In this document: positions 1-64,000 of the stretch, in pieces
Position numbering within the stretch: the stretch's first letter is position 1
Layout of the letters: each line of letters opens with the position of its first letter
NCBI RefSeq assembly: GCF_030691135.1
Contig: NZ_JAUYFA010000011.1
Location: forward strand, 1 to 64,000
Source: Phreatobacter sp.
GTDB taxonomy: Bacteria > Pseudomonadota > Alphaproteobacteria > Rhizobiales > Phreatobacteraceae
Direction of reading: 5' to 3'
Length of the DNA stretch: 64,000 bases
Made by a program: the position numbers and the translations under genes
The notes under the pieces: model-generated
The model's input: only the letters and a program-made list of their open reading frames with translations
The model's database searches: none
Told to the model about the DNA's origin: nothing

Positions 1-600
1 GGAGCGGCCGGTGAGGAAGTCCGGCCAGTCCAGCGCGCCGCGCCAGAGCATGATGCCGTTCCAGGCCGGTGGGCCTTCGTTGGGGAAGAGCGAGCGGCGC
101 ACGGTGGAATGGATGCCGTCGGCGCCGATCAGGACGTCGCCGCGCGCAGTGCGGACATGCCGCCCCTCGCGGTCGAAGAACCAGGCGGTGACGCCGCTGT
201 CGTCCTGTTTCCAGGCGCCGAGGCGGTGGCCGGTGAAGATGCGGCTCTCGCCGAGCCGCGCCCTGACCGCCTGGTAGATGACGGTCTGCAGGCGGCCGCG
301 GTGGATGGAGAATTGCGGCACGTCGAAGCCGGCCTCGATCCCGCGCGGCTCGCGCCAGATCTCCTGGCCGAAGCGGTTGGTGTAGATGAGCTCGTGGGTG
401 CGGATGGCGACGTCGTCGAGGCGCGGCAGCAGGCCGAGCCCGGCCAGTTCCTTGATCGCATGCGGCAGGGTATTGATGCCGACACCGAGCTCGCGGACCT
501 CGGAGGCCTGTTCATAGACCTCGCAGCCGATGCCGCGCGCGGCGAGCATGAGGGCGGTGGTCAGTCCGCCAACACCGCCGCCGACAATGATGGCCTTCAT
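1..600 (-). CDS. FAD-dependent monooxygenase (UbiH/salicylate hydroxylase-like), 3' end cut off by window edge
   Basis: The visible 200 N-terminal residues begin MKAIIVGGGVGGLTTALML, a Rossmann GxGxxG FAD-binding motif. Further in, near residue 160, is GADGIHSTVRR, the DG motif of class A flavoprotein hydroxylases (PHBH fold). Such enzymes hydroxylate aromatic or related substrates with NAD(P)H and O2 in the cytoplasm. The ATG at 598-600 directly precedes the glycine-rich motif, so this start is secure. The C-terminal half lies outside the window, so the substrate cannot be narrowed. It could be a 3-hydroxybenzoate 6-hydroxylase, salicylate hydroxylase or a generic FAD oxidoreductase. No co-transcribed partner is visible; the next gene runs the other way. 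Confidence 0.85.
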   Translation of the reverse strand, partial: MKAIIVGGGVGGLTTALMLAARGIGCEVYEQASEVRELGVGINTLPHAIKELAGLGLLPRLDDVAIRTHELIYTNRFGQEIWREPRGIEAGFDVPQFSIHRGRLQTVIYQAVRARLGESRIFTGHRLGAWKQDDSGVTAWFFDREGRHVRTARGDVLIGADGIHSTVRRSLFPNEGPPAWNGIMLWRGALDWPDFLTGRS

Positions 601-787
601 GGAACACTCCCCGACGCGAAGGCGAAAAGACGAGCCGGGATCATGGCTTGGGCCGGTCGGCGAGGCAAGGCCGCAGGTCCGCGCGGAGGGCGCGCGGCGC
701 CCCTGCGGCGATGCGACCTCGCGGTAAGGTTACGCCTGCGCCGCCGTCTGCCTTCCGCCGCGTCCCGGCCGCGTGTAGAGACGCGTC

Positions 788-1450
788 ATGACCCGTTCAG
801 ACGCCCTCGCCGAAGCCGACGCCCTTTCGCAGGCCCCCGACCTGTGGCGTGACCACGAGGGGCGGCCGACCTTCCGCCATCGGCCGAAGCTGATCGGTCC
901 GGAGATCAGCTTCACCATCGAGGAGCGCGATCTCGCCTGGTCCGACGGGCGATCGACGGGGCGATTGCCGCTGCACCAGATCGAGAGCGTGAGGATCGTC
1001 TTCCGCCCCGCCAATCTCTACACCCGGCGCTACCGGGTCGAGGTCCGCCAGCGACTGGGCAAGAAGAACTGGTTCTCCAACGTGTCCTGGCGCGGCATGG
1101 TCGAGATCGAAGCCCATGACGCGCCTTTCACCGCCTTCGTGCGGGCCCTCTGCGCCAGGATCGGCCAGACCTCGCCGAATGCCCGGTTCATCGCCGGCGA
1201 GCCGGCCTGGCGCTACATGATCATTGCGGCGACGACGGCCGGGCTCACCATCTCCCTCGCCTATCTGGCGTTCCAGGCGATCAGCGCCGTCAACTGGGGC
1301 CTGATGGGCCTCGTCGCCTTCATCGGCGGCTATACCGTCTGGCAGATGTCGCTGTGGCTGACCAAGAACCGGCCGGCCACCTTTGACCCGCTGGACCCGC
1401 CGGCCATCCTCCTCCCCGACGTCAAGCCGCCTCGGGCCTCAGCGCCATGA
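788..1450 (+). CDS. Hypothetical PH-like membrane protein
   Basis: 220 residues of unknown function. The first ~140 residues are soluble and look like a small beta-rich domain: FTIEERDLAWSDG, a stretch around residues 60-85 rich in R and V, then an FVRAL helix. Two hydrophobic helices follow at about residues 148-165 and 170-190, then a short Pro-rich tail. This layout resembles bacterial PH-like (YdbT/YcxB-type) membrane proteins, but I do not recognise a named family with confidence. The 3' end overlaps the 3' end of the convergent UspA gene by 29 bp. The protein probably sits in the inner membrane. Confidence 0.75.
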   Translation: MTRSDALAEADALSQAPDLWRDHEGRPTFRHRPKLIGPEISFTIEERDLAWSDGRSTGRLPLHQIESVRIVFRPANLYTRRYRVEVRQRLGKKNWFSNVSWRGMVEIEAHDAPFTAFVRALCARIGQTSPNARFIAGEPAWRYMIIAATTAGLTISLAYLAFQAISAVNWGLMGLVAFIGGYTVWQMSLWLTKNRPATFDPLDPPAILLPDVKPPRASAP

Positions 1451-1856
1451 CCGAGCAGGTCGCATGCCGCACCACATGGGCGGCGTTGGAGCCGAGCAGA
1501 TAGGTCGCCAGCCGCGGCCGGTGCGAGGCCATGACGATGAGATCGGCATGGGAAGCCTGCGCCTCCTCCAGGATCTCGTGATAGGGGCGGCCGATGCGGA
1601 CCTTGGTCCTGACGCGCTCCTTCGGCAGGCCCGATGCCGTGGCGATGTCCTCAAGCACCCGGCGGAATTCGCTCATCTGAGTCTTGTGGAAGTCGGCGGG
1701 CAGATACTCGGCCGCCATCACCGGCATGTCGGGCACGACGGCCAGCAGCGTGATGGACGCGCCGTTGGCCTCGGCCAGCAGCTTGGCGACGGACAGGGCC
1801 TTTTGCTCGAGCCCCGGCTCGGAGGTGTCGACGGGGCAGAGAATGGACTGGAACAT
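1422..1856 (-). CDS. Universal stress protein, UspA family
   Basis: 144 residues, the normal length of a single Usp domain. The N-terminus MFQSILCPVDTSEPG is the typical first beta strand with the conserved Asp. The C-terminal part MASHRPRLATYLLGSNA, followed by HVVRHATCSVM, corresponds to the G-x2-G-x9-G(S) nucleotide-binding loop of ATP-binding Usp proteins, although the first glycines are replaced here. Start chosen at MFQ because everything upstream in frame is poorly conserved-looking. Usp proteins are cytoplasmic and aid survival under stress. It is convergent with the PH-like membrane protein and overlaps its end by 29 bp. Confidence 0.9.
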   Translation of the reverse strand: MFQSILCPVDTSEPGLEQKALSVAKLLAEANGASITLLAVVPDMPVMAAEYLPADFHKTQMSEFRRVLEDIATASGLPKERVRTKVRIGRPYHEILEEAQASHADLIVMASHRPRLATYLLGSNAAHVVRHATCSVMALRPEAA

Positions 1857-1946
1857 GGCTGTTCTCCCGGTGATGCCGGGACAATGACAGCCGGGGCGGG
1901 CGTAGTCCTTGACGTCGGTCAAGCATCGGTCGCGCGCTGTTCCGGC

Positions 1947-2942
1947 TTACGGGTCGCCTCGCAGGCTGATCGCATCGCCGACGAGGTCGCGAACGTCCGG
2001 GCGCGGCGCGCCGATATAGGGCAGCGGCCGCGAGATCGCGATGGCAGTGATGCCGAGGCGCGCGGTGAGAAGCCCGTTCAACACCCCCTCCCCGAGCTTG
2101 GCGGAAAGCCTGGCTGCCAGGCCGTGGCCGACGATCTGGTCGAGGACCGTGTCGCCAGCCGCCATGCCGCCCGTCACGGCCATGTGGGCGAGGACGTGGC
2201 GGACCAGCTTGAACATGCCGAGCGTTCCGGGCCGGCCACCATAGACCTCGGCGATCCGCCGGATGAGCCGCACGGCGGTGGCGAAGACCATGGCGAGATC
2301 GACAGCCGCCCGCGGACTGACCGCCGTGACGACCGAGACCCGGCGCGCGGCTTCCGCCACCAGCCGGGTCGCCTCGCGGTCGAGCGGTTCGAGAAGCTCG
2401 CGCTCGACGATGCGCAGGCGCTGCGCGCCGTCGACGACGCCCTCCGCGAAGGCCGCCTGGACGGCGATGCGGCCGCGCGCCGTGCGGGCATTACCGGCCA
2501 TGGCGGCGAGGAGATCGCCGGCGACGCGGGCGGCGGCGCGGTCGTCCTTGTCGAGAAGCGCCTGCACCGCGCGTTCGCGCAGGGTATCGAGCCGGGCGAG
2601 GCTGCGCAGGGCGAAGATCTCGCGCCCGAGCAGGGCGAGCCCCCCCACCAGGAACAGGACGAGCGCGGCGACGCCGGCCCAGCCGAGCCAGGCGGCGCGG
2701 GTGAAGAGGTCGTCGATGAGCGTCGAGACCGCGATGCCGAAGGCGAGCGAGACGAGGCCGCCGAGCCCCACCCAGAACAGCCGCGTCCACAGGCTCGCGC
2801 CCGCGGGCGGCGCCGCGGCTTCTGCGGCGATCACGGCTTCGGGGCGGCGGTCCTCGACCGGCGCGTCGCTCGGCGGAGCGATCTCCACCGCGTCGGAATC
2901 GAGCCGGAACACCTGCGGCTTCGGGGTCGGAGCCTTGCTCAT
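1947..2942 (-). CDS. YcjF/TIGR01620 family membrane protein (DUF697)
   Basis: 331 residues. A charged N-terminal region is followed by two hydrophobic helices at roughly residues 55-75 and 80-105 and a long alpha-helical C-terminal region containing VDLAMVFATAVRLIRRIAEVYGG-like sequence typical of DUF697 (YcjF). The gene starts inside the stop codon of the upstream ycjX-like gene (ATGA overlap at 2939-2942), so the two are translationally coupled. In many proteobacteria ycjX and ycjF are adjacent and stress-induced, YcjX being a GTPase-like ATPase. The exact role is unknown; an inner-membrane partner of the YcjX NTPase is the likely reading. Confidence 0.85.
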   Translation of the reverse strand: MSKAPTPKPQVFRLDSDAVEIAPPSDAPVEDRRPEAVIAAEAAAPPAGASLWTRLFWVGLGGLVSLAFGIAVSTLIDDLFTRAAWLGWAGVAALVLFLVGGLALLGREIFALRSLARLDTLRERAVQALLDKDDRAAARVAGDLLAAMAGNARTARGRIAVQAAFAEGVVDGAQRLRIVERELLEPLDREATRLVAEAARRVSVVTAVSPRAAVDLAMVFATAVRLIRRIAEVYGGRPGTLGMFKLVRHVLAHMAVTGGMAAGDTVLDQIVGHGLAARLSAKLGEGVLNGLLTARLGITAIAISRPLPYIGAPRPDVRDLVGDAISLRGDP

Positions 2943-4375
2943 GCCAGGCGGTCTCCGATGAGGAACTCGACTGCCCGGTCGAGGCGGATATGCGGCAGGG
3001 CCTGGCTGGGATCGGCCTTTGGTGGCAGGAAGCGCACGAAGCGGTAATCCTCACCGCGGAAGGCCTCGGGGCCGGCAAAAAGCCCCGTCGGATCGAGCGG
3101 CAACTCGCCGGGAAACACCGCCACCTCCCGCAACCCGTCGAAGATCTCGCCGCCGGCCTGTTCGCCGGGCATGGGCGTTCCGACGATGCAGGCGAGGCTC
3201 TGTCCGCGCTGGGTGACGGTGGTCTCGCGCGTCGCGCGCAAAGAGGCGAGCGCGATCGGCTCGACGCGCGCGCCGGCGAATTCGGCGCGGCGGATGGCCC
3301 GGTCTGTCAGGCGTCGGAGCAGCCCCTCAAGCCGGTCATGGCTCGTCTGGTGCAGGTGGTCGGCCTTTGTGGCGGCGAAGAGAATGCGGTCGATGCGCCG
3401 CGCCAGCAACGAGGACAAGATGGAATTGGCGCCGGGACGGAAGGCGGTCAGCACGTCGGAGAGCGCCAGTTCGAGGTCGGACAGCGCCGCCGGACCGGCA
3501 TTCAGCGCGGCGAGAGCGTCGACCAGCACCACCTGGCGGTCGAGGGTGGCGAAATGGTTGGCGTAGAAGGGCATCACCACCAGGCGCTTGTAGCTCTCGA
3601 AGCGCTTGTCCATCAGCGCGGCGAGGCTGTCGCCGGCCGGCTCCCGGCTACCGAGGTCGAGGGGGGCGAAGGTGAGTGCGGGCGAGCCTTCCATTTCTCC
3701 CGGCAGCAGGAAGCGCCCCGGCGGCAGGGTGGACAAGGACACGCGCTCGTCCCGGCAGGATTTCAGGTAGCGCGTGAACTTGTCAGCGAGGCGCCGGGCT
3801 TCGGTCTCGTCGGCCTTGCCGAAGGGATCGATCTCCGCAGTCGCGGCGAGCCATTCCTGCGCCAGGGCCGCGCGCGGCGGCCGCCGCGCCGCCTCGACGC
3901 TGCGCCGAGACCATTCCGCATAGGACTGGGCGAGCAGCGGCAGGTCGAGCAGCCATTCGCCGGGATAGTCGACGATGTCGAGGGTCAGCGTCTTTTCGGT
4001 ACCGCGCATGAAGCCTGTATTCGATGCGAAATCAATAGCTAGCCGGATTTCGCTAATGCGCTTTGTTCCCTCCGGCCAATCTCGCGGACCGGTCAGCGTC
4101 GCCAGGTGATCCTCATAGGGAAAGCGCGGAATGCCATCGTCGGGCTGCGGCTCGAGACGCACACGGGCGATCCGCCCCTGCGCCTGCGGCTCGAAGACCG
4201 GCCAGCGCGAGGCCGTCAGCAGGCCGTGGACGAGGGCGGTGATGAACACGGTCTTGCCCGAGCGCGACAGGCCGGTGACGCCGAGCCGCAGCGTCGGATT
4301 GACCCAGTCGGTCGCATAGGCCGCGATGGAGCGCGCCGCGAGCCGCGTCTCGTTGACCCAGCCTGTCCAGACCAT
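2939..4375 (-). CDS. YcjX family P-loop NTPase (DUF463)
   Basis: 478 residues, the usual YcjX length. The Walker A motif GLSRSGKT lies at residues 35-42, and IVDYPGEWLLDLPLL carries the DxxG-like switch region, as in stress-induced YcjX GTPases. FAATKADHLH near the middle resembles a TKxD guanine-recognition motif. The gene heads a two-gene unit with the DUF697 membrane protein, overlapping by 4 bp. Its start abuts the stop of the SixA-like gene (4376), so those genes are probably read from one transcript. Function in alphaproteobacteria is not established; a stress-related, membrane-associated NTPase is the family view. Confidence 0.9.
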   Translation of the reverse strand: MVWTGWVNETRLAARSIAAYATDWVNPTLRLGVTGLSRSGKTVFITALVHGLLTASRWPVFEPQAQGRIARVRLEPQPDDGIPRFPYEDHLATLTGPRDWPEGTKRISEIRLAIDFASNTGFMRGTEKTLTLDIVDYPGEWLLDLPLLAQSYAEWSRRSVEAARRPPRAALAQEWLAATAEIDPFGKADETEARRLADKFTRYLKSCRDERVSLSTLPPGRFLLPGEMEGSPALTFAPLDLGSREPAGDSLAALMDKRFESYKRLVVMPFYANHFATLDRQVVLVDALAALNAGPAALSDLELALSDVLTAFRPGANSILSSLLARRIDRILFAATKADHLHQTSHDRLEGLLRRLTDRAIRRAEFAGARVEPIALASLRATRETTVTQRGQSLACIVGTPMPGEQAGGEIFDGLREVAVFPGELPLDPTGLFAGPEAFRGEDYRFVRFLPPKADPSQALPHIRLDRAVEFLIGDRLA

Positions 4376-4900
4376 CTACTCGGCCTCGCTGTCGAGGTCG
4401 CGGGGCACCGTGAACGAGACGAGCGTGCCGCAGCCGGGGCCGAGATCGCGCCAGTGATCGATGGCGCAGTCGATCACCGCGAGGCCTCCGGTCGGATATT
4501 TGCGCGACAGGCGGCGGCGCTGGTCCTCGGGGCCGTCGGCGACGAGGTCGTCGCAGAGGGTTTCGATACCGGGATTGTGGCCGACGAGAAGCAGCGTAGC
4601 GACGACGTCGGCGGTCTCGCGGATGACGTTGGCCAGCATGAAGGCCGGCGCCTCGTAGATGCGGCCGTCCCGTTCGCCCGGCAGCAGTTGCGCGAGACCG
4701 GCGCTCGCCAGCGCCCAGGTCTCGACCGTGCGCGCGGCCGGCGAGACGACCACGCGGTCGGGGACGAGCCCGCGTTCGACAATGAGGCGGCCTATCAGCG
4801 GGGCGGCGCGTCGCCCGCGCGCGGCGAGCGGGCGTTCGAAGTCGCGCATGCCCGCCGGCCAGTCCGACTTGGTGTGCCTGAACAGGATCAGCCGGCGCAT
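4376..4900 (-). CDS. SixA-like histidine phosphatase (phosphoglycerate mutase superfamily)
   Basis: 174 residues. The N-terminal MRRLILFRHTKSDW carries the RHG-type catalytic motif (R8-H9-T10) in the SixA form, where T/A-K-S replaces G-E. The second histidine of the branch is in LLVGHNPGIETL. SixA removes phosphate from histidine phosphotransfer domains; other members act on small phosphoesters. The start at 4898-4900 puts the catalytic beta strand at the extreme N-terminus as in homologues; an upstream in-frame start would add only eight residues. It lies immediately upstream of the ycjX-like gene without a gap. The Hpt protein at 6472-6840 could be a substrate, but this is speculation. Confidence 0.88.
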   Translation of the reverse strand: MRRLILFRHTKSDWPAGMRDFERPLAARGRRAAPLIGRLIVERGLVPDRVVVSPAARTVETWALASAGLAQLLPGERDGRIYEAPAFMLANVIRETADVVATLLLVGHNPGIETLCDDLVADGPEDQRRRLSRKYPTGGLAVIDCAIDHWRDLGPGCGTLVSFTVPRDLDSEAE

Positions 4901-4960
4901 CGCACCCCCCTCAACGCCTCCCATGTGCCCCCTCGCCGGTGCAGGGGCAAGGGCTCACCC

Positions 4961-5845
4961 TCAACCGGGGGACCGCGGCCGGCGTTCCGACCAGATGAGA
5001 TAGAGGCCGCTGAAGACGATGATGGCGGCGCCGACGAAGACATGGGGGCCGGGCATGACCGAGAAGATGAACCAGCCGGCAGCGACCGACCAGAGGAGCT
5101 GGGTGTATTGCACCGGCGCCGAGACCGAGGCGGAAGCGAACCTGAAGGCCATCAGCATGAAAGACTGGGCGACAAGTTGAATGACCGCGTTGAGCCCGAT
5201 CACCCCCAGCAGCCAGAGCGGGACGGGCTGCCAGCCCGGAATCGCGAAGACCAGCGCGATGAGACAGATGAAGAGGTTGAAGTAGAAGAGGATCGCCAGC
5301 GTGCCCTCGGTCTTGCCGAGCGCCCTGATGGCGACCATCGCGGCGCCCCATGTGGCGGCGGAGAGCACGGCGAGCAGGGCGGCGATGGACACGCCCTCGG
5401 GCCCGGGGCGGATGATCACCAGCGCCCCCAGGAAGCCGATCGCAACCGCGATCCAGCGGTTGAGGCCGACAGGTTCACGCAGAACGAGGCCGGAGAGCGC
5501 CACGACGAAAAACGGCGTGATGAAGAGGATGGCGGTGGCGACAGGCAGATCGAGTTCGCGCAGGGCCTCGAAATAGGCGAAGACCGACACGGCCGAGAGG
5601 CTCGCCCTGAACAGATGCGCCCCGGGACGGCGGGTGACGATGGTGCCGCGACCGCGCAGCATCTGCACGAGGATGATCGGGGTCAGGATGGCGAGGCCCG
5701 AGGCGCTGCGAATCGCCATGATCTGCCAGCTCGGCAGTTCGGACACGATGATCTTCAGGATCGTGTCGGCCACCGATATCAGCATGAAGCAGACGAACTG
5801 GGCGGCAATGGCGGCGAGCGGGCGCTCCGCCGGCTGAGGAGGCAT
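4961..5845 (-). CDS. DMT superfamily transporter (EamA domain)
   Basis: About 294 residues with ten hydrophobic helices arranged as two five-helix EamA repeats. Visible segments include FVCFMLISVADTILK, ATAILFITPFFVVALSGLVL and WIAVAIGFLGALVIIRPG, typical of drug/metabolite exporters of the RhaT/EamA type. I place the start at MPPQPAERPL because a GGAG lies nine bases upstream; an in-frame ATG at 5912-5914 would add 23 residues. Substrate unknown. Inner-membrane exporter is the general expectation. It lies 60 bp upstream of the SixA-like gene and on the same strand, so co-transcription is possible. Confidence 0.88.
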   Translation of the reverse strand: MPPQPAERPLAAIAAQFVCFMLISVADTILKIIVSELPSWQIMAIRSASGLAILTPIILVQMLRGRGTIVTRRPGAHLFRASLSAVSVFAYFEALRELDLPVATAILFITPFFVVALSGLVLREPVGLNRWIAVAIGFLGALVIIRPGPEGVSIAALLAVLSAATWGAAMVAIRALGKTEGTLAILFYFNLFICLIALVFAIPGWQPVPLWLLGVIGLNAVIQLVAQSFMLMAFRFASASVSAPVQYTQLLWSVAAGWFIFSVMPGPHVFVGAAIIVFSGLYLIWSERRPRSPG

Positions 5846-5983
5846 GGCGCTTGTCTCCGCGCATCGGCCTGCCATCAAGCCGGATAGGGGCGTCTTGCCA
5901 AGGCGGATAGACACATGAGGCCCCTGCAGGGGCTAGCGTCCCTGCAGGCATGGCGGGATCGGGATAGGCGGAGCCCGGCCGGA

Positions 5984-6304
5984 TCAGCCCTGGCGCTCGG
6001 GGGTGTGGATGATCAGCCCGTTCATGGCATCCGTGACCTTGATCTGGCATGACAGGCGCGACGTCGGCTTCACGTCGAAGGCGAAATCGAGCATGTCCTC
6101 CTCCATGTGGGAGGGCTCGCCGGTCGCCGCCTTCCAGGCATCGTCGACATAGACGTGGCAGGTGGCGCAGGCGCAGGCGCCGCCGCATTCGGCGACGATG
6201 CCGGGAATGCCGTTCTTGATGGCGGCTTCCATGACGGTGGCGCCGCTGGCGGCTTCAACCGGTCGCTTCTCGCCGCTGTGGTCGATGAAGATGATCTGAG
6301 GCAT
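5984..6304 (-). CDS. 2Fe-2S ferredoxin, adrenodoxin/putidaredoxin type
   Basis: 106 residues, the full length of a vertebrate-type ferredoxin. Cluster ligands are visible as C40-x5-C46-x2-C49 and a distant C86 in LSCQIKV; C44 is an additional cysteine. The N-terminal [15 protein letters not shown] beta hairpin and the C-terminal IIHTPERQG fit the family. It transfers single electrons in the cytoplasm, usually between a ferredoxin reductase and a cytochrome P450 or Rieske-type oxygenase, or in Fe-S biogenesis. No P450 or reductase lies beside it here. The strong start is at 6302-6304. Confidence 0.93.
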
Positions 6305-6471
6305 CGGCTCCCTGCCCTTCGCGTGACGTCAACGGGCGCCCGCAGGGCCCGACACGAAGAAACCGCCGCTTGACCACGCGGCGGTTCCCGTCGGGATTGA
6401 CATAGCGAAAGGTGTGCCAGTTCGCCAGAGGCCGGCGGGCATGATCGCTGCCCGCACCGTCTTCGAGCCGC

Positions 6472-6840
6472 TCAGGCGGCGCGCAGCAGCGTCGAGATGA
6501 AGCCGTTGGCCTCGTTCACCGCGTTTTCGAGGCGCGCCAGATCGTCCCAGGCGCGGGAGGAGAGATGGTCGACCTGATCGCATTCGACCGCCTCGGCGGC
6601 CTGGGCCACTCCGAAGGCGCCGATGCCCAGCGCCGAGCCCTTCAGCGTATGGGCCGCTTCCGCCCAGGTCTTGGCGTTGGTGGCGTTGCGCAGCCGCTCC
6701 AGCATGGTGCGCGACTGGCGCTCGAAGAGCACCAGAACCTCGCGCTCCAGATCGTGGTCGCCGAATGTCTGCCGCGACAGATGAGTGAGATCGACGGGCA
6801 GGCTGCTGCCCAGAAATTCGTCCGACATGATACGTGCCAT
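6472..6840 (-). CDS. Hpt domain-containing phosphotransfer protein
   Basis: 122 residues forming a single four-helix Hpt domain. The phosphorylatable histidine is H64 in AAHTLKGSALGIGAF, a canonical HxxKGSA motif. The protein is free-standing, with no attached kinase or receiver domain and no two-component gene nearby. Start taken at 6838-6840 (MARIMSDEFL), with a GGGGA about 11 bases upstream; MSDEFL at 6826-6828 is the alternative. Free Hpt proteins shuttle phosphate between hybrid kinases and response regulators, as ChpT-like or HptB proteins do, but this one is too short to be ChpT. Its partners are unknown. Confidence 0.87.
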   Translation of the reverse strand: MARIMSDEFLGSSLPVDLTHLSRQTFGDHDLEREVLVLFERQSRTMLERLRNATNAKTWAEAAHTLKGSALGIGAFGVAQAAEAVECDQVDHLSSRAWDDLARLENAVNEANGFISTLLRAA

Positions 6841-7050
6841 TGTCTTGGTGTCCCCTGCTTGACCGATCGCCCGTCCCGGGGCGTGTTTGTCGTTGGAGGA
6901 GGTTTGTCCTCCCGTCTTCCCTGCAGGAGCACCATGGCGGCGCGACGGCGAAAGCGGAGTTAAAGCGCGGCGGAAGCGGCACGCGTTCTGGCTTTGAGGT
7001 TGATCGGTGGTAAATCGATCCCGGACCGCATCGCACCGGAGAAGCACGGC

Positions 7051-7566
7051 ATGGTGTTCGAACGATCACGTGGGATCGCCCTGCGCGCCACGCTCATCCG
7101 GCTGGCTGTCGAGCTGGCGCTATGCTCAACGGCAGCGCTGGCGATCGGCAGGGGCGGCTTCATCACGACGGTGGCGGCGCTGATGATGGTGATCTACGTC
7201 GCCCGTGCGGTGCTCTGGTTCATCACCGCGGCGTCCAACGCGCTCATCTGGCGCTGGGGGCGTCAAGAGCGGATCGACCGCTTCGCCGAGGCGCTGCAGG
7301 CCGTGCGGCTGCCGGTGGAGCCGGCGATGCGCGGATCCCGCGACGTATCGCAAAGCCTGGCCCGCGCCCTCCTGTCGCCCGATATCAGCCGCGAGGCCGC
7401 AGCCTTCGCCTATTCGACGCAGGGTTTCGTCGAGGCCGTCCACGTCCATACCGATCCGCTGACGGCGGCGATGATCGCGTACGACATGGCGCGCGGCATG
7501 GATCTTCACATCGACCGGATGAAAAGCGCCGGAGCGTCGCCGCTTTCCGATCCCGGATCGCGCTAA
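7051..7566 (+). CDS. Hypothetical membrane protein
   Basis: 171 residues from the ATG at 7051, which has GGAGAAG ten bases upstream; a longer in-frame version from 6994 lacks such a site. Two hydrophobic helices lie near the N-terminus (ELALCSTAALAIG and FITTVAALMMVIYVARAVLWFI). The rest is a soluble helical tail with RWGRQERIDRFAEALQAVRLP. I do not recognise a family. It starts divergently from the Hpt gene (210 bp apart) and its end converges on the winged-helix-like gene with a 4-bp overlap. Confidence 0.7.
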   Translation: MVFERSRGIALRATLIRLAVELALCSTAALAIGRGGFITTVAALMMVIYVARAVLWFITAASNALIWRWGRQERIDRFAEALQAVRLPVEPAMRGSRDVSQSLARALLSPDISREAAAFAYSTQGFVEAVHVHTDPLTAAMIAYDMARGMDLHIDRMKSAGASPLSDPGSR

Positions 7567-7862
7567 GGGCCGTCGGCACCCTGACCGACGACCCGCCGCC
7601 CCGCAGCCGTCAGCTTGCAGACGAGCCAGTCGGGCTTGACGGGATTGGCGAACCAGGGCTCGACCCAGCCGGCCGCGAGGCAGGCCCGGATCGTCGCGCG
7701 CGGCACTTCCCGCCCTTCGGCGTCGAAGAGGGGGAGTTTTCCACCGGGCTGAGCCGCGCCCCGCAGCAGCCAGCGGCGCTGCACCGGGGTGGGTTTCGGC
7801 GAGGCGGACGCGAGGGCACCCTGTCCCTTCCGCGCTTTCGCAAGATGCCCATCATCGGTCAT
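7563..7862 (-). CDS. Small conserved hypothetical protein, winged-helix-like
   Basis: 99 residues beginning MTDDGHLAKARKGQG. The central part QRRWLLRGAAQPGGKLPLF is followed by TIRACLAAGWVEPWFANP and KPDWLVCKLTAAGRRVV. The pattern of a recognition-like helix and then WLVCKLTxAGR resembles the wing of small winged-helix proteins common in Rhizobiales, but no function is known to me. The ATG at 7860-7862 is preceded by a possible CtrA-type box on the same DNA. It is divergent from the large GPR-like gene, with 193 bp between the two starts. Confidence 0.7.
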   Translation of the reverse strand: MTDDGHLAKARKGQGALASASPKPTPVQRRWLLRGAAQPGGKLPLFDAEGREVPRATIRACLAAGWVEPWFANPVKPDWLVCKLTAAGRRVVGQGADGP

Positions 7863-7863
7863 G

Positions 7864-7879
7864 GTTACCCATCCGTTAA
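7864..7879. promoter_or_regulatory. Possible CtrA-like box
   Basis: On the plus strand GTTAC at 7864 is followed by seven bases and TTAA at 7876-7879. Read on the minus strand this is TTAA-N7-GTAAC, one base off the CtrA consensus TTAA-N7-TTAAC. It lies two bases upstream of the minus-strand gene at 7862 and about 180 bp upstream of the GPR-like gene. Short AT-rich motifs occur by chance, so this is tentative. Confidence 0.3.
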
Positions 7880-8055
7880 CGATGAATCGGAAACTGCGGC
7901 TCCGACAGGTTTCAATCCTTAGGACCCCCCGGTAGATTACATGCTGCGGCGGACTGTTGTCTGCCATCCGTGTTCGATGCGGCCAAGAGGCACTTGGGGC
8001 GCATCGTTGCGGGTGGATGCAGGACGGTCGGCAGTCAAAGGATGCGGGCGACACC

Positions 8056-11000
8056 ATGGCGAACACTCCCAAGAAGGCGCAGGATCCGGCCGAAGCGGCC
8101 CTTGCAGCCATCCAGGACGCACTGAATCTGGCCAGCGAGGACCAGACCAAGGCGTCGGTGCGGACGACTGGACGCGATGCGGGATCGCGCCAGTCGAGCG
8201 AGGCGATGCGGGTCGACGAGGATCTCTTCGCCGATACGCGCCGCTCCGACCAGGTGATCTCGCCCTCGCAGCCACCGGCCAACGACGACCGCCGCGATCT
8301 CGCCCAGATGCTCGAGCGCCTGTCGCGCCGCCCCTCGGCAGCCCCGCTGTGGACCGCCGCGCTGCTGTCCATCGGCTGGCTCGGCGCGGGCCTCGTCATC
8401 GCCTCGCGGCTCTACGACAACACCCTGCCGGATCCCTATTCCCCGCAGACGCTGACGCTCGCGGCGGTGCTGCTGCTCCCCGTCATGTTCTTCTTCGTCA
8501 TGGGCGCCCTGATCCGCCGCTCCCAGGAAATGCGCATTGTCGCCCAGGGCATGAGCGAGGTCGCGCTGCGGCTCGCCGAGCCCGAGACGGTGGCGCGCGA
8601 GGCCGTGGTCTCGGTCGGCCAGGCCATCCGCCGCGAGGTCGCCGCCATGGGTGACGGCGTCGAGCGGGCGCTGGCGCGGGCCGGCGAGCTCGAGACGCTC
8701 GTCCACAATGAGGTCGCCTCGCTCGAGCGCGCCTACAGCGACAACGAACTGCGCGTGCGCTCGCTCATCGAGGAACTGGTCACCCAGCGCGAGGCCATCG
8801 TTTCCAATGCCGAGCGCGTGCGCGCCTCGATGACCGGCGTTCACGAGCAGGTCGCCAACCAGATCGCCGATGCCGGCGATCAGCTCGCGCGACGCATCGA
8901 CGAATCCGGCATGCGCGTCACCTCCTCGCTCGGCGAGAAGGCCGAAGCCATCACCATGGCGCTCGGCCGGGCCGGCGACACCATGATCGACCAGATCCAG
9001 CTGCGCGGTTCCGACATCGTCGACCGCCTCGCCTCCACCAGCGACGAGGTCACCCGCGCCCTGTCGACGACCGGCGACCGCGTCACCTCGGTTCTGACCG
9101 ATACCGGCAACATCGTCACCGTGACCATGGCCGAGACCGGCACCAGTATGGCGGCGAAGCTGTCCGAGACCGGCACGGCGATGACCCACCACCTGGCCCT
9201 GACCAGCACCGAGATCACCCAGGCCATCGCCTCGCGGTCGGACGACGTGTCGGCCCGCCTGAAGGAGACCGGCGAAAGCCTGGTGGCCGAGCTCACCGCC
9301 CGCACCGGCGAAGTGTCGGAGACGCTGCGCTCGACCGGCGAGACGCTGATCTCCGAACTCGCCGCCCGCAGCGGTGAGGTGTCCTCGACCCTGCGCGAGA
9401 CGGGCGATGCGCTGATCGCCGAAATGTCGGACCGCGGCGGCTTCGTCACCTCGACTCTCAAGGAGACCGGCGAGAGCATCATCACGGAACTGTCGACGCG
9501 CGGCGACTATGTTGCCTCGACCCTGCGCGACACCGGCGAGAACCTCATCGTCGAGCTGTCGACCCGCGGTGGAGAGGTCACCACCACCCTGCGCGAGACC
9601 GGCGAGGCCTTCGTCTCCGAACTGACGCTGCGCGGCAACGAGGTCACCAGCCGCCTGAAGGATACCGGCGAGAGCCTCGTCTATGAACTGTCCAGCCGCG
9701 GCGGCGAGGTCAATTCGGTGCTGAAGTCGACGGCCGAGACCCTGGTCTACGAGCTGGCGACCCGCGGCGGCGAGGTCACCACCACCCTGCGCGAAACCGG
9801 CGAGGCGTTCGTCTCCGAACTGTCGCTTCGCGGCAACGAGGTCACGACGCGCCTGCGCGACACCGGCGAGCGCCTGGTCGGCGAACTCACCGAGCGCGGC
9901 TCGGAGGTCGTCAACAAGCTCGACTCCACCGGCAGCTACGTCGCCGAGACCATCACCGTGCGCGGCGGCGCCCTCGCCGACCGCATCGCCGAGACCGGCG
10001 ACAAGCTCCACCAGACCGTCACCACCCATGGCGACGAGCTCGACAAGCGCCTGGCCGTTACCGGCCAGCTCATCGCCGAGGCCATCACCCAGCGCACCGC
10101 GGAAGCCAAGAACGCCATCGGCGACGTCGGCATCCAGGTCGTCGAAAGCCTCACCGAGAAGGCCCAGGACGTGCAGCTCGCCCTGCGTCGGGCGAGCGAG
10201 ACCGTCACCACCGCCATTTCCGAGCGCACCGCCAGTCTGCGCGAGGAGATCGAGCTCGCCGGCACCGACGTGCTGTCGACCTTCGCCACCCAGGGCACAG
10301 ACCTCACCCAGCGCATCGGCGACATCGGCGCGCAGGTCACCAACGCCCTCGCCGCCCGCGGCGACGAGGTCACCAGCCAGTTGCAGCGCGTCGCCGGAGA
10401 GATCACCGAGACCGCCACCGCGCACGGCGAGGCCGTGGTCACCCGTATCGCCCAGAACGTCGTGGCACTCGACGACGCCATCAACCGGCACACGTCCGGC
10501 TTCGAGACCAGCGTCGCCTCCCATGCGACGCATCTCGAGGACGCCATCGGCCGCTACACCAGCCACTTCGAGAGCCGCGTCGCCGCCCATACATCGGGCC
10601 TCGAGGACGCGTTCGGCCGCTATACCAACGGCTTCGAGACACGGATGGGCGAACAGGCCGCCCATCTCGAGGATGCGTTCATCCGCTACACCTCCGGCTT
10701 CGACACGCGCATCAACCAGCATGCCGTGAACCTGGAGGACGTCATCGTCCGCCACACCTCGCATTTCGAGGGCCGCGTCGGCCATTACGCGACGACGCTC
10801 GACGAGACGATGGGCCGCCACACCGCGCAGTTCGAGGGCCGCGTCGGCCATTACGCTACGACGCTCGACGAGACGATGGGCCGCCACACCGCGCAATTCG
10901 AGGGCCGCGTGTCACAGCACGCCAGCGGTCTCGACGAGGCCATATTGCGCCACACCGCCTCGTTCGAGGGCCGGGTCGCGCATTATGCGACGACGCTGGA

Positions 11001-14000
11001 AGATTCGGTCGGCCGCCATGCCGTCAATCTCGAGGATGCGGTGAGCCGCCTCACCGGCGATTTCGAGAGCCGCGTCGGCTCACATGCCTCGATGCTGACC
11101 GAGCAGGTCGCCAACCATACTGCCCTCCTCGACCACAAGCTGTCCGGCCACATTTCCGCTCTCGACGAGACGATCTCCGGCAAGGGTATCGCCCTCGCCG
11201 ACCGGATCGCCGGAGATGCACGGGAATTCGCCGAGCGGGTGGCCCAGCAGTCGGGCCAGATCACCGACGCCCTCGACGGGCGCCTCGCCCGCATCGACCA
11301 GGCGCTCGACACCCGTGCCCAGGCGTTCAACGAGACGCTCGCCAGCCGCACGCTCGAACTCGCCAAGGTTCTCGGCGAGGGTGGCAAGGCGGTGACCGAA
11401 GCGCTGGAGAACAAGTCGGCGGAGATCACCTTCAACCTGACGTCGAAGTCGGACGAAATCACCCATACGCTGACCTCGAAGTCCGACGAGATCGCCTCGA
11501 ACCTCACCTCCAAGTCGGACGAACTGGCCCGCCTCCTGAACGACAAGTCGGACCAGATCGTCTTCAACCTGACCTCGCGTTCCGAGGAGATGGCGCGCAA
11601 CCTCGCCTCGACCTCCGAGGACATCGCACAGAACCTCGCGGCCCGCTCCGAGGACATCACCCGCATCCTCTCCGACAAGTCGGCGGACGTGACCTACACG
11701 CTCGCTTCGAAGTCGGGCGAGATCACGCGCCTCCTCACCGACAAGTCGGAGGAAGTGGCCTATTCGCTGACAGCCAAGTCCGAGGAGATCACCCGCCTCC
11801 TCAGCGAGAAGTCGGACGAGGTCACCTACACGCTCACCGCCAAGTCCGACCTCATCACCGCGACGCTGTCGGACAAGGTAGACCAGATCAACCGCACGCT
11901 CGGCGGTCGGGCGCTTGAAGTGGCCGAGACGCTCGACACCCGCGTCGCCCGCTTCGAGGAGGTCGTCGTCGGCCGGCTCGAATCGGTCTCGCAGACCCTC
12001 GATGCCCGCGGCTCGCACATCGCCGAAACGCTCACCGAGAAGGTCGAGACGGTCACCCAGACGCTGCGCACCAATGTCGACGATGTGGAGCGCACGCTGT
12101 CGACGATCTCGAACGACATCACTCAGGGCCTGTCCATACGCGTCGCCGAGATCAACGCCGTCCTCGGCGCCCGCTCGGCCGAGCTCGCCTCGCTCCTCGA
12201 CGATCGCGGCAGCAATCTCATTACCCGCCTCGGCGACAACGGTATGCAGATCACCAACGAGGTCAGCCGCGTCGGCGACATCGTGGTGCGTGCGCTGGAG
12301 AACCGCGGCGGCGCCATCACCGAGGTCATCGGCCAGAAGGGTGCGGAGATCACCCGCGTCCTGTCGCAGACCGGTATCGACGTGACGCGCGGCATCTCCG
12401 ATTCAAGCGAACAGGCTGCCCGCATCCTGTCGGAAAGCTCGGAACTGCTGCGCAACCGGATCGAAACGGACACCCGCGAATCGGTGCTCGCCCTTACCTC
12501 GACCAACGATCAGCTGAGGGGCGAGATCGCCTCGGTCCTCGCCCGCCTCGGCGAGACCAACGGCTCGATCCGGGACGTCGCGGCCCAGACCGAGCAGTCG
12601 CTGGCGGCGATCAACAATCAGCTCGGCGAACGGATCGGCCAGTTCGCATCCTCGGCCGAGACGGCGTCCACCGCGGCCGAAACCTCGACCCGGATGCTCA
12701 ACGGCCAGATCGGCCAGCTGACCAATGTCGCCGGCACGGTGCTGCGCGACGTCTCGTCGCTGACCGAGCGCTTCGACAACCAGGCGCGGCTCCTCGGGGC
12801 GGCGGCGGAGCAGGTCGAGGAGATGCAGCAGCGTCTCGACGCCTCCTTCGATACGCGCCGCGAGGTCATCGAGGCGCTGGTCCACCACCTCGCCTCCAAG
12901 ACCGAGGACATGGACAATCTGGTGAAGAGCTTCACCGGCCTTCTCGACGACAATCTCGGCGCCGCCGAGGGCCGCGCCCGCGAAATTGGCCGCGTCCTGG
13001 TCGAGTCGACCAACCAGACGACGCAGGCGATCGGCGAGCAGGCGGAGACGCTGCGCCTCGCCACGGGCAAGGAGCGCGAGCGCACCACCCACGCCATGCG
13101 CTCGGCCTACGAGCAGGCGACGCACGAAATGCACGCTCTGTTCCGCGAAGCCGCCGAGCGTTTCGAGACCCTGACCTCGGGCATGAAGGCGATGAGCAGC
13201 GAGATCCAGCGGGAACTCGCCGAAACGCGGGACCAGCTGTCGCGCGGCATGATCGAGATCCCGAAGGAGACGCAGGAAAACGCCGCCGCGATGCGGCGCG
13301 TCGTGGCCGACCAGATCAAGGCTCTGGCCGAACTGAACGACATCGTCGCCAAGTCCGGACGCGCCTTCGACGTCACCGAGCCCTCCCCGGCAGCGCCCCG
13401 TCGCGTCGTCCGCGAGGAAACACCGCTGCCGCTGCGTGGTGCCGTCGCCGACCTGCCGCGGCCGGAAGAGCGCCCTGAGCCGGTGCGCGAGGCCCCCAAG
13501 GCCCGCATCGCCGAGCCGCGGACGCCTGAGCCGCGCTCCGTCGAACCGCGACGCGAGGCCCCGGCCCGCGCCGAGGCGCCGAAGGCCGCCGACCGCTCCG
13601 GCGGCTGGCTGTCGGACCTTCTCGCCAGAGCCTCCACCGAGGACCAGGCCGGGCAGCCGATGCGTCCGGCGCAGCGCCGCACCCCTGCCCCGGCCGCACT
13701 CGACAATCTCGATGCGCTGTCGTCCGACATCGCGCGGATGGTGGATCATGATGCCGTCGCCGACCTCTGGGACCGCTGGCGCCGGGGCGAGAGGAACGTC
13801 TTCTCGCGCCGCCTCTACACGACCCAGGGCCAGCAAACCTTCGACGAGTTGCGTCGCCGCTATCGCCGCGACGCGGATTTCCGCGAGACCGTCGACCGCT
13901 ATGTCGACGAGTTCCAGCGGCTCCTCGCCGACGTGGACCGCAACGACCGCGACGGGTCGCTGGCCAAGTCCTACCTGACCTCGGAGACCGGCAAGGTGTT

Positions 14001-14037
14001 CACCCTCCTCGCCCATGCGAGCGGCCGTTTCGACTGA
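8056..14037 (+). CDS. Giant coiled-coil repeat membrane protein, growth pole ring (GPR/RgsE)-like
   Basis: About 1993 residues. A charged cytoplasmic N-terminus is followed by two TM helices at ~96-120 (WTAALLSIGWLGAGLVIAS) and ~133-156, then more than 1700 residues of almost pure helix. Three blocks of repeats are visible: 22-residue units of the ETGExLxxELxxRGGEVTTTLR type (~340-645), 22-residue units with GRHTxxFExRVxxHAxxLED (~812-1015), and 11-residue units of the LTSKSDEITxx type (~1120-1280). A Pro/Arg/Glu-rich linker (~1775-1850) leads to a conserved-looking C-terminal domain (ARMVDHDAVADLWDRWRRG onward). Size, two N-terminal TMs and apolipoprotein-like repeats match Agrobacterium GPR (about 2100 residues), a polar growth scaffold. 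Start at 8056 (MANTPKKAQ); longer in-frame starts at 7957 or 8017 are possible. Identification is by architecture, not alignment. Confidence 0.8.
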   Translation: MANTPKKAQDPAEAALAAIQDALNLASEDQTKASVRTTGRDAGSRQSSEAMRVDEDLFADTRRSDQVISPSQPPANDDRRDLAQMLERLSRRPSAAPLWTAALLSIGWLGAGLVIASRLYDNTLPDPYSPQTLTLAAVLLLPVMFFFVMGALIRRSQEMRIVAQGMSEVALRLAEPETVAREAVVSVGQAIRREVAAMGDGVERALARAGELETLVHNEVASLERAYSDNELRVRSLIEELVTQREAIVSNAERVRASMTGVHEQVANQIADAGDQLARRIDESGMRVTSSLGEKAEAITMALGRAGDTMIDQIQLRGSDIVDRLASTSDEVTRALSTTGDRVTSVLTDTGNIVTVTMAETGTSMAAKLSETGTAMTHHLALTSTEITQAIASRSDDVSARLKETGESLVAELTARTGEVSETLRSTGETLISELAARSGEVSSTLRETGDALIAEMSDRGGFVTSTLKETGESIITELSTRGDYVASTLRDTGENLIVELSTRGGEVTTTLRETGEAFVSELTLRGNEVTSRLKDTGESLVYELSSRGGEVNSVLKSTAETLVYELATRGGEVTTTLRETGEAFVSELSLRGNEVTTRLRDTGERLVGELTERGSEVVNKLDSTGSYVAETITVRGGALADRIAETGDKLHQTVTTHGDELDKRLAVTGQLIAEAITQRTAEAKNAIGDVGIQVVESLTEKAQDVQLALRRASETVTTAISERTASLREEIELAGTDVLSTFATQGTDLTQRIGDIGAQVTNALAARGDEVTSQLQRVAGEITETATAHGEAVVTRIAQNVVALDDAINRHTSGFETSVASHATHLEDAIGRYTSHFESRVAAHTSGLEDAFGRYTNGFETRMGEQAAHLEDAFIRYTSGFDTRINQHAVNLEDVIVRHTSHFEGRVGHYATTLDETMGRHTAQFEGRVGHYATTLDETMGRHTAQFEGRVSQHASGLDEAILRHTASFEGRVAHYATTLEDSVGRHAVNLEDAVSRLTGDFESRVGSHASMLTEQVANHTALLDHKLSGHISALDETISGKGIALADRIAGDAREFAERVAQQSGQITDALDGRLARIDQALDTRAQAFNETLASRTLELAKVLGEGGKAVTEALENKSAEITFNLTSKSDEITHTLTSKSDEIASNLTSKSDELARLLNDKSDQIVFNLTSRSEEMARNLASTSEDIAQNLAARSEDITRILSDKSADVTYTLASKSGEITRLLTDKSEEVAYSLTAKSEEITRLLSEKSDEVTYTLTAKSDLITATLSDKVDQINRTLGGRALEVAETLDTRVARFEEVVVGRLESVSQTLDARGSHIAETLTEKVETVTQTLRTNVDDVERTLSTISNDITQGLSIRVAEINAVLGARSAELASLLDDRGSNLITRLGDNGMQITNEVSRVGDIVVRALENRGGAITEVIGQKGAEITRVLSQTGIDVTRGISDSSEQAARILSESSELLRNRIETDTRESVLALTSTNDQLRGEIASVLARLGETNGSIRDVAAQTEQSLAAINNQLGERIGQFASSAETASTAAETSTRMLNGQIGQLTNVAGTVLRDVSSLTERFDNQARLLGAAAEQVEEMQQRLDASFDTRREVIEALVHHLASKTEDMDNLVKSFTGLLDDNLGAAEGRAREIGRVLVESTNQTTQAIGEQAETLRLATGKERERTTHAMRSAYEQATHEMHALFREAAERFETLTSGMKAMSSEIQRELAETRDQLSRGMIEIPKETQENAAAMRRVVADQIKALAELNDIVAKSGRAFDVTEPSPAAPRRVVREETPLPLRGAVADLPRPEERPEPVREAPKARIAEPRTPEPRSVEPRREAPARAEAPKAADRSGGWLSDLLARASTEDQAGQPMRPAQRRTPAPAALDNLDALSSDIARMVDHDAVADLWDRWRRGERNVFSRRLYTTQGQQTFDELRRRYRRDADFRETVDRYVDEFQRLLADVDRNDRDGSLAKSYLTSETGKVFTLLAHASGRFD
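10765..10896 (+). repeat. Near-identical 66-bp tandem duplication inside the GPR-like gene
   Basis: Two adjacent 66-bp units, 10765-10830 and 10831-10896, differ at only two synonymous positions (gcg/gct and cag/caa). They encode two copies of the same 22-residue repeat. Neighbouring units in the same block are far more diverged, so this looks like a recent unit duplication. Confidence 0.9.
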
Positions 14038-14061
14038 GGCGGCTCACCCGGCAGACAAGGC

Positions 14062-14088
14062 AAAGGGCGCCGGGAGGCGCCCTTTTTC
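14062..14088 (+). terminator. Rho-independent terminator of the GPR-like gene
   Basis: Perfect 10-bp stem AAAGGGCGCC / GGCGCCCTTT with a GGGA loop (14062-14085), followed by a T run to 14087. It begins 24 bp after the stop codon at 14037, so it closes this long monocistronic transcript. Confidence 0.88.
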
Positions 14089-14144
14089 GTCGGTAGGAGG
14101 CAGGAGGCAGCCGCAGGGTTCGCGTCGGGGCCGATCTAGAGACG

Positions 14145-14771
14145 TCAGACCTGGCCGGTCGACCAGAGCACGATCTCGCGCAACAGGCTCTGCACGGCGC
14201 CGTTGAAGGCGGCGGAGACGCTGATCGCGTCGGTGCCGGCAGCCGGCGCGCGTGCCGAGAACACCCGGCCGGAAAGGATGCGTCCCGAGCGGTCGTTGAC
14301 GATCTTTACGGACATCTCGACCACCACTTCGCTGGCGCCGGTGACGACGACTTCGAAGGCGCGGACTTCCGCCAGCAACTGCCAGTCGGATGCCAGCCGG
14401 TCGCCGGGGCGACCGACCGAACGCAGGCGGTTTGCGTTCTCGAAGGACTGGATGAGCCGCGCCTGCAGGAGCTTGGGCAGACGGTCGGCCCAGGCGCCGT
14501 CGGTCAGGTAGGAATAGGCGCCGCCGGGACCGCGCACCGCGATGCGCTCGGTGTCGAGGCTGGCGATGGCCTTGGGCTCGACGACGAGCAACTGGCCGCG
14601 GACGGCGCCGGCCAGTGTCGGGAAGGTCGACGGGGCGGAAATGTCGAAGCTGCGGGGAACGCTGGACGATGACGCACAACCGGCGAGGGCAAGGGCTACC
14701 GCCAAGGTCGCGGCAAGCGCCGCCGACCGCCCTGCCCGCCTCGATCCCGTCACGTCGTCGTTGTGCTGCAC
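14145..14771 (-). CDS. ABC-type transport auxiliary lipoprotein (PqiC/ABC_trans_aux-like)
   Basis: 208 residues. A signal peptide ends in a lipobox LALAGCASSS, so the mature protein is probably a lipid-anchored periplasmic protein. The body (SFDISAPSTFP, LLVVEPKAIASLDTERIAV, then WADRLPKLLQARLIQSFEN) matches the ABC_trans_aux/PqiC family that accompanies MCE transporters. It starts with GTG at 14769-14771, 21 bp after the mlaD-like gene, and is the last gene of the four-gene Mla-type operon. It presumably helps move phospholipid between the inner and outer membranes. Confidence 0.85.
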   Translation of the reverse strand: MQHNDDVTGSRRAGRSAALAATLAVALALAGCASSSSVPRSFDISAPSTFPTLAGAVRGQLLVVEPKAIASLDTERIAVRGPGGAYSYLTDGAWADRLPKLLQARLIQSFENANRLRSVGRPGDRLASDWQLLAEVRAFEVVVTGASEVVVEMSVKIVNDRSGRILSGRVFSARAPAAGTDAISVSAAFNGAVQSLLREIVLWSTGQV

Positions 14772-14792
14772 GCCCGAACCTTCAGTTTCGCC

Positions 14793-16130
14793 CTAGCGGC
14801 GATTGTATTCGGGCACGCCCGACCCGCCGAAGATGAACCGCTGCGGGTTGCGCTCCAGCGAGCGCAGGGTCCGTTCGAGTTCCGTCAGCGTCCGCCGACC
14901 ATCGGTCGACAGAGATTGAATATCGCGGATCGTCCGATCCGTGAAGCCGGAGATCGACGTCGTCAGTTGCGCCGTCCGGGTATCGAGCCGTTCGGCGAGC
15001 GTGCGCACCGATCGCGCGGTCGCAGTGAATTCGGCGAACATATTGTTGGTTCCATCGCCGGCGAAGCTCTTCAGCAGCCCGTCGATCCGGTCGGCCATGG
15101 CGTTGAGCTTGCCGGAGACCTCGCCGGCATTTTTCAGGAGCAGGTCGACATTGGCGGAATTGTCGCCGAGCGTCTGGGTGAAGCGATCGATATTGGCCAT
15201 GGCCCGGCCGATGCGTTCGCTGTCGAGGGACTCGATCACGCGATCGGCGCCGACGAGCGTACGGTTCAGGGCGCGCACGTCGAAGGTGGTCGCGACCTCG
15301 TTGACGGTTCCGAGCGTCTGGGTCAGCGAACTGGCGGCCTGGCGCGCGTCACGCAGGAGATCGGCGAAGCTCTGGCTCTGCGCGTTCAGGCCGGCGGTCA
15401 ACTCGTCGACATTGCGCAGGATCGAGGTGATCCGGCCCGGCTGGGCGCCCTCCATCATGCCTTCGATCTGCGTCGTGACCCTGTCGAGCCGCTGGGCGAG
15501 GGCTGCGATCTGCCGGGCCGCCTCGCCGGTCTGGCTGAGGAAGTTGCGGACATTGTCGGTGTTGTCGCCGAGCGCCGCGGTGAACCTCTCGACATTCTCG
15601 AGGCTGCGCTGGAACGAACCCTGGCCGCTGGCGATGACGCCGTCGAGGCGGTTCACGAGCCCGTTCAGCGTGTTCATCGTCTGCTGGGCGCCGGACATGA
15701 TGTCGGAGCCGCCCGGCACGTCGGGGCCGATCTGCGGCGGCGGCGCGCCCGCCGCGCGGGTCAGCGGCTGGGCGACGTCGGGTCCGTTAGCGAGGCCGAC
15801 CGAGGCGATCCCCGACAGCAGCTGGACGTTGAGGGTGGCGCGGGTGGCCGAGGAGACCGGCGTCCCCGGCTGGAGGGCGACGACGGCGACCACCTTGCGC
15901 GGATCGTCACGGTCGATGTCGATGCGCCGGACCTCGCCCCTGCGGATGCCGTTGAAGAAGACCGCCGAACCGGTGCGCAGGCCGCCGACCGGCCCGGTGA
16001 AGACAATGCGGAAATCCTCGCGGTTGCTGCTGTCGCCGACGCGCAGGAACCACCACAGGAACAGGCCGAATGCCGCCAGCATGCCCAGCGTGAACAGGCC
16101 GATCAGCGTCGTGTTGGCCTTTGTTTCCAT
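14793..16130 (-). CDS. mlaD: MlaD family protein (MCE domain), phospholipid transporter substrate-binding subunit
   Basis: 445 residues. A single N-terminal TM helix (LIGLFTLGMLAAFGLFLWWF) is followed by an MCE domain: FRIVFTGPVGGLRTGSAVFF and VRRIDIDRDDPRKVVAVVAL. A long helical C-terminal region of about 280 residues is rich in Q, T and L and holds repeated LAQRLDRVTTQ/IDRFTQTLGDN-like segments. The long tail matches the larger MlaD/TTG2C-type proteins of alphaproteobacteria rather than the short E. coli MlaD. Start at METKANTTLIG (16128-16130). It stands 19 bp downstream of the ATPase gene. The protein forms the periplasmic ring of an ABC lipid transporter. Confidence 0.9.
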   Translation of the reverse strand: METKANTTLIGLFTLGMLAAFGLFLWWFLRVGDSSNREDFRIVFTGPVGGLRTGSAVFFNGIRRGEVRRIDIDRDDPRKVVAVVALQPGTPVSSATRATLNVQLLSGIASVGLANGPDVAQPLTRAAGAPPPQIGPDVPGGSDIMSGAQQTMNTLNGLVNRLDGVIASGQGSFQRSLENVERFTAALGDNTDNVRNFLSQTGEAARQIAALAQRLDRVTTQIEGMMEGAQPGRITSILRNVDELTAGLNAQSQSFADLLRDARQAASSLTQTLGTVNEVATTFDVRALNRTLVGADRVIESLDSERIGRAMANIDRFTQTLGDNSANVDLLLKNAGEVSGKLNAMADRIDGLLKSFAGDGTNNMFAEFTATARSVRTLAERLDTRTAQLTTSISGFTDRTIRDIQSLSTDGRRTLTELERTLRSLERNPQRFIFGGSGVPEYNRR

Positions 16131-16149
16131 GCGCCTGGGCTCACATCCT

Positions 16150-16929
16150 TCACGCCTTGACCCGGGCGGCACGGGCGCGTTCGCCGCCGAAATACTTTTT
16201 CAGCCAGGGATGTGGATGGCGGAGCATGTCCTCCATCGTCCCCGTTGCGATGACCTTGCCGTCAGCGAGTGCCGCGATGCGATCGCAGATTCGCGCCAGA
16301 CTATCGAGATCGTGCGTGACCATATACACCGTCAGGCCCAGAGTGTCGCGTAACGTCCTGATGAGCGTGTCGAATTCCTCGGCGCCGATCGGGTCGAGGC
16401 CGGAGGTCGGCTCGTCGAGGAAGACGATCTCCGGATCGAGGGCGAGCGCACGGGCCAGCGCGGCGCGCTTGATCATGCCGCCGGAGAGCTCGGAAGGGTA
16501 TTTGTCGGCGGCATCGGCCCTGAGGCCGACCATGGCGATCTTCAGCCGCGCGATCTCGTCCATCAGCGGCTCGGACAGCTTCAGATATTCGCGCAGCGGC
16601 ACCTGAATGTTCTGTTTCACCGTCAGCGAGGAGAACAGCGCGCCGTGCTGAAACAGCACGCCCCAGCGCCGTTCGATCGCCTTGTGCTCGGCGCGGGAGA
16701 GCGTGTCGAGGTCCTGATCGAAGACGGTGATCTTGCCGCGGCGCTTCGGCACGAGGCCGATGATGCAGCGGGTCAGGACCGACTTGCCGGTGCCCGAGCC
16801 GCCGACGACGCCCAGTACCTCGCCGGCATGGACGTCGAGGTCGAGGCCGTCGATGATCAGGCGCTCGCCGAAGCCTATGGCGACGTCGCGGACCGAGATG
16901 ATGATGTCGCCGCTCGCATAATCTGCCAC
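16150..16929 (-). CDS. mlaF: ABC transporter ATP-binding protein, MlaF type
   Basis: 259 residues, a complete nucleotide-binding domain. Walker A is GGSGTGKS, the signature is LSGGMIKRAALARAL and Walker B is IVFLDEPTSGLDP, with the H-loop in VYMVTHDLDSL. The methionine-containing LSGGM signature and GLVPKRRGKITVF are typical of MlaF/TTG2A. It energises the transporter formed with the STAS-permease upstream and the MCE protein downstream. The gap to the permease gene is only 15 bp. Confidence 0.93.
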   Translation of the reverse strand: MADYASGDIIISVRDVAIGFGERLIIDGLDLDVHAGEVLGVVGGSGTGKSVLTRCIIGLVPKRRGKITVFDQDLDTLSRAEHKAIERRWGVLFQHGALFSSLTVKQNIQVPLREYLKLSEPLMDEIARLKIAMVGLRADAADKYPSELSGGMIKRAALARALALDPEIVFLDEPTSGLDPIGAEEFDTLIRTLRDTLGLTVYMVTHDLDSLARICDRIAALADGKVIATGTMEDMLRHPHPWLKKYFGGERARAARVKA

Positions 16930-16944
16930 GTCAGCACCCTATCG

Positions 16945-18081
16945 TCAGTAGCCGAGACTGGCGAAGAAGATGGCGAAGAGACCGTCCAGGACGATCACCA
17001 GGAAGATCGCCTTCACCACGGAGGCGGTGGTCTGCTGGCCGAGGCTCTCCGCCGAGCCCTTGACCCGCATGCCCTCGATACAGGCGACCAGGCCGATGAT
17101 CAGCGCCATGAACGGCGCCTTGATGAGCCCCACCCAGATATGGCGCTGGGACACCTCTTCCTGCATGCGCGTGAAGAAGATGTCGATCGGGATCTGGCCG
17201 TAGAACTGCGCCACCACGGCGCCGCCCATGATGGCCGAGAGGTTGCCGATGAAGGTGAGGATCGGCAAGCCGAGCACCAGGGCCATGAGGCGCGGCAGGA
17301 CGAGCACCTCGACCGGATTCAGGCCCATGACCCTCAGCGCGTCGATTTCCTCGCGCATCTTCATCGAGCCAATCTCGGCAGTGAAGGCCGAGCCGGTGCG
17401 CCCCGCCACCATGATCGAGACGATCAACACGCCGATCTCGCGCAGGGTCAGGATGGCGACGAGGTCGACGACATAGGTGTCGGCGCCGAAATCGCGGAAG
17501 AAGAAGATGCCCTGCTGGGCGATGATCCCGCCGATCAGGAAGGTGATGAGTGCCATGATGGGCACCGCCCGGAACGCGACCCGGTCCAGCTGGTTGACCA
17601 CGGCGGCAAGGCGGAAACGGCCGACACCGGTGAAGATCGACCCGACAGCGGCGACGACCTCGCCGAAGAAGGAGACCAGCGCCACGAGGTCGCGGCCAGC
17701 TTCGACCATCTGCTCACCGACCTTGTCGAGCCCCTGGACGATGACAGGCTTGGGCTTCGCCGGTGTCGGCGCCGGCTCGGCGAGGCCGTCGGCGATCTCG
17801 GCATAGATGGCGGCGCCGGCCTTCGACAGCCCTTCCCGCTGCACCGGGATTCCGCGCGCGCCGAAGGCCATCTCGATCCCTCGCACCAGCGTGCCGCCAA
17901 GGGTGTCGAGGCGCTGGACGGCGGTGAAGTCGAGCAACACGCTCTGCGGCGAACCGCCTTCCGCGATGAGGCTGGCGACCCTGGGCTCCATGTCGCCCGC
18001 GGTTTCGGCGGTCCAGGTGCCGCCGAGCGCAACCGTCAGGCGGCTGCCGTCAACTCTGCTCGCCAGTTGGGCTTCAGGCAC
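16945..18081 (-). CDS. mlaE: MlaE family ABC permease with N-terminal STAS domain
   Basis: About 378 residues. The first ~95 residues form a STAS-like domain (VDGSRLTVALGGTWTAETA, SVLLDFTAVQRLDTLGG), the role played by separate MlaB in E. coli. The rest is an MlaE permease: FLIGGIIAQQGIFFF, LREIGVLIVSIMVAGRTGSAFTAEIG, and EIDALRVMGLNPVEVLVLPR, the family's hallmark coupling region. Start chosen at GTG 18079-18081 because AGGAAG lies six bases upstream; an in-frame GTG at 18142-18144 would add 21 residues. First gene of the operon STAS-permease, ATPase, MCE protein, lipoprotein. Confidence 0.9.
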   Translation of the reverse strand: MPEAQLASRVDGSRLTVALGGTWTAETAGDMEPRVASLIAEGGSPQSVLLDFTAVQRLDTLGGTLVRGIEMAFGARGIPVQREGLSKAGAAIYAEIADGLAEPAPTPAKPKPVIVQGLDKVGEQMVEAGRDLVALVSFFGEVVAAVGSIFTGVGRFRLAAVVNQLDRVAFRAVPIMALITFLIGGIIAQQGIFFFRDFGADTYVVDLVAILTLREIGVLIVSIMVAGRTGSAFTAEIGSMKMREEIDALRVMGLNPVEVLVLPRLMALVLGLPILTFIGNLSAIMGGAVVAQFYGQIPIDIFFTRMQEEVSQRHIWVGLIKAPFMALIIGLVACIEGMRVKGSAESLGQQTTASVVKAIFLVIVLDGLFAIFFASLGY

Positions 18082-18225
18082 GAGGCTCTTCCTGCTCACG
18101 GCCGCGATTTTCGATAAGTCGCATGCGCTGGTCCGGCTTGGCACACGCGCAAGGTCTCTGCATAAAGGAGCCGTCCGGCGCCGTCGAGGTCGCCGCCCCT
18201 CTCATTCTCCGCTGCAGGCCGCCTC

Positions 18226-19284
18226 ATGGAACTCGCCAAGCCCTATCTCCTCTTCCTCGGGGACGTCCACGACCAGCTCGCCGCCAAGACGGCGCAGGGC
18301 ATCGTCGACTGGCGCCGCGACTGGTGTGTCGGCCAGGTGCGGCTGGACGGCTGCAAGGCCGATACCGGCCTGACGGACCTGTCGATCGCCCAGGGCGCCA
18401 AGGCCGGCGCCAAGACGCTGGTCGTCGGCGTGGTCAATGCCGGCGGCGTGCTGCCCGACCACTGGATCGCCAGCATCGTCGAGGCGATCGAGGCGGGCAT
18501 GGACATCGCCACCGGCCTGCACGCCAGGCTGTCCGACATTCCGAAGATCGCCGCGGCCGCCAAGAAGCACGGCCGCCGGCTTCACGACGTGCGCCATCCC
18601 AAGCAGACCTTTGCCACCGGCAAGGGCGGCCTGCGCTCGGGCAAGCGGCTGCTGACAGTCGGCACCGACTGTTCCGTTGGCAAGAAATACACGGCGCTGG
18701 CGATGGAGAAGGGCATGCGCGATCGCGGCTTCGACGCCGATTTCCGCGCCACGGGCCAGACCGGCATCTTCATCTCGGGTCGCGGCGTCGCCGTCGACGC
18801 GGTGGTCGCCGACTTCATCGCCGGTGCGGCCGAATGGCTGACGCCGGCTGCCGACCCCTTGCATTGGGACGTGGTCGAGGGCCAGGGATCGCTCTTCCAC
18901 CCCTCCTTCGCCGGCGTGACGCTCGGCCTCCTGCACGGCGCCCAGGCGGACGCCTTTCTGGTCTGCCATGAGCCGACGCGCCGGACCATGCGCGGCGTCC
19001 AGACGCCGCTTCCCTCCATCGACGAGGTGATCGAGCAGACGGTCAATCTCGGCCGCCTGACCAACCCGGCGATTATCTGCACCGGCCTGTCGATCAACAC
19101 CGAGCATCTCTCGGAGGAGCAGGCCTTCACCTATCTCGACCGGCTGTCGCGCGAGTACGAACTGCCGGCGACCGACCCGGTGCGTTTCGGCGTGGAGCCA
19201 CTGGTGGACGCGCTCGCCGAACTCTATGGCGAGCCCGAGCCGAAGCCGAAGAAGGCCAAGGCGGCCGCCCGCAAGGCGAACTGA
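18226..19284 (+). CDS. dgcN: DUF1611 family protein, D-glutamate N-acetyltransferase DgcN
   Basis: 352 residues of the DUF1611 family. A P-loop-like motif GTDCSVGKKYT lies at about residues 146-156, after an N-terminal domain with LGDVHDQLAAKTAQGIVDWR. In marine proteobacteria DgcN (DUF1611) and DgcA are reported to act together in D-glutamate catabolism: DgcN N-acetylates D-glutamate and DgcA epimerises the product. The enolase-superfamily gene follows 14 bp downstream, which supports this reading over a generic DUF1611 label. The C-terminus is Lys/Ala-rich. Start at 18226; the divergent mlaE-like gene starts about 145 bp upstream. Confidence 0.82.
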   Translation: MELAKPYLLFLGDVHDQLAAKTAQGIVDWRRDWCVGQVRLDGCKADTGLTDLSIAQGAKAGAKTLVVGVVNAGGVLPDHWIASIVEAIEAGMDIATGLHARLSDIPKIAAAAKKHGRRLHDVRHPKQTFATGKGGLRSGKRLLTVGTDCSVGKKYTALAMEKGMRDRGFDADFRATGQTGIFISGRGVAVDAVVADFIAGAAEWLTPAADPLHWDVVEGQGSLFHPSFAGVTLGLLHGAQADAFLVCHEPTRRTMRGVQTPLPSIDEVIEQTVNLGRLTNPAIICTGLSINTEHLSEEQAFTYLDRLSREYELPATDPVRFGVEPLVDALAELYGEPEPKPKKAKAAARKAN

Positions 19285-19298
19285 GGCCGGCAAGCATC

Positions 19299-20282
19299 AT
19301 GGCATCGCGTGAACTGACCGTCCGCACCGAACGCTGGCCGATCGCCGGCACCTTCACCATCTCGCGCGGCTCGCGTACGGAGGCGGTGGTGGTCGTCTGC
19401 GAGATCCGCGAGGGGGCAGCCATCGGCCGTGCCGAGTGCGTGCCCTATCCGCGCTACGGCGAGACGGTCGACGGCGTCGCCGCCGACATCGAGGCGATGG
19501 TCGACGCCCTCGACGACGGCCTCGACCGTCAGGGCCTCCTCACCGCCATGAAGCCGGGCGCGGCGCGCAACGCCGTGGACTGCGCGCTGTGGGATCTGGA
19601 GGCCAAGCTGGCAGGCAAGCGCGCCTGGGACATCGCCGGACTGCCGGCGCCTAAGCCGCTGACGACCGTCTATACGATCTCGCTGTCGTCGCCGGAGGAA
19701 ATGGCCGAGCAGGCGGCGCGGTGCGGTCGTCCGCACCTCAAGATCAAGCTCGGCGGCGAGAGCGACGCCGACCGCCTCGCCGCCATCAGGGCCGCGGTTC
19801 CCGACGCGACGCTGGTCATCGACGCCAATGAAGGGTGGACCCCGGCCAATCTGGAAGCCAACCTCGCAGTCTGCGAGCGCTTCCGCATCGCGCTGGTGGA
19901 ACAGCCCCTGCCCGCCTCCGACGACGAGGCGCTGCGGCACGTGCGCCATCCCATCCCGATCTGCGCCGACGAGAGCGTCCATGATCGTCCCTCGCTGGCC
20001 AAGCTCGCCGGCAAATACGATGCGATCAACGTCAAGCTCGACAAGACCGGCGGTCTGACGGAGGCCTTCCTGCTCGTCACCGAGGCGGAGAAGCTCGGCT
20101 TGAAGATCATGACGGGATGCATGCTCGGCACGTCGCTGTCGATGGCGCCGGCCATGCTGATCGCCCAGAGGTCCTTCCTAGTCGATCTCGACGGCCCGCT
20201 GCTGCTGCGCGAAGACAGACCGGAGGGCCTGCGCTACGAGGGGGCCATCGTCTATCCGCCGACGCCGTCGCTCTGGGGCTGA
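19299..20282 (+). CDS. dgcA: Enolase-superfamily N-acetyl-D-glutamate racemase/dipeptide epimerase, DgcA
   Basis: 327 residues with the full muconate-lactonizing-enzyme fold. The catalytic KxK is K148-I-K150 in HLKIKLGG, metal ligands are D175 (VIDANEGW), E201 (LVEQPLP) and D224 (ADESVHD), and the second base is K246 in INVKLDKTGG. This residue set is that of L-Ala-D/L-Glu dipeptide epimerases. Its position directly behind dgcN argues for the DgcA role, racemising N-acetyl-D-glutamate to the L form for further breakdown. Its last 31 bp overlap the end of the convergent MFS gene. Confidence 0.85.
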   Translation: MASRELTVRTERWPIAGTFTISRGSRTEAVVVVCEIREGAAIGRAECVPYPRYGETVDGVAADIEAMVDALDDGLDRQGLLTAMKPGAARNAVDCALWDLEAKLAGKRAWDIAGLPAPKPLTTVYTISLSSPEEMAEQAARCGRPHLKIKLGGESDADRLAAIRAAVPDATLVIDANEGWTPANLEANLAVCERFRIALVEQPLPASDDEALRHVRHPIPICADESVHDRPSLAKLAGKYDAINVKLDKTGGLTEAFLLVTEAEKLGLKIMTGCMLGTSLSMAPAMLIAQRSFLVDLDGPLLLREDRPEGLRYEGAIVYPPTPSLWG

Positions 20283-21454
20283 ACCGGGGCTGCCGGTCGC
20301 TGCACCGGCATGGCCCGGGCGATCAGCGTGACAACCAGACCGGCGGCGCAGAGCGCCCCCATGGCCAGATAGGCCGAGGCGCCGATGCGGGCATAGAGAT
20401 AGCCGGCGATCAGCGTCGCCAGCGCCATGGCCCCGCCGATGGCGACCGAGACGGTGCCCTGCCCGCTGGCGCGCTGGTGGGCGGGAAGGCGGGCGGCAAG
20501 ATAGGACATCGTGCCGAGGTGCACGAGGCCGAAGCCGGCGGCATGGAGGATCTGCAGCGGCCCGTTGATCCAGAGCGGCGGATCGAGCGCCATCAGGAGC
20601 CAGCGCAGCAGTCCCCCGGCGCCGCCGATCAGCAGGAAGGTCGTCGGCCGCCAGTCGCGGGTGAAGCGGGTCGCCACCCAGAACATGACGATTTCCGCGA
20701 GCACGGCGACGGCCCAGAGCACGCCGACGGTGAAGCCCGAATAGCCGAGCGACTTCCAGTGGATGGAGGCGAATGCGTAATAGACCGCGTGACTCGCCTG
20801 CAGCAGCGCCGCTGCGATCATGATCAGCACGAAGCGCCGGTTGAAGAAGCCCGGCCCGGACGGCGCCACCGAGCGGTCGCGGCGATCGTGCACCAGCATG
20901 ACCGAGGAGATCACCAGCGGGATCAGGCTCGCCCAGATCATCCAGACGATCCATTCGGGCGCGACCAGGGTCAGGAGCAGGCCGCCGACGATGTTGGTGA
21001 CCATGAAGGCGACGGAACCCCAGACGCGGATCCGACCGTAGTCGAGGGTGCGTTTGGCGACCCCGGCAAGGCCATAGGCGTCGACCAGCGGCACCAGCGG
21101 GCTCCAGACGAGACCGGTGATGACGACACCGATGAGGATCATGGTGAAGCTGTCGGCGAGGCCGACGCCGATGAAGGCCACGGCGGTGGCGCAGCAGCAG
21201 ATGACGATGGCGTAGGACAAGACCCCCGCCTTGTCGGCGAGATAGGTCACCACCGGTGTCGCGAAGAGGCGGATGAGCTGCCCCCCGGCCAGCACCATGC
21301 CGATCTGCGCATCGGCGAGGCCCTTGGTCTTCAGCCAGATCGGAAAGAAGGGCTGGTGGAGGCCGAAGCCGATGAAAAGGGCGGCGTAGAAAAACGCGAG
21401 CCGCGACGCAAAACGCTTTGAATCATCCGATTTTGCGGAAAGGTCATGGACCAT
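20252..21454 (-). CDS. MFS transporter, PPP/HcaT-like (3-phenylpropionate permease family)
   Basis: 400 residues with about twelve hydrophobic helices. The N-terminus ends its first helix with GLHQPFFPIWLKTKGL, a signature of the MFS_1_like/HcaT/LacY-like group. GMVLAGGQLIRLFATPVVTY and DYGRIRVWGSVAFMV are further typical segments. Substrate unknown. It overlaps the dgcA stop by 31 bp on the opposite strand, so it is not in the dgc operon. A role in uptake of the dgc substrate is possible but unsupported. Confidence 0.85.
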   Translation of the reverse strand: MVHDLSAKSDDSKRFASRLAFFYAALFIGFGLHQPFFPIWLKTKGLADAQIGMVLAGGQLIRLFATPVVTYLADKAGVLSYAIVICCCATAVAFIGVGLADSFTMILIGVVITGLVWSPLVPLVDAYGLAGVAKRTLDYGRIRVWGSVAFMVTNIVGGLLLTLVAPEWIVWMIWASLIPLVISSVMLVHDRRDRSVAPSGPGFFNRRFVLIMIAAALLQASHAVYYAFASIHWKSLGYSGFTVGVLWAVAVLAEIVMFWVATRFTRDWRPTTFLLIGGAGGLLRWLLMALDPPLWINGPLQILHAAGFGLVHLGTMSYLAARLPAHQRASGQGTVSVAIGGAMALATLIAGYLYARIGASAYLAMGALCAAGLVVTLIARAMPVQRPAAPVQPQSDGVGG

Positions 21455-21531
21455 TAAGATTTCATCGGAGAATCGTTTGCCGGTCCCTGTTCTAGACCGG
21501 GACGTTCCATCCTGCGAGAGCGGACTGACGG

Positions 21532-22524
21532 ATGACAGACAACATCACGCCCCCGTCACGGCTGGCGCCCGTGTCCCTCGCCGAGGCCGATTACCGGTCC
21601 ATCGAAGAGGCCGTCATGGAGACGGCGCGCGGCCGCTGGTTCCTCGCCGAATATGCCCGGCGCAACCGTCACGCCGATACGCTCGCCGTGCTCGACGCGA
21701 TCGGCAAGCTCGAGAGTGCCGTCGCCGTACCACGGGCGGCGCCCGACATTGACCGCGTCCGCATGGAGATCCGCGAGATGGCCCATGCCATCGCCCGCAC
21801 CAAGGCCGAGATCGCGGCGATCAAGCCCGAGGGCGTCGATGCCGGAACCGGACATTTCGAGGATGCTTCCGTCGAACTCGACGCCATCGTGCAGGCGACC
21901 GCCACGGCGACCGGCGACATTCTCAGCGCCGCCGAGACGATCCAGGAGATCGCCTGGACATTGCGCGAGATGGGTGCAGAGGGCGAGGTCTGCGACCTCA
22001 TCGACACCAAGACCACCGACATCTACACGGCATGCTCGTTCCAGGACATCACCGGACAGCGCACCCGCAAGGTGATCGGCGTCCTGCGCTTCCTCGAGGA
22101 CCGTATCGATTCGATGATGGCGATCTGGGGTGAAGGCCGGGCGCCGACCGGGCCGGCGCCGCGCCCGGTCTCTTCGGAAGAGGCCTCGCTGCTCAACGGG
22201 CCGGCAAAGCCCGGCGAGGGCCTTATCCAGTCCGACGTCGACATGATGCTGGATGACGGGCTCTTCGCCGATGCCGCCGCAACAGCTCCGGCTCCGGCTC
22301 CTCCCGCTCAGGTCACCCGGCCTGCCGCGGCCCGCGCTTCCGCCGAAGACGTCCCGCCGACGGCCCGGGCGACGGCGGCGGCAGCGCTGTCCACATCGGA
22401 TATGCCGCTGGCCGAGACCCCGCGAGCGCCGCGCGAGCCGGAAGCCCCGCTCGTGCCCGGCCTGCCGCGCATCGAGGACATCGAGAAGCTGAGCTTCATC
22501 GAGAAGGTGGCCCTGACGAGTTGA
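21532..22524 (+). CDS. CheZ-like protein phosphatase
   Basis: 330 residues. A long helical region leads to CSFQDITGQRTRKVI at about residues 165-179; the D and Q of QDxTGQ are the catalytic pair that hydrolyses phospho-CheY in CheZ. A Pro/Ala-rich linker follows, and the C-terminal IEKLSFIEKVALTS resembles the CheY-binding peptide of CheZ. No chemotaxis operon is present in the window, so the response regulator served is unknown. ATG at 21532 follows the divergent MFS start by 77 bp. A terminator follows immediately. Confidence 0.85.
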   Translation: MTDNITPPSRLAPVSLAEADYRSIEEAVMETARGRWFLAEYARRNRHADTLAVLDAIGKLESAVAVPRAAPDIDRVRMEIREMAHAIARTKAEIAAIKPEGVDAGTGHFEDASVELDAIVQATATATGDILSAAETIQEIAWTLREMGAEGEVCDLIDTKTTDIYTACSFQDITGQRTRKVIGVLRFLEDRIDSMMAIWGEGRAPTGPAPRPVSSEEASLLNGPAKPGEGLIQSDVDMMLDDGLFADAAATAPAPAPPAQVTRPAAARASAEDVPPTARATAAAALSTSDMPLAETPRAPREPEAPLVPGLPRIEDIEKLSFIEKVALTS

Positions 22525-22547
22525 GGCGGCTGCCGCGCCGCCTTTTT
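22524..22547 (+). terminator. Rho-independent terminator after the CheZ-like gene
   Basis: Stem AGGCGGC (22524-22530) pairs with GCCGCCT (22537-22543) around a 6-nt loop, followed by a T run. It overlaps the last base of the stop codon and separates the gene from the convergent dehydratase gene. Confidence 0.8.
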
Positions 22548-22557
22548 CCCCGCCGGC

Positions 22558-23532
22558 TCAGGCGATGAGTTCGGCGAACAGTGTGGGATCGATGTTGCCG
22601 CCTGAGACGATCGCGGCGACGACCTGTCCCTTGACGTCGATCCTGCCGGCGAGGAGGGCTGCCAGCGGCACGGCCCCCGACGGCTCGATGACGAGCTTCA
22701 GTTCGCGGAAGGCGAAGGCGACGGCCCGCCTGACCTCGTCCTCGGAAACGACCAGGCCGCCGGCGACGCGCGCCTTGTTGACGGCGAAGGTGAGTTCTCC
22801 GGGGGTCGCGGCCAGCAGCCCGTCGCAGAGCGAACCGGTTCGCCTGACATTCGCCACCCGCTCGCCACCGGCGAAAGAACGGGCGTGATCGTCGAAGCCC
22901 TCCGGCTCCACCGAATAGATCTTCGCAACCGGTGCCTTCTCGCTGACCGCCAGCGCGATGCCGGCGAGGAGACCGCCGCCGGAGCAGCAGACGAGCACGG
23001 TGTCCGGCGAGAGGTTCGCGGCGCCAAGATCCTCCATGATCTCGCGCCCGACCGTGCCCTGGCCCGCCATGATGTGAAAATCGTCATAGGGCGGCACCAC
23101 GATGGCGCCGCGGGCGCCGGCGATCTCACGCGCCATGGCCTCGCGGTCGTCCTTCTCGCGGTCGAAGAGCACGACCTCGGCGCCGGCCGCGGCGGTGCGC
23201 TCGCGCTTCAGGACCGGCGAATCCTTCGGCATCAGGATGGTGGCGCGGATGCCGAGCAGCTGGGCGGCGGTGGCGACGCCCTGGGCGTGGTTGCCGGAGG
23301 ACATGGCAACGACGCCGATGGCCTTGCGGTCCTCGGGAATGCGCGCGAGGCGGTTGTAGGCGCCGCGGAACTTGAACGAGCCAGTCCGCTGCAGCGCCTC
23401 GACCTTCAGGAAGATGCGCCCGCCGGTGATCGCGTCGAGCTCGTGCGCGGTGACGAGCGGGGTGCGGCGGGCGACACCGGCAATCAAGCGGGCGGCATCG
23501 GCGACGTCGGCGGCGGTGGGCAGCACGGGCAT
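22558..23532 (-). CDS. Threonine/serine dehydratase-like PLP enzyme (fold type II)
   Basis: 324 residues, without the C-terminal ACT-like regulatory domain of biosynthetic IlvA. The PLP lysine is K54 in GSFKFRGAYN, the phosphate-binding loops are SSGNHAQG and CCSGGGLLAG, and the C-terminal SGGNID contacts the cofactor ring. This size is typical of catabolic threonine dehydratase, serine racemase or threo-3-hydroxyaspartate dehydratase. Reaction: hydroxy-amino acid to keto acid plus ammonia. The start at 23530-23532 has GAGGGAA upstream. The gene stands alone between a terminator and a divergent glycosyltransferase. Confidence 0.9.
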   Translation of the reverse strand: MPVLPTAADVADAARLIAGVARRTPLVTAHELDAITGGRIFLKVEALQRTGSFKFRGAYNRLARIPEDRKAIGVVAMSSGNHAQGVATAAQLLGIRATILMPKDSPVLKRERTAAAGAEVVLFDREKDDREAMAREIAGARGAIVVPPYDDFHIMAGQGTVGREIMEDLGAANLSPDTVLVCCSGGGLLAGIALAVSEKAPVAKIYSVEPEGFDDHARSFAGGERVANVRRTGSLCDGLLAATPGELTFAVNKARVAGGLVVSEDEVRRAVAFAFRELKLVIEPSGAVPLAALLAGRIDVKGQVVAAIVSGGNIDPTLFAELIA

Positions 23533-23710
23533 GGCGGTTCCCTCGAAGTTCAGCGCCGCTTTATGCGGGAGGCTGCGGCCCCGGGGCAAGTCAGCCTTTG
23601 TCGGGCGATCGATAAAGCGTGGTGATGGGAGGTGATGCGGCGATCCATCCCGTCCGGCGGTCTCGCCTTCCAGCGGGACTGCCGCTAGACACGCAAACGG
23701 AGAGTTTCGC

Positions 23711-24907
23711 GTGACAGACGCCCCTGCCCGACTGATCCCGGCCGACGGCCCCGCCCACCGCCCGTTGCGCGTGCTCATCCTGATGAGCCGCACCGGCGGC
23801 GGCCACATCGCCAGTGCACGGGCGCTGGAGGCAGAGTTTCACGTCCAGCGGCCGGATTGCCGGGTCACCATCGTCGACCTTCTGACCGACCACGTCGTCT
23901 TTCCGTTCTCGCGCATGCCGGCGACCTATGATTCGGTCGTCAACCGCACGCCCCGCCTTTGGCACGCCATGTGGCGGCTGACGGCGGTGGCGCCGGTCGG
24001 GCGTTCGTCGGCCGCGGTTGTGCGTCGGCTGTCGCGCGCGCGGATCGAGGCGCTGTTGCGGACGAGCGAGCCCGACCTCGTGATCTCGGTCCACCCGCTG
24101 GTGAACCACCTGGTGCTCCCGGTGCTCGAGCGGGTGGCCCCGCGCATCCCATTCGTCACGGTGGTCACCGATCTCGGCGGCATCCATCCCCTTTGGCTGC
24201 ATCCGCGGAACGCCGCCGTCTATCTTCCCACCGAACGTGCGGTGGAACTGGCCGTCGCACGAGGCCTTCAGCGCGCGCGCCTGCACGCGCATGGCCTGCC
24301 GATCCGCGCCGATTTTGCCAAAGCCGCCGCCGAACGCGGCGACATTCGCCGTGCCTTCGGGCTCGACCCCGACCTGCCGGTCATTCTCGTCATGGGTGGT
24401 GGTGGCGGCATCGGCCCGATGGAGGCGATCGTCGCGGCAACGGCCAAGGCTCTGTCAGCTGCCGGCTCCGGCAGTCCGCCCGCACAGATCGTCATCGTCT
24501 GTGCCAGCAACACGGCGCTGCAGTCGCGGCTCACGGAGGCGACCTGGCCGGTGCCGGTGACGGCTCTCGGCTATGTCGACCGCATGAGTGACCTGATGGA
24601 GGCCTCGGACCTCCTCGTCACCAAGGCGGGACCCGGCACCATCGCCGAGGCGAGCGTCCGCGGTCTGCCGATGATCCTCTACGGGTTCATTCCGGGCCAG
24701 GAGGGCGCCAATGTCGACCATGTCGTCGATGCCGGCGCCGGCCTGTTCGAGCCCAGGGTCGCGGCCCTGGCGGACAGGGCGGCGCAGCTCGTCACCACCA
24801 ACCGGGACAGCCTCTCCTTGATGGCCGACCGGGCCAGGGCACTCGGGCGCGCCCGCGCCACCCACGACATCGTCGCCTCCATCCTCGGCGACGTCCTGGT
24901 GCACTGA
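23711..24907 (+). CDS. MGDG synthase/MurG-like glycosyltransferase (GT28)
   Basis: 398 residues. The N-terminal LRVLILMSRTGGGHIASARAL followed by DLLTDHVVFPF is the MGDG synthase domain that binds the lipid acceptor. The C-terminal half has VMGGGGGIGPMEAIV and SDLLVTKAGPGTIAEA, the nucleotide-sugar-binding GT28 part. Relatives in Agrobacterium and Mesorhizobium make glycosyl-diacylglycerols that replace phospholipids under phosphate limitation. A GTG start at 23711 with GGAG ten bases upstream fits. No pho box was identified. Acts at the inner membrane's cytoplasmic face. Confidence 0.87.
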   Translation: MTDAPARLIPADGPAHRPLRVLILMSRTGGGHIASARALEAEFHVQRPDCRVTIVDLLTDHVVFPFSRMPATYDSVVNRTPRLWHAMWRLTAVAPVGRSSAAVVRRLSRARIEALLRTSEPDLVISVHPLVNHLVLPVLERVAPRIPFVTVVTDLGGIHPLWLHPRNAAVYLPTERAVELAVARGLQRARLHAHGLPIRADFAKAAAERGDIRRAFGLDPDLPVILVMGGGGGIGPMEAIVAATAKALSAAGSGSPPAQIVIVCASNTALQSRLTEATWPVPVTALGYVDRMSDLMEASDLLVTKAGPGTIAEASVRGLPMILYGFIPGQEGANVDHVVDAGAGLFEPRVAALADRAAQLVTTNRDSLSLMADRARALGRARATHDIVASILGDVLVH

Positions 24908-24967
24908 CCCTTCGGGCTGTTCCCCGCGATCCCGGCCTCGCGGCCCCGCGGGGGACGAAGCGCTTCG

Positions 24968-25870
24968 TCAGCCGCCGACACCCTCGATCTGGCCGCGGCG
25001 GCGGGCGATCTCCGTGCCGACGTGGTCCATGAAAACGCGCACCCGCGCCGTGGAACGCAGGTCCGGATGGGTCAGGATCCAGAGGGCACCCGGGATGTCC
25101 GGGATCGGACCCGACAGCGGCACGAGATTGGGAAAGGTCCGGGCGATGAAGCAGGGCAGCAGCCCGATCCCCGCCCCTTCGGCGACGGCCTCGGCGAGCC
25201 CGAGCACCGTGTTGATGCGCCAACCGATGCGGTCCTCGCCGACATGCTGCACCAGCCAGCGCCCGGGCTTGAGCGAGGCGAGGTTGTCGCCGAGCCCGAT
25301 CCAGGCATGGGAGCGATAGTCGACGGGATCGAGCGTCGCGATCCCCAGGCTCTCGGCCGCGTAGATCGCCCAGGGAATCGCCGCGAGGCGGCGGCCGACC
25401 AGCGTTTCCGGCGGGTCGGCGGTGGCCCGGATGGCGACGTCGGCATCGCGCTTCGACAGGTTCAGGGACTGGTTGCCGACCACCACGTCGAGCGTGATTT
25501 CCGGATAGGCCTTGCGGAACGAGGCGAAGATCGGCGTCAGCAGGTGGACGACCAGCGTGTCGTTGGTGGTCACCCGCACCTCGCCCTGAGGCCGGAGATC
25601 CTGTCCGGTCAGGCGCCGCTCGAAGTCGATGATGTCCTCCGACATGCGCTCGGCGAGCCTGACCATCCCCTCGCCAGCGGCGGTGAGGGAATAGCCGGTG
25701 CGGCTGCGCTCGAAGAGCCGCGCGCCCAGCCGCTCCTCCATGGCACCGAGGCGGCGGAAGACGGTGGACTGGTTGACGGCGAGGAGTTCGGCGGCGCCCG
25801 CCAGCGAACGCGCCGACGAGACGGCGAGCACGGTGCGGTAGTCGTCCCAAGAGACCAGCGGCTGCGTCAT
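24968..25870 (-). CDS. LysR family transcriptional regulator
   Basis: 300 residues, the normal LTTR length. The winged HTH lies at residues ~8-65 (WDDYRTVLAV, LAGAAELLAVNQSTVFRRLGAMEERLG), followed by an effector-binding domain ending with FMDHVGTEIARRRGQ. It is closest in look to the small LysR group acting on a single divergent gene. It is divergent from the azoreductase gene with 143 bp between starts, and a LysR-type T-N11-A box lies there. Start chosen at MTQPLVSWDDY (25868-25870). Confidence 0.92.
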   Translation of the reverse strand: MTQPLVSWDDYRTVLAVSSARSLAGAAELLAVNQSTVFRRLGAMEERLGARLFERSRTGYSLTAAGEGMVRLAERMSEDIIDFERRLTGQDLRPQGEVRVTTNDTLVVHLLTPIFASFRKAYPEITLDVVVGNQSLNLSKRDADVAIRATADPPETLVGRRLAAIPWAIYAAESLGIATLDPVDYRSHAWIGLGDNLASLKPGRWLVQHVGEDRIGWRINTVLGLAEAVAEGAGIGLLPCFIARTFPNLVPLSGPIPDIPGALWILTHPDLRSTARVRVFMDHVGTEIARRRGQIEGVGG

Positions 25871-25889
25871 GACTGTCAAGGCTCCTGCT

Positions 25890-25907
25890 GCTTGCACGTA
25901 CGCAAGC
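25890..25907. promoter_or_regulatory. Putative LysR box between lysR and azoR
   Basis: GCTTGC (25890-25895) and GCAAGC (25902-25907) form a perfect inverted repeat around six bases. TTGC-N6-GCAA inside it contains the T-N11-A spacing that LysR regulators recognise. It sits 20 bp upstream of the regulator start and 107 bp before azoR. Confidence 0.55.
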
Positions 25908-26013
25908 ATCTCATGGCAATAACGTCAATTTATTTGCGGCGTGTAACGGCTCATATGGGAGCAGGAGCAAGGGTGCTCCGTGCTCTTCGTTCCCGACGCA
26001 AGGACTTCCCCCC

Positions 26014-26640
26014 ATGGCCAAAGTGCTGTTCATCGAAGCGAGCCCGCGCAAGGGTCGCTCCTATTCGACGCAGGCTGCCCGCGCCTTCCTCGACGCCTAT
26101 CAGGCGGCGCATCCCGGCGACACGGTCGAGGTTCTCGACCTCTGGACCGCCGACCTGCCGGCCTTCGACGGCGCCACGCTGGATGCCAAATATGCGGTGA
26201 TGGGGGGCAAGGACTTCACCGCGGACCAGGCCCAGGCCTGGGCGAAGGTCGTCGCCGCTGCCGAGCACTTCAAGGCCGCCGACAAGATCGTCATCTCCGC
26301 CCCGATGTGGAACTTCTCGGTTCCCTATGTGCTGAAGCACTATATCGACGTCATCGCCCAGCCCGGCCAGACCTTCGGCTGGTCGCCCGACCAGGGTTAT
26401 TTCGGCCTGGTGAAGGGGAAGCCCGCCCTCGTCGTAACGGCATCGATGGGCGCCTACGGCCCCGGCACCGGCGCCGAGGCCATCGACTTCCAGAAGCCCT
26501 ATGTGGAGTGGATGCTGAAGTTCTTCGGCTTCGAGACCATCCACTCGCTGCAGGTCGTCAATACCGGCATGCCGGATTCGGCCGAGGCTTCGCTTGCCGA
26601 GGCGAAGGTGAAGGCGACGGCGCTGGCGAAGGCGTTCTGA
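26014..26640 (+). CDS. azoR: FMN-dependent NADH-azoreductase, flavodoxin-like
   Basis: 208 residues. EASPRKGRSYSTQAARAF at the N-terminus is the FMN phosphate-binding loop, APMWNFSVPYVLKHYIDV is the quinone reductase/azoreductase signature, and TASMGAYGPGTGAEAID is the second FMN loop. AzoR reduces quinones and azo dyes in two-electron steps using NADH and protects against thiol and quinone stress. Divergent transcription from a LysR regulator suggests induction by an electrophile or quinone. A palindromic hairpin follows the stop. Confidence 0.93.
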   Translation: MAKVLFIEASPRKGRSYSTQAARAFLDAYQAAHPGDTVEVLDLWTADLPAFDGATLDAKYAVMGGKDFTADQAQAWAKVVAAAEHFKAADKIVISAPMWNFSVPYVLKHYIDVIAQPGQTFGWSPDQGYFGLVKGKPALVVTASMGAYGPGTGAEAIDFQKPYVEWMLKFFGFETIHSLQVVNTGMPDSAEASLAEAKVKATALAKAF

Positions 26641-26675
26641 GCCGGAACGGTCCGAACTCCGCTGCTGCTTCCCCG

Positions 26676-26702
26676 CCATGCCCGGCACCGCGCCGGGCAT
26701 GG
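26676..26702. terminator. Palindromic hairpin between convergent azoR and lacI-type genes
   Basis: CCATGCCCGGC (26676-26686) pairs perfectly with GCCGGGCATGG (26692-26702) across a 5-nt loop. There is no clear T run on either strand. Its position between two stops suggests a bidirectional terminator or transcript-end stabiliser. Confidence 0.5.
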
Positions 26703-26708
26703 TGCGTT

Positions 26709-27752
26709 TCACCGGCCGGCCGGACCGGTGCTGCCGCGCACCACCAGGGTCGGCGGGAGGATGATGCGGGCAGCCGGCAGCGCCGGGTTCACAGTGCGCA
26801 CCAGCACACGCTCGCAAGCCCGGCGTCCCTGCTCGCTCGGATGGGTGGAGACCGTCGTGAGCCCCGGCGCCCACATCGCGGCCTCGCGCACGTCGTCGGC
26901 GCCGACAACCGAGAAATCGCGCCCCGCCTCCCGTCCGCGCTGGCGCAGGCCCATCATCACGCCGAAGGCGATGAGGTCGTTCATGCAGACGGCGGCGGTC
27001 GGCGGCTCGGCGAGGTCGAGCAGTGCCTGGATGCCGGCGAAGCCCGTGTCGCGTGTGCCGAGGCCGGTCACCATCAGTGCCGGATCGAAGGGTAGGCGCC
27101 TTTCGGTCAGCCATGCCCGGTAGGTGATGCGGCGGTTGCGGCCTGTCGACATGGTGTCGTTGCCGCCGACCACCGCGATGCGGCGGTGGCCGAGGTCGTG
27201 GAGATGGTCGAGCGCGAGGCGGGTGGCGACACCGTCGTCGGAAGCGACGACATCGAGGCCCACCCCTTCGATCTCACGGGTGATCTGGACGACCGGAATT
27301 CCCGCTGCGGCGATCGTCGTCAGGGCCTCACCGGTCGAGCCGTTAGCGGGACACAGGATCATGCCGTCCGGGCGGTATTCCTTCAGCGTCGCCAGCACGC
27401 GGTCCTGCTTGACCGGATCGTCGGAATAGGTACCGAGCAACACGGTATGGCCGGACCCGGCCAGCGTCTCCTCGATGGCGGCGAGGATTTCGCCGAAATA
27501 GGGGTTCACCACGTCGTTGACGCCGACGGCGATCATGTTCGTCCGCGCCGTGCGCAGGCTGGCGGCCGAGCGGTTGTAGACATAGCCGAGGCTGCGGGCG
27601 CGTTCCTGAACCTTCTCGCGTGTCGCCTCGGCGACGAGCGGGCTGGCGCGCAGGGCCAGCGAGACCGTGGCCGTCGAGACGCCGAGTCCCTCGGCGATCT
27701 GCAGCAGCGTGACGCGCCCCGGCCGTGCCGCGTCCTCGGTCATATCGTTCAT
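26709..27752 (-). CDS. LacI family transcriptional regulator
   Basis: 347 residues. The HTH plus hinge is at residues ~13-66: VTLLQIAEGLGVSTATVSLAL, then VQERARSLGYVYNRSAASLR. The periplasmic-binding-protein-like core shows IAVGVNDVVNPYFGEIL, LDHLHDLGHRRIAVVGG and PTAAVCMNDLIAFGVM. It probably represses a catabolic gene, released by a small sugar or sugar acid. It is divergent from an NAD(P)-dependent dehydrogenase gene and a palindrome of LacI type lies between them, so that gene is the probable target. Confidence 0.93.
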   Translation of the reverse strand: MNDMTEDAARPGRVTLLQIAEGLGVSTATVSLALRASPLVAEATREKVQERARSLGYVYNRSAASLRTARTNMIAVGVNDVVNPYFGEILAAIEETLAGSGHTVLLGTYSDDPVKQDRVLATLKEYRPDGMILCPANGSTGEALTTIAAAGIPVVQITREIEGVGLDVVASDDGVATRLALDHLHDLGHRRIAVVGGNDTMSTGRNRRITYRAWLTERRLPFDPALMVTGLGTRDTGFAGIQALLDLAEPPTAAVCMNDLIAFGVMMGLRQRGREAGRDFSVVGADDVREAAMWAPGLTTVSTHPSEQGRRACERVLVRTVNPALPAARIILPPTLVVRGSTGPAGR

Positions 27753-27785
27753 GGTGCAGGTACCTCGACCTCATTTAAAATCCTA

Positions 27786-27799
27786 TTTCAAGTTTGAAA
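27786..27799. promoter_or_regulatory. LacI-type operator
   Basis: TTTCAA-GT-TTGAAA is a perfect 6-bp inverted repeat with a 2-bp centre, the size and symmetry of LacI-family sites. It lies 34 bp upstream of the lacI-type start and 83 bp upstream of the dehydrogenase start. Confidence 0.6.
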
Positions 27800-27881
27800 G
27801 CAAATTTCAATCGTTTTACCCCTCGTCCCCCCGCCGCGGCGGCGCTAGGCTCGCCGCCAACAAGGTCGTGGGAGGAATACA

Positions 27882-28781
27882 ATGACCAGGCAGAAAATCG
27901 GCTTCATCGGCGTCGGACTGATGGGCCACGGCATGGCCAAGAACATCGTCGAGAAGGGTTTTCCCCTGACGGTGATGGCCAATCGCAACCGCGAGGCGGT
28001 GGAGGATCTCGTCAAGCGCGGCGCGACCGAGGCGAAGAGCTCCAAGGCGGTGGCGGCGGCCAGCGACGTGGTCTTCATCTGCGTCACCGGCGCGCCGCAG
28101 GTGGAAGCCGTGGTCAACGGGCCCGAGGGCCTGCGGGCCGGCGCGCATCGGGGGCTGACCATCGTCGACTGCTCGACGTCGGAGCCGACGCTCACCCGCC
28201 GGCTCGCCGAGGACCTGGCGCCGCTCGGCGTCACCTTTCTCGATGCGCCGCTGTCCCGCACGCCGAAGGAGGCCTGGGAGGGCAAGCTCGACGTCATGAC
28301 CGGCGGCGCCGAAGCCGACCTGGCGCGCGTTAACGACGCCATCGCCTGTTTCGCCGGCCGCATCGTCCATGTCGGTCCGGTCGGCGCCGGCCACACGATG
28401 AAGATCGTCAACAATTTCATCTCGATGGGCTATGCGGCGCTCTATGCCGAGGCGCTTGCCGTCGCCAAGGCCAACGGCGTCGCACCGAAGGCCATGAACG
28501 CCGTGCTTTCGGGTGGACGCATGGATTGCGGCTTCTACCAGACCTTCTTCAAGTACGTCATCGAACGTGATGAGAACGCTCACAAATTCACGCTCGCCAA
28601 TGCCCACAAGGACATGCGCTACTGCGCCTCCATGGCCCAGGCTTCGGGGATCGCCAATCCGATGGGCAATGCGGTGAAGAACTATTTCGCCATGGCCGAG
28701 GCGCAGGGCAATGGCGGCAAATATGTGCCGATGCTCTCCGACGAGGTGGCCCGCTGGAACGGGGTGAACCTGCTGGAGTGA
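27882..28781 (+). CDS. NAD(P)-dependent beta-hydroxyacid dehydrogenase (3-HIBADH/GarR-like)
   Basis: 299 residues. The Rossmann motif GFIGVGLMGHGMAKN is at residues 7-21, and the catalytic lysine is K174 in GHTMKIVNNF. The substrate loop reads LDAPLSRTPKEAWEG where most relatives have DAPVSGG, so substrate preference may differ from 3-hydroxyisobutyrate or tartronate semialdehyde. It is cytoplasmic. Divergent from the LacI-type regulator with an intervening operator, pointing to inducible sugar-acid or hydroxy-acid metabolism. Confidence 0.9.
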   Translation: MTRQKIGFIGVGLMGHGMAKNIVEKGFPLTVMANRNREAVEDLVKRGATEAKSSKAVAAASDVVFICVTGAPQVEAVVNGPEGLRAGAHRGLTIVDCSTSEPTLTRRLAEDLAPLGVTFLDAPLSRTPKEAWEGKLDVMTGGAEADLARVNDAIACFAGRIVHVGPVGAGHTMKIVNNFISMGYAALYAEALAVAKANGVAPKAMNAVLSGGRMDCGFYQTFFKYVIERDENAHKFTLANAHKDMRYCASMAQASGIANPMGNAVKNYFAMAEAQGNGGKYVPMLSDEVARWNGVNLLE

Positions 28782-28926
28782 GACCTCCGGCCGAGCTGGC
28801 CCGGCATCCGCGGAAGGCCTGATCTTCGCGTCTTGCGCCGCCGGGCGATTTGCTTATGTTCCGCGCACATGTCCGACAGCGTTGTTCACAGGGATTTCGC
28901 CCGTGGTTTCCTATGTCGAGGCCGAC

Positions 28927-29736
28927 ATGGCGCAGATGCGCAAGAACGGCCAGATCAAGCTCTATGGCGAAGAGGCTTTCGCCGGCATGCGCAAGGCCGG
29001 GCGCCTCGTTGCCGCGTGCCTCGACATGCTCGTGGACGAGGTGAAGGAAGGCGTTCCCACCGACCGGATCGACGCGCTCGTATTCGCCTTCGGCATGGAT
29101 CACGGCGCCTATCCCGCCACGCTGATGTATCGCGGCTATGAGTATTCCTGCTGCACGTCGCTGAACCACGTCGTCTGCCACGGCATGCCCAACGACAAGC
29201 CGTTCCGCGACGGCGACATCGTCAATATCGACGTCACCTTCCTGCTCGACGGTTGGCACGGCGACGCTTCGCGCATGTATGGGGTCGGCGAGCTTCCGCG
29301 CCGGGCGGAGCGGCTGATCGACGTGACTTACGAGTCGCTGCTGCGTGGCGTCGCGGCGGTGAAGCCCGGCAACACGGTCGGCGACATCGGCCATGCGATC
29401 CAGAGCTATGTCGAGCCGCAGCACATGAGCGTCGTCCGCGATTTCTGCGGACACGGCGTCGGCAAGCTGTTCCACGACGAGCCGAACATCGTCCATCTCG
29501 GCAAGCCGGGCGAAGGCAGCCTCCTGAAGCCGGGGATGATCTTCACCATCGAGCCGATGGTCAATCTCGGCCGTCCCCATGTGAAGGTGCTCTCGGACGG
29601 CTGGACGGCGGTGACGCGCGACCGCTCGCTCTCGGCGCAGTTCGAGCACACGGTCGGTGTGACCGCCGACGGCGTCGAGGTCTTCACCCTGTCGCCCAAG
29701 GGCCTCGACAAGCCGCCAGTTCGCCGCGCCAGCTGA
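28927..29736 (+). CDS. map: Type I methionine aminopeptidase
   Basis: 269 residues. Metal ligands of MetAP are visible: D in NIDVTFLLDG, D in GWHGDASRMY, H in CGHGVGKLFHDEP, E in FTIEPMVNLG and E in AQFEHTVGV. The enzyme removes the initiator methionine from nascent proteins. Start taken at ATG 28927 with GAGG upstream; in-frame GTG/TTG codons further upstream (to 28882) could extend it by 15 residues. Its stop codon abuts the stop of the convergent gene at 29737. Confidence 0.93.
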   Translation: MAQMRKNGQIKLYGEEAFAGMRKAGRLVAACLDMLVDEVKEGVPTDRIDALVFAFGMDHGAYPATLMYRGYEYSCCTSLNHVVCHGMPNDKPFRDGDIVNIDVTFLLDGWHGDASRMYGVGELPRRAERLIDVTYESLLRGVAAVKPGNTVGDIGHAIQSYVEPQHMSVVRDFCGHGVGKLFHDEPNIVHLGKPGEGSLLKPGMIFTIEPMVNLGRPHVKVLSDGWTAVTRDRSLSAQFEHTVGVTADGVEVFTLSPKGLDKPPVRRAS

Positions 29737-30183
29737 TTACAGCCGCCGTTCGGGGAGCGGATTGTCCTCGCTCTCGCGGATCATGCCGCGCAAGCGCCGC
29801 CAGATGCGCTCGGCGAGGCTGAGCGCACGATCGATCTCGGCATCGCTCGGCAGGTTCATCCCCTCGCCGCCCGGCTGGGCCGGACGGGCGGCCTGACCGC
29901 CGCTGCGCCTGAGCGTGTCGTTCTCCGCTTTCAGCCGCTCGATCTCCTGCTCGAGAGCCACCTTGTCGTCGGGTGCGAGACGGCATGTGAAGGCACCCGT
30001 CGCACGGGTACAGACCGAGATGACGCCGGTGCGTGTGTCCATGCGCAGCAGCCCGTCGGGCGTCTCGCGCAGGACGAAACGGCCGTTCTCGGATGCTGCC
30101 GGTGCGGAGACGGCGCCCGGCACCTGGGCGAAGGCGGGCAAAGACGCCATCACGAGGGTCGCAACAGCAAGACGGGCGCGCAT
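29737..30183 (-). CDS. Hypothetical exported protein
   Basis: 148 residues. A signal peptide (MRARLAVATLVMASLPAFAQ) is followed by FVLRETPDGLLRMDTRTG and VSVCTRATGAFTCRLAPDD-like sequence (read ISVCTR), with two cysteines that could form a disulfide. A coiled-coil segment EQEIERLKAENDTLRR and a charged C-terminal helix complete it. Start at 30181-30183 has GAGGAGG just upstream, a strong site. I do not recognise a named family; similar small periplasmic proteins are common in Rhizobiales. Confidence 0.8.
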   Translation of the reverse strand: MRARLAVATLVMASLPAFAQVPGAVSAPAASENGRFVLRETPDGLLRMDTRTGVISVCTRATGAFTCRLAPDDKVALEQEIERLKAENDTLRRSGGQAARPAQPGGEGMNLPSDAEIDRALSLAERIWRRLRGMIRESEDNPLPERRL

Positions 30184-30292
30184 GGCGGCCTCCTCTGGAC
30201 GTGTAAGCCATCCTCGGCGCCTAAAATGTCGCGACGATGGCCGGGGGATGAACGCGGGCCGAACCGCCGGCCGCACTTTTCGCCGGAAGGCG

Positions 30293-31069
30293 TCAGGCGA
30301 ACCGGGCGGAAATCACCTGTTCGACGAGGTCGCAGGGCTCGTCCGTGGTCAGGAAGGCAATATCGGCGGCATCGCGGCCATGGCAGATCCGGACCAGGCC
30401 GACGACGGGCGCCAGCCGGGTCAGGTCGACCATCCACCAGGCCCCCTCGATGAAGACCTCCATCACCGCGTGAAAGTCCGGCGGCGCCAGTTCGGCGGCA
30501 TAGCAGGAGACGGCGCGGGCGGGGATGCCGAGGGCACGGCTCAGGGTGATGCCGAGATGGGCGAAGTCGCGGCAGACGCCGGCGCGCAGCGTGAAAGTAT
30601 GGGCGGCGTCGCTTTCCGCCGTGCTGACGCCGGCGACATAGTCGACATGGGTGGCGATCCAGTCGGCCACCGCCATGACGCGGCCGACGCCGTCAGTGAT
30701 GCCGCCAAATTCCCGGCAGGCGAAGCGAACGAAGAGGTCCGAAGGGCAGAAGCGGCTGGGCAGCAGGAAGGGCAGCACCGCCAGCGGCAGTTCGGAGCGG
30801 TGCCACTGGCGCCCTGCCCGCGGCAGGAGCTGCCGGGCGCCGTTGTCGATCTGCGCCTCGTAGACAAGGTCGAGGCGGGCCGCAGCCGCGCCGCGCAGCC
30901 AGCGTATGCCGTCGCCGTCCGTTTCCTCGCCCAGATGCATCGGTGGTGCGACCGTCAGGCGCTCGGAGATGATCTGCTGATCGGAGGACCGGGCGACCTG
31001 GACCACGGCCATGAGATGGGTGCCGGGCCGGCAGTCATAGACCAACCGGGTTGCAACAGTGATGATCAT
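30293..31069 (-). CDS. Transglutaminase-like family protein
   Basis: 258 residues. An N-terminal beta domain (MIITVATRLVYDC) is followed by a transglutaminase core with the catalytic cysteine in TLRAGVCRDFAHLGI, histidine in PPDFHAVMEVFIEG and aspartate in WWMVDLTRLAP. Bacterial members act as proteases, amidases or peptide-bond-forming enzymes; the substrate is unknown. A much longer in-frame reading upstream (to 32071) runs antisense through the gntR gene and is rejected. It is divergent from the GntR-type regulator, but the operator there lies nearer to the regulator. Confidence 0.88.
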   Translation of the reverse strand: MIITVATRLVYDCRPGTHLMAVVQVARSSDQQIISERLTVAPPMHLGEETDGDGIRWLRGAAAARLDLVYEAQIDNGARQLLPRAGRQWHRSELPLAVLPFLLPSRFCPSDLFVRFACREFGGITDGVGRVMAVADWIATHVDYVAGVSTAESDAAHTFTLRAGVCRDFAHLGITLSRALGIPARAVSCYAAELAPPDFHAVMEVFIEGAWWMVDLTRLAPVVGLVRICHGRDAADIAFLTTDEPCDLVEQVISARFA

Positions 31070-31159
31070 GAAAGCCGCCACCCTTTTTTCGCTGCTGCAC
31101 AACGAGGCAGCAGGCGTCATGTTCCCACCAGGACGGCAGGAACGCTGACAAATTCGACT

Positions 31160-31177
31160 TTGTCGGATAAACCGACA
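31160..31177. promoter_or_regulatory. FadR/GntR-type operator before the regulator gene
   Basis: TTGTCGGATAA (31160-31170) differs by one base from the palindrome TTGTC-N-GACAA found intact at 32042-32052. TGTCGG-ATAAA-CCGACA (31161-31177) overlaps it as a second inverted repeat. The site ends three bases before the regulator's ATG, which suggests autoregulation. Confidence 0.6.
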
Positions 31178-31180
31178 TCC

Positions 31181-31948
31181 ATGGAACCCAACCGTTTCGA
31201 GAGACTGTCGCCGACGCCGACCTACCAGCGGGTGGCCGAGGCGATCGAGAACGAAATCCTCGGCGGCAAGTTGCAGCCCGGCGACAGGATCGGCACCGAG
31301 GCCGACCTCGTACGGCAGTTCGGTGTCAACCGTTCGACGGTGCGCGAGGGCATCCGCCTTCTCGAACAGGGCGGCCTGATCCGCCGCGACCAGAGCCGCC
31401 GTCTCTATGTCAGCCTGCCGCGCTACAACCGGCTCGCCACCCGCGTCAGCCGCGCCCTGGTCCTGCATCAGGTCACGTTCCGCGAGGTCTGGGAGGCGGC
31501 GATGACGCTGGAGGCCGCCACAGCGGAAGCCGCAGCCGCCCGCGCCACGGCCGAAGACGTCGCCGCGCTCGAGGCGAGCCTCGCACGGATGGCCGGGATC
31601 AGCGACCACCAGGCCTTCTGCGAGGCCGACAGTGATTTTCACGCCCTGCTCGCGCAGGTGTCGAAGAACCGAGTGCTGGAACTGGCGCGCGAACCGGTCA
31701 GTCTTCTGTTCACGCCGACGCTCAAGATGATCATGGACAAGGTGGAGACCGCCGGGCCGCGCAACCTCGAGGCTCATCGCCACCTCATCGAGGCCTGCCG
31801 CGCCCACGACGTCGTCACCGCCCGCGACTGGATGCGCCGCCATATCGCCGACTGGCGGCGCGGCTTCGAGATCGCCGGAAAGTCGCTGGACGACCCGATT
31901 GAACGGACATTCGCCACCCATCTGGCCCTGCCCGGCGCCTATCGCTGA
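31181..31948 (+). CDS. FadR/GntR family transcriptional regulator
   Basis: 255 residues. The winged HTH is PTYQRVAEAIENEILGG, PGDRIGTEADLVRQFGVNRS and TVREGIRLLEQGGLI; the C-terminal FCD domain has EAMTLEAAT-like helices, FHALLAQVSKNRVL and HRHLIEACRAHD, which include the metal-binding histidines. It lies upstream of a Liv-type importer and acyl-CoA synthetase. Matching operators precede both transcription units, so it probably controls uptake and activation of a carboxylic acid. ATG at 31181. Confidence 0.92.
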   Translation: MEPNRFERLSPTPTYQRVAEAIENEILGGKLQPGDRIGTEADLVRQFGVNRSTVREGIRLLEQGGLIRRDQSRRLYVSLPRYNRLATRVSRALVLHQVTFREVWEAAMTLEAATAEAAAARATAEDVAALEASLARMAGISDHQAFCEADSDFHALLAQVSKNRVLELAREPVSLLFTPTLKMIMDKVETAGPRNLEAHRHLIEACRAHDVVTARDWMRRHIADWRRGFEIAGKSLDDPIERTFATHLALPGAYR

Positions 31949-32041
31949 CGGCCCGCACTCCTTCCTTCGACGGATAGGGCCGCGCCGTCGCAGAGGCCGG
32001 GCGAGGCTTGACCTCGCTGCCCTTTGGCGGCCACTGTTCGA

Positions 32042-32058
32042 TTGTCCGACAAAGTCGG
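32042..32058. promoter_or_regulatory. FadR/GntR-type operator before the Liv-type importer
   Basis: TTGTC-C-GACAA (32042-32052) is a perfect palindrome of the GntR class, overlapped by CCGAC-AAA-GTCGG (32046-32058). It is 110 bp upstream of the binding-protein ATG. The same half sites occur before the regulator gene at 31160. Confidence 0.6.
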
Positions 32059-32161
32059 CATGCTGCGGCATCTCAGGATGGCCTTGGCACCAAAGACGGC
32101 CAAAAGGCCGCGACCCTTCGAGGAAACCGTCACCGCCGCCGGCGGACCAGGGAGAAGATCC

Positions 32162-33505
32162 ATGTCGTCACCCCCCGTGCCTTCCATCGGCCTGCGCCGT
32201 CTCGCCGGGCGCATGCTGGCCGCTGCAGCGGCCCTGACCATCGGCCTCGCAGCATCGTCTGCCCAGGCGCAGGAAACCTTCCGCGTCGGCATCGTCACCT
32301 TCCTGTCGGGGCCGGCGGCCGAGAGCTTCGGCGTGCCCGCCCGGCATGGCGCCGAATTCCTTATCGAACAGCTCAACAGGGGCGCGGCGCCCGCGCCCTA
32401 CAACCAGGTCGGCTTCGGCGGCATGCGCATCGAGCCGATCATCGTCGACGAGAACGGCGGCGCCACCAAGCAGGTGCAGGAGCTTCGCAACCTCTACCAG
32501 CGCGAGAACGTCGACGCAGTGGTCGGCTACATCAGCTCGGGCGACTGCCTGGCCGTCGCCCCGGTCGCCGAAGAGCTGAAGAAGTTCCTCATCCTCTTCG
32601 ACTGCGGCACGCCGCGGATTTTCGAGGATGCCAGCTACCGCTACGTGTTCCGGACCTCGGCCCACGCCACCCAGGACAATGTGGCGCTCGCCCGCTACAT
32701 GCGCGCCCGCAATATCAACGCGGGCACTTTCAGCATGATCAACCAGGACTATGCCTGGGGCCAGGATTCGCGCAGCGACTTCGTCGCGGCCATGCAGCAG
32801 CTCTATCCCCAGGCGACCGCCAATGCCGACCTGCTGCCGAAATTCGGCGCCGGCCAGTACGGCACCGAGATCTCGGCGCTGGCGCGGGCGAATTCGAACG
32901 TCATCTATTCCTCGCTCTGGGGCGGTGATCTGCAGGCCTTCATCCTGCAGGGGGCGCCGCGCGGCGTCTTCCAGCGCTCCCAACTCGTCCTCAGCGCCGC
33001 CGACCACGTGCTCCAGCCGCTCGGCGAGCGCATGCCGAACGGCACCATCATCGGGGCCCGCGGCGCCTATGGCCTGATGTCGGCAGACACGCCGCTGAAC
33101 CGCTGGTTCTTCGACGGCTACAGCCAGGCCCGCGGCGGCGTCTATCCGGTCCAGGCGGCCTATCGCGTCACCCAGGCCCTGCTCGGCCTGAAGGCTGCGG
33201 TGGAAAAGGCCATGGCGGCCAACGGCGGCAAGAAGCCGACGCCGGAGCAACTCGCCGATGCGCTGCGCGGCCTCGAGTGGGATAGCCCTGGCGGGCTCAT
33301 CCAGATGAAGCTCGGCAACGGCCATCAGGCGATCCAGACCATGGCGATCGGCCGCACCCGCTGGGATGCCGCCCGTCGCCAGGTGGTGATCGAGGACATC
33401 CAGCGCTTCGCCGCCGAATGCGTCAATCCGCCCGCCAACATGCGTTCGCAGGACTGGATCAAGGCCGGCTTCCCCGGCGCGAAGTGCGACACGCCCGGCA
33501 ATTGA
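32162..33505 (+). CDS. ABC transporter substrate-binding protein, Liv/aromatic-acid type
   Basis: 447 residues. A Sec signal peptide (RMLAAAAALTIGLAASSAQAQ) precedes a type I periplasmic binding protein: FRVGIVTFLSGPAAESFG, ENGGATKQVQELRNLY, SSGDCLAVAPVAEEL. The large PBP matches LivJ-like proteins for branched-chain or aromatic acids. It starts a five-gene transport operon and probably binds the substrate that the terminal acyl-CoA synthetase activates. ATG at 32162 with a GGAGA upstream. Confidence 0.9.
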   Translation: MSSPPVPSIGLRRLAGRMLAAAAALTIGLAASSAQAQETFRVGIVTFLSGPAAESFGVPARHGAEFLIEQLNRGAAPAPYNQVGFGGMRIEPIIVDENGGATKQVQELRNLYQRENVDAVVGYISSGDCLAVAPVAEELKKFLILFDCGTPRIFEDASYRYVFRTSAHATQDNVALARYMRARNINAGTFSMINQDYAWGQDSRSDFVAAMQQLYPQATANADLLPKFGAGQYGTEISALARANSNVIYSSLWGGDLQAFILQGAPRGVFQRSQLVLSAADHVLQPLGERMPNGTIIGARGAYGLMSADTPLNRWFFDGYSQARGGVYPVQAAYRVTQALLGLKAAVEKAMAANGGKKPTPEQLADALRGLEWDSPGGLIQMKLGNGHQAIQTMAIGRTRWDAARRQVVIEDIQRFAAECVNPPANMRSQDWIKAGFPGAKCDTPGN

Positions 33506-33573
33506 GGCGACCCCCGGACGCCGCGACCCCGGACGGGTCGCGGCGCATCGCCTGACGCATTGCGGAGACCCCC

Positions 33574-34470
33574 GTGCAGCTTGCCCTCACCATCCTCATG
33601 GACGGCCTGATCTATGCGTCCTGGCTGTTCGTCGTGGCCCTCGGTCTGACGCTGGTCTTCGGGGTGCTGAAGATCCTCAACATCGCCCACGGCAGCCTCT
33701 ATGCCATTGGCGCCTATGTAGCGGCGAGCATGGTGACGCTCTTCGCCTCCTGGGGGCTCGGCGGCCATTTCGCCCTGATCGCCATGCTGCTGGCGGCGAT
33801 CGGCGTGGCGCTCGTCATGGGGCCGCTGATGGAGCGCTATCTCCTCCGGCTCTTCTACGGCCGCGACGAGGTCGTGCTGCTCCTGGTCACCTATGCGCTG
33901 TTCCTCATCCTCGAGGACGCGGTCAAGCTGATCTGGGGCGTCAATCCCTATTACGTCTCGGAGCCCTACCAGCTGTTCGGCAATGTCGCCTTCGCCTCGC
34001 TGTTCTATGTCGGCTACGACTTCGCTCTCATCGGGCTTGCCGTCGTCTGCGGCATCGCGGTGTGGTTCGCACTGAACCGCACGCGCTCCGGCAAGGTCGT
34101 GCTGGCGGTGATCTTCTCGCGCGAGATGAGCGCCTCGATGGGGGTCAATGTGGACAAGGTCCACATGATCGCCTTCACGCTCGGCATTTTCCTCGCGGCG
34201 CTGGGTGGGGCCTTCACCGCGCCGATGATCTCCGTCCAGCCCGGCATCTCCGTCTCGGTGATTATCGTCTCCTTCGCCGTGATCATCATCGGCGGCCTCG
34301 GCTCCATCGAGGGCGCGGCCATCGGCGCGGTCATCGTCGGGCTCGCCCGCGCCGCGGCAGTGCACCTCATGCCGGAGGCCGAGCTGTTCTCGATCTATCT
34401 CGTCATGGCGGCGGTGCTCATCTTCCGCCCCGAAGGCCTGTTCCAGCGCGCCGCGGCGAGGAAGATCTGA
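33574..34470 (+). CDS. Branched-chain amino acid-type ABC permease (LivH family)
   Basis: 298 residues with about eight TM helices. LTLVFGVLKILNIAHGSLYAIGAY is the LivH hallmark, and FAVIIIGGLGSIEGAAIGA is the EAA-like coupling region. It starts with GTG at 33574, with GCGGAG nine bases upstream. Its stop shares a base with the start of the next permease gene (TGATG at 34468). Confidence 0.92.
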   Translation: MQLALTILMDGLIYASWLFVVALGLTLVFGVLKILNIAHGSLYAIGAYVAASMVTLFASWGLGGHFALIAMLLAAIGVALVMGPLMERYLLRLFYGRDEVVLLLVTYALFLILEDAVKLIWGVNPYYVSEPYQLFGNVAFASLFYVGYDFALIGLAVVCGIAVWFALNRTRSGKVVLAVIFSREMSASMGVNVDKVHMIAFTLGIFLAALGGAFTAPMISVQPGISVSVIIVSFAVIIIGGLGSIEGAAIGAVIVGLARAAAVHLMPEAELFSIYLVMAAVLIFRPEGLFQRAAARKI

Positions 34471-35432
34471 TGTCGCGCACGGTTCTGGTTCTCGTCGCCG
34501 CCGGTCTGATGGCGGCCCTGCTGCTGATCGGCCTTGCCCTGCCGCGCTGGCTGCTCTTCCTCGTCACCCTCGCCGCCTCGCACGGCATCGTCTCGGTCGG
34601 CATCCTCGTCATCATGCGCGGCGGCCTCGTCTCCTTCGGCCAGGGCCTGGTCTTCGCCATCGGCGGCTATGCGGCGGCGCTCTCGTTCACCCAGCTCGGC
34701 ATCACCGACGTCATCGTGCTGATCCTCATCGGCACGGCGGCGGCGGCTCTCGTCGGCGCCGCGGTCGGGCCGCTGCTCGCCCGCTATACCGGCATCTTCT
34801 TCGGCATGCTGACCCTCGCCCTGTCGATGGTGGCCTACGGCGTGCTGATCAAGTCGCCCGCCGTCGGCGGTTCCGACGGGTTCAACATCCCGCGCGGTAC
34901 ACTGTTCGGCGTCAGGCTGGAGGGCGCCGGCGGCGATTATGCGCTCTATGCGCTGGCGATCCTGGTCACCGGCATCGCCGCAACGGCGGTGGCGCTGCAT
35001 ACGCGCTCGGCCCGCGGGCTGATGACCCGCGCCATCCATGGCAACGGGCTGCGCGTCGAGTATCTGGGAACCTCCGTCCAGTCGGTCATGGCGATCAACT
35101 TCACCATCGCCGCCGCCCTGGGCGGCCTCGGCGGGGCCCTGACCATCGTCGCGCTCGGCCATATCGAACCGACCTTCGCCTTCTGGACCCAGTCCGGCGA
35201 ATTCGTCTTCGTGGCCATCCTCGCCGGCTCCCACAGCGTCACGGCGGTCTTCATCGCCTCGCTGGCGCTGGAGCTCGTACGATCCTTCTCCAACCTCTAC
35301 TTCCCCAACACCTGGCAGATGGCGCTCGGCCTCTTCCTGCTCGCCATCATCCTGTTCCTGCCGGCGGGCATCGGGTCGCTGTGGGCGGGCCGGCGCAAGG
35401 CATCGCCGTCGAGCGGGGGGGAGACACCGTGA
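34470..35432 (+). CDS. Branched-chain amino acid-type ABC permease (LivM family)
   Basis: 320 residues, about nine TM helices. IMRGGLVSFGQGLVFAIGGY and GIFFGMLTLALSMVAYG are LivM signatures, and the coupling region near the end is VFVAILAGSHSVTAVFIASL. It is coupled to the LivH-like gene by a one-base overlap and to the ATPase gene by another TGATG at 35430. Together they form the membrane channel of the importer. Confidence 0.92.
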   Translation: MSRTVLVLVAAGLMAALLLIGLALPRWLLFLVTLAASHGIVSVGILVIMRGGLVSFGQGLVFAIGGYAAALSFTQLGITDVIVLILIGTAAAALVGAAVGPLLARYTGIFFGMLTLALSMVAYGVLIKSPAVGGSDGFNIPRGTLFGVRLEGAGGDYALYALAILVTGIAATAVALHTRSARGLMTRAIHGNGLRVEYLGTSVQSVMAINFTIAAALGGLGGALTIVALGHIEPTFAFWTQSGEFVFVAILAGSHSVTAVFIASLALELVRSFSNLYFPNTWQMALGLFLLAIILFLPAGIGSLWAGRRKASPSSGGETP

Positions 35433-36193
35433 TGGCCGGCGATACACGTCCCGTTCTGTCGGCCCGAGGCCTCGCCAAGAGCTTCGGCGCAGTGGTGGCG
35501 GCCGCCGAGGTCACGATCGAGGTTCCGGCCGGCGAGAAGCTCTGCCTCATCGGCTCGAACGGCGCCGGCAAGACCACCTTCGTCAACATGGTCACCGGCT
35601 ATCTGACGCCCGATGCCGGAACCATCGAGCTCGACGGCGAGACGATCACCGGCCTCGCCCCCCGCACCATCGCCCGCAAGGGCATCTGCCGATCGTTCCA
35701 GATCCCGCAGCTCTGTATCGAACTGACGGCAGAGGAAAACATGCTGGTGGCGATCGCGGCGGCCGAGCCTCGCGGCCTGTCGTTCTGGGCTGATCCGGCA
35801 GCGGGTGGACGCGACGCGCGGGCGCGCGAGCTCCTGGACCGGTTCGGCATCGCCGCCATGGCGGATCGGCCGGTGAGCGAAATGCCGGGCGGCATGCGCA
35901 AGCTCCTCGACATCGCCATGGCGCTCGCCCGCCGGCCGCGGTTGCTGCTGCTCGACGAGCCGACCTCGGGCGTCAGCGCCGAGGAGAAGTTTCCGGCGAT
36001 GGACCGCGTCATGGAGGCCGTTTCGGGCCAGGCCTCGACCATCGTCTTCGTCGAGCACGACATGGACATCGTGCGCGGCTATGCCGACCGGGTCATCGCC
36101 TTCTATTCCGGCAGGGTCATCTCGGACGGCACGCCGGACCATGTGCTGAGCGACGCGGAAGTGAAGCGCTATGTCAGCGGAGGGGCGGCATGA
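35432..36193 (+). CDS. ABC transporter ATP-binding protein (LivG family)
   Basis: 253 residues. Walker A GSNGAGKTT, LivG-specific GICRSFQIPQLC, a signature PGGMRKLLDIAMAL in place of LSGG, Walker B LLLLDEPTSGVS and H-loop FVEHDMDIV. PGGM instead of LSGGQ is unusual but seen in some aromatic-acid Liv systems. It overlaps the LivF-like gene by ATGA. Confidence 0.92.
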   Translation: MAGDTRPVLSARGLAKSFGAVVAAAEVTIEVPAGEKLCLIGSNGAGKTTFVNMVTGYLTPDAGTIELDGETITGLAPRTIARKGICRSFQIPQLCIELTAEENMLVAIAAAEPRGLSFWADPAAGGRDARARELLDRFGIAAMADRPVSEMPGGMRKLLDIAMALARRPRLLLLDEPTSGVSAEEKFPAMDRVMEAVSGQASTIVFVEHDMDIVRGYADRVIAFYSGRVISDGTPDHVLSDAEVKRYVSGGAA

Positions 36194-36861
36194 CGGTCGG
36201 CAACCTGCTCGAGGTGACAGACCTCTCCGTCTCCATCCAGTCGATGCAGGCCCTGCGCGGCTTCTCGCTGGAGGTACCGCAGGGCGCGATGATCGGACTC
36301 GTCGGGCGCAACGGCGCCGGCAAGACGACGCTGATGCGCAGCATCATGGGGCACCTGCCGCTGGTCTCCGGCCGTGTGACGTTCGAGGGCAAGGATCTCG
36401 CCGGCGTGCCGCGGCACGGCCGGGCGCCGCTCGGCATCGGCTACATGCCGGAGGACCGCCAGCTCGTGCCGGAGCTCACCGTGGAGGAGAACATCCTGCT
36501 GCCGATCTGGGTGTCGAAGACGCTGAAGGCCGAGGAACGCCTCGCCTTCGTCTACGGCATGCTGCCGGAAGTCGGGGCCATGAGGGACCGCAAGGCGCTG
36601 CTGCTGTCGGGTGGCCAGCAGAAGCTGGTGGCGCTCTGCCGGGCGCTGGCGGTGGGCACGCGGTTCCTGCTGCTGGACGAACCCTTCGAGGGCGTCGCAC
36701 CGGCCCTGTCGCACCGGCTCTCCGAAGTCATTTCCGGGCTCAAGGGCACCGCCCTCTCCGTCCTCATCTCGCAGTCCGAGCTCAACCATTCGCAATCCCT
36801 GTTCGACCGGCAATATGTGATCGAGCGGGGCGCCAACCTGGCCGCGTCGCATGCCGCCTGA
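36190..36861 (+). CDS. ABC transporter ATP-binding protein (LivF family)
   Basis: 223 residues. Walker A GRNGAGKTT, signature LLSGGQQKLVALCRAL, Walker B FLLLDEPFEGVAP. IGYMPEDRQLVPELTVEEN is the LivF-type insert. Overlaps the LivG-like gene by 4 bp and the acyl-CoA synthetase by 11 bp, indicating a single translationally coupled operon. Confidence 0.93.
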   Translation: MTVGNLLEVTDLSVSIQSMQALRGFSLEVPQGAMIGLVGRNGAGKTTLMRSIMGHLPLVSGRVTFEGKDLAGVPRHGRAPLGIGYMPEDRQLVPELTVEENILLPIWVSKTLKAEERLAFVYGMLPEVGAMRDRKALLLSGGQQKLVALCRALAVGTRFLLLDEPFEGVAPALSHRLSEVISGLKGTALSVLISQSELNHSQSLFDRQYVIERGANLAASHAA

Positions 36862-38509
36862 CGGGTCAGACGCCGCCGGCCGCACCGTGCCGCGGTGGAT
36901 CGAGCCGGGCGGGCCGGACCTGCGCCTCGAGGCCCATTTCGGCGACCGGGTCGTCGCCTGTTTCGCGGAACGTCCCGCCAGCCTGCATGCGCTGCTGGCC
37001 GATGCGGCGACGCGCCATCCCCTCGGCGAGGCGATCGTCTGCGAGGCGACGCGGCTGACCTATGCCGACCTCGCCGCAGCGGTGGACAGGCTTTCCGCGG
37101 CGCTTGCGGCGGAGGGCGTTCGGCCAAGCGACCGCGTCGCCATGCTGATCGGCAACCGGACCGAATTCGTCACCGTGCTCTTCGCCGTCACCCGTCTCGG
37201 CGCCATAGCCGTCCCGATGGGCCTCAGGCTGCAGACGCCCGAGATCGCCCATGTCCTGGCCGATTGCGGCGCGAGTCTGCTGATCCACGAGGCCGATCTC
37301 GTCGATCGCCTGCCTCAGCCGGTCGACATTCCCGCCCTCGCCCGCCGCTGGACGGTGGGCGGGAGCGCCGCCGGAACCGACGGCTTCGACGCGATACTCG
37401 CGCGCCATGCCGCCGCGCCCGTGCCGCCGGTGGTCCCGGTGGAGGAGGAGGACACGGCGGTGATCCTCTATACGTCGGGCACGACGGGGCGACCGAAGGG
37501 GGCGATGCTGACCCATCTCGGCCTCGTCCATTCCTCCCTCGTCTACGAGCATTGCATGGGGCTGACGAAGGCCGACCGGTCGCTCGCCGCGGTGCCGCTC
37601 AGCCACGTCACCGGCCTCGTCGCCAACGTCACCTGCACGGTGCGGGCGGCGGCGACCCTCGTCATCATGCCGGCCTTCAGGGCCGGCGATTTCCTCGTGC
37701 TCGCAGCCCGCGAGCGGATGACCCAGTCGGTGCTGGTGCCGGCCATGTACAATCTCTGCCTGCTCCAGCCGGACTTCGCTTCCCACGATCTCTCCGCCTG
37801 GCGCATCGGCGGCTATGGCGGCGCGCCGATGCCGACGCCGACCATCGAGAGGCTGGCGGACCACTGCCCCGGACTGATGCTGATGAACGCCTATGGCGCG
37901 ACCGAGACGACCTCGCCGACGACCATCATGCCGCCGCGCTTCACCCCGACACATGGCCACAGCGTCGGCATCGCGGCGCCTGGCGTCGACATCGTCGTGG
38001 TCGACGACAGGGGGCGCGAGGTGCCGCCCGGTGCGGTCGGCGAGATCTGGATCCGCGGGCCGCACGTCGTCAGGGGCTACTGGAACAACCCGGCCGCGAC
38101 GCAGGCGGGATTCACCGCCGGGTTCTGGCATTCCGGCGATATTGGCAGCATCGACGCCGACGGCTTCGTGCAGGTCCTCGACCGCAAGAAGGACATGATC
38201 AACCGCGGCGGCTACAAGATCTTCACCGCCGAGGTGGAAACGATCCTCATCGCCTGCCCGGGTGTCGTGGAATGCGCCGTGGTGGCCGTGCCCTGCCCGG
38301 TGCTGGGCGAAAGGGTCCATGCCTTCGTGGTCACCGATGGCAGCGACCCGCCGGCGGAGACCCTGCGCGCCTGGTGTGCGGCACGCCTCTCCGACTACAA
38401 GGTGCCGGAGACGATGACGATCCAGGCCGAGCCGCTGCCGCGCAACGCCAACGGCAAGGTGATGAAGCGCGTCCTGCGCGAAGGCCTGCCCCCGGCCGGC
38501 ACGGCCTGA
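36851..38509 (+). CDS. AMP-dependent acyl-CoA synthetase/ligase
   Basis: 552 residues. The P-loop-like AMP-binding motif LYTSGTTGRPKGAMLTH, the A5-type NAYGATETTSPTT, GYWNNPAATQAGF and DRKKDMINRGGYKI, and the catalytic lysine in NANGKVMKRVLRE are all present, so the enzyme looks complete. It links a carboxylate to CoA via an acyl-adenylate. Because it is coupled by overlap to the Liv-type importer, the imported substrate is probably a carboxylic acid (aromatic, short-chain or cyclic) rather than an amino acid. Confidence 0.9.
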   Translation: MPPDGSDAAGRTVPRWIEPGGPDLRLEAHFGDRVVACFAERPASLHALLADAATRHPLGEAIVCEATRLTYADLAAAVDRLSAALAAEGVRPSDRVAMLIGNRTEFVTVLFAVTRLGAIAVPMGLRLQTPEIAHVLADCGASLLIHEADLVDRLPQPVDIPALARRWTVGGSAAGTDGFDAILARHAAAPVPPVVPVEEEDTAVILYTSGTTGRPKGAMLTHLGLVHSSLVYEHCMGLTKADRSLAAVPLSHVTGLVANVTCTVRAAATLVIMPAFRAGDFLVLAARERMTQSVLVPAMYNLCLLQPDFASHDLSAWRIGGYGGAPMPTPTIERLADHCPGLMLMNAYGATETTSPTTIMPPRFTPTHGHSVGIAAPGVDIVVVDDRGREVPPGAVGEIWIRGPHVVRGYWNNPAATQAGFTAGFWHSGDIGSIDADGFVQVLDRKKDMINRGGYKIFTAEVETILIACPGVVECAVVAVPCPVLGERVHAFVVTDGSDPPAETLRAWCAARLSDYKVPETMTIQAEPLPRNANGKVMKRVLREGLPPAGTA

Positions 38510-38675
38510 GACCAGAGGGCCTCTTCCCGCGTCGAACACGCGAACCGATATTCGGACTGATCGTGCAGGGGCACTGGCCGCCCGCCGCATCCACGATCGC
38601 TTCCGAAAGAGCGGAAAGCGTCATCCGGCCAACTGCTTTGCCTGTCGCAGTAGGCGAAACGCTTCTGCTTTCGGC

Positions 38676-39665
38676 TCAGTCGGACCGACGCAGGAACGCC
38701 CGAACGACCCGCTCGGTCTCGTCGATGGATTGTTCGGGCGGGACATGCCGGCACGAGTTGAAGATGCGCAACTCGGCACGGGGGAGTGTTCGCGACAGGC
38801 GCTGCCCGATCGCCAGCGGTACCGTCGGATCGTCGCGGCACCAGATGACCAAAGTTGGTTGGGTCAGGCGGGAGTAGCGCGCGATGAGGCCCTGGAAATC
38901 GACCGGTACGATGCCGCGGCCCGTCTCGATGAGCGCATGCAGCGCCCCTGGATCCCGCAGCGGCCGGGCATAGGCGTCGATATCAGGTTGCGGGATGCTG
39001 TTCCCATTGCCGGTATTGAGGATCGCGCGTGCTCCGAACTCGGGCGTCAGCGCCGGCAGCAGAACATAGGGAACGAGCGGGAGGCGCAGGACGCTGATGG
39101 CCCAGGAGGGGGGCTGCTCGAAGGCCGGGCTGTTCATGAGGATCAGCCGGGAAATCCGCCTGTCGCCCGCACGCTCCGCCTCGACCGCAAGCAACAGCGC
39201 GATGGCCCCGCCGAGGGAATGTCCCACCAGTGTGACATCATCGAGTTTGAGACGACGCAGGAGGGCAATGATGGACGCCGCATGATCTTCGATGCGATAG
39301 CCGCCATCGGCCGGCTTGTCCGAACGCCCGAAGCCTTTGAGGTCGACGGCTATGACGCGGTACTGTTTCGCCAGAACCGGCGCGAGATGGCGCCACATGT
39401 AGGAAGAGGCGCCGAGTCCATGCAGCAGGACGATTGGCCGGCCGACGCCCCAATCCTCGACATGAAGCGCAACGGACGAGCGGTTCGGCAGGGCGATCGT
39501 CGTCCGGTACGATTTCACCTCCTGCGCCGCGGCAGGTGCGCAGAGCGCGGAGAGCGCCAGACCGCACGCCGTGACGGCCCTGATCAATGCGCCGCCGATG
39601 GGCACGGCGCGCGGCGACGCGTGCATGTCCGGATCGGCAACCGCGGCACGCCGTGCGGCCCTCAT
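38676..39665 (-). CDS. Alpha/beta hydrolase, exported
   Basis: 329 residues. A signal-like N-terminus (IRAVTACGLALSALCAPAAAQ) precedes a complete alpha/beta hydrolase: oxyanion LLHGLGASSYMWRHL, nucleophile elbow GHSLGGAIAL, acidic residue in WCRDDPTVPLA and histidine in CRHVPPEQS. The start at 39665 has GGAGG seven bases upstream. Substrate unknown; haloalkane dehalogenase- or epoxide hydrolase-like lipases look similar. It is divergent from the SDR gene behind the double operator. Confidence 0.88.
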   Translation of the reverse strand: MRAARRAAVADPDMHASPRAVPIGGALIRAVTACGLALSALCAPAAAQEVKSYRTTIALPNRSSVALHVEDWGVGRPIVLLHGLGASSYMWRHLAPVLAKQYRVIAVDLKGFGRSDKPADGGYRIEDHAASIIALLRRLKLDDVTLVGHSLGGAIALLLAVEAERAGDRRISRLILMNSPAFEQPPSWAISVLRLPLVPYVLLPALTPEFGARAILNTGNGNSIPQPDIDAYARPLRDPGALHALIETGRGIVPVDFQGLIARYSRLTQPTLVIWCRDDPTVPLAIGQRLSRTLPRAELRIFNSCRHVPPEQSIDETERVVRAFLRRSD

Positions 39666-39829
39666 GCCTTTGCCTCCGGTTGACAGACGACACCGAGGCC
39701 CTGCCCCAGAGAAACGCGTGAGCCTTGGGTTGCCGGAGCCCCGGGCGTTGCCGGGCCAAAGCGCCGAGGCCCAATGGCGATGTTCCCTTTAGCCAGGACG
39801 ACGATGACCGGCGGCATGAAGGCGCTCGA

Positions 39830-39875
39830 GTTGACGTTGTCTACTTTTTATGGAATCGAAGTAGACAATGTCAAC
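39830..39875. promoter_or_regulatory. Two inverted TetR-type operators
   Basis: The 17-bp left arm (39830-39846) and right arm (39859-39875) are reverse complements of each other with one mismatch, separated by 12 bp. Each arm is itself a near-palindrome of the form GTWGACR-TTGTCWAC, the layout bound by TetR repressors. They end 22 bp upstream of the SDR start. Confidence 0.7.
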
Positions 39876-39897
39876 TGCCTGCAAGGGAGTCTGCCCC

Positions 39898-40743
39898 ATG
39901 GCCACGTCGAACACCGCAAGCACACAATGGCGGGATCGCTATGGGCCATGGGCCGTCGTCACCGGTGCCTCCGACGGAATTGGACTCGAAATCGCCCGGG
40001 ATCTGGCAGCGCGTGGTTTGAAACTGGTCCTAGTGGCGCGGCGCGCCGCGGTGCTGGAGCAGATCGCCGACGTTATCGAGCGCACGAACTCGGTGGAGAC
40101 GCGCGTGATCGCAGCCGATCTCGGCAAATCAGACGACGTCGAGCGTGTGCTCCGCGAGTGCCAGGACCTCGATGTCGGACTGCTCGTCGCCAGCGCGGGG
40201 TTCGGAACGACCGGCAACTTTCTCGCAACCGATATACGCGACGAGGTCGACATGGTCGACGTCAATTGCCGCGCGGTGCTCGCCATGTCGAAGCACTTTT
40301 CCGCCCGCTTTGCGGCACGCAAAAAGGGCGGCTTGATTCTGTTCGGGTCGATCGTCGGATACCAGGGCGTCGGCAATGCCGCAAACTACGCGGCGACCAA
40401 AGCCTACGTTCAGACGCTCGCCGAAGGCCTGGCCGTCGACCTCGCACCGTCCGGGATCGACGTCTTGTCGTGTGCCCCCGGTCCGGTCGAGACTGGTTTT
40501 GCGGTGCGCTCCAACCTGTCGTCCGCCCAATCAGCCGATCCGAGGGCTGTCGCGCGCGAGACGGTCGCCGCCCTCGGGCGCATGACGACCGTCAAGCCGG
40601 GGATCATGTCCAAAATTCTGATAAACTCATTGGCGTTCTTGCCGCGTCGTGCGCGAACCAAGATCTTGAGCGGCATCATGGCCAGCAGAACGAAGCATCA
40701 CCATGGCAGCGAAGCCCAAAGAACGCCCCAGCAACCTGCGTGA
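39898..40743 (+). CDS. SDR family NAD(P)-dependent oxidoreductase
   Basis: 281 residues. The cofactor motif is VVTGASDGIGLEIA, the NAG-type strand reads VASAGFGTTG, and the catalytic tetrad is S in LFGSIVGYQG with Y-x3-K in NYAATKAYVQT. This is a classical SDR of the KR/HSD type. Start at ATG 39898 (GGGAG nine bases upstream); an ATG at 39868 inside the operator would add ten residues. The gene overlaps the TetR regulator by 41 bp, so the pair is probably autoregulated. Confidence 0.9.
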   Translation: MATSNTASTQWRDRYGPWAVVTGASDGIGLEIARDLAARGLKLVLVARRAAVLEQIADVIERTNSVETRVIAADLGKSDDVERVLRECQDLDVGLLVASAGFGTTGNFLATDIRDEVDMVDVNCRAVLAMSKHFSARFAARKKGGLILFGSIVGYQGVGNAANYAATKAYVQTLAEGLAVDLAPSGIDVLSCAPGPVETGFAVRSNLSSAQSADPRAVARETVAALGRMTTVKPGIMSKILINSLAFLPRRARTKILSGIMASRTKHHHGSEAQRTPQQPA

Positions 40744-41320
40744 AGCCTGCATCGCCGAGGCGTTGCGGGTCATCGAGGACGCCGGCCTGGATGCATTGAG
40801 CCTGCGGGAAGTCGCGCGGCGCCTCGGTGTGTCGCATCAAGCGCCGTACAAACACTTCCCGAGCCGCGATCACATTCTGGCAGAGATTCTGACCCGCAGT
40901 TTCGACGAGTTCGCCGCCTTCCTGGACCAGCGACCAGCAGGCGCCGCACCACCGGACGATCTCAGAGGCATGGGCCAGCAGTACATGACCTATGCGCGCC
41001 TTCACCCGGTCAAGTACCGCCTGATGTTCAACACGCCGATGCCCGACCCCGACGCGCACCCGGAGATGATGAGGAACGCTCAGCGCGCCTTTGCGCTGCT
41101 GCGGGATCGACTTACCGTGATGAAACTGCGCCCCGTCGGTGGCCCCCACCGGGCGAACGCCAGTTTCGACGCCATGTTCGTCTGGTCGACGCTCCACGGT
41201 CTGGCGAGCATCCTGCAGTCGGACACCCTGCGGACCCTGCAGATGTCCGACCGCGACCTGCAGCAAGCGATTTCGCGATGTTTCGCGCGCCTGAGCCTTG
41301 CCCTCGACCCGGTGGACTGA
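40703..41320 (+). CDS. TetR/AcrR family transcriptional regulator (WHG domain)
   Basis: 205 residues. The HTH is LSLREVARRLGVSHQAPYKHF at residues ~35-55, and the C-terminal region has HPVKYRLMFNTPMPDP and MFVWSTLHGLASIL, the WHG-type (TetR_C_33) dimerisation domain. It lies in the same operon as the SDR, overlapping by 41 bp, behind two TetR-like operators. It probably represses the SDR and itself. Confidence 0.9.
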   Translation: MAAKPKERPSNLREACIAEALRVIEDAGLDALSLREVARRLGVSHQAPYKHFPSRDHILAEILTRSFDEFAAFLDQRPAGAAPPDDLRGMGQQYMTYARLHPVKYRLMFNTPMPDPDAHPEMMRNAQRAFALLRDRLTVMKLRPVGGPHRANASFDAMFVWSTLHGLASILQSDTLRTLQMSDRDLQQAISRCFARLSLALDPVD

Positions 41321-41374
41321 GGCGCGGTGGAGCTTGACGTGGCCGGAGAGGTGACTGGCCCTCCCGGGCTGTTG

Positions 41375-42202
41375 TCAGGTGATGCGCCTGACGCTGGCGA
41401 CGATCTCTTCGGGCTCGAACAGCCGCTTCCAGTCCGGCTTCAGGATCGTGTCCTTGCCGAAGACGATGGCCTTGTTGCAGGCGTCCGAGAAGACGCCGTC
41501 GATCTCGCGGAAGGTCACGGCGGCGAGGATGTTCATGTGGCCGAGCAGGAAGTCGCGCGCCGCCTCGCGCGGCACGCCGCGGCGGATGGCCTCTTCCATC
41601 GCCTCCCGCATGGCATCGAGCAGGGTGGCGCAGACGGTCTCCGACAGGCCAGGCTCGAGGATGGCCATCTGCTCGACGGTGACCCGATGTGAACGCATCA
41701 CCGGCGCCCAGATCGCCCGCGCGACCTCTTCGCCCAGCGCATAATGCGTCTCCGGCCCCTGCATCAGCGCGCTGACGATGTGCTGCTTGGCGGCCACACC
41801 GCCGAAATGGTCGGCCTTCGCCGCCGGATCGGTCTCGTCATTGAAGATCGGCGGATGGCAGGGATGGGTGATGAAATAGGTGATGTCCGCGCGCTCCGGC
41901 AGGTGGCCGGCATGGGGCGAAGCGGCGTCGAGAATGATGACGATCGTGCCCGGGGCGAGTTTCGGCACGAGCGTCGCGGCGACGCTGCCGATGGCGGTGT
42001 CCGGCACGGCAAGGACGACCACGGGCGCGCCGTCGATGGCGGCATCCGCCTCCAGGCAGGCGATGCCATAGGCGTCGCGGAAGCGGTCCCGCCCTGCGGG
42101 ACTGACCTCGACCGGCCGGGTCTCGAAGCGCGAGGCCATCAGGTTGCGGCCGATCCGCATCCCCATTTTTCCGCCCGCCCCGAACAATGCGACTGCCGTC
42201 AT
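41375..42202 (-). CDS. apnO: Phosphogluconate dehydrogenase C-terminal domain protein, probable D-apionate oxidoisomerase ApnO
   Basis: 275 residues. The Rossmann motif is VALFGAGGKMGMRIGRNL, and the C-terminal helical domain (ETHYALGEEVARAIWAP, EAIRRGVPREAARDFLLGHMN) is the 6-phosphogluconate-dehydrogenase-like fold of the PDGLA family. Enzymes of this type, next to a RuBisCO-like protein and a DUF1537 kinase, have been assigned as ApnO, which turns D-apionate into 3-oxo-isoapionate. The start at 42200-42202 has GGGAG nine bases upstream. It is divergent from the RuBisCO-like gene with an operator-like palindrome between. Confidence 0.8.
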   Translation of the reverse strand: MTAVALFGAGGKMGMRIGRNLMASRFETRPVEVSPAGRDRFRDAYGIACLEADAAIDGAPVVVLAVPDTAIGSVAATLVPKLAPGTIVIILDAASPHAGHLPERADITYFITHPCHPPIFNDETDPAAKADHFGGVAAKQHIVSALMQGPETHYALGEEVARAIWAPVMRSHRVTVEQMAILEPGLSETVCATLLDAMREAMEEAIRRGVPREAARDFLLGHMNILAAVTFREIDGVFSDACNKAIVFGKDTILKPDWKRLFEPEEIVASVRRIT

Positions 42203-42275
42203 CGACCGAACTCCCAGCCTGCCCACCATGGGCTGGACTCGTTCCATGCCGAGGCCGTGATTGTCAATCTGGTAT

Positions 42276-42294
42276 GATGACCTTATGAGTCATC
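42276..42294. promoter_or_regulatory. Inverted repeat in the apnO/RuBisCO-like divergent promoter
   Basis: GATGAC (42276-42281) and GTCATC (42289-42294) are a perfect inverted repeat with a 7-bp spacer. It lies 74 bp upstream of apnO and 32 bp upstream of the RuBisCO-like GTG. The FadR-type regulator at 44945 is the obvious candidate protein. Confidence 0.5.
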
Positions 42295-42325
42295 GATCCT
42301 TCTCTCGCGAACAGGAACGGCGGAC

Positions 42326-43588
42326 GTGGACACGGACCAGCGCATCGAGGCGGATTACTGGCTCGAAACATCGGGCGACCCGCGGCGGACGGCCGAAATC
42401 ATGGCGGGCGAACAGTCCAGCGGCACCTTTGTCGCCGTGCCGGGCGAGACGCCGGAACTCACCGCAAGGGCCGCCGCTCGTATCGAGGCGCTGGAGTTGC
42501 TCGACATCGCGACTACTCCGTCCCTGCCCTCCGCCCGGGAGAGCGCGGCCGGATCGGGCCGCTATGCCCGGGCGCGGGTGACGCTGTCCTGGCCACTGGC
42601 GACCCTCGGGCCCTCGCTGCCGAACCTGACGGCCACGGTGGCCGGGAATCTCTACGAGCTGGCCCCTGTCACTGGCCTGCGCCTGCTCGACATCCGGCTG
42701 CCTCCAGCCTTCGCCGCCGCCTATCGCGGACCGCAGTTCGGGGTCGCCGGCACACGCCGCCTCGCGGGCGTCGACCAAGGCCCGCTGATCGGCACCATCG
42801 TCAAGCCGAGCGTCGGCTTCGGGCCGGCCGAGACGGCCGATCTGGTTGCGACACTGGCCGGCGCCGGCATCGATTTTATCAAGGACGACGAGTTGCAGTC
42901 CGACGGTCCGCTGTGCCCCTTCGAGGCCCGCGTCGACGCGGTCATGGCGGTCCTCGACGCCGAGGCGCAGCGCCTCGGCCGGAAGGTGATGTATGCCTTC
43001 AACCTCACCGGCGACCTCGACCAGATGCGCCGCCGGCACGATCATGTGCTGGCACGTGGCGGCACCTGCGTCATGGCGAGCGTCAACGCGGTCGGCCTCG
43101 TCGGCATGATCGAACTCGGCCGCCATTCACAATTGCCGATCCATGCCCACCGCAACGGCTGGGGCTACCTGTCGCGGTCGCCCGGACTCGGCTGGGACTA
43201 CCGCGCCTGGCACAAGCTCTGGCGCCTGGCGGGAGCCGACCACATGCATGTGAATGGCCTGGCCAACAAGTTCAGCGAGAGCGACGAGAGCGTCATCGCC
43301 TCGGCCCGCGCCTGCGGGGAACCGCTCTTCGCCGAGCGGCCCGACGCCATCATGCCGGTTTTCTCGTCCGGGCAGACGGTCCGGCAGGCGCCGGGAACCT
43401 TCGCGGCGCTCGGCACCACCGATCTCATCTTCGCCGCGGGCGGCGGCATCATCGCCCATCCGGATGGCCCCGCCGCCGGTGTCGGCGCGCTGCGCGAGGC
43501 CTGGGAGGCGGCGGTTGCCGGCGAGGACCTCGACGTCGCCGCGCGGTCCCGGCCGGCGCTCGCCGCGGCGCTCCGGTACTTCGCATGA
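42326..43588 (+). CDS. RuBisCO-like protein (form IV), probable 3-oxo-isoapionate-4-phosphate decarboxylase or transcarboxylase/hydrolase
   Basis: 420 residues with a full RuBisCO large-subunit fold. GTIVKPSVGFGP holds K160 (substrate-site lysine) and DFIKDDE holds K186-D188-E189, the carbamylation lysine and Mg ligands. Later HAHRNGWGYL, HMHVNGLANKF and a phosphate-loop region with FAAGGGI are seen. Members beside ApnO and OiaK genes are OiaX (giving erythrulose phosphate and CO2) or OiaT (giving 3-phosphoglycerate and glycolate); which one cannot be read by eye. GTG start with AGGAA upstream. Overlaps the kinase by 4 bp. Confidence 0.85.
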   Translation: MDTDQRIEADYWLETSGDPRRTAEIMAGEQSSGTFVAVPGETPELTARAAARIEALELLDIATTPSLPSARESAAGSGRYARARVTLSWPLATLGPSLPNLTATVAGNLYELAPVTGLRLLDIRLPPAFAAAYRGPQFGVAGTRRLAGVDQGPLIGTIVKPSVGFGPAETADLVATLAGAGIDFIKDDELQSDGPLCPFEARVDAVMAVLDAEAQRLGRKVMYAFNLTGDLDQMRRRHDHVLARGGTCVMASVNAVGLVGMIELGRHSQLPIHAHRNGWGYLSRSPGLGWDYRAWHKLWRLAGADHMHVNGLANKFSESDESVIASARACGEPLFAERPDAIMPVFSSGQTVRQAPGTFAALGTTDLIFAAGGGIIAHPDGPAAGVGALREAWEAAVAGEDLDVAARSRPALAAALRYFA

Positions 43589-44955
43589 GCCCGTTGCCCC
43601 CGGGACCGCTGGTCGCCTTCTACGGGGATGATTTTACCGGATCGTCCGCGGTGATGGAGGTGATGGCCTTTGCCGGCCTCAGCGCGGTCATGTTCCTCAG
43701 CCCGCCGACGCCGGCGCGCCTCGCCGCCTTCGCCGACCGGCGCTGCATCGGGATCGCCGGGATCGCCCGCTCCCGCCCGCCGGACTGGATGGACGAACAC
43801 CTACCGCCGCTCTACGCGGCGCTCGGCCGGATCGGCGCGCCCCTGGTCCACTACAAGGTGTGCTCGACCTTCGACTCGTCGCCGCAGATCGGGTCCATCG
43901 GCCGGGCGATCGATCTCGGCGCCCAGGCCTTCCCGGCACGCTGGATTCCGCTCGTCGTCGGCGCACCGGCGCTGGAGCGCTACCAGGTCTTCGGCCAGCT
44001 CTTCGCCGGCCTTAACGGCACGGCCCATCGCCTCGATCGCCATCCGGTCATGGCCCGTCATCCCGTGACACCGATGGACGAGGCCGATCTCATCCGCCAT
44101 CTCGGGCGGCAGACCGGCCGCCGTATGGGCCTGATCGACTTTCCGTCCATCAAGCGCGGCGACGGCGACCGCAAGCGCCGGGCGCTGGCGGGAGATGACG
44201 CGCCGGTCATCGCCATCGACGTGCTCGACGACGAGACACTCGCGGCGGCGGGGGCGCTGATCTGGCAGGCCCGGTCCGAAGGCCGTTTCGTCGCCGGATC
44301 GCAGGGCGTCGAATATGCGCTCGTGGCGCATTGGCGCGAAGCCGGGCTGATCCCGTGCGACGCCCCGGTTCCGACGACGGCCCCAGCCGAGCGAATCGCC
44401 GTGGTCTCCGGGTCCTGCTCCCCCGTCACGGCCGGGCAGATCGCCCATGCCGAGGAGAACGGTTTCGCGTCGCTGCGGCTCGATGTCACCCAGGCGGTCG
44501 ATGATGTGACATGGGACCGCGAGATCGGGCGGGTGCTGGAACAGGCCAAGTCCATCGCCGCGGCCGCGTCGCCGCTCATCTACACGGCGCGCGGGCCCGA
44601 CGATCCGGCAATCGCCGCCCTGGCCGAGGCGTGCCGCAGCGCCGGCGCCGATCCCGCCCGCGTCAATGACCGGATCGGCGCCGGGCTCGGTCGGGTTCTG
44701 GAAGCCATGATCGCAGATGGCGGCCTGACCCGCGCGGCGATCGCCGGCGGCGATACGTCCGGACATGCCGCCCTGGCCCTCGGCATTGACGCGCTCGAAG
44801 CCATCGCCCCGCTGGCCGCCGGTTCGCCGCTGTGCCGGGCCCATGCCACCCGGCCGGGCCGCGACGGTCTCGAACTCGCCCTCAAGGGCGGCCAGATGGG
44901 TACGCCGGATTTCTTCAGCGCGGTTCGCGCCGGGAGACGTCTTGATGCCGCCTGA
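43585..44955 (+). CDS. oiaK: Four-carbon acid sugar kinase family protein (DUF1537), probable 3-oxo-isoapionate kinase OiaK
   Basis: 456 residues. The N-terminal substrate domain starts FYGDDFTGSSAVMEVM, the GDDxTG motif of DUF1537 kinases. The C-terminal nucleotide-binding domain has VVSGSCSPVTAGQI and AGGDTSGHAALALGI, then LKGGQMGTPDFF. This family phosphorylates four-carbon acids and related compounds; beside ApnO and a RuBisCO-like protein the fitting substrate is 3-oxo-isoapionate. It is translationally coupled to the RuBisCO-like gene (ATGA) and its end overlaps the regulator by 11 bp. Confidence 0.88.
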   Translation: MSPLPPGPLVAFYGDDFTGSSAVMEVMAFAGLSAVMFLSPPTPARLAAFADRRCIGIAGIARSRPPDWMDEHLPPLYAALGRIGAPLVHYKVCSTFDSSPQIGSIGRAIDLGAQAFPARWIPLVVGAPALERYQVFGQLFAGLNGTAHRLDRHPVMARHPVTPMDEADLIRHLGRQTGRRMGLIDFPSIKRGDGDRKRRALAGDDAPVIAIDVLDDETLAAAGALIWQARSEGRFVAGSQGVEYALVAHWREAGLIPCDAPVPTTAPAERIAVVSGSCSPVTAGQIAHAEENGFASLRLDVTQAVDDVTWDREIGRVLEQAKSIAAAASPLIYTARGPDDPAIAALAEACRSAGADPARVNDRIGAGLGRVLEAMIADGGLTRAAIAGGDTSGHAALALGIDALEAIAPLAAGSPLCRAHATRPGRDGLELALKGGQMGTPDFFSAVRAGRRLDAA

Positions 44956-45691
44956 ACCCCGCTCCCCGAGCCCGCCCCTGTCCCCCGAACCGATCCAGCG
45001 CCGCAAGCTCTTCCACGAGGTGATGGACCGCCTGCTGGCGAGGATCCGCGCCGGCGAGTTCGCGCCGGGATCGCAGTTGCCCTCGGAGCGCGAGTTGATG
45101 GACGCCTATGGGGTGGGACGGCCCGCCATCCGCGAGGCCTTCCAGCAGCTCGAGCGGTCGGGGATCGTCACGATCAGCCATGGCGAGCGCGCCCGGGTCG
45201 TGCTGCCGACACCCGCCGCCATGATGCACACCATCACCGATGCGGCGCGCTATCTGCTCGATGTCGAGCCACAGACGCTCGATCACCTCAAGGAAGCGCG
45301 GGCCTTCCTGGAGACGGGCCTGGCCCGCCTCGCGGCAGAACGGGCCGAGCCGGCCGGTCTCGCCCTGCTCCAGGCCCGCCTCGACGAGCAGCGGCAGGCG
45401 GGACTGGAGGACTTCCTGCGTTGCGACATCGCCTTCCATCGCCAGATCGCGGCCATGGCCGGCAACCCGATCTTCCCGGCCGTGGTCGAGGGGCTGCTGG
45501 CATGGCTCGGCGATCACTATACGGCGCTCGTCCGGGCGCCCGGCGTGGAGAACGTCACGCTGCAGGAGCACCAGTGCATCCTCGAGGCCATCGCCGCGCG
45601 GGACCCCGGGCGGGCGGCGACCGCGATGTCCGATCACCTCTACCGCGCCAGCGCCCTGTACCGTCACGGCTCCGCGGACAGGCGGGCCTAG
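44945..45691 (+). CDS. FadR/GntR family transcriptional regulator of the apionate-type operon
   Basis: 248 residues. The winged HTH is KLFHEVMDRLLARIRAGE, PGSQLPSERELMDAYGVGRP and AIREAFQQLERSG. The FCD domain has LEAIAARDPGRAATAMSDHL and FHRQIAAMAGNPIF with likely metal-binding His. It is the last gene of the RuBisCO-like operon and probably its local regulator through the inverted repeat near 42285. NanR-like members look alike. Confidence 0.9.
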   Translation: MPPEPRSPSPPLSPEPIQRRKLFHEVMDRLLARIRAGEFAPGSQLPSERELMDAYGVGRPAIREAFQQLERSGIVTISHGERARVVLPTPAAMMHTITDAARYLLDVEPQTLDHLKEARAFLETGLARLAAERAEPAGLALLQARLDEQRQAGLEDFLRCDIAFHRQIAAMAGNPIFPAVVEGLLAWLGDHYTALVRAPGVENVTLQEHQCILEAIAARDPGRAATAMSDHLYRASALYRHGSADRRA

Positions 45692-45880
45692 ACCTCGCTG
45701 GATGGGCTGCCGGCGTCCTCCGGATGGTCGCGGACTGCGGCGTCGGCGACGATATCGTCGCGACCACAGGTAGCGGATGGATCGAGACGGCGCCATGATG
45801 GCTTCTGCCGTGCCCGACCGCCGGCACCATGCCGGATGGCCGTCGCGGCGCCCGGTCGCGATGAACAAGGGGGACCTGCG

Positions 45881-46240
45881 GTGAAGAAGACCATCCTGAT
45901 GGTCGTCGTCACAAACATCCTGATCATCGTCATCGCGGCGGTGTTCAGCCTGCTCTGGGATTTGATCGGCGCAGTCGTCGGCTATCGCAATTCGTGGTTT
46001 GTCGCGCCGATCGCCTGCTTCACCGCTTTCCTGATCGCCGGCCGGGTGGTCGGCGGCGCCGACCCCGATGGTGCCCTGCGCGCGCAACTGGCCGTGATCT
46101 GCCTGTTCTGCACCAGCGTCTTGCTGGCATCCCTGGTGGTCCACAATCTCGGCATTCCGGCATGGCGCGTCATGCTGACACTTGCCCTGGCCAGCGTCGC
46201 CACTTGGGCGGGCCATGCCGTGCTGGTCCGCACACGCTGA
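45881..46240 (+). CDS. Small hypothetical membrane protein
   Basis: 119 residues with four hydrophobic helices and few charged residues: TILMVVVTNILIIVIAAVFSL, then WFVAPIACFTAFLIAG, LAVICLFCTSVLLASLVV and MLTLALASVATWAGHAVL. The GTG start at 45881 follows AAGGGGGA. No family recognised. The next feature downstream is tRNA-Tyr on the opposite strand. Confidence 0.7.
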   Translation: MKKTILMVVVTNILIIVIAAVFSLLWDLIGAVVGYRNSWFVAPIACFTAFLIAGRVVGGADPDGALRAQLAVICLFCTSVLLASLVVHNLGIPAWRVMLTLALASVATWAGHAVLVRTR

Positions 46241-46326
46241 AGGGATGTGGTCGAGGTTGCGTTCCGATAGGATGGGAAGGCCCCGCGACCGCCGCAGAGG
46301 CGCCATGCCGGGTGCTTCGGGTGGGA

Positions 46327-46411
46327 TGGTGGGGGAAGCAGGACTCGAACCTGCGAAGGCGTAGCCAGCGGATTTACAGTCCGCCCCCTTTGCCGCTCGG
46401 GACATTCCCCC
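46327..46411 (-). tRNA. tRNA-Tyr (anticodon GTA)
   Basis: 85 nt including an encoded CCA (plus strand TGG at 46327-46329). The acceptor stem GGGGGAA at 46405-46411 pairs with TTCCCCC at 46331-46337. The anticodon is at 46375-46377, in ACT-GTA-AA. A long variable arm, expected for class II tRNA-Tyr, and a standard TTCGAGTCC T-loop are present. Confidence 0.95.
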
Positions 46412-46545
46412 GTCCCAGTCCCGTGCAGCCGTGGCCGCAGGGCGTGGCGGGCTTGATAGGGACGCCCCCCCTCCCTGTCAACCGGCAAAGCTTCATCGCG
46501 GCGCGAACCCATTGCGAAGGACCGCGCCACATGGGATGAGGGCGC

Positions 46546-47379
46546 ATGACGACATCCCCTCCCAAGGGCCCGAAGAAGCCCTTCCGCCCCTTCTCCAAGC
46601 CCGGCAAACCGTTCAAGGGCCGCGGCGGCCGCGTGCTGCGCGAGCCTGCTCCGGAATTCGCTACCGGCACCGTCCTGCTCTACGGCTGGCACACCGTGTC
46701 GGAGGCGCTGCGCAACAAGGACCGCCGGATCAGGCTGCTGCTCGCCACCGAGAACGGCGCCAAGCGGCTCGACGAGGAGGGAATCGCCCACGAGGCGACC
46801 ATCGTCCCGGTGCGTGACATCGACAGGCGCCTGGCGGCCACCCCGGATGCGGTGCATCAAGGGCTCTTCGCCGAGGCCGATGCGCTCGATCCGCCCTATC
46901 TCGAGACGATGCCGGCGGAGGGCGTGCTGCTGCTCCTCGACCAGATCACCGATCCGCACAATGTCGGCGCCATCGTCCGCTCGGCCGCCGCCTTCGGCGT
47001 GAAGGCCATCGTCACCACCAACCGCCACTCGCCGGAGGCCACCGGCGTTCTCGCCAAGAGCGCCTCGGGCGGTCTCGAACATGTGCCCTTCGTCACGGTG
47101 CAGAACCTCTCCCGCGCCATGACCGACCTCCGGAAGCGCGGCTTCCAGGTCATCGGCCTCGACAGCGAGGGCGAGACGGATCTCGACGCCGTCACGCTGC
47201 GCGAGCCCGTGGCACTCGTGCTCGGGGCCGAGGGCAAGGGCCTGCGGCAGCTGACACGCGATACCTGCGACACGCTGGCGCGCATCGACATGCCGGGCGC
47301 CATCAAGAGCCTCAACGTCTCGAACGCGGCGGCGCTGTCGCTCTATGCGGTGACGACGCGCCTCGGCCTCAGGCGCTGA
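46546..47379 (+). CDS. rlmB: 23S rRNA (guanosine(2251)-2'-O)-methyltransferase RlmB
   Basis: 277 residues. SpoU/TrmH family motifs are seen: LLLLDQITDPHNVGAIVRSAAAFG, LVLGAEGKGLRQLT and IDMPGAIKSLNVSNAAA, the last two being the knotted AdoMet site. An N-terminal substrate-binding domain (LYGWHTVSEALRNK) marks the RlmB type. It methylates the ribose of G2251 in 23S rRNA. The first 35 residues form a basic tail. The stop abuts the convergent hypothetical gene. Confidence 0.93.
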   Translation: MTTSPPKGPKKPFRPFSKPGKPFKGRGGRVLREPAPEFATGTVLLYGWHTVSEALRNKDRRIRLLLATENGAKRLDEEGIAHEATIVPVRDIDRRLAATPDAVHQGLFAEADALDPPYLETMPAEGVLLLLDQITDPHNVGAIVRSAAAFGVKAIVTTNRHSPEATGVLAKSASGGLEHVPFVTVQNLSRAMTDLRKRGFQVIGLDSEGETDLDAVTLREPVALVLGAEGKGLRQLTRDTCDTLARIDMPGAIKSLNVSNAAALSLYAVTTRLGLRR

Positions 47380-47850
47380 TCAGGGACGCGGCGAGCGCTG
47401 GCGCGGCTGCTGCAGAGCCGGACCGTCGAGGGTGATCACCCGGGCCTCGGAACCACTGGGATAGTAGGGCTGCCGCCGCTCCATGGCGGGGCGTGCGGGT
47501 GCGCCGGTCACGGCATAGGCGCCCGACCTCTGCCGGCCCGGGCGGACCGGCTGCACATGCGGCGGATGGGTGTAGATCGGCGGCTGATACATCGGCAGGG
47601 ACTGCCGGTAATCGACGACGGGCGCGCGCTCACGCCAGACGCCGGCGCGGGCCCGGCGCACCGGACAGCCGGCACAGTCGTAGAGATGGCGGGTGACGAT
47701 GTCGCCGCCCCTGCCCCGCTCGTCGGTGATGATGATGGTCCGCGTCTGGCCATAGGCCGACCCCGGAGCGAGAGCGAGCGCCAACGGCGCGGCGAGCAGG
47801 GCCAGCAGAACCAGGCGCCCCCCGGCCGATCGGCAAGACACCTGCGTCAT
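47380..47850 (-). CDS. Hypothetical exported protein
   Basis: 156 residues. A signal peptide (LVLLALLAAPLALALAPGSAYGQ) is followed by a low-complexity Pro/Tyr/Arg region containing a C-x2-C pair (LYDCAGCPVRR) and MYQPPIYTHPPHVQP. No family recognised. Start at 47848-47850 with GGAG about 11 bases upstream; a start at 47869-47871 (MVAERL) would add seven residues. Convergent with rlmB, with no gap between stop codons. Confidence 0.65.
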   Translation of the reverse strand: MTQVSCRSAGGRLVLLALLAAPLALALAPGSAYGQTRTIIITDERGRGGDIVTRHLYDCAGCPVRRARAGVWRERAPVVDYRQSLPMYQPPIYTHPPHVQPVRPGRQRSGAYAVTGAPARPAMERRQPYYPSGSEARVITLDGPALQQPRQRSPRP

Positions 47851-47973
47851 TGTTAAGCGCTCCGCAACCATGCTCCCAGGATAGACGGCGCCGGCCGGCA
47901 GGGGAACGTCGGTGCCGGCGTCTGCCACCGTCATTTGCGGACATGATGAACAGCAACGACGCGGCTTGCCAGG

Positions 47974-48345
47974 TCAGCGACCGGCCAGGCCGGCGACCAC
48001 CGCCCCGCACAGCAGGACGACGGCCAGCAAGGCGGCCGTACGGGCGAAGTGATAGAAGGCCTCGGCGCGCGCATGGGCGATGGCGGTCTGGGCGAAGGCG
48101 CGGGCGGGCCGGTGCTGCTCTTCGAGAAGAAGCCAGACTTCGGTATCGCGGAACGGGCGCTGGGGTGCGCGTCTCGCCTTGAGGACGAGAATCAGAGCGG
48201 CGATGAGAAAACAGGTCCCCCCGATCCTGAGCGACAGCGAGGGCTGGTACACGAAGCCGATCATCAGCGTCACGATACCGAGGGCGACAAAGCCGCATCC
48301 GCGTATCGTCGAGATATAGGCGGCCTGGCGGACTTCCGGCGACAT
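47974..48345 (-). CDS. Small hypothetical membrane protein
   Basis: 123 residues with three hydrophobic helices: CGFVALGIVTLMIGFVY, IGGTCFLIAALILVL and AALLAVVLLCGAVVAGL. A central charged segment (RPFRDTEVWLLLEEQHRPARA) separates the second and third. No family recognised. It lies 152 bp from the next gene. Confidence 0.65.
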   Translation of the reverse strand: MSPEVRQAAYISTIRGCGFVALGIVTLMIGFVYQPSLSLRIGGTCFLIAALILVLKARRAPQRPFRDTEVWLLLEEQHRPARAFAQTAIAHARAEAFYHFARTAALLAVVLLCGAVVAGLAGR

Positions 48346-48496
48346 GTGCAGAACCCGGGCGACGTGGCGACTTGTCGCATGACGATAACAGATGCGGCAG
48401 CGGAGAGGAGGCGGTGCCCCCCTCGCTCACGCGCTGTTGAACATCCCGCGCCTCGCAGCGGGCGCGCGAACCGTCACCCCACCGCAGGCCGTCGCA

Positions 48497-48868
48497 TCAC
48501 AGGGCGTTGAGGGCGCGCAGCACGGCCGGAACGGAAATGACCGAGAGGACGGAGACCCAGATCCAGAGTGACATCGTGTTGGTGGGTCCACGGTGGACGA
48601 ACCGCTCGTAGAGCGCAGCCGGCACACCGGCGATCATGATCGCCATGGTGGAGGTGATCAGGCTGGCGAACAGCATGATGAAGGGTGCCGAGACCGGCAG
48701 GAACGTCGACGGGTACCAGAACTGGTGCACCAGGAACACGAAACCGGTGACGGGCGAGAAGATGCCGTTGAGCATCCCCAGCCCGAGGATTCCGAACAGG
48801 TAAGGTTCTGCGAGGACCACTTCAGGTCCGGCTTCACCCGGCGGCGGATTGCTTGTCTGCTTGGCCAT
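48497..48868 (-). CDS. Hypothetical membrane protein of the acetate permease locus
   Basis: 123 residues from MAKQTSNPPPG. Three or four hydrophobic helices: PYLFGILGLGMLNGIFSPVTG, FIMLFASLITSTMAIMIAG and WIWVSVLSVISVPAVL. It starts five bases downstream of the stop of the next upstream membrane gene, indicating an operon. I know no function. Its constant company with the sodium/acetate symporter here is suggestive only. Confidence 0.72.
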   Translation of the reverse strand: MAKQTSNPPPGEAGPEVVLAEPYLFGILGLGMLNGIFSPVTGFVFLVHQFWYPSTFLPVSAPFIMLFASLITSTMAIMIAGVPAALYERFVHRGPTNTMSLWIWVSVLSVISVPAVLRALNAL

Positions 48869-48873
48869 CGCGC

Positions 48874-49185
48874 TCACCCGCCCAACCGAGGGGCAAGGCC
48901 CCATCGCGCCATTTCGAAGAACAGCAGCACACGAATGGCCAGCAGCCAGAGGACTGCAAAGAGGATGACCACCGGAGCGGGAACCGCCGCCGGCGTGATG
49001 GCGCTGACCGGCCGGACGGCGAGGTCCGAGGTCCAGACGAATCCGCGCCAGATGTAATTGTCCCAGGTCGCGGGGACGAACAGTCCGAGGAGGAACCGCC
49101 CGAGGCAGGCGTACATGATCACCGCCAGCACGTAATTCGGGACGTGATAGTACCAGTGCTGAAAAAACGACGAGGCGGCGTCCAA
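48874..49185 (-). CDS. Hypothetical membrane protein of the acetate permease locus, TTG start
   Basis: 103 residues. TTG at 49183-49185 is chosen because GGAG lies seven bases upstream and the protein then begins directly with the conserved-looking FFQHWYYHVPNYVLAVIMYACLG. Two further hydrophobic helices follow (LFVPATWDNYIW, PAPVVILFAVLWLLAIRVLLF). It is followed by the other small membrane gene with a 5-bp gap. It lies 135 bp downstream of the actP-like stop. Confidence 0.7.
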   Translation of the reverse strand: MDAASSFFQHWYYHVPNYVLAVIMYACLGRFLLGLFVPATWDNYIWRGFVWTSDLAVRPVSAITPAAVPAPVVILFAVLWLLAIRVLLFFEMARWGLAPRLGG

Positions 49186-49320
49186 GCGGAGTCTCCGGGG
49201 TTTCGACCGAGGGCGCGAGCGCCTCTCAATCAGAATGCCGTGCGGCGGGCAAGTCATACCACGCCGCGAATGGAAACGGGGGCCCGCGGGCCCCCGTCCC
49301 TCTTGTCGATGATGCGTCAA

Positions 49321-51375
49321 TCAGTGGCTGATTGCGCCGGATTCCTTCTCCTGCATCACGACGCCACCCCTCGGACGGCGGATCTCGTCGATGAAGTTCT
49401 GCATCTCCTGCGAGGGTTCCTTGGTGAACTTTGACACCACGATGATCACCAGGAAGCCGAGCGGCAACCCGAAGACACCCGACGAGATGCCGCGAACGCC
49501 CCACCAGTTGGCGACAACCTGCGCCGTCCGGTCGAGAACAGCCCAGTTGGCTGGCGTCGCCGCCGCCGCATAGGCCGCCTTGGCCGCCTCATAGGCCTGC
49601 AACTGCGCGGTGGTCGCGATCGAGAGACCCTTCCAGGTCTCGTAGAAGGCGGGCGCGAAGTAGCGGGTGGCAGCGAGGTAGTAGAGGGTGATGCCGAAGC
49701 CGGCGAGCAGGCCCCAGATCGCGCCCTGCGTCGTCGCCTTCTTCCACCAGACGCCGAGGATCAGCGCGGGGAAGAAGCCTGCGGCCGCCAGCGAGAAGGC
49801 CCAGGCGACCATGGCGACGATGTCGGCTGGTCGGAACGAGGCGACATAGGCTGCCGCGATGGCCACCACGATGAGCAGCACGCGGGCGACCACCAGGCGC
49901 TTCTCGGTCGAGGCGTTCTGGTCGATCATCTTGTAGTAGACGTCATGCGACAGGGCGTTCGCCATGGCGAGCAGCAGACCGTCGGCGGTCGAGAGCGCCG
50001 CCGCCAGGCCACCGGCAGCCACCAGGCCGGCGATGACATAGGGCAGGCCCGCGATCTCGGGAGTCGAGATCACGATGGCGTCCGCCTGGATGCCGAAGTG
50101 CCGGAGCTGGATCACCGGGTTGAACGAGGCGACGTCCCCGGTGTGCTGCATCACGCGGGCGCAGGCCGTGCGGACCGCCTCCAGCGTGGTGGCGTCGACA
50201 CCGCAGATCTGGATGAGACCCACGCGACCGTAGGAGCGGATCCAGCTGAGGTTGTCGGCCGTGAACAGTGCCGTCAGGTTCTGGCCGACGACGTTGTTGT
50301 ACACCTCCATCTTGGCGAAGGCGGCATAGGCCGGCGCCGTGAAATACAGGATGAAGATGAACAGCAGCGACCAGCCGACCGACTTGCGGGCTTCACGCAC
50401 CGAGGGGGTGGTGAAGAAGCGCATGAGGACGTGCGGCAGCGACGCCGTGCCGACCATGAGGCAGAGGATCAGGCCGAAATAGTTGACATATTCGACCCAG
50501 AGGGCGGCGCCGGAGAGCGCCGGGTTGCCGAAGGTGGGGTTGATGTAGCCGACCGCCGGAACGACCACGTCGCCCGCGGCGCGGAGCAGGGCTTCCTTTG
50601 CGGCGATCTGCGAGAGAACGTCGCCATAGGTCAGCTGCGGGATCGGGATGCCGTATTTCTGCGCCGACAGGATCACCACCGGGATGAGGTAGGCGATGAT
50701 CAGCACGATGTACTGGGCGACCTGCGTCCAGGTCACCGCACGCATGCCACCGAGCATCGAGCATGCGAGGATGCCGACGAGGCCGACATAGACGGCGACG
50801 ACGTAGTCCATGTTCAGGAGTCGGGCACCGATCAGGCCGGTGCCGACGATCTGCGCCACCACATAGGTGAACGAGCAGCTCATGAGCACCATGATCGCCA
50901 GGCCGCGCGCGAACTTGCCGCCATAACGGAAGGCGAAGAAGTCCGGGATCGTATAGGCGCCGAACTTGCGGAGGAACGGCGCGATCAGCGTCGCCACCAG
51001 CACGAAACCGCCGGTCCAGCCGAGAATGAAGGCGAGACCGTTATAGCCGAGCAGGTAGAGCGAGCCCGCCATGCCGATGAACGAGGCGGCAGACATCCAG
51101 TCGGCGGCCGTGGCCATGCCGTTATACATGGCCGGAACCTTGCGGCCGGCAACGTAATATTCGGACACTTCGGCGGTGCGGGTGATGATGCCGATCGCCG
51201 CATAGACGCCGATCGTCAAGGCCACGAAAGCGTAGCCGATCCAGGCCGGCGGCAAGCCCAACTGCTCCAGAACTCCGAGTACAACCACGAAGCCAAGGAA
51301 TGAAAGCGTATAAATCTTGTAGATGCGGCCCAGATTCGAGACGAAATCGCCGCCACCAGTTGCTTGAGTCGTCAT
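49321..51375 (-). CDS. actP: Sodium/solute symporter, cation acetate symporter (ActP)-like
   Basis: 684 residues, 13 to 14 TM helices. SSF motifs are clear: EYYVAGRKVPAMYNGMATAADW, GYNGLAFILGWTGGFVLVATLIAP and FRYGGKFARGLAIM. It is longer than E. coli ActP (about 550) because of extra-membrane insertions, notably residues near VRTACARVMQHTGDVASF and near the C-terminus. It imports acetate or related short carboxylates with sodium. It lies 16 bp downstream of the DUF4212 gene, which is its usual companion. Confidence 0.9.
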   Translation of the reverse strand: MTTQATGGGDFVSNLGRIYKIYTLSFLGFVVVLGVLEQLGLPPAWIGYAFVALTIGVYAAIGIITRTAEVSEYYVAGRKVPAMYNGMATAADWMSAASFIGMAGSLYLLGYNGLAFILGWTGGFVLVATLIAPFLRKFGAYTIPDFFAFRYGGKFARGLAIMVLMSCSFTYVVAQIVGTGLIGARLLNMDYVVAVYVGLVGILACSMLGGMRAVTWTQVAQYIVLIIAYLIPVVILSAQKYGIPIPQLTYGDVLSQIAAKEALLRAAGDVVVPAVGYINPTFGNPALSGAALWVEYVNYFGLILCLMVGTASLPHVLMRFFTTPSVREARKSVGWSLLFIFILYFTAPAYAAFAKMEVYNNVVGQNLTALFTADNLSWIRSYGRVGLIQICGVDATTLEAVRTACARVMQHTGDVASFNPVIQLRHFGIQADAIVISTPEIAGLPYVIAGLVAAGGLAAALSTADGLLLAMANALSHDVYYKMIDQNASTEKRLVVARVLLIVVAIAAAYVASFRPADIVAMVAWAFSLAAAGFFPALILGVWWKKATTQGAIWGLLAGFGITLYYLAATRYFAPAFYETWKGLSIATTAQLQAYEAAKAAYAAAATPANWAVLDRTAQVVANWWGVRGISSGVFGLPLGFLVIIVVSKFTKEPSQEMQNFIDEIRRPRGGVVMQEKESGAISH

Positions 51376-51391
51376 ATGTGATCCCCCCGGT

Positions 51392-51679
51392 TCAGTCTTC
51401 GTCGACGCCGAAATCGCGATCGATCTGTTCCTGCTTGTTGCAGAACCAGAAGATCAGGACGACGAAGACGATCAGCGATCCCTGCGCAGCCATGTAGTAG
51501 CCAAGCGGGAACTTGAGGATCGGAATGGAAATGCCATTCAAGGCCGGCGCGAAAAAGTGAATGAAGAACGAGAAAAATGCCCAGATGCCGACGGCCGTGA
51601 ACGTCAGTTTCTGAGTGGCTTTCCAATAGCCCGCATCATCCGGCTTTTGCACCCTGTCGTCCGGTTTGTTTTGAGACAT
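51392..51679 (-). CDS. DUF4212 family small subunit of the sodium/solute symporter
   Basis: 95 residues. Two hydrophobic helices (VGIWAFFSFFIHFFAPAL and YYMAAQGSLIVFVVLIFWF) with the typical C-terminal NKQEQIDRDFGVDED. DUF4212 proteins (YjcH-like) are encoded immediately upstream of ActP-type symporters, as here (16-bp gap). It heads the operon. Confidence 0.9.
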   Translation of the reverse strand: MSQNKPDDRVQKPDDAGYWKATQKLTFTAVGIWAFFSFFIHFFAPALNGISIPILKFPLGYYMAAQGSLIVFVVLIFWFCNKQEQIDRDFGVDED

Positions 51680-52176
51680 CGCGTAACCTCCCTTTGCCCC
51701 TTGGCGAAATCGGCCGGCGCGTCGCGCCCGACCCCCCCGCCGGCCCTTGCTCGAGCGCCGCGCTTCGTTGATGAGCGCAACGCGTTTTTGATGCCAATTC
51801 TCTGGTTTGCCGGCTCATCCGAGACGCCATCAAACGAGGGCAGGACAAACCGGTTGAACAGACACTTTATGCTGCAGTGCAATCGCTGCAATGCAACACA
51901 ATACTTGGCTTTTACCGTCGCAACGCTAAAGAGACACCTCCACGCTACAATTCTACCATAGTCTAATGACCATGCGACCAATCGCAGCAACCCCTGTCGG
52001 TCGACCTGGAAAGCACTTGAAAAACGGGCGCGACCACAGCAGGGCGGACAGAAGTGCCACTCCGCTACGGTATGGATGTCGCGCGGGACTGGCCGTCGCG
52101 GGCGAAACAGGCCCCTCACCGATTTGCCGGAAACTCCCGGCTGGTGTTATGTCCACCGACAATTTTGGAGTGACGC
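51680..52176. other. Intergenic region, divergent promoters of the acetate locus and a hypothetical gene
   Basis: Nearly 500 bases with no coding sequence I can support. It is less GC-rich than its surroundings between about 51770 and 51970 and holds the direct repeats at 51872-51896. Promoters for the symporter operon (minus) and the hypothetical protein (plus) must lie here. Confidence 0.6.
51872..51896. promoter_or_regulatory. Two direct repeats CTGCARTGCAA
   Basis: CTGCAGTGCAA (51872-51882) and CTGCAATGCAA (51886-51896) repeat with a 14-bp period in the region between the symporter operon and the next gene. Their core TTGCA/TGCAA symmetry is operator-like. The regulator is unknown. Confidence 0.4.
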
Positions 52177-52794
52177 ATGGGCCTGCTCGACACCATTATG
52201 GGCCGCAAGAAGGTCGTCTCCACCTGGAATCAGGTCGATGACTTCGTGGCAGACCACGCCGCCTTCGTCGTGAACCGCTCGATGTATGAATACAGCCGGG
52301 CGCGGTCGGGCATCCTCGCCGAGAAGCTGTTTCGCGAGAAGTCGTTCAAGGAAGCCATGGACCACGGGCGCTGGAAGGCCTTTCCCCTCGGCGTCGCGAA
52401 TATCGTCGAGCTCGTCGATGGCCATCTGCGCGTCGCAGCCCAGGGGCGGGAGCCGGTGCTCCTTGAGACGCTCGTCGCGAGCGGGCAGCGCGTTTTGCGG
52501 CGCCATCCCAATCCGCCCGGCATCTCGGCGGAATGGTGGGCGGAAGCCGCACAGGACATGGAGAACCGCGTCAGGCTGGCGGCGATGGCCGCGCCGAAGC
52601 CGGCCCAGGACATTCCAAAATCGACCTTCGACGAGATGTTCGCACTCGTCCCGATCCATCCCGACCTGATGAAGCTCGACCACGAAGTGGTGCTCAACCA
52701 TGTCCGGGGCATGATGGTCAATATCGCCGCGACCCTGGCCGATGCCATCGATCCGCGCGCGCTCGTCGCGGCGCTGCCGTCCGCGAAGGCCTGA
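52177..52794 (+). CDS. Hypothetical protein
   Basis: 205 residues, soluble and mostly helical. Distinct stretches are WNQVDDFVADHAAFVVNRS, YEYSRARSGILAEKLF, GVANIVELVDGHLRVAA and LMKLDHEVVLNHVRGMM. No domain recognised with confidence; it has no signal peptide or TM segment. It could be an Rhizobiales-specific conserved protein. ATG at 52177 follows TTTTGGAG. Confidence 0.8.
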   Translation: MGLLDTIMGRKKVVSTWNQVDDFVADHAAFVVNRSMYEYSRARSGILAEKLFREKSFKEAMDHGRWKAFPLGVANIVELVDGHLRVAAQGREPVLLETLVASGQRVLRRHPNPPGISAEWWAEAAQDMENRVRLAAMAAPKPAQDIPKSTFDEMFALVPIHPDLMKLDHEVVLNHVRGMMVNIAATLADAIDPRALVAALPSAKA

Positions 52795-52930
52795 CATCGG
52801 CCGGGTCCTGAGCGCTTCACCCGATTCGCGATCGGGTCATGTGCGGCGGTGCTCCCCGACCAGGCCGGGAGCGAGAAACGCGATCCCATGATCGGCCGGA
52901 TGCGGCCTTTGGCTGCCGCACAATAGGCGA

Positions 52931-52956
52931 CGGCGCCAGAGTGACCTCTGGCGCCG
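52931..52956. terminator. Strong hairpin between convergent genes
   Basis: CGGCGCCAGAG (52931-52941) pairs perfectly with CTCTGGCGCCG (52946-52956) around a 4-nt loop. It lies between the hypothetical gene and the convergent MFS gene. No T run follows, so it is a probable transcript-end structure rather than a textbook terminator. Confidence 0.5.
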
Positions 52957-52983
52957 CCGGTTGTCGGCAGGAACGTGCGCGTC

Positions 52984-54660
52984 CTACTTGTTGTCGTAGG
53001 TGAAGATGTCGCGATCCTTGGTTTCCGGCAGGAACACCAGTCCGATGACGAAGGTCATCAGCGCGATCACGATCGGGTACCAGAGGCCGTAGTAGATGTC
53101 GCCGGTGGCGGCCACCATGGCGAAGGAGGTGGCCGGCAGCAGGCCGCCGAACCAGCCGTTGCCGATATGGTACGGCAGCGACATGGCGGTGTAGCGGATG
53201 CGGGTCGGGAAAAGTTCGACCAGCGCGGCGGCGATCGGGCCGTAGACCATCGTCACGTAGATGACGAGGATCGTCAGGATGCCGATGATCCACAGGGCCG
53301 TGCCGCTGAAGAGCGCGGAGAAGAAGCCGTTGACCTTGATGATTTCGGCATTGCCGGCGGCCGGGTAGCCCGCCGTCTGGGTGGCGGTCGCGAGGTTGCG
53401 GGCAAAGGCCGCGTCGATCGGGATCGCCGTGCCGTTGACGGTCAGCGTCGCCCCCGAGCCAGCGGGTCCGCTCACCGTGTCATACTTGATCGCCTGGTTG
53501 GCGAGGGCAACACGGGACACGTCGCAGGGTGCCGTGAAGACACGCGTCCCCACCGGGTTGAACACGTTGCCACAGCCGGCCGGATCAGCGGTCAGCACCA
53601 CCTTGACCTGCTCGTGGGCGCGGTGGAGGGCCGGATTGGCGGCCTTCGTCAGGGCCCCGAACAGCGGGAAGAAGGTCGCCGCGGCGATGAGGCAGCCGGC
53701 CAGAATGATCGGCTTGCGGCCGATCCGGTCCGACAGGGCACCGAAGACGATGAAGAAGCCGGTGCCGAGGACGAGCGACCAGGCGATCAGCACGTTCGCA
53801 GTGAAGAGGTCGACCTTGAGGATATTCTGCAGGAAGAACAGGGCGTAGAACTGGCCGGTGTACCAGACCACGGCCTGGCCGGCGGTGAGGCCGAAAAGGG
53901 CGAGCAGGCCGATCTTGGCGTTCTTCCACTCGCCGAAGGCCTCGGAGAGCGGCGCCTTCGAGCCGGTGCCCTCTTCCTTCATCTTCTGGAAGGCCGGGCT
54001 CTCGTTCATCTGCAGGCGGATCCAGACGGAGATGCCGAGCAGGAAGACCGAGAGCAGGAACGGGATGCGCCAGCCCCAGGCCGCGAAAGCCGCCTCGCCG
54101 AGATACATGCGGATGGTCAGGATGACCACGAGGGAGAGGAGAAGGCCGACGGTCGCCGTCGTCTGGATCCAGGAGGTGTAGAAACCACGCCGACCGACAG
54201 GCGCATGTTCGGCGACATAGACGGCGGCGCCACCATATTCACCGCCGAGGGCGAGGCCCTGAAGCATGCGCAGCATGATCAGGATCACCGGAGCGGCCCA
54301 GCCGATCGTCTCGTAGGACGGCAGCAGGCCGACCAGGAAGGTCGACACGCCCATGATCACAATCGTGACCAGAAATGTGTATTTACGCCCGACCATGTCG
54401 CCAAGGCGACCGAAGACCAGAGCGCCGAAGGGGCGAACAAGAAAACCCGCGGCAAAGGCCAGAAGCGCGAAAATGGCACGGGTATTGGCGTCGAATGGTG
54501 CGAAGAATTGGGCGCCGATCATTACGGCAAGTGAGCCGTAGAGATAGAAATCGTACCACTCGAAGATGGTTCCCAGCGACGAGGCCAGGATGACCTTGCG
54601 CTCTTCCTTCGTCATGGGGCGCGGCGTAACCGGCGGCGCGACGGCGGTGGCCATCGTCAT
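52984..54660 (-). CDS. MFS transporter, metabolite:H+ symporter (MHS) family
   Basis: 558 residues from MTMATAVAPPV (54658-54660), with GGAA ten bases upstream. MHS signatures: SSLGTIFEWYDFYLYGSLA in helix 1, RPFGALVFGRLGDMVGRKYT in loop 2-3 and LALGGEYGGAAVYVAEHAP. About 100 extra residues (roughly 340-445) lie between predicted helices 9 and 10, hydrophilic with two cysteines 16 apart, making it longer than ProP or KgtP. It probably imports a dicarboxylate, aromatic acid or betaine-like compound. The adjacent CoA-transferase genes are divergent from it. Confidence 0.88.
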   Translation of the reverse strand: MTMATAVAPPVTPRPMTKEERKVILASSLGTIFEWYDFYLYGSLAVMIGAQFFAPFDANTRAIFALLAFAAGFLVRPFGALVFGRLGDMVGRKYTFLVTIVIMGVSTFLVGLLPSYETIGWAAPVILIMLRMLQGLALGGEYGGAAVYVAEHAPVGRRGFYTSWIQTTATVGLLLSLVVILTIRMYLGEAAFAAWGWRIPFLLSVFLLGISVWIRLQMNESPAFQKMKEEGTGSKAPLSEAFGEWKNAKIGLLALFGLTAGQAVVWYTGQFYALFFLQNILKVDLFTANVLIAWSLVLGTGFFIVFGALSDRIGRKPIILAGCLIAAATFFPLFGALTKAANPALHRAHEQVKVVLTADPAGCGNVFNPVGTRVFTAPCDVSRVALANQAIKYDTVSGPAGSGATLTVNGTAIPIDAAFARNLATATQTAGYPAAGNAEIIKVNGFFSALFSGTALWIIGILTILVIYVTMVYGPIAAALVELFPTRIRYTAMSLPYHIGNGWFGGLLPATSFAMVAATGDIYYGLWYPIVIALMTFVIGLVFLPETKDRDIFTYDNK

Positions 54661-55104
54661 GGGCTGTTCCTTCCTGATGGTGCGAGCATGTTGGCGGAGT
54701 AACCGCGCCGATGCATTGTCTTCGTTTGGTGGGGTGCGGCAACACGTCACCGTTCGTTTGGTGAAGTGCGGCAACACGCCACAGGCATAGGGCTAGACCC
54801 GCCTGCCGTGATTGTCGCTTGGACATTGGTCGATGCGACCTTGGTCGATAAGCAATTGGGCTTACGACGCATGGATCCGGCGCGGTAATTGTAGGCAAAA
54901 CATTAGATAATGTGGCATTTTCGACATGGTTTTCTGATCGGCCGTAACAGCGATCGCCCAATGACTTACATATTACTACGTATGCCTGGGCGGGCTGATG
55001 GGGCCGTCCGGAACCACCCGAGCGATCAGGTTGTCACCGTGCGGCCGGTGAGCCGATAGTGCGTCCGGGAGCCGCCCTGGCGCGGTTCGAGGGAGGACGC
55101 CGCG
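54661..55104. other. Divergent intergenic region with tandem repeat
   Basis: About 440 bases between the MFS carrier and the CoA-transferase genes. Apart from the 30-bp direct repeat at 54721-54782, I see no gene. The stretch 54880-54990 is relatively AT-rich and may carry a promoter for the plus-strand genes. Confidence 0.5.
54721..54782. repeat. 30-bp direct repeat upstream of the MFS carrier
   Basis: Copies at 54721-54750 and 54753-54782 match at 27 of 30 positions with a 32-bp period. Each carries GTGCGGCAACAC, in which GTG and CAC frame TGCGGCAA. They lie about 60-120 bp upstream of the MFS start. Confidence 0.85.
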
Positions 55105-55923
55105 ATGCAGACCCACACGCTGGACGATCTGGCCCGGATGGTGCCGGACGGCGCCAAACTGGCCCTGCCGGTCGACTATGCCGGCGTCTCCATGGTGATG
55201 ACGCGACCCCTGATCGCCCGCGGCCTGACCGGGCTCCACGTCGTCTGCCTGCCGACGGGGGGGATGCAGCCGGACATGTTGATCGGCGCCGGCTGTGTCG
55301 CGACGATCGAGACCAGCGCCATGACGCTCGGCGAAGCGGGCGGCGCCCCTTGTTTCTCCCGCGCCGTGCGCGAAGGCTCGATCCGGGTGATGGACGCCAC
55401 CTGCCCCGCGGTTCACGCGGGCTTCCTGGCGGCCCAGAAGGGCGTGCCCTTCGCCACCCTGCGCGGCATGATCGGCACCGACGTCCTCGCCAACCGGCCG
55501 GACTGGAAGGTGATCCAGAACCCCTTCTCCCAGGACCCCGACCCGATCGTCGCCATTCCCGCGATCCGCCCGGACGTGACGATCTTTCACTGCCCGATGG
55601 CCGACCGCGACGGCAATGTCTGGATCGGTCGCCGGCGGGAACTGGCGAGCCTCGCCTATGCCTCCGAGCGCACGCTGGTCACCGTCGAGCGCATCGTCGA
55701 CACGAGCCTGCTGGCCGACGAGGTCATGGCCGCCGGCGTGCTGCCGGCGCTCTATGTCGAGGCGGTGGCGGTGGCACCGCGCGGCGCGGCACCCATCGGC
55801 CTGTGGGGCGAATATCCCGCCGACATGGCCGAGATCGGCCGCTATGCCCGCGAGGCGCGCACGCCGGAGGGCTTCCGTGCCTGGCTCGACGGCGCCGACC
55901 GCGCGCTCGAGGCCGTGTCGTGA
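55105..55923 (+). CDS. CoA-transferase subunit A
   Basis: 272 residues with a class I CoA-transferase alpha-subunit fold: PDGAKLALPVDYAG, LHVVCLPTGGMQPDMLIGAG and VTIFHCPMADRDGNVWIG. The family includes glutaconate CoA-transferase GctA and 3-oxoacid CoA-transferases. Its start follows GGAGGACGCCGCG (GGAGG nine bases upstream). The B subunit overlaps by 4 bp. Together they move CoA onto a carboxylic acid in the pathway encoded by this cluster. Confidence 0.88.
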   Translation: MQTHTLDDLARMVPDGAKLALPVDYAGVSMVMTRPLIARGLTGLHVVCLPTGGMQPDMLIGAGCVATIETSAMTLGEAGGAPCFSRAVREGSIRVMDATCPAVHAGFLAAQKGVPFATLRGMIGTDVLANRPDWKVIQNPFSQDPDPIVAIPAIRPDVTIFHCPMADRDGNVWIGRRRELASLAYASERTLVTVERIVDTSLLADEVMAAGVLPALYVEAVAVAPRGAAPIGLWGEYPADMAEIGRYAREARTPEGFRAWLDGADRALEAVS

Positions 55924-56690
55924 GCGCCGTGCTGCCACGGGAGCGGCTGATCGTCACCATCGCGCGGCTGCTCGAGGGCGTGCGCCACGTGGCGGTGGGC
56001 GCCTCCTCGCCCATTCCGGCGGCGGGCGCCATGCTGCTCCGGGCGCTCGCCGAGAGACAGGGCAAGCCGCGGGTGCGCATCTCCATTCTCGGCTCGCGTG
56101 AGCACAACTTCTTCACCAACGGCTCGGCGGAGCTCTTCGACTGCGCCGGCCAGGGCCGCATCGACGCCTTCTTCCTCGGTGGCGGCCAGATCGACGGCGA
56201 AGCCAACATCAACCTCGTCGGCACAGGTGACTATCCGCAGACGCCGGTGCGCTGGCCGGGCTCTTTCGGCTCGAGCTATCTCTATTTCGTCGTGCCGCGT
56301 GTCATCCTCTTCCGCGAGGAACACACGCCGCGCGTCTTCGTCGAGAAGGTCGACTTCGTCTCGGCGCCCGGGACCAGCCCCGAGGGGGTGTACAGGCCCG
56401 GCGGGCCCCATACCCTGCTGACGGGCCTCGGCGTGTTCTCCTTCGACAAGGCGCGCAAGCGCTTTCGGCTGGAGAGCGTCCATCCCTGCCATACGCTCGC
56501 GGAGATCACGGCGGCGACGGGTTTTGCCTTCGACCATGACGCCGACGTCGCGCAGACGGCCGACCCCGATGCGGAGACGCTCGCCCTGCTGCGCGGCCGG
56601 GTGCTGACCGAGCTCGGCGAGACCTATCCGGAATTCGCCCGGCAGATCAACGTCGACATCGCCGGCCTCGACCTCAAGTGGGCGGGCTGA
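55920..56690 (+). CDS. CoA-transferase subunit B
   Basis: 256 residues. VAVGASSPIPAAGAMLLRAL, SREHNFFTNGSAELFDCAG and GQIDGEANINLVGTG match the beta subunit of glutaconate-type CoA-transferase; the conserved catalytic glutamate position is not evident to me, so activity rests on the family. Starts with GTG at 55920, inside the end of subunit A. The stop is only 4 bp from that of the convergent CaiB/BaiF gene. Confidence 0.87.
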   Translation: MSAVLPRERLIVTIARLLEGVRHVAVGASSPIPAAGAMLLRALAERQGKPRVRISILGSREHNFFTNGSAELFDCAGQGRIDAFFLGGGQIDGEANINLVGTGDYPQTPVRWPGSFGSSYLYFVVPRVILFREEHTPRVFVEKVDFVSAPGTSPEGVYRPGGPHTLLTGLGVFSFDKARKRFRLESVHPCHTLAEITAATGFAFDHDADVAQTADPDAETLALLRGRVLTELGETYPEFARQINVDIAGLDLKWAG

Positions 56691-56694
56691 GGGA

Positions 56695-57894
56695 TCAGCT
56701 TTCGGCCTGCACGGCGCCGGCTGCGATCAGGGCGTCGATCTCGGCCGGCGCCAGACCCGCCTCGCCGAGCAGGTCGCGGGTATGCTCGCCGAGCCGCGGC
56801 GCCGGGCGGTGCGGCACCGGCTGGGTCGCGGACCAGGTGCTCGCCGGCTGGATCTTGCGGATCGCCCCTTCACTCGGATGGTCGACCACCGGCATGAAGC
56901 CGACGGCGTTCAGGTGCGGGTCCTGCATGATCGATTCGAAGTCGTGCAGCGGCACGAAGGGGATGTCGGCCGTTTCCAGCAGCGCCATCCATTCGGCCGT
57001 GGTGCGCCCGGCGAAGGCAGCGGAGACCTCGGCATAGAGCGCATCGATATGTTCGGTCCGTGTCTTGATCGATGACAGGCGCGGGTCGGCATCGTAATCG
57101 GCGGCCCGTCCGGTCGCCGTGTAGAAGCTCCGCCACTGCTTGTCGTTGTAGACGAGGGCGCAGATATAGCCGTCCTTCGTGCGGTAGGGCCGGCGCTCGG
57201 GCGACAGGAGGCGCTGGTAGCCGCCCTCCCCCAGTGGCGGCTCGAAAGTGAGGCCACCGAGATGGTCGGCGAGCGTCAGGCCCACCATGGTCTCGAACAT
57301 CGGCACGTCGACCCGCTGGCCCTCGCCGGTCTTCTGCCGGTGGTAGAGCGCGGCATTGACAGCACCGACGGCGGCGAGGCCGACGATGCGGTCAGCGATG
57401 GCGGAGGGCACGTAGCGGGGCGTCCCGTCGCCGGCGCGGGCAATGAGATAGGGCAGCAGCGCCGCGCCCTGGATCAGGTCGTCATAGGCCGGACGGGCGG
57501 CATAGGGCCCGTCCTGGCCGTAGCCGAACATCCCGGCATAGATGATGTCCGGCCTGACGGCGCGGACGTCCTCGTAGCCGAGCCCGAGCCGGGCCATGGC
57601 CTGGGGGCGGATGTTGTAGGCGAGGACGTCAGTGCTCTCGCAGAGCTTCAGCAGGGCCCGCCGTCCGCCAGCGCTCTTCAGGTCGATGACGATGGACCGC
57701 TTGGAGCCGTTGGCGTTGAGGAAGAGCGCGCCCATGCCGTGGTGGCGCGCCGGGCCGATATAGCGGACCGGGTCGCCGCCGGGCGCCTCGACCTTGATGA
57801 CGTCGGCGCCCATCTCGGCGAGAACCTGGGTCGCCGACGGGCCCATCATGACGGTCGTCAGGTCGAGGATGCGGATGCCCGCCAGCGGTCCCAC
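56695..57894 (-). CDS. CaiB/BaiF family CoA-transferase
   Basis: 399 residues. LAGIRILDLTTVMMGPSATQVLAEMGADVIKVEAP is the class III N-terminus; the catalytic aspartate is in YDDLIQGAALL; GYGQDGPYAARPAYDDLIQG-like sequence and the C-terminal LGEHTRDLLGEAGL complete the fold. It transfers CoA between acids. GTG start at 57892-57894, 14 bp after the MaoC stop, with GCGGGGA upstream. Together with the MaoC gene it forms a small minus-strand operon behind an IclR-type operator. Confidence 0.92.
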   Translation of the reverse strand: MGPLAGIRILDLTTVMMGPSATQVLAEMGADVIKVEAPGGDPVRYIGPARHHGMGALFLNANGSKRSIVIDLKSAGGRRALLKLCESTDVLAYNIRPQAMARLGLGYEDVRAVRPDIIYAGMFGYGQDGPYAARPAYDDLIQGAALLPYLIARAGDGTPRYVPSAIADRIVGLAAVGAVNAALYHRQKTGEGQRVDVPMFETMVGLTLADHLGGLTFEPPLGEGGYQRLLSPERRPYRTKDGYICALVYNDKQWRSFYTATGRAADYDADPRLSSIKTRTEHIDALYAEVSAAFAGRTTAEWMALLETADIPFVPLHDFESIMQDPHLNAVGFMPVVDHPSEGAIRKIQPASTWSATQPVPHRPAPRLGEHTRDLLGEAGLAPAEIDALIAAGAVQAES

Positions 57895-57908
57895 GGCGCG
57901 GTCCCCGC

Positions 57909-58394
57909 TCAGGTCTTCGGCGAGTAGTCGCGACCCTTGACCAGGCGCGTCGGGCTGTAGGTCATCACCGTCTCGCCGCGCTGGTTGACGACGCGATTGA
58001 CCGTCTTGACGATGCCGCGGCCAGGCTTGCGGGTGGCGCGGGACTCGACCACCTCGCATTCGACATGGATCGTGTCGCCGGCGAAGGTCGGGCCCTCGAC
58101 GTTAAGATCCATGCCGAGGAAGGACAGGCCGACGCCCTGGACCACCGACTGCATCAGCAGGCCCTCGGCGAAGCAATAGACCAGCGCGCCAGGGCAGAGG
58201 CGCTTGCCGGGGAAGAGCGACTCTTCCTCCAGATATTCGAGGTTGGTGAACAGCACCTCGACCATGCCGGTGACGCCGACGAACAGCGTGATGTCCGTTT
58301 CAGTGACCGTCCGCCCGATGGTGCGGAACTTCATGCCGACCGGCGTGTCTTCCCAGCGCAGCCCGAGGCCTACCGTCTTCATCTCGTCCGCCAT
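57909..58394 (-). CDS. MaoC family dehydratase
   Basis: 161 residues, a single hot-dog fold. ITLFVGVTGMVEVLFTN and the start of the hydratase helix are followed by LVYCFAEGLLMQSVVQG, where hydratase 2 relatives carry the active-site Asp-His motif; a clear D-x4-H is not obvious here. It probably hydrates an enoyl-CoA. Overlapping function with the enoyl-CoA hydratase at 58499, which is transcribed divergently from it. Confidence 0.87.
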   Translation of the reverse strand: MADEMKTVGLGLRWEDTPVGMKFRTIGRTVTETDITLFVGVTGMVEVLFTNLEYLEEESLFPGKRLCPGALVYCFAEGLLMQSVVQGVGLSFLGMDLNVEGPTFAGDTIHVECEVVESRATRKPGRGIVKTVNRVVNQRGETVMTYSPTRLVKGRDYSPKT

Positions 58395-58448
58395 CGTCTT
58401 CTCCCGATCTTTCCCGGCTGTCGCCGAGGTGCTAGTTCACAGTCCAAA

Positions 58449-58478
58449 ATTCGTCAATACGATTAACTTTATCGTATT
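58449..58478. promoter_or_regulatory. Putative IclR operator between maoC- and enoyl-CoA hydratase-like genes
   Basis: AATACGAT (58456-58463) and ATCGTATT (58471-58478) are a perfect 8-bp inverted repeat with a 7-bp spacer. ATTCGTCAAT at 58449 starts a 25-bp stretch that matches the region at 63025-63049 at 19 positions. Both lie in divergent promoters of this cluster, so both may bind the IclR protein encoded at 63081. Confidence 0.6.
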
Positions 58479-58498
58479 TGTGATAATAAAGGCCCGTC

Positions 58499-59215
58499 AT
58501 GCCCGCCCTCATCAACATCACCCGCGAGGGTCCGACTGCGATCCTCACTTTCGACCGGCCGGATGCCCTCAATGCGTGGAATGCCGAGATGCGGGCGGAG
58601 ATCGTCGCAAAGCTCGCCACCCTCGACGCCGATCCGGACGTCAGGGTGGTCATCGTCACGGGTGCGGGACTGCGCGCCTTCGGTGCCGGCCAGGACCGCG
58701 ACGAGCCGGCCCCCGCGGATGCCGAGATCGAGGCCTGGGTCGCCGGCTGGGGCCGGTTCTTCGGGGCGTTCCGGGCCCTTTCCAAGCCCACCATCGCGGC
58801 GCTGAACGGCGTCGCCGCAGGCTCCGCCTTCCAGGTGGCGCTGCTCTGCGACTTCCGCATCGGCCATGCCGGCGTGCGCATGGGCCAGCCCGAGATCCGG
58901 GCGGGGATCGCGTCGAGTTCGGGTCCCTGGATCATATCCTCTGCCCTCGGCCTTGCCGTCGCGACCGACCTCTGCCTCACCGGCCGGATGATGGAGGCGG
59001 CGGAGTGCCGGCGCCTCGGCCTGTTCAACCGCGAAGCCGAACCCGACCAGGTGGTGGCGGAGGCGCTTCGCCTCGCCGCCGACCTCGCCGGACTGTCGCC
59101 GCTGGCGTTGGCGCTGACACGCCGCCGGCTCAAGCAGTTCGACGAAGCGGATTTCGCCGAGACGCTGGCGCTCTGGCCGGGAATGTTCAGGCAGATCCGC
59201 GACCGGCAGACCTGA
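58499..59215 (+). CDS. Enoyl-CoA hydratase/isomerase family protein
   Basis: 238 residues, slightly shorter than usual. Crotonase features: FDRPDALNAWNAEMRAEI, oxyanion loop AGLRAFGAGQDRDEP and NGVAAGSAFQVALLCDFRIG, and GQPEIRAGI containing one catalytic Glu. The second acidic position, usually Glu, appears to be Asp in VATDLCLTG. It may therefore be an isomerase or hydrolase-like member. It is transcribed alone on the plus strand behind the shared operator. Confidence 0.88.
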   Translation: MPALINITREGPTAILTFDRPDALNAWNAEMRAEIVAKLATLDADPDVRVVIVTGAGLRAFGAGQDRDEPAPADAEIEAWVAGWGRFFGAFRALSKPTIAALNGVAAGSAFQVALLCDFRIGHAGVRMGQPEIRAGIASSSGPWIISSALGLAVATDLCLTGRMMEAAECRRLGLFNREAEPDQVVAEALRLAADLAGLSPLALALTRRRLKQFDEADFAETLALWPGMFRQIRDRQT

Positions 59216-59249
59216 GGCGGTCCGCCGGCCAGCAGCCTGTGCCGCAGCA

Positions 59250-60227
59250 TCAGCCGATGGTGATGCCGTTGTCCTTCACCACTTTGTCCCAGCGGGCGAT
59301 CTCGGCAAGGATGTACTGGCCATAGGCATCGGGGGTGCTGCCGAGCGGCGTCGTCTGCTGGTCGGCGAGACGCGCCAGGAATTCGGGGTTCTGCAGCGCC
59401 TTCATCATGGCGCCGTTGACCTTCATCACCACGTCGCGCGGCGTGCCGGCCGGACCAACGATGCCCTGCCAGGCGCCGATCTCGAGATCCTGCAGGCCGA
59501 GCTCGGTGAGGGTCGGGATGTTGGGCAGCGCCTCCAGACGCTTGGCGCTGGTGACGGCGAGCGGCTTGAGGCGTCCGTCCTTGATGAAGGGCAGCGAGGA
59601 ATTGATCGTGTCGGTCATGAAGTGGACGCGGCCGCCTGCGAGATCGACGAGAGCCGGCGCGCTGCCGCGATAGGGCACGTGCGTGACCTTGGCGCCGATC
59701 CGGCCGAGCAGCAGCGCCGAGCCCAGATGGGTGATCGAGCCGTTGCCGGTGGAGGCATAGGAGAGCTTGTCGGCATTGGCCTTCACGTAGTCGATGAACT
59801 CCTTGACGTTGTTCACCGGCATCTGCGGATGGACCTCGAGCACCATCGGCACGGTCGCGGTCAGCCCGATCGGCACGAAGGCCTTCACGTCGTAGTTGAG
59901 GCGCGGATAGAGCGCCGGGCTGATGGCGATCGCCGACGTGTTGTAGAACAGGTTGTAGCCGTCCGGCGCCGACGTCGCGATTTCCTGCGCCGCGATGTTG
60001 CTGTTGGCGCCGCCGCGGTTCTCGATGACGATCGACTGGCCGAGATGCTCGGCCATGTACTGGGCGAGCTGACGCGCAACGATGTCGGTCGGGCCGCCGG
60101 CCGCGAAGCCGACGACCATGCGGACCGGACGGGTCGGATAGCCGGCCTGGGCGCGGGCGACGGCGGGTGCTGCGAGCGACAGGCCGAGGGCCGTCGTCCC
60201 GAAGGCGAAGCTGCGACGATCAATCAT
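59250..60227 (-). CDS. Bug family tripartite tricarboxylate transporter substrate-binding protein
   Basis: 325 residues. A Tat-like signal peptide (MIDRRSFAFGTTALGLSLAA) is followed by YPTRPVRMVVGFAAGGPTDIVAR, the Bug/TctC N-terminus, and VIENRGGANSNIAAQEIA. Bug proteins bind carboxylates in the periplasm for TctAB carriers or for sensing; no tctAB is present here. GGAGGAAAC lies directly upstream of its ATG. Its start overlaps the acyl-CoA ligase gene by 8 bp, so the bound substrate is probably the ligase's acid. Confidence 0.92.
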   Translation of the reverse strand: MIDRRSFAFGTTALGLSLAAPAVARAQAGYPTRPVRMVVGFAAGGPTDIVARQLAQYMAEHLGQSIVIENRGGANSNIAAQEIATSAPDGYNLFYNTSAIAISPALYPRLNYDVKAFVPIGLTATVPMVLEVHPQMPVNNVKEFIDYVKANADKLSYASTGNGSITHLGSALLLGRIGAKVTHVPYRGSAPALVDLAGGRVHFMTDTINSSLPFIKDGRLKPLAVTSAKRLEALPNIPTLTELGLQDLEIGAWQGIVGPAGTPRDVVMKVNGAMMKALQNPEFLARLADQQTTPLGSTPDAYGQYILAEIARWDKVVKDNGITIG

Positions 60228-61833
60228 GAGTTTCCTCCCGTTGGATTTCTGGATGGGACGCTGCAGTGGCGGGTGACCCGTCGTCTGCCGTGCCGGATGC
60301 CGCACCAGGCGAGGGCGGCAGGACCCGCCGAGCGGCGGACGCCATGTCGTGCACGCGGGCGTCGACATAGGCGATCTTGTGGCGCTGGACCTTCTCGGTC
60401 TCGGTCTTGGGGACCGTGACGGCGAACTCGACATAGCGCGGCATCATGAAGGACGGCACGCGGCCGTCGAGAAAGGCCAGCACGTCAGCCGGCGCCAGCG
60501 TCGCGGTCTCGGGCACGACGAGCACCTTGATCTCCTGGCCGAGGATCGGATCCTCGATCCCGACGACGGCGCAGTCGGCGACGCCCGGCATCTTGCGCAG
60601 CACCGTCTCCACCTCGACGGGCGAGACCATCTCGCCACCGCGGCGGATCAGTTCCTTGATGCGGCCGTGGAAGTGGAGAAAGCCCTCGGCATCGATATGG
60701 CCACGGTCGCCGGTATGGAACCAGAGATTGCGGCAGGCTTCCGCCATCTTGTCGGGCTGGCGCCAGTAGCCGGAAAGGATGACGCCGGGGACGCGCGGCC
60801 GCACCGCGATCTCGCCCTGTTCGCCGGCGGCGCATTCGCGGTCGTCGGCGTCGAGGATGCGGACGTCCATGTCCGGGCGCAGGCGGCCACAGGAGCCGAT
60901 GCAGTTCGCGCCCTCGGTGTTGACCGAGACGAAGCCGCCGATCTCGGTCATGCCGTAGAGCTCGCGCACCGCCACGCCGAAGCGCTGCTCGACCTCGCGC
61001 CAGACCTTTTCCGGGGCGCCGCCGCCGGTGCAGAAGCGCAGGGCATGGTCGCGGTCCTCGCCATGGCGCGCCGCCAGGATCGACAGGATCGTGCCGACAT
61101 AGGTGAAGCAGGTGGCGCGGAAGCGACGGGCGTCGGCGAAGAAGGACGAGGCGGAGAATTTCTCACGCAGGATCAGGACATAGCCGACCTTCAGGGCCGA
61201 CATCACCGCATACATCTGCGGATTGGCGTGGAACAGCGGCAGGACCACCATACAACGGTCCTCGGGGCGAAAGCCGAGGGCCGCGACGATCTCGGCGCCG
61301 GCGGCCAGATAGGCGGCATGGCTGTTGACGACGCCCTTGGGCAGGCCCGTCGTGCCAGACGTGTACATCATGGTGGCGGGTGCGAGCGGCGGCAGGCTGA
61401 CCGGCACGAGGGCGGATCCCGGCCTGTCCGCCATGAGCGCGGCATCGTCGGTGAGTGCCATGAGCGGAATGCCGAGAAAGACGTCCTGCCCCGCGGCCCC
61501 CTTGGCGGCGAGAAAAGCGCGGTCCGCGACGACAAGTTTCGCCTCCGACTGCCCCACGACATAGGCCAGACCCTCGCCGACCAGCTGGGTGTTGATCGTG
61601 ACCGCCACCGCCCCGACGAGATTGATGCCGAACCAGGCGACGAGGAAGCCGGCGCTGTTGCCGGCGATCAGCGCGACGTGGTCGCCGGGCGCGATGCCGC
61701 GGGCCTGCAGTGCCGCGCCGAAGTGGCGGGCGGCCGTATCCATATCGCCGAAGGACCAGTCGCCCGCGTCCGTGACCACGAAGGTACGGTCAGGGTGAGT
61801 TGCAGCGTTTCGGGCGAGGAGGTCGGTGATCAT
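60220..61833 (-). CDS. Acyl-CoA synthetase/AMP-dependent ligase
   Basis: 537 residues. MMYTSGTTGLPKGVVNSHA is the AMP-binding motif, ELYGMTEIGGFV and FHTGDRGHIDAEGFLHFHGR are the later core motifs. The C-terminal catalytic lysine is not in the classical NGK context, and the end shows KTETEKVQRHKI, so K in VQRHK is the likely one. The C-terminus has a 60-residue Ala/Ser/Pro tail. It activates the cluster's acid to its CoA ester. It starts in an ATGA overlap with the acyl-CoA dehydrogenase. Confidence 0.9.
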   Translation of the reverse strand: MITDLLARNAATHPDRTFVVTDAGDWSFGDMDTAARHFGAALQARGIAPGDHVALIAGNSAGFLVAWFGINLVGAVAVTINTQLVGEGLAYVVGQSEAKLVVADRAFLAAKGAAGQDVFLGIPLMALTDDAALMADRPGSALVPVSLPPLAPATMMYTSGTTGLPKGVVNSHAAYLAAGAEIVAALGFRPEDRCMVVLPLFHANPQMYAVMSALKVGYVLILREKFSASSFFADARRFRATCFTYVGTILSILAARHGEDRDHALRFCTGGGAPEKVWREVEQRFGVAVRELYGMTEIGGFVSVNTEGANCIGSCGRLRPDMDVRILDADDRECAAGEQGEIAVRPRVPGVILSGYWRQPDKMAEACRNLWFHTGDRGHIDAEGFLHFHGRIKELIRRGGEMVSPVEVETVLRKMPGVADCAVVGIEDPILGQEIKVLVVPETATLAPADVLAFLDGRVPSFMMPRYVEFAVTVPKTETEKVQRHKIAYVDARVHDMASAARRVLPPSPGAASGTADDGSPATAASHPEIQREETHD

Positions 61834-62969
61834 GGGGCAGCGAGGAAACGGGTCAGATATTTGCCGATGGTGTTCTTGAGGATTTCCGCCGAGCCGCCGG
61901 CGATCTCATAGGCCTTGGCGTCGCGCAGGAACCGGCCGAAGGGCGCGTTCTCCATGACGCCATAGGCGCCGCAGACCTGCACCGCGAGGGAGGCGACATC
62001 GGTGGCGACCTTGGCCGCCTTGAGCTTGGCGGCGCTGGCATAGCGGTCCTGGTCGACGCCGGAGTCGAGCGCCTCGGCGGCGCGGTAGACGAGCAGGCGC
62101 GCCGCCTCGATCTCCGCCAGCATGTCGGCGAAGTACCACTGGATCCCCTGGAACTCGATGACGCGCTGGTCGAAGGCCTTGCGCTTGCCGACGAAGGCGA
62201 GCGCCGCGTCGAAGGCGGCCCGGGCGATGCCGACGCTGATGGCGCCAGCAAGGGTACGGGAATAGTTGAGCGTGCCGACGGCCTGGCGGACGCCCTTGCC
62301 CTCGACGCCGATCAGGGCGTGATCGGGCAGCCGCACCCGGTCGAGCACCAGATTGACATGCGGGCCGTTGCGCAGACCGAAGGTTGCCGAATTGGTGCCG
62401 ATATAGGACGACAGGCCGTCGAGCCCCGCCGGCACGGCGAAGGTCGAGACACCGACCGGCGTCTCGGCGAGGATGATGAAGAACTCGGCGGCCGAGCCGG
62501 AGGTGATGAAGGACTTCTCACCGGTCAGCAGCCAGCCCTCGCCGTCGCGCACCGCCTTGGTGTCGAGGCTGCGGATGTCGCTGCCGTGGTTGGCCTCGGT
62601 CAGCGCATAGGAGGACAGGAGCCCCTGGCCGAAACGCGGCAACCAGGCCTGTTTCAGCGTCTCGTTGCCGAAGATACGGATGATGGTCTGGGCCTGGAAG
62701 ATGGTGATCAGCGAGATGCCGACGGCGGCGCTGGCATAGGACACCTCCTCGAAAACCGCGGCCGCATGGCCATAAGTGAGGCCGGTGCCGCCATGCTCCA
62801 CCGGCAGGGCGACGGCATTGTAACCGGCTTTCGCCATGGCCTTGAGAATGTCGCGCGGATAGACGTCGCGGCGGTCGATGTCGTCAGCGTGAGGGACGAT
62901 CTCCCGGCGTGCGAAATCGCGGATCCCCGCCACGTAATCCGCGTCGATACAGGCCGGCCAGAGGTCCAT
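61830..62969 (-). CDS. Acyl-CoA dehydrogenase family protein
   Basis: 379 residues, the usual length. YALTEANHGSDIRSLDTKAV is the FAD-binding signature, and the second signature region ends QVCGAYGVMENAPFGRFLRDAKA. At the usual catalytic glutamate site (YEGTS-like), this protein has YEIAGGSAEILKN, so the base may come from another helix, as in isovaleryl-CoA-type enzymes. FAD enzyme introducing a double bond in the CoA ester. First gene of the operon with the ligase and Bug gene, divergent from iclR. Confidence 0.9.
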   Translation of the reverse strand: MDLWPACIDADYVAGIRDFARREIVPHADDIDRRDVYPRDILKAMAKAGYNAVALPVEHGGTGLTYGHAAAVFEEVSYASAAVGISLITIFQAQTIIRIFGNETLKQAWLPRFGQGLLSSYALTEANHGSDIRSLDTKAVRDGEGWLLTGEKSFITSGSAAEFFIILAETPVGVSTFAVPAGLDGLSSYIGTNSATFGLRNGPHVNLVLDRVRLPDHALIGVEGKGVRQAVGTLNYSRTLAGAISVGIARAAFDAALAFVGKRKAFDQRVIEFQGIQWYFADMLAEIEAARLLVYRAAEALDSGVDQDRYASAAKLKAAKVATDVASLAVQVCGAYGVMENAPFGRFLRDAKAYEIAGGSAEILKNTIGKYLTRFLAAP

Positions 62970-63024
62970 CCGTTCGCATTTCCCCGATTTTTCTTGTTGC
63001 GGGCAAACTGGCAGGATCAGAAAT

Positions 63025-63049
63025 ATTCGTCAATTTGATTTTGTTCATC
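63025..63049. promoter_or_regulatory. Putative IclR operator in the acyl-CoA dehydrogenase/iclR promoter
   Basis: ATTCGTCAAT at 63025-63034 begins a 25-bp stretch sharing 19 positions with 58449-58473. It lies between the divergent acyl-CoA dehydrogenase and iclR genes, the classic location for an IclR site. The inverted-repeat symmetry seen at 58456 is weaker here. Confidence 0.5.
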
Positions 63050-63080
63050 ACATATGCGATCTAACAGCCGAGAGGTGCAC

Positions 63081-63848
63081 ATGCCGAGGCCGCGCAGAGC
63101 ATTCGACACCGGAGGCGTGAAATCCGCGACGCGGGTGCTGGCGCTGTTCGAGCTCTTCGATCGGCTGGAGCGGCCGGCCAGCGTCACCGAGATCGCCCGC
63201 GAGCTCGCCATCCCGCAATCGAGCACGTCGATGCTGGTCAACGGCCTCATCGACCTCGGCTATCTCACCGCCCTGCCCGACCGGCGCGTCCAGCCGACGC
63301 CGCGTGTCTCGATGCTCGGCCGCTGGGTTGACGGGCGCATCACCGACGGCCGGGTGACGCGGCTGATGCGGGAACTGGGCGAGGAAACGGGCGAGACCAT
63401 CCTGCTCGGCATCGCCAGCGACATCCACGTCGTCTACATCGCCGTCATCCCGGCGACGCGGGCCATGCGCCTGCATATTCCCGCCGGAACGCGCCGCCCG
63501 ATCGCCGCGTCCGGCATGGGCCTGATGCTGCTGTCGGCGATGGACGAGGACGAGATCACCCGCCGCATCGCCCGCGCCGATCTCGCCCGCGAGCCCGGCG
63601 CCGCCCCGGTCGATCTTGCGGCGACGCTGGCCGAGATCCGCGCCATCCGGACGAAGGGCCATGCCCTCTCGGCGAGCCGCATCGTGCCGGGTGCAGGCAT
63701 CGTCTGCAGGCTGCTGCCGACCGCCGACCAGTCGCAACCCATGGCCATCGGCATCGGTGGCCAGGCCTTCGAGGTGGTGGAGAAGGAAGCGGCCTTCGCA
63801 GCGCTGCTGCGGGGGAAGATTGCCCGCCATTTCGGCGCAGGCGGCTGA
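63081..63848 (+). CDS. IclR family transcriptional regulator
   Basis: 255 residues. The N-terminal winged HTH has TRVLALFELFDRLERPASVTEIAREL and IPQSSTSMLVNGLIDLGYL. The C-terminal effector domain has GETILLGIASDIHVVYIAVI and HIPAGTRRPIAASGMGLMLL. Start at ATG 63081 with GAGAGG six bases upstream; an in-frame ATG at 63054 would add nine residues. It is the probable regulator of the acyl-CoA cluster to its left, through two related operators. Confidence 0.92.
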   Translation: MPRPRRAFDTGGVKSATRVLALFELFDRLERPASVTEIARELAIPQSSTSMLVNGLIDLGYLTALPDRRVQPTPRVSMLGRWVDGRITDGRVTRLMRELGEETGETILLGIASDIHVVYIAVIPATRAMRLHIPAGTRRPIAASGMGLMLLSAMDEDEITRRIARADLAREPGAAPVDLAATLAEIRAIRTKGHALSASRIVPGAGIVCRLLPTADQSQPMAIGIGGQAFEVVEKEAAFAALLRGKIARHFGAGG

Positions 63849-63894
63849 AGAAGAATGATGCCGGCGGATTACGCAAGTATTTCTCAGTTGGCCG

Positions 63895-64000
63895 TTACAA
63901 TTTGCCAGCCCGCCGCGCCGCCACGAGTTCCTTGACCGACGAACCTGCGATCCGGTGAAGCGGATAGCGCGCGGCGCCCGGAACGTAGCTACCCATTACA
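63895..64000 (-). CDS. 3' end of an unidentified minus-strand gene
   Basis: Only 34 codons and the stop (63895-63897) are inside the window. The visible end reads GSYVPGAARYPLHRIA, then SVKELVAARRAGKL. Amino acid content and codon use look like a real coding end, for example of an amidase, oxidoreductase or ligase, but too little is present to name it. Confidence 0.5.
   Translation of the reverse strand, partial: VMGSYVPGAARYPLHRIAGSSVKELVAARRAGKL

Follow-up and report, generated by a model that had tools for sequence, protein, structure and literature searches.

We analyzed a 64,000-nucleotide stretch of Phreatobacter sp. DNA (hereafter the window), in which an open frame at 8056-14037 on the plus strand gives a stop-free translation of 1993 aa. 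A preliminary description, made from the letters of the sequence, had proposed a giant protein with two N-terminal transmembrane helices, three families of repeats and a separate C-terminal domain, and had taken it for the orthologue of Agrobacterium GPR and Sinorhizobium RgsE. Translation, homology and tree all place the frame with GPR/RgsE, and the protein shares the size and layout of this group, with about 2000 aa, two N-terminal transmembrane helices and a long helical rod (aa 245-1501).

All parts of the protein are encoded on the plus strand. The N-terminal cytoplasmic segment (aa 1-96; 8056-8343) carries an ANDDRR motif that is conserved in orthologues. Hydropathy places the two transmembrane helices at aa 98-116 and 135-153 (8347-8514), and they are followed by a conserved juxtamembrane helix (aa 157-266; 8524-8853), which is found in one copy and free of indels in 96 of 96 orthologues. 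The continuous hendecad rod (8788-12558) leads into a conserved helical region (aa 1502-1740; 12559-13275) and a proline-rich linker (aa 1741-1846; 13276-13593). Behind the linker lies a GGWxxDLLxxAS motif in a predicted helix (13594-13641), which is also present in RgsE and in most relatives within the order. The C-terminal helical domain (C-domain; aa 1879-1993; 13690-14034) was confirmed as a separate, conserved unit of about 115 aa. It belongs to no Pfam family and occurs class-wide. For an AF2 model of this domain (mean pLDDT 74), Foldseek found nothing at E 0.001 (its best hit was at 0.26), and the highest Z from VIA-align was 4.0. A sequence search of the PDB revealed no convincing relative (best E 0.011), and a comparison with PHROGs gave no match.

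Gene neighborhood

Upstream, a single-domain Hpt (histidine phosphotransfer) protein is encoded divergently (6472-6840, minus strand), together with a conserved 2Fe-2S ferredoxin (Fdx; 5984-6304, minus). Four convergent genes on the minus strand lie downstream, encoding a PqiC-like ABC auxiliary lipoprotein (PF03886; 14145-14771), an MlaD/MCE protein (14793-16172), an MlaF-like ABC ATPase (16150-16929) and an MlaE permease (16945-18144). Among 100 loci, 80 of which came from a Rhizobiaceae query and are not independent, the divergent Hpt gene adjoins GPR in 93 and the Fdx-Hpt-GPR order is kept in 91; the full PqiC-MlaDFE set then follows in 61. Within the 20 loci taken from the genus of the window and 14 other families, Hpt was found in 19, covering 13 of these 14 families. 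No Hpt was detected near GPR in L217 and L218, two short-rod genomes of the order that lack MreB. The Hpt neighbor carries an HTLKGS box and also adjoins the nearest short relatives outside the order; a limited literature search found no paper linking an Hpt protein to GPR. The PqiC-MlaD-MlaF-MlaE-type operon as a whole (14145-18144, minus) is convergent to GPR, an arrangement shared by many families and by the nearest outgroups.

Repeat blocks and hendecad register of the rod

The preliminary description had recognized two repeat families of 22 residues and one of 11. Shift autocorrelation and TRF recovered all three. Block A consists of ten units of 22 aa (aa ~403-622; 9262-9921, plus), block B of nine units of 22 aa (aa ~799-996; 10450-11043, plus) and block C of an 11-aa unit with an equally strong signal at 22 (aa ~1107-1282; 11374-11901, plus). 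Identity at a shift of 22 or 11 was 0.49-0.57 in the blocks, compared to a shuffled maximum of 0.25, and TRF reported tandem units of 66 and 33 bp in the DNA. Using a PSSM scan with thresholds set on phase-shuffled rods, we found all three blocks in six congeners (6-11 copies of A, 1-11 of B and 5-11 of C). They were nearly absent elsewhere: among 14 proteins from other families, just two showed a single 22-aa match to block A each. All three blocks are thus specific to the genus of the window, as the earlier wording of lineage-specific blocks had implied.

The power of the rod peaked at period 3.67 with 21.9, against at most 1.9 in shuffles, and vanished at the heptad value; all three blocks fall within one hendecad register. 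A phase-tracking model revealed a single unslipped run of 1257 aa, from residue 245 to 1501 (0 in ten shuffles). Its stretch from aa 271 to 1480 contains 110 in-register repeats of 11, in which position 7 is occupied by ILVMF in 97% and position 11 in 99% of cases, while position 4 is AGST in 92%. Charged residues never occur at these three positions, and Pro, Cys and Trp are absent from all 1210 residues. This uninterrupted 11-residue hydrophobic pattern is the one expected at positions a, d and h of a hendecad coiled coil, here with position a taken by a small residue. Of the two structures raised in the preliminary description, we favor this 11-residue coiled coil over helices of the apolipoprotein type. 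AF2 modeling of aa 781-1130 (350 rod residues, no alignment) gave two long helices rather than short bundles, with one low-confidence break. We conclude that blocks A, B and C are homogenized stretches of one longer hendecad rod in a common register; their position inside a single continuous rod is new here. Antisense to the rod runs an open frame of 953 aa (8035-10896, minus), which probably arises as a side effect of the periodic, GC-rich codons.

Unslipped hendecad runs measured 180-1653 aa in a first set of relatives from the order, 77-612 aa in short-rod and MreB-positive families of the order that were added later, and 36-284 aa outside the order.

Relationship to GPR and RgsE

For the comparison with the known proteins, we used homologues from A. 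vitis, Agrobacterium sp. and S. meliloti 4H41 in place of the exact Atu1348 and SMc00190 entries. Similarity to the S. meliloti 4H41 homologue is present at both ends of the protein, with 41% identity over the N-terminal 270 aa (E 2e-60) and 52% over the C-terminal part (E 3e-51). The lack of terminal similarity that the preliminary description had named as refuting its reading was thus not seen. This homologue has 2094 aa and is the sole C-domain gene of its genome; RgsE is described with 2,089 aa and 42% identity to GPR (PMC7327166). The C-domain is single-copy in the genome of the window, in S. meliloti, in A. vitis and in Agrobacterium sp., and 284 of the 297 genomes from the order contain it. 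In the tree, the window protein and the Rhizobiaceae proteins fall into one clade. Termini, single-copy C-domain, gene order and tree hence agree on the proposed orthology. Two genomes of the order, L184 (genome G013) and L180 (genome G253), have a second, weaker C-domain match on another contig, where the open frame measures about 410-450 aa.

GPR of Agrobacterium tumefaciens (Atu1348, 2115 aa; PMC8262873) likewise has two N-terminal transmembrane helices, a helix of about 1700 aa, a match to PF01442 and a Pro-rich region, and its C terminus is essential. The Agrobacterium homologues have the N-terminal anchor in common with the window protein at 64-65% and the C-domain at 62-63%, and their genes lie in the same Fdx-Hpt-GPR order. 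However, blocks A, B and C are missing from the two homologues examined, and their longest unslipped runs span 553 and 1004 aa compared to 1257 aa in the window protein. As judged from the 4H41 homologue, Sinorhizobium meliloti RgsE (SMc00190) has the same gene order and the GGWxxDLL motif, whereas its rod differs in sequence outside the hendecad pattern and has a longest run of 575 aa. Since Rhizobiaceae rods contain register slips, a perfect register is not universal. The protein is a new member of the known GPR/RgsE family, and we revise the interpretation of the rod.

What is known of the function comes from papers on relatives. Localization to the growing pole as a ring of foci, a need for polar growth, and depletion and deletion phenotypes have been reported (PMC8262873, PMC7327166, PMC9938171). 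Depletion leads to loss of rod shape, the C terminus is needed, and RgsA, RgsS and TolQ were identified as two-hybrid partners (PMC8262873, PMC7327166). The Brucella relative localizes to the new pole (PMC9938171).

The apolipoprotein match

The whole protein matches the Apolipoprotein A1/A4/E family (PF01442) at E 9.6e-75, and a match to this family is a feature of the GPR/RgsE group. GPR has been treated as an apolipoprotein and was modeled on apoA-IV with SWISS-MODEL (PMC8262873). We used the first 660 residues of the rod for a shuffle test, in which the residue composition of each of the 11 phases was kept and all else was randomized. The real piece scored 6.6e-39 and two phase-preserving shuffles scored 5.2e-41 and 7.5e-39, while a full shuffle of the same piece gave no PF01442 match. 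Phase-preserving shuffles score like the real rod and, consequently, the match carries nothing beyond 11-residue periodicity. Apolipoprotein homology was therefore rejected as evidence, because similarity beyond the 11-residue periodic composition was not found in this test. The match is explained by periodicity alone, an explanation that is new here; the rod may still bind lipid. Both kinds of protein have an 11/22-residue amphipathic periodicity in common, but the window rod is free of Pro. Matches to Zorya ZorA (NF033914, NF041792) were rejected, as they reached about 22 bits where the cut-offs are 190 and 700; the weak similarity to the helical rod (E ~4e-5) was treated as a coiled-coil cross-match. 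SpiroCoCo scored far below its cut-off and was likewise dismissed.

Length changes of the rod

The rods of close relatives change length in 11-residue steps, which is new here. Among nearest-neighbor pairs of orthologues with differing rod spans, 19 of 32 differ by a multiple of 11 (2.9 expected, p 1.8e-12), while differences in the post-rod and linker regions, taken as a control, were multiples of 11 in 0 of 37. For five of six spans in the genus, the difference from the window protein is a multiple of 11, and the spans range from 1098 to 1461 aa (163-216 nm). Deep lineages do not simply follow multiples of 11; other residues mod 11 occur, among them 4 and 7, which would fit stutters of one and two turns.

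The extended GPR helix of 1700 residues has been put at 600 nm (PMC8262873). At the standard 0.15 nm per residue, 1700 helical residues correspond to about 255 nm, which is near the diameter of the ring, and the rods in the genus of the window are near the 200-nm ring as well. A small coiled-coil deletion in GPR with severe effects was considered as a register break; it is unusable as evidence because the paper gives its span variously as 20 residues, 413-433 and 413-434.

Short relatives and the distribution of MreB

Across the class, the C-domain was found in 107 of 289 genomes, often in shorter proteins. Those examined carry hydrophobic segments at the N terminus, and their middle part is long and polar; the closest families outside the order (L152-L158) retain the divergent Hpt gene and the convergent PqiC-MlaDFE genes. 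Distant homologues in Emcibacterales and Rhodospirillales had already been noted (PMC7327166); the wider distribution extends those records, and the short class-wide relatives with the same C-domain are new here.

True MreB (E 1e-76 or better) was not found in the genus of the window, as expected for a polar grower; within the order it occurs in nine families, with 34 of 297 genomes positive. Using open frames as protein lengths, with some contigs fragmented, the MreB-bearing families of the order have a median protein of 915-1391 aa (maximum 1498), and 24 of 37 MreB-less families exceed 1500 aa (Mann-Whitney test at family level, p 8e-4). A tree built from the parts outside the repeats shows about two origins of long rods; with so few independent origins the association is not significant after phylogeny. 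The restriction of rods above 1500 aa to MreB-less families is thus suggestive only. Two MreB-bearing genomes of one family, L192 (genome G083) and L195 (genome G284), have GPR frames of just 452 and 484 aa, which are possibly frameshifted.

Discussion

We established orthology, gene neighborhood, the hendecad register and the 11-residue length steps. The protein is very probably (about 0.85) a GPR/RgsE orthologue that acts as an anchored, self-associating hendecad rod with a docking C-domain and organizes envelope synthesis at the growing pole. The two transmembrane helices would anchor it in the inner membrane, from where a single hendecad helix, about 1260 residues long and without interruption, would extend into the cytoplasm; at 0.148 nm per residue it would measure ~190 nm. 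The three blocks are presumably recently homogenized parts of it. We infer a coiled-coil oligomer: the rod would most likely self-associate via a narrow stripe formed by hendecad positions 4, 7 and 11, and the resulting coiled coil should be right-handed or nearly straight. Beyond the Pro-rich linker, the C-terminal helical domain may dock partners or neighboring subunits. The assembly could thereby organize envelope synthesis at the growing pole, and a polar function in this organism would follow that of its relatives.

Published thinking on the 200-nm GPR ring leans on the apolipoprotein annotation and on a 600-nm helix (PMC8262873). The hendecad reading undercuts the lipid-binding apolipoprotein view, and together with the length of about 255 nm the periodicity result replaces a loosely defined lipid scaffold by a hypothesis open to experiment, that of a long coiled-coil rod. 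A rod made of a string of true apolipoprotein A-IV-like domains, bundled and, in line with the proposal made for GPR, binding or sorting lipid at the pole, could draw on the strong PF01442 match, on the published apoA-IV model and on the PqiC-MlaDFE lipid-transport operon next to the gene. Yet two synthetic rods built from per-phase composition equal the real score, Pro is missing over 1210 residues, and the hydrophobic stripe covers 2-3 of 11 positions, which is narrow for a lipid-binding face. We regard such a rod as improbable.

We tentatively propose, at less than even odds, that GPR/RgsE is a membrane-anchored hendecad coiled-coil cable rather than an apolipoprotein, that the length of this cable evolves in 11-residue steps, that it derives from short class-wide alphaproteobacterial proteins encoded beside Hpt and an Mla-type lipid transporter, that it was greatly lengthened in MreB-less Rhizobiales, and that its length helps to set the geometry of the growth pole ring, a role for rod length that the preliminary description had raised. 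Neutral length, with repeats changing by unequal recombination or slippage and selection acting on register alone, has an even chance in our judgment; it is an alternative to length tuning of the ring and leaves the orthology untouched. Within one genus the spans vary widely and the copy numbers of the blocks vary freely, and DNA repeats of 66 and 33 bp would yield 11-residue steps by mutation alone; the confinement of long rods to MreB-less families speaks against neutrality, although it reflects only about two independent gains. The orthologue might also have a broader role in tethering or organizing the envelope in this lineage, instead of a role in polar growth. Besides the many C-domain relatives across the class, 24 of 25 tested C-domain genomes outside the order keep MreB, so that the original job of the family need not be polar growth, a point also made for distant homologues (PMC7327166). 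For the window protein itself we consider this unlikely, since its genus lacks MreB and the tree groups it with long-rod proteins from organisms known to grow at the pole.

Follow-up and report, generated by a model that had tools for sequence, protein, structure and literature searches.

D-Apionate is the acid derived from a sugar of plant cell walls. Two described systems for its breakdown differ in what a RuBisCO-like protein (RLP) does with 3-oxo-isoapionate 4-phosphate. In its account of these enzymes, a review citing Carter 2018 ascribes decarboxylation of this compound to the RLP of Agrobacterium radiobacter K84 and its transcarboxylation/hydrolysis to the RLP of Xanthobacter autotrophicus ATCC BAA-1158 (PMC6302742), and the functional assignment of the latter protein rests on this review. 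The two classes are termed here OiaX and OiaT, respectively. ATCC BAA-1158, which we take to be X. autotrophicus strain Py2, is represented in our comparison by a genome recognised through a replicon sequence identical over 8 kb to the Py2 plasmid CP000782. The Py2 genome encodes a single RLP of the kind treated below (E <= 1e-40), which lies between the genes of ApnO and a DUF1537 kinase; these genes all face the same way and are accompanied by an MFS transporter gene and, in divergent orientation, a LysR gene.

The window, a stretch of 64,000 nucleotides from Phreatobacter sp. that was analysed as a whole, carries the following features at the locus under study.

41375..42247, minus strand: predicted ApnO-type (PDGLA) NAD(P)-dependent D-apionate oxidoisomerase, from Pfam PGDH_C and homology to ApnO
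42269..42280, no strand assigned: candidate NanR-type regulator site CTGGTATGATGA, between the divergent genes
42326..43588, plus strand: RLP, predicted OiaT type (3-oxo-isoapionate-4-phosphate transcarboxylase/hydrolase), from identity to the Py2 protein, tree and residue signature
43585..44955, plus strand: DUF1537 kinase, predicted OiaK type (3-oxo-isoapionate kinase), from OiaK as best NCBIfam model and homology to the Py2 kinase
44945..45691, plus strand: GntR/FCD regulator of the NanR subfamily, from NCBIfam NF003011

The locus shares with the Py2 operon the grouping of ApnO, RLP and DUF1537 kinase in the same order (with ApnO reversed in the window), an identical active-site signature in the RLP, and a genome in which ApnL was not found; it differs in its divergent ApnO gene, its NanR-type regulator and the lack of a linked transporter. 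The first-pass annotation had described a four-gene operon, and the four genes are indeed in place, but strictly these are three overlapping genes plus one divergent gene. Their coupling by overlaps is confirmed by the coordinates: the RLP gene (GTG start, 420 aa) overlaps the kinase start with its stop by 4 nt, the kinase gene overlaps the regulator gene by 11 nt, and the ApnO-type gene diverges from all three on the opposite strand, its true start probably being the ATG at 42202 (MTAVALFGAGG) as judged from the extents of homologues. A sigma-70 scan of the region found no promoter. Further along the window, a tRNA-Tyr (gta) lies at 46327-46411 on the minus strand, adjoined by an rRNA 2'-O-methyltransferase-like (SpoU) gene at 46546-47379.

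A pseudogene or artefact was ruled out by the intact genes and by dN/dS values of 0.06-0.29 against relatives, which show that RLP, kinase and ApnO evolve under purifying selection. An RLP 98% identical to that of the window is found in a Phreatobacter MAG, and this compact layout, with ApnO diverging from RLP, kinase and NanR, recurs in the nearest Bosea loci, which speaks for a stable rather than decayed arrangement.

Pfam and NCBIfam agree with the families first named for the four products (RLP, DUF1537 kinase, GntR-type regulator, PDGLA dehydrogenase). The ApnO-type protein matches Pfam PGDH_C with 243 bits, has an NAD-binding domain, scores 402 bits against PDB 5t57, and is 66% identical to ApnO of Py2 and 70% to ApnO from an OiaX operon; these domains and the homology to ApnO of both operon types place it with the D-apionate oxidoisomerases of the PDGLA family. 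For the kinase, OiaK is by far the best NCBIfam model (NF042436), yet its 608 bits stay below the cut-off of 700 bits, as do the 575 bits of the kinase from a Microvirga ApnL operon. The window kinase is 52% identical to that of Py2, and we call it OiaK-type from context, not as a member of the NCBIfam model. The regulator passes the NanR subfamily model NF003011 (283 bits, cut-off 260).

We consider it likely that these genes represent the lower half of D-apiose/D-apionate catabolism by the OiaT branch, entered at apionate and held under NanR-type repression, where substrate, products and regulation are those that we infer. ApnO would oxidise and rearrange D-apionate to 3-oxo-isoapionate, the DUF1537 kinase would phosphorylate this at C4, and the RLP, carbamylated and Mg-dependent, would move the carboxyl group and hydrolyse the product into 3-phosphoglycerate and glycolate, which would then pass into lower glycolysis and glycolate oxidation, respectively. 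Glycolate could be oxidised by a GlcD-like protein and its GlcE-like neighbour on contig 42, the GlcD match being under the curated cut-off. The NanR-type regulator would repress both divergent promoters via CTGGTATGATGA until an intermediate appears, and the cell would either start from apionate or receive it from others.

The simplest reading is that the pathway is entered at D-apionate, because neither an apiose dehydrogenase nor an apionate lactonase is found in the genome. Searches of the window's own assembly (99.93% complete) did not find ApnL, while a positive control was found in an Ancylobacter genome; ApnL was likewise found in 0 of 12 genomes searched in the genus Phreatobacter, nor was it found in Py2 and two relatives. 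No ApsD homologue was found in the three cluster-carrying Phreatobacter genomes, the window's own included. The absences reported in the first-pass annotation for apiose dehydrogenase and lactonase thus extend to the whole genome, and they fit, together with the lack of ApnL in Py2, its suggestion of a route starting at apionate. Its remark that no dedicated transporter is present also stands, since no transporter gene was found beside the four genes; a search of the Phreatobacter genomes for a homologue of the MFS transporter of Py2 found none either. The apiose clusters of Microvirga, Ancylobacter, Inquilinus and Paraburkholderia resemble the window in their RLP (64-74% identical), ApnO, kinase and NanR, but also include sugar transporters and ApnL, ApsD or both, none of which is present at this locus.

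We compared the neighbourhoods of 86 distinct loci of the window RLP class with those of 26 OiaX-type loci. Within the window class, ApnL or ApsD occurs in 31 of the 58 loci with ApnO against 0/28 without it, and a DUF2291/ribose-type ABC sugar transporter accompanies 15 of those 31 but none of the remaining 27 ApnO loci. This distribution bears on the possibility that D-apiose or apionolactone is the entering substrate, with unrelated enzymes replacing ApsD and ApnL and the lower pathway running as in the OiaT branch. Our search of other dehydrogenase and lactonase families was less than exhaustive, which leaves room for such replacements, yet with ApnL missing throughout the genus genomes searched and in Py2, ApsD homologues missing in the cluster-carrying genomes, and the ABC transporter confined to loci with ApnL/ApsD, we regard this entry as unlikely. 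Among the ApnO loci, TRAP transporters showed no significant association with a lack of ApnL/ApsD (p = 0.13) and are therefore not counted as evidence.

The NanR gene is found in 49 of 58 ApnO-linked loci of the window class and in 1/28 without ApnO. In the loci without ApnO, TRAP transporters often appear instead, along with genes for SDR and LysR proteins, so members of the RLP class do not all share one substrate. The wider RLP group also has another common type of operon, which consists of LysR, SDR, RLP and DUF1537 kinase and mostly lacks ApnO; TRAP genes are often part of it, and genes for pyruvate kinase or enolase sometimes (L022, L031, L034, L054, L061, L069, L121). At four loci (L063, L071, L108, L120) no DUF1537 kinase was found near the window-class RLP. 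PDB 3nwr, an RLP of Burkholderia fungorum, belongs to the same family as the window RLP (438 bits) and has the same signature, but falls into a sister clade, where loci may carry TRAP genes and lack ApnO. With part of the RLP clade in such LysR/SDR/TRAP settings, and an RLP oxygenase described in the D-hamamelose pathway of Ochrobactrum anthropi (PMC8914248, PMC10173188), the window cluster might degrade another branched sugar acid, e.g., hamamelonate, its RLP working as an oxygenase. We find this improbable for a locus that has ApnO, in a class where ApnL/ApsD genes appear only where ApnO does, and with ApnL/ApsD operons among its neighbours in the tree, for example that of Microvirga ossetica (RLP 70% identical).

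The RLP itself is a Pfam RuBisCO_large protein (204 bits), 62% identical to the RLP of Py2 and 45% to OiaX (44-47% to proteins annotated as OiaX by NCBI). In a tree of 98 RLPs, in which the D-hamamelose pathway RLP of O. anthropi was not included, the window and Py2 proteins share a clade of 71 rows (98% SH-aLRT), while all OiaX-type proteins form a separate clade (100% SH-aLRT); the RLP thus does not group with MtnW or a different form IV group, the outcome that was to count against the first reading. MtnW (DK-MTP-1-P enolase) was rejected by the scores against the MtnW models (123 bits vs a cut-off of 514, and 157 vs 409), as were RuBisCO forms I-III (form III model: 216 bits, cut-off 497; tree position far from form I). 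No OiaT-specific model turned up, and the OiaT placement is given by homology to the X. autotrophicus enzyme, with a common clade apart from OiaX, and by the linked ApnO and DUF1537 kinase genes.

Most RuBisCO catalytic residues are kept in the RLP. The carbamylation lysine and metal ligands, noticed already at first sight, are K186, D188 and E189 and correspond to K201, D203 and E204 of RuBisCO; K160, H275, R276, H308, K315, N108 and E29 are also present. In the alignment with RuBisCO, 27 rows of OiaX-type proteins have D60, G123 and Q327, with G or C at 379, whereas the RLPs of the window, Py2, PDB 3nwr and nearly all other class members have E60, N123, H327 and S379 as in RuBisCO, and the OiaX-only changes E60D, N123G and H327Q are absent from the window protein. 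In RuBisCO, the residues at these four positions serve carboxylation chemistry. Their retention would fit an enzyme whose reaction includes re-carboxylation and hydrolysis and is not limited to decarboxylation.

The OiaX operons of Rhizobium and Sinorhizobium have ApnO, the kinase family, a NanR-type regulator and a predicted operator in common with the window, but they differ in the RLP and often carry TIM and RpiB isomerase genes. TIM or RpiB genes lie near 9/26 OiaX-type RLPs against 1/86 of the window class (p = 5e-6, a value that overstates certainty, as identical RLPs were removed but related loci treated as independent). The isomerases had been noted as missing from the window, which holds genome-wide for RpiB, not found in the assembly, but not for TIM, of which the genome has one. 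Pyruvate kinase or enolase genes occur near six window-class loci and no OiaX-type locus, a distribution that, though small in number, agrees with 3-phosphoglycerate as the product. Because of the tree, the residue signature and the class-wide isomerase context, the earlier preference for OiaT over OiaX, which had been based on the missing isomerases, is strengthened, and the RLP is very probably of the OiaT kind, giving 3-phosphoglycerate and glycolate. That it is instead an OiaX decarboxylase forming L-erythrulose 1-phosphate, which is then isomerised to D-erythrose 4-phosphate, is very improbable: ApnO and kinase are common to both branches and OiaX (NF042437) is the best NCBIfam model, yet the 451 bits are far under its cut-off of 700 bits, the protein lies outside the OiaX clade, its active-site positions are unlike those of all OiaX sequences, and the genome has a single TIM and no RpiB.

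As for regulation in the proposed OiaT-type pathway, the 12-mer CTGGTATGATGA is found in one copy per genome, always between the divergent genes, in the three cluster-carrying Phreatobacter genomes, and in zero copies in two Phreatobacter genomes with more distant RLPs. The RLPs of those two genomes, at L128 (G003) and L129 (G006), belong to different subclades and are 55% and 53% identical, respectively. Of 76 related loci that have a NanR gene, 38 contain TGGTATGATGA, against 2/36 without NanR, and scrambled controls were found in 0-2 of the 76. This conserved box of 11-12 bp is a mark of NanR-linked apiose/apionate operons whether their RLP is of the OiaT or the OiaX type. We predict that the NanR-type regulator probably uses it as its operator, a detail that is new. 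At some TGGTATGATGA sites, the right half gives a TGGT-N11-ACCA symmetry.

The cluster is a compact new member of the known OiaT branch and largely ordinary, without the steps before apionate. What it adds, from sequence comparison, is a residue signature separating the OiaT and OiaX classes of RLP. It is a doubtful though conceivable further step that the Phreatobacter/Bosea subclade is specialised on another branched sugar acid, or lives by scavenging apionate that other microbes release, without ever using apiose itself. The annotation of proteins in this class goes no further than 'ribulose-bisphosphate carboxylase large subunit family protein', and OiaT-type apionate users therefore go unrecognised. 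Together with the predicted operator, the residue signature would let OiaT and OiaX operons be found and told apart by sequence, and may suggest which organisms start at apionate instead of apiose.
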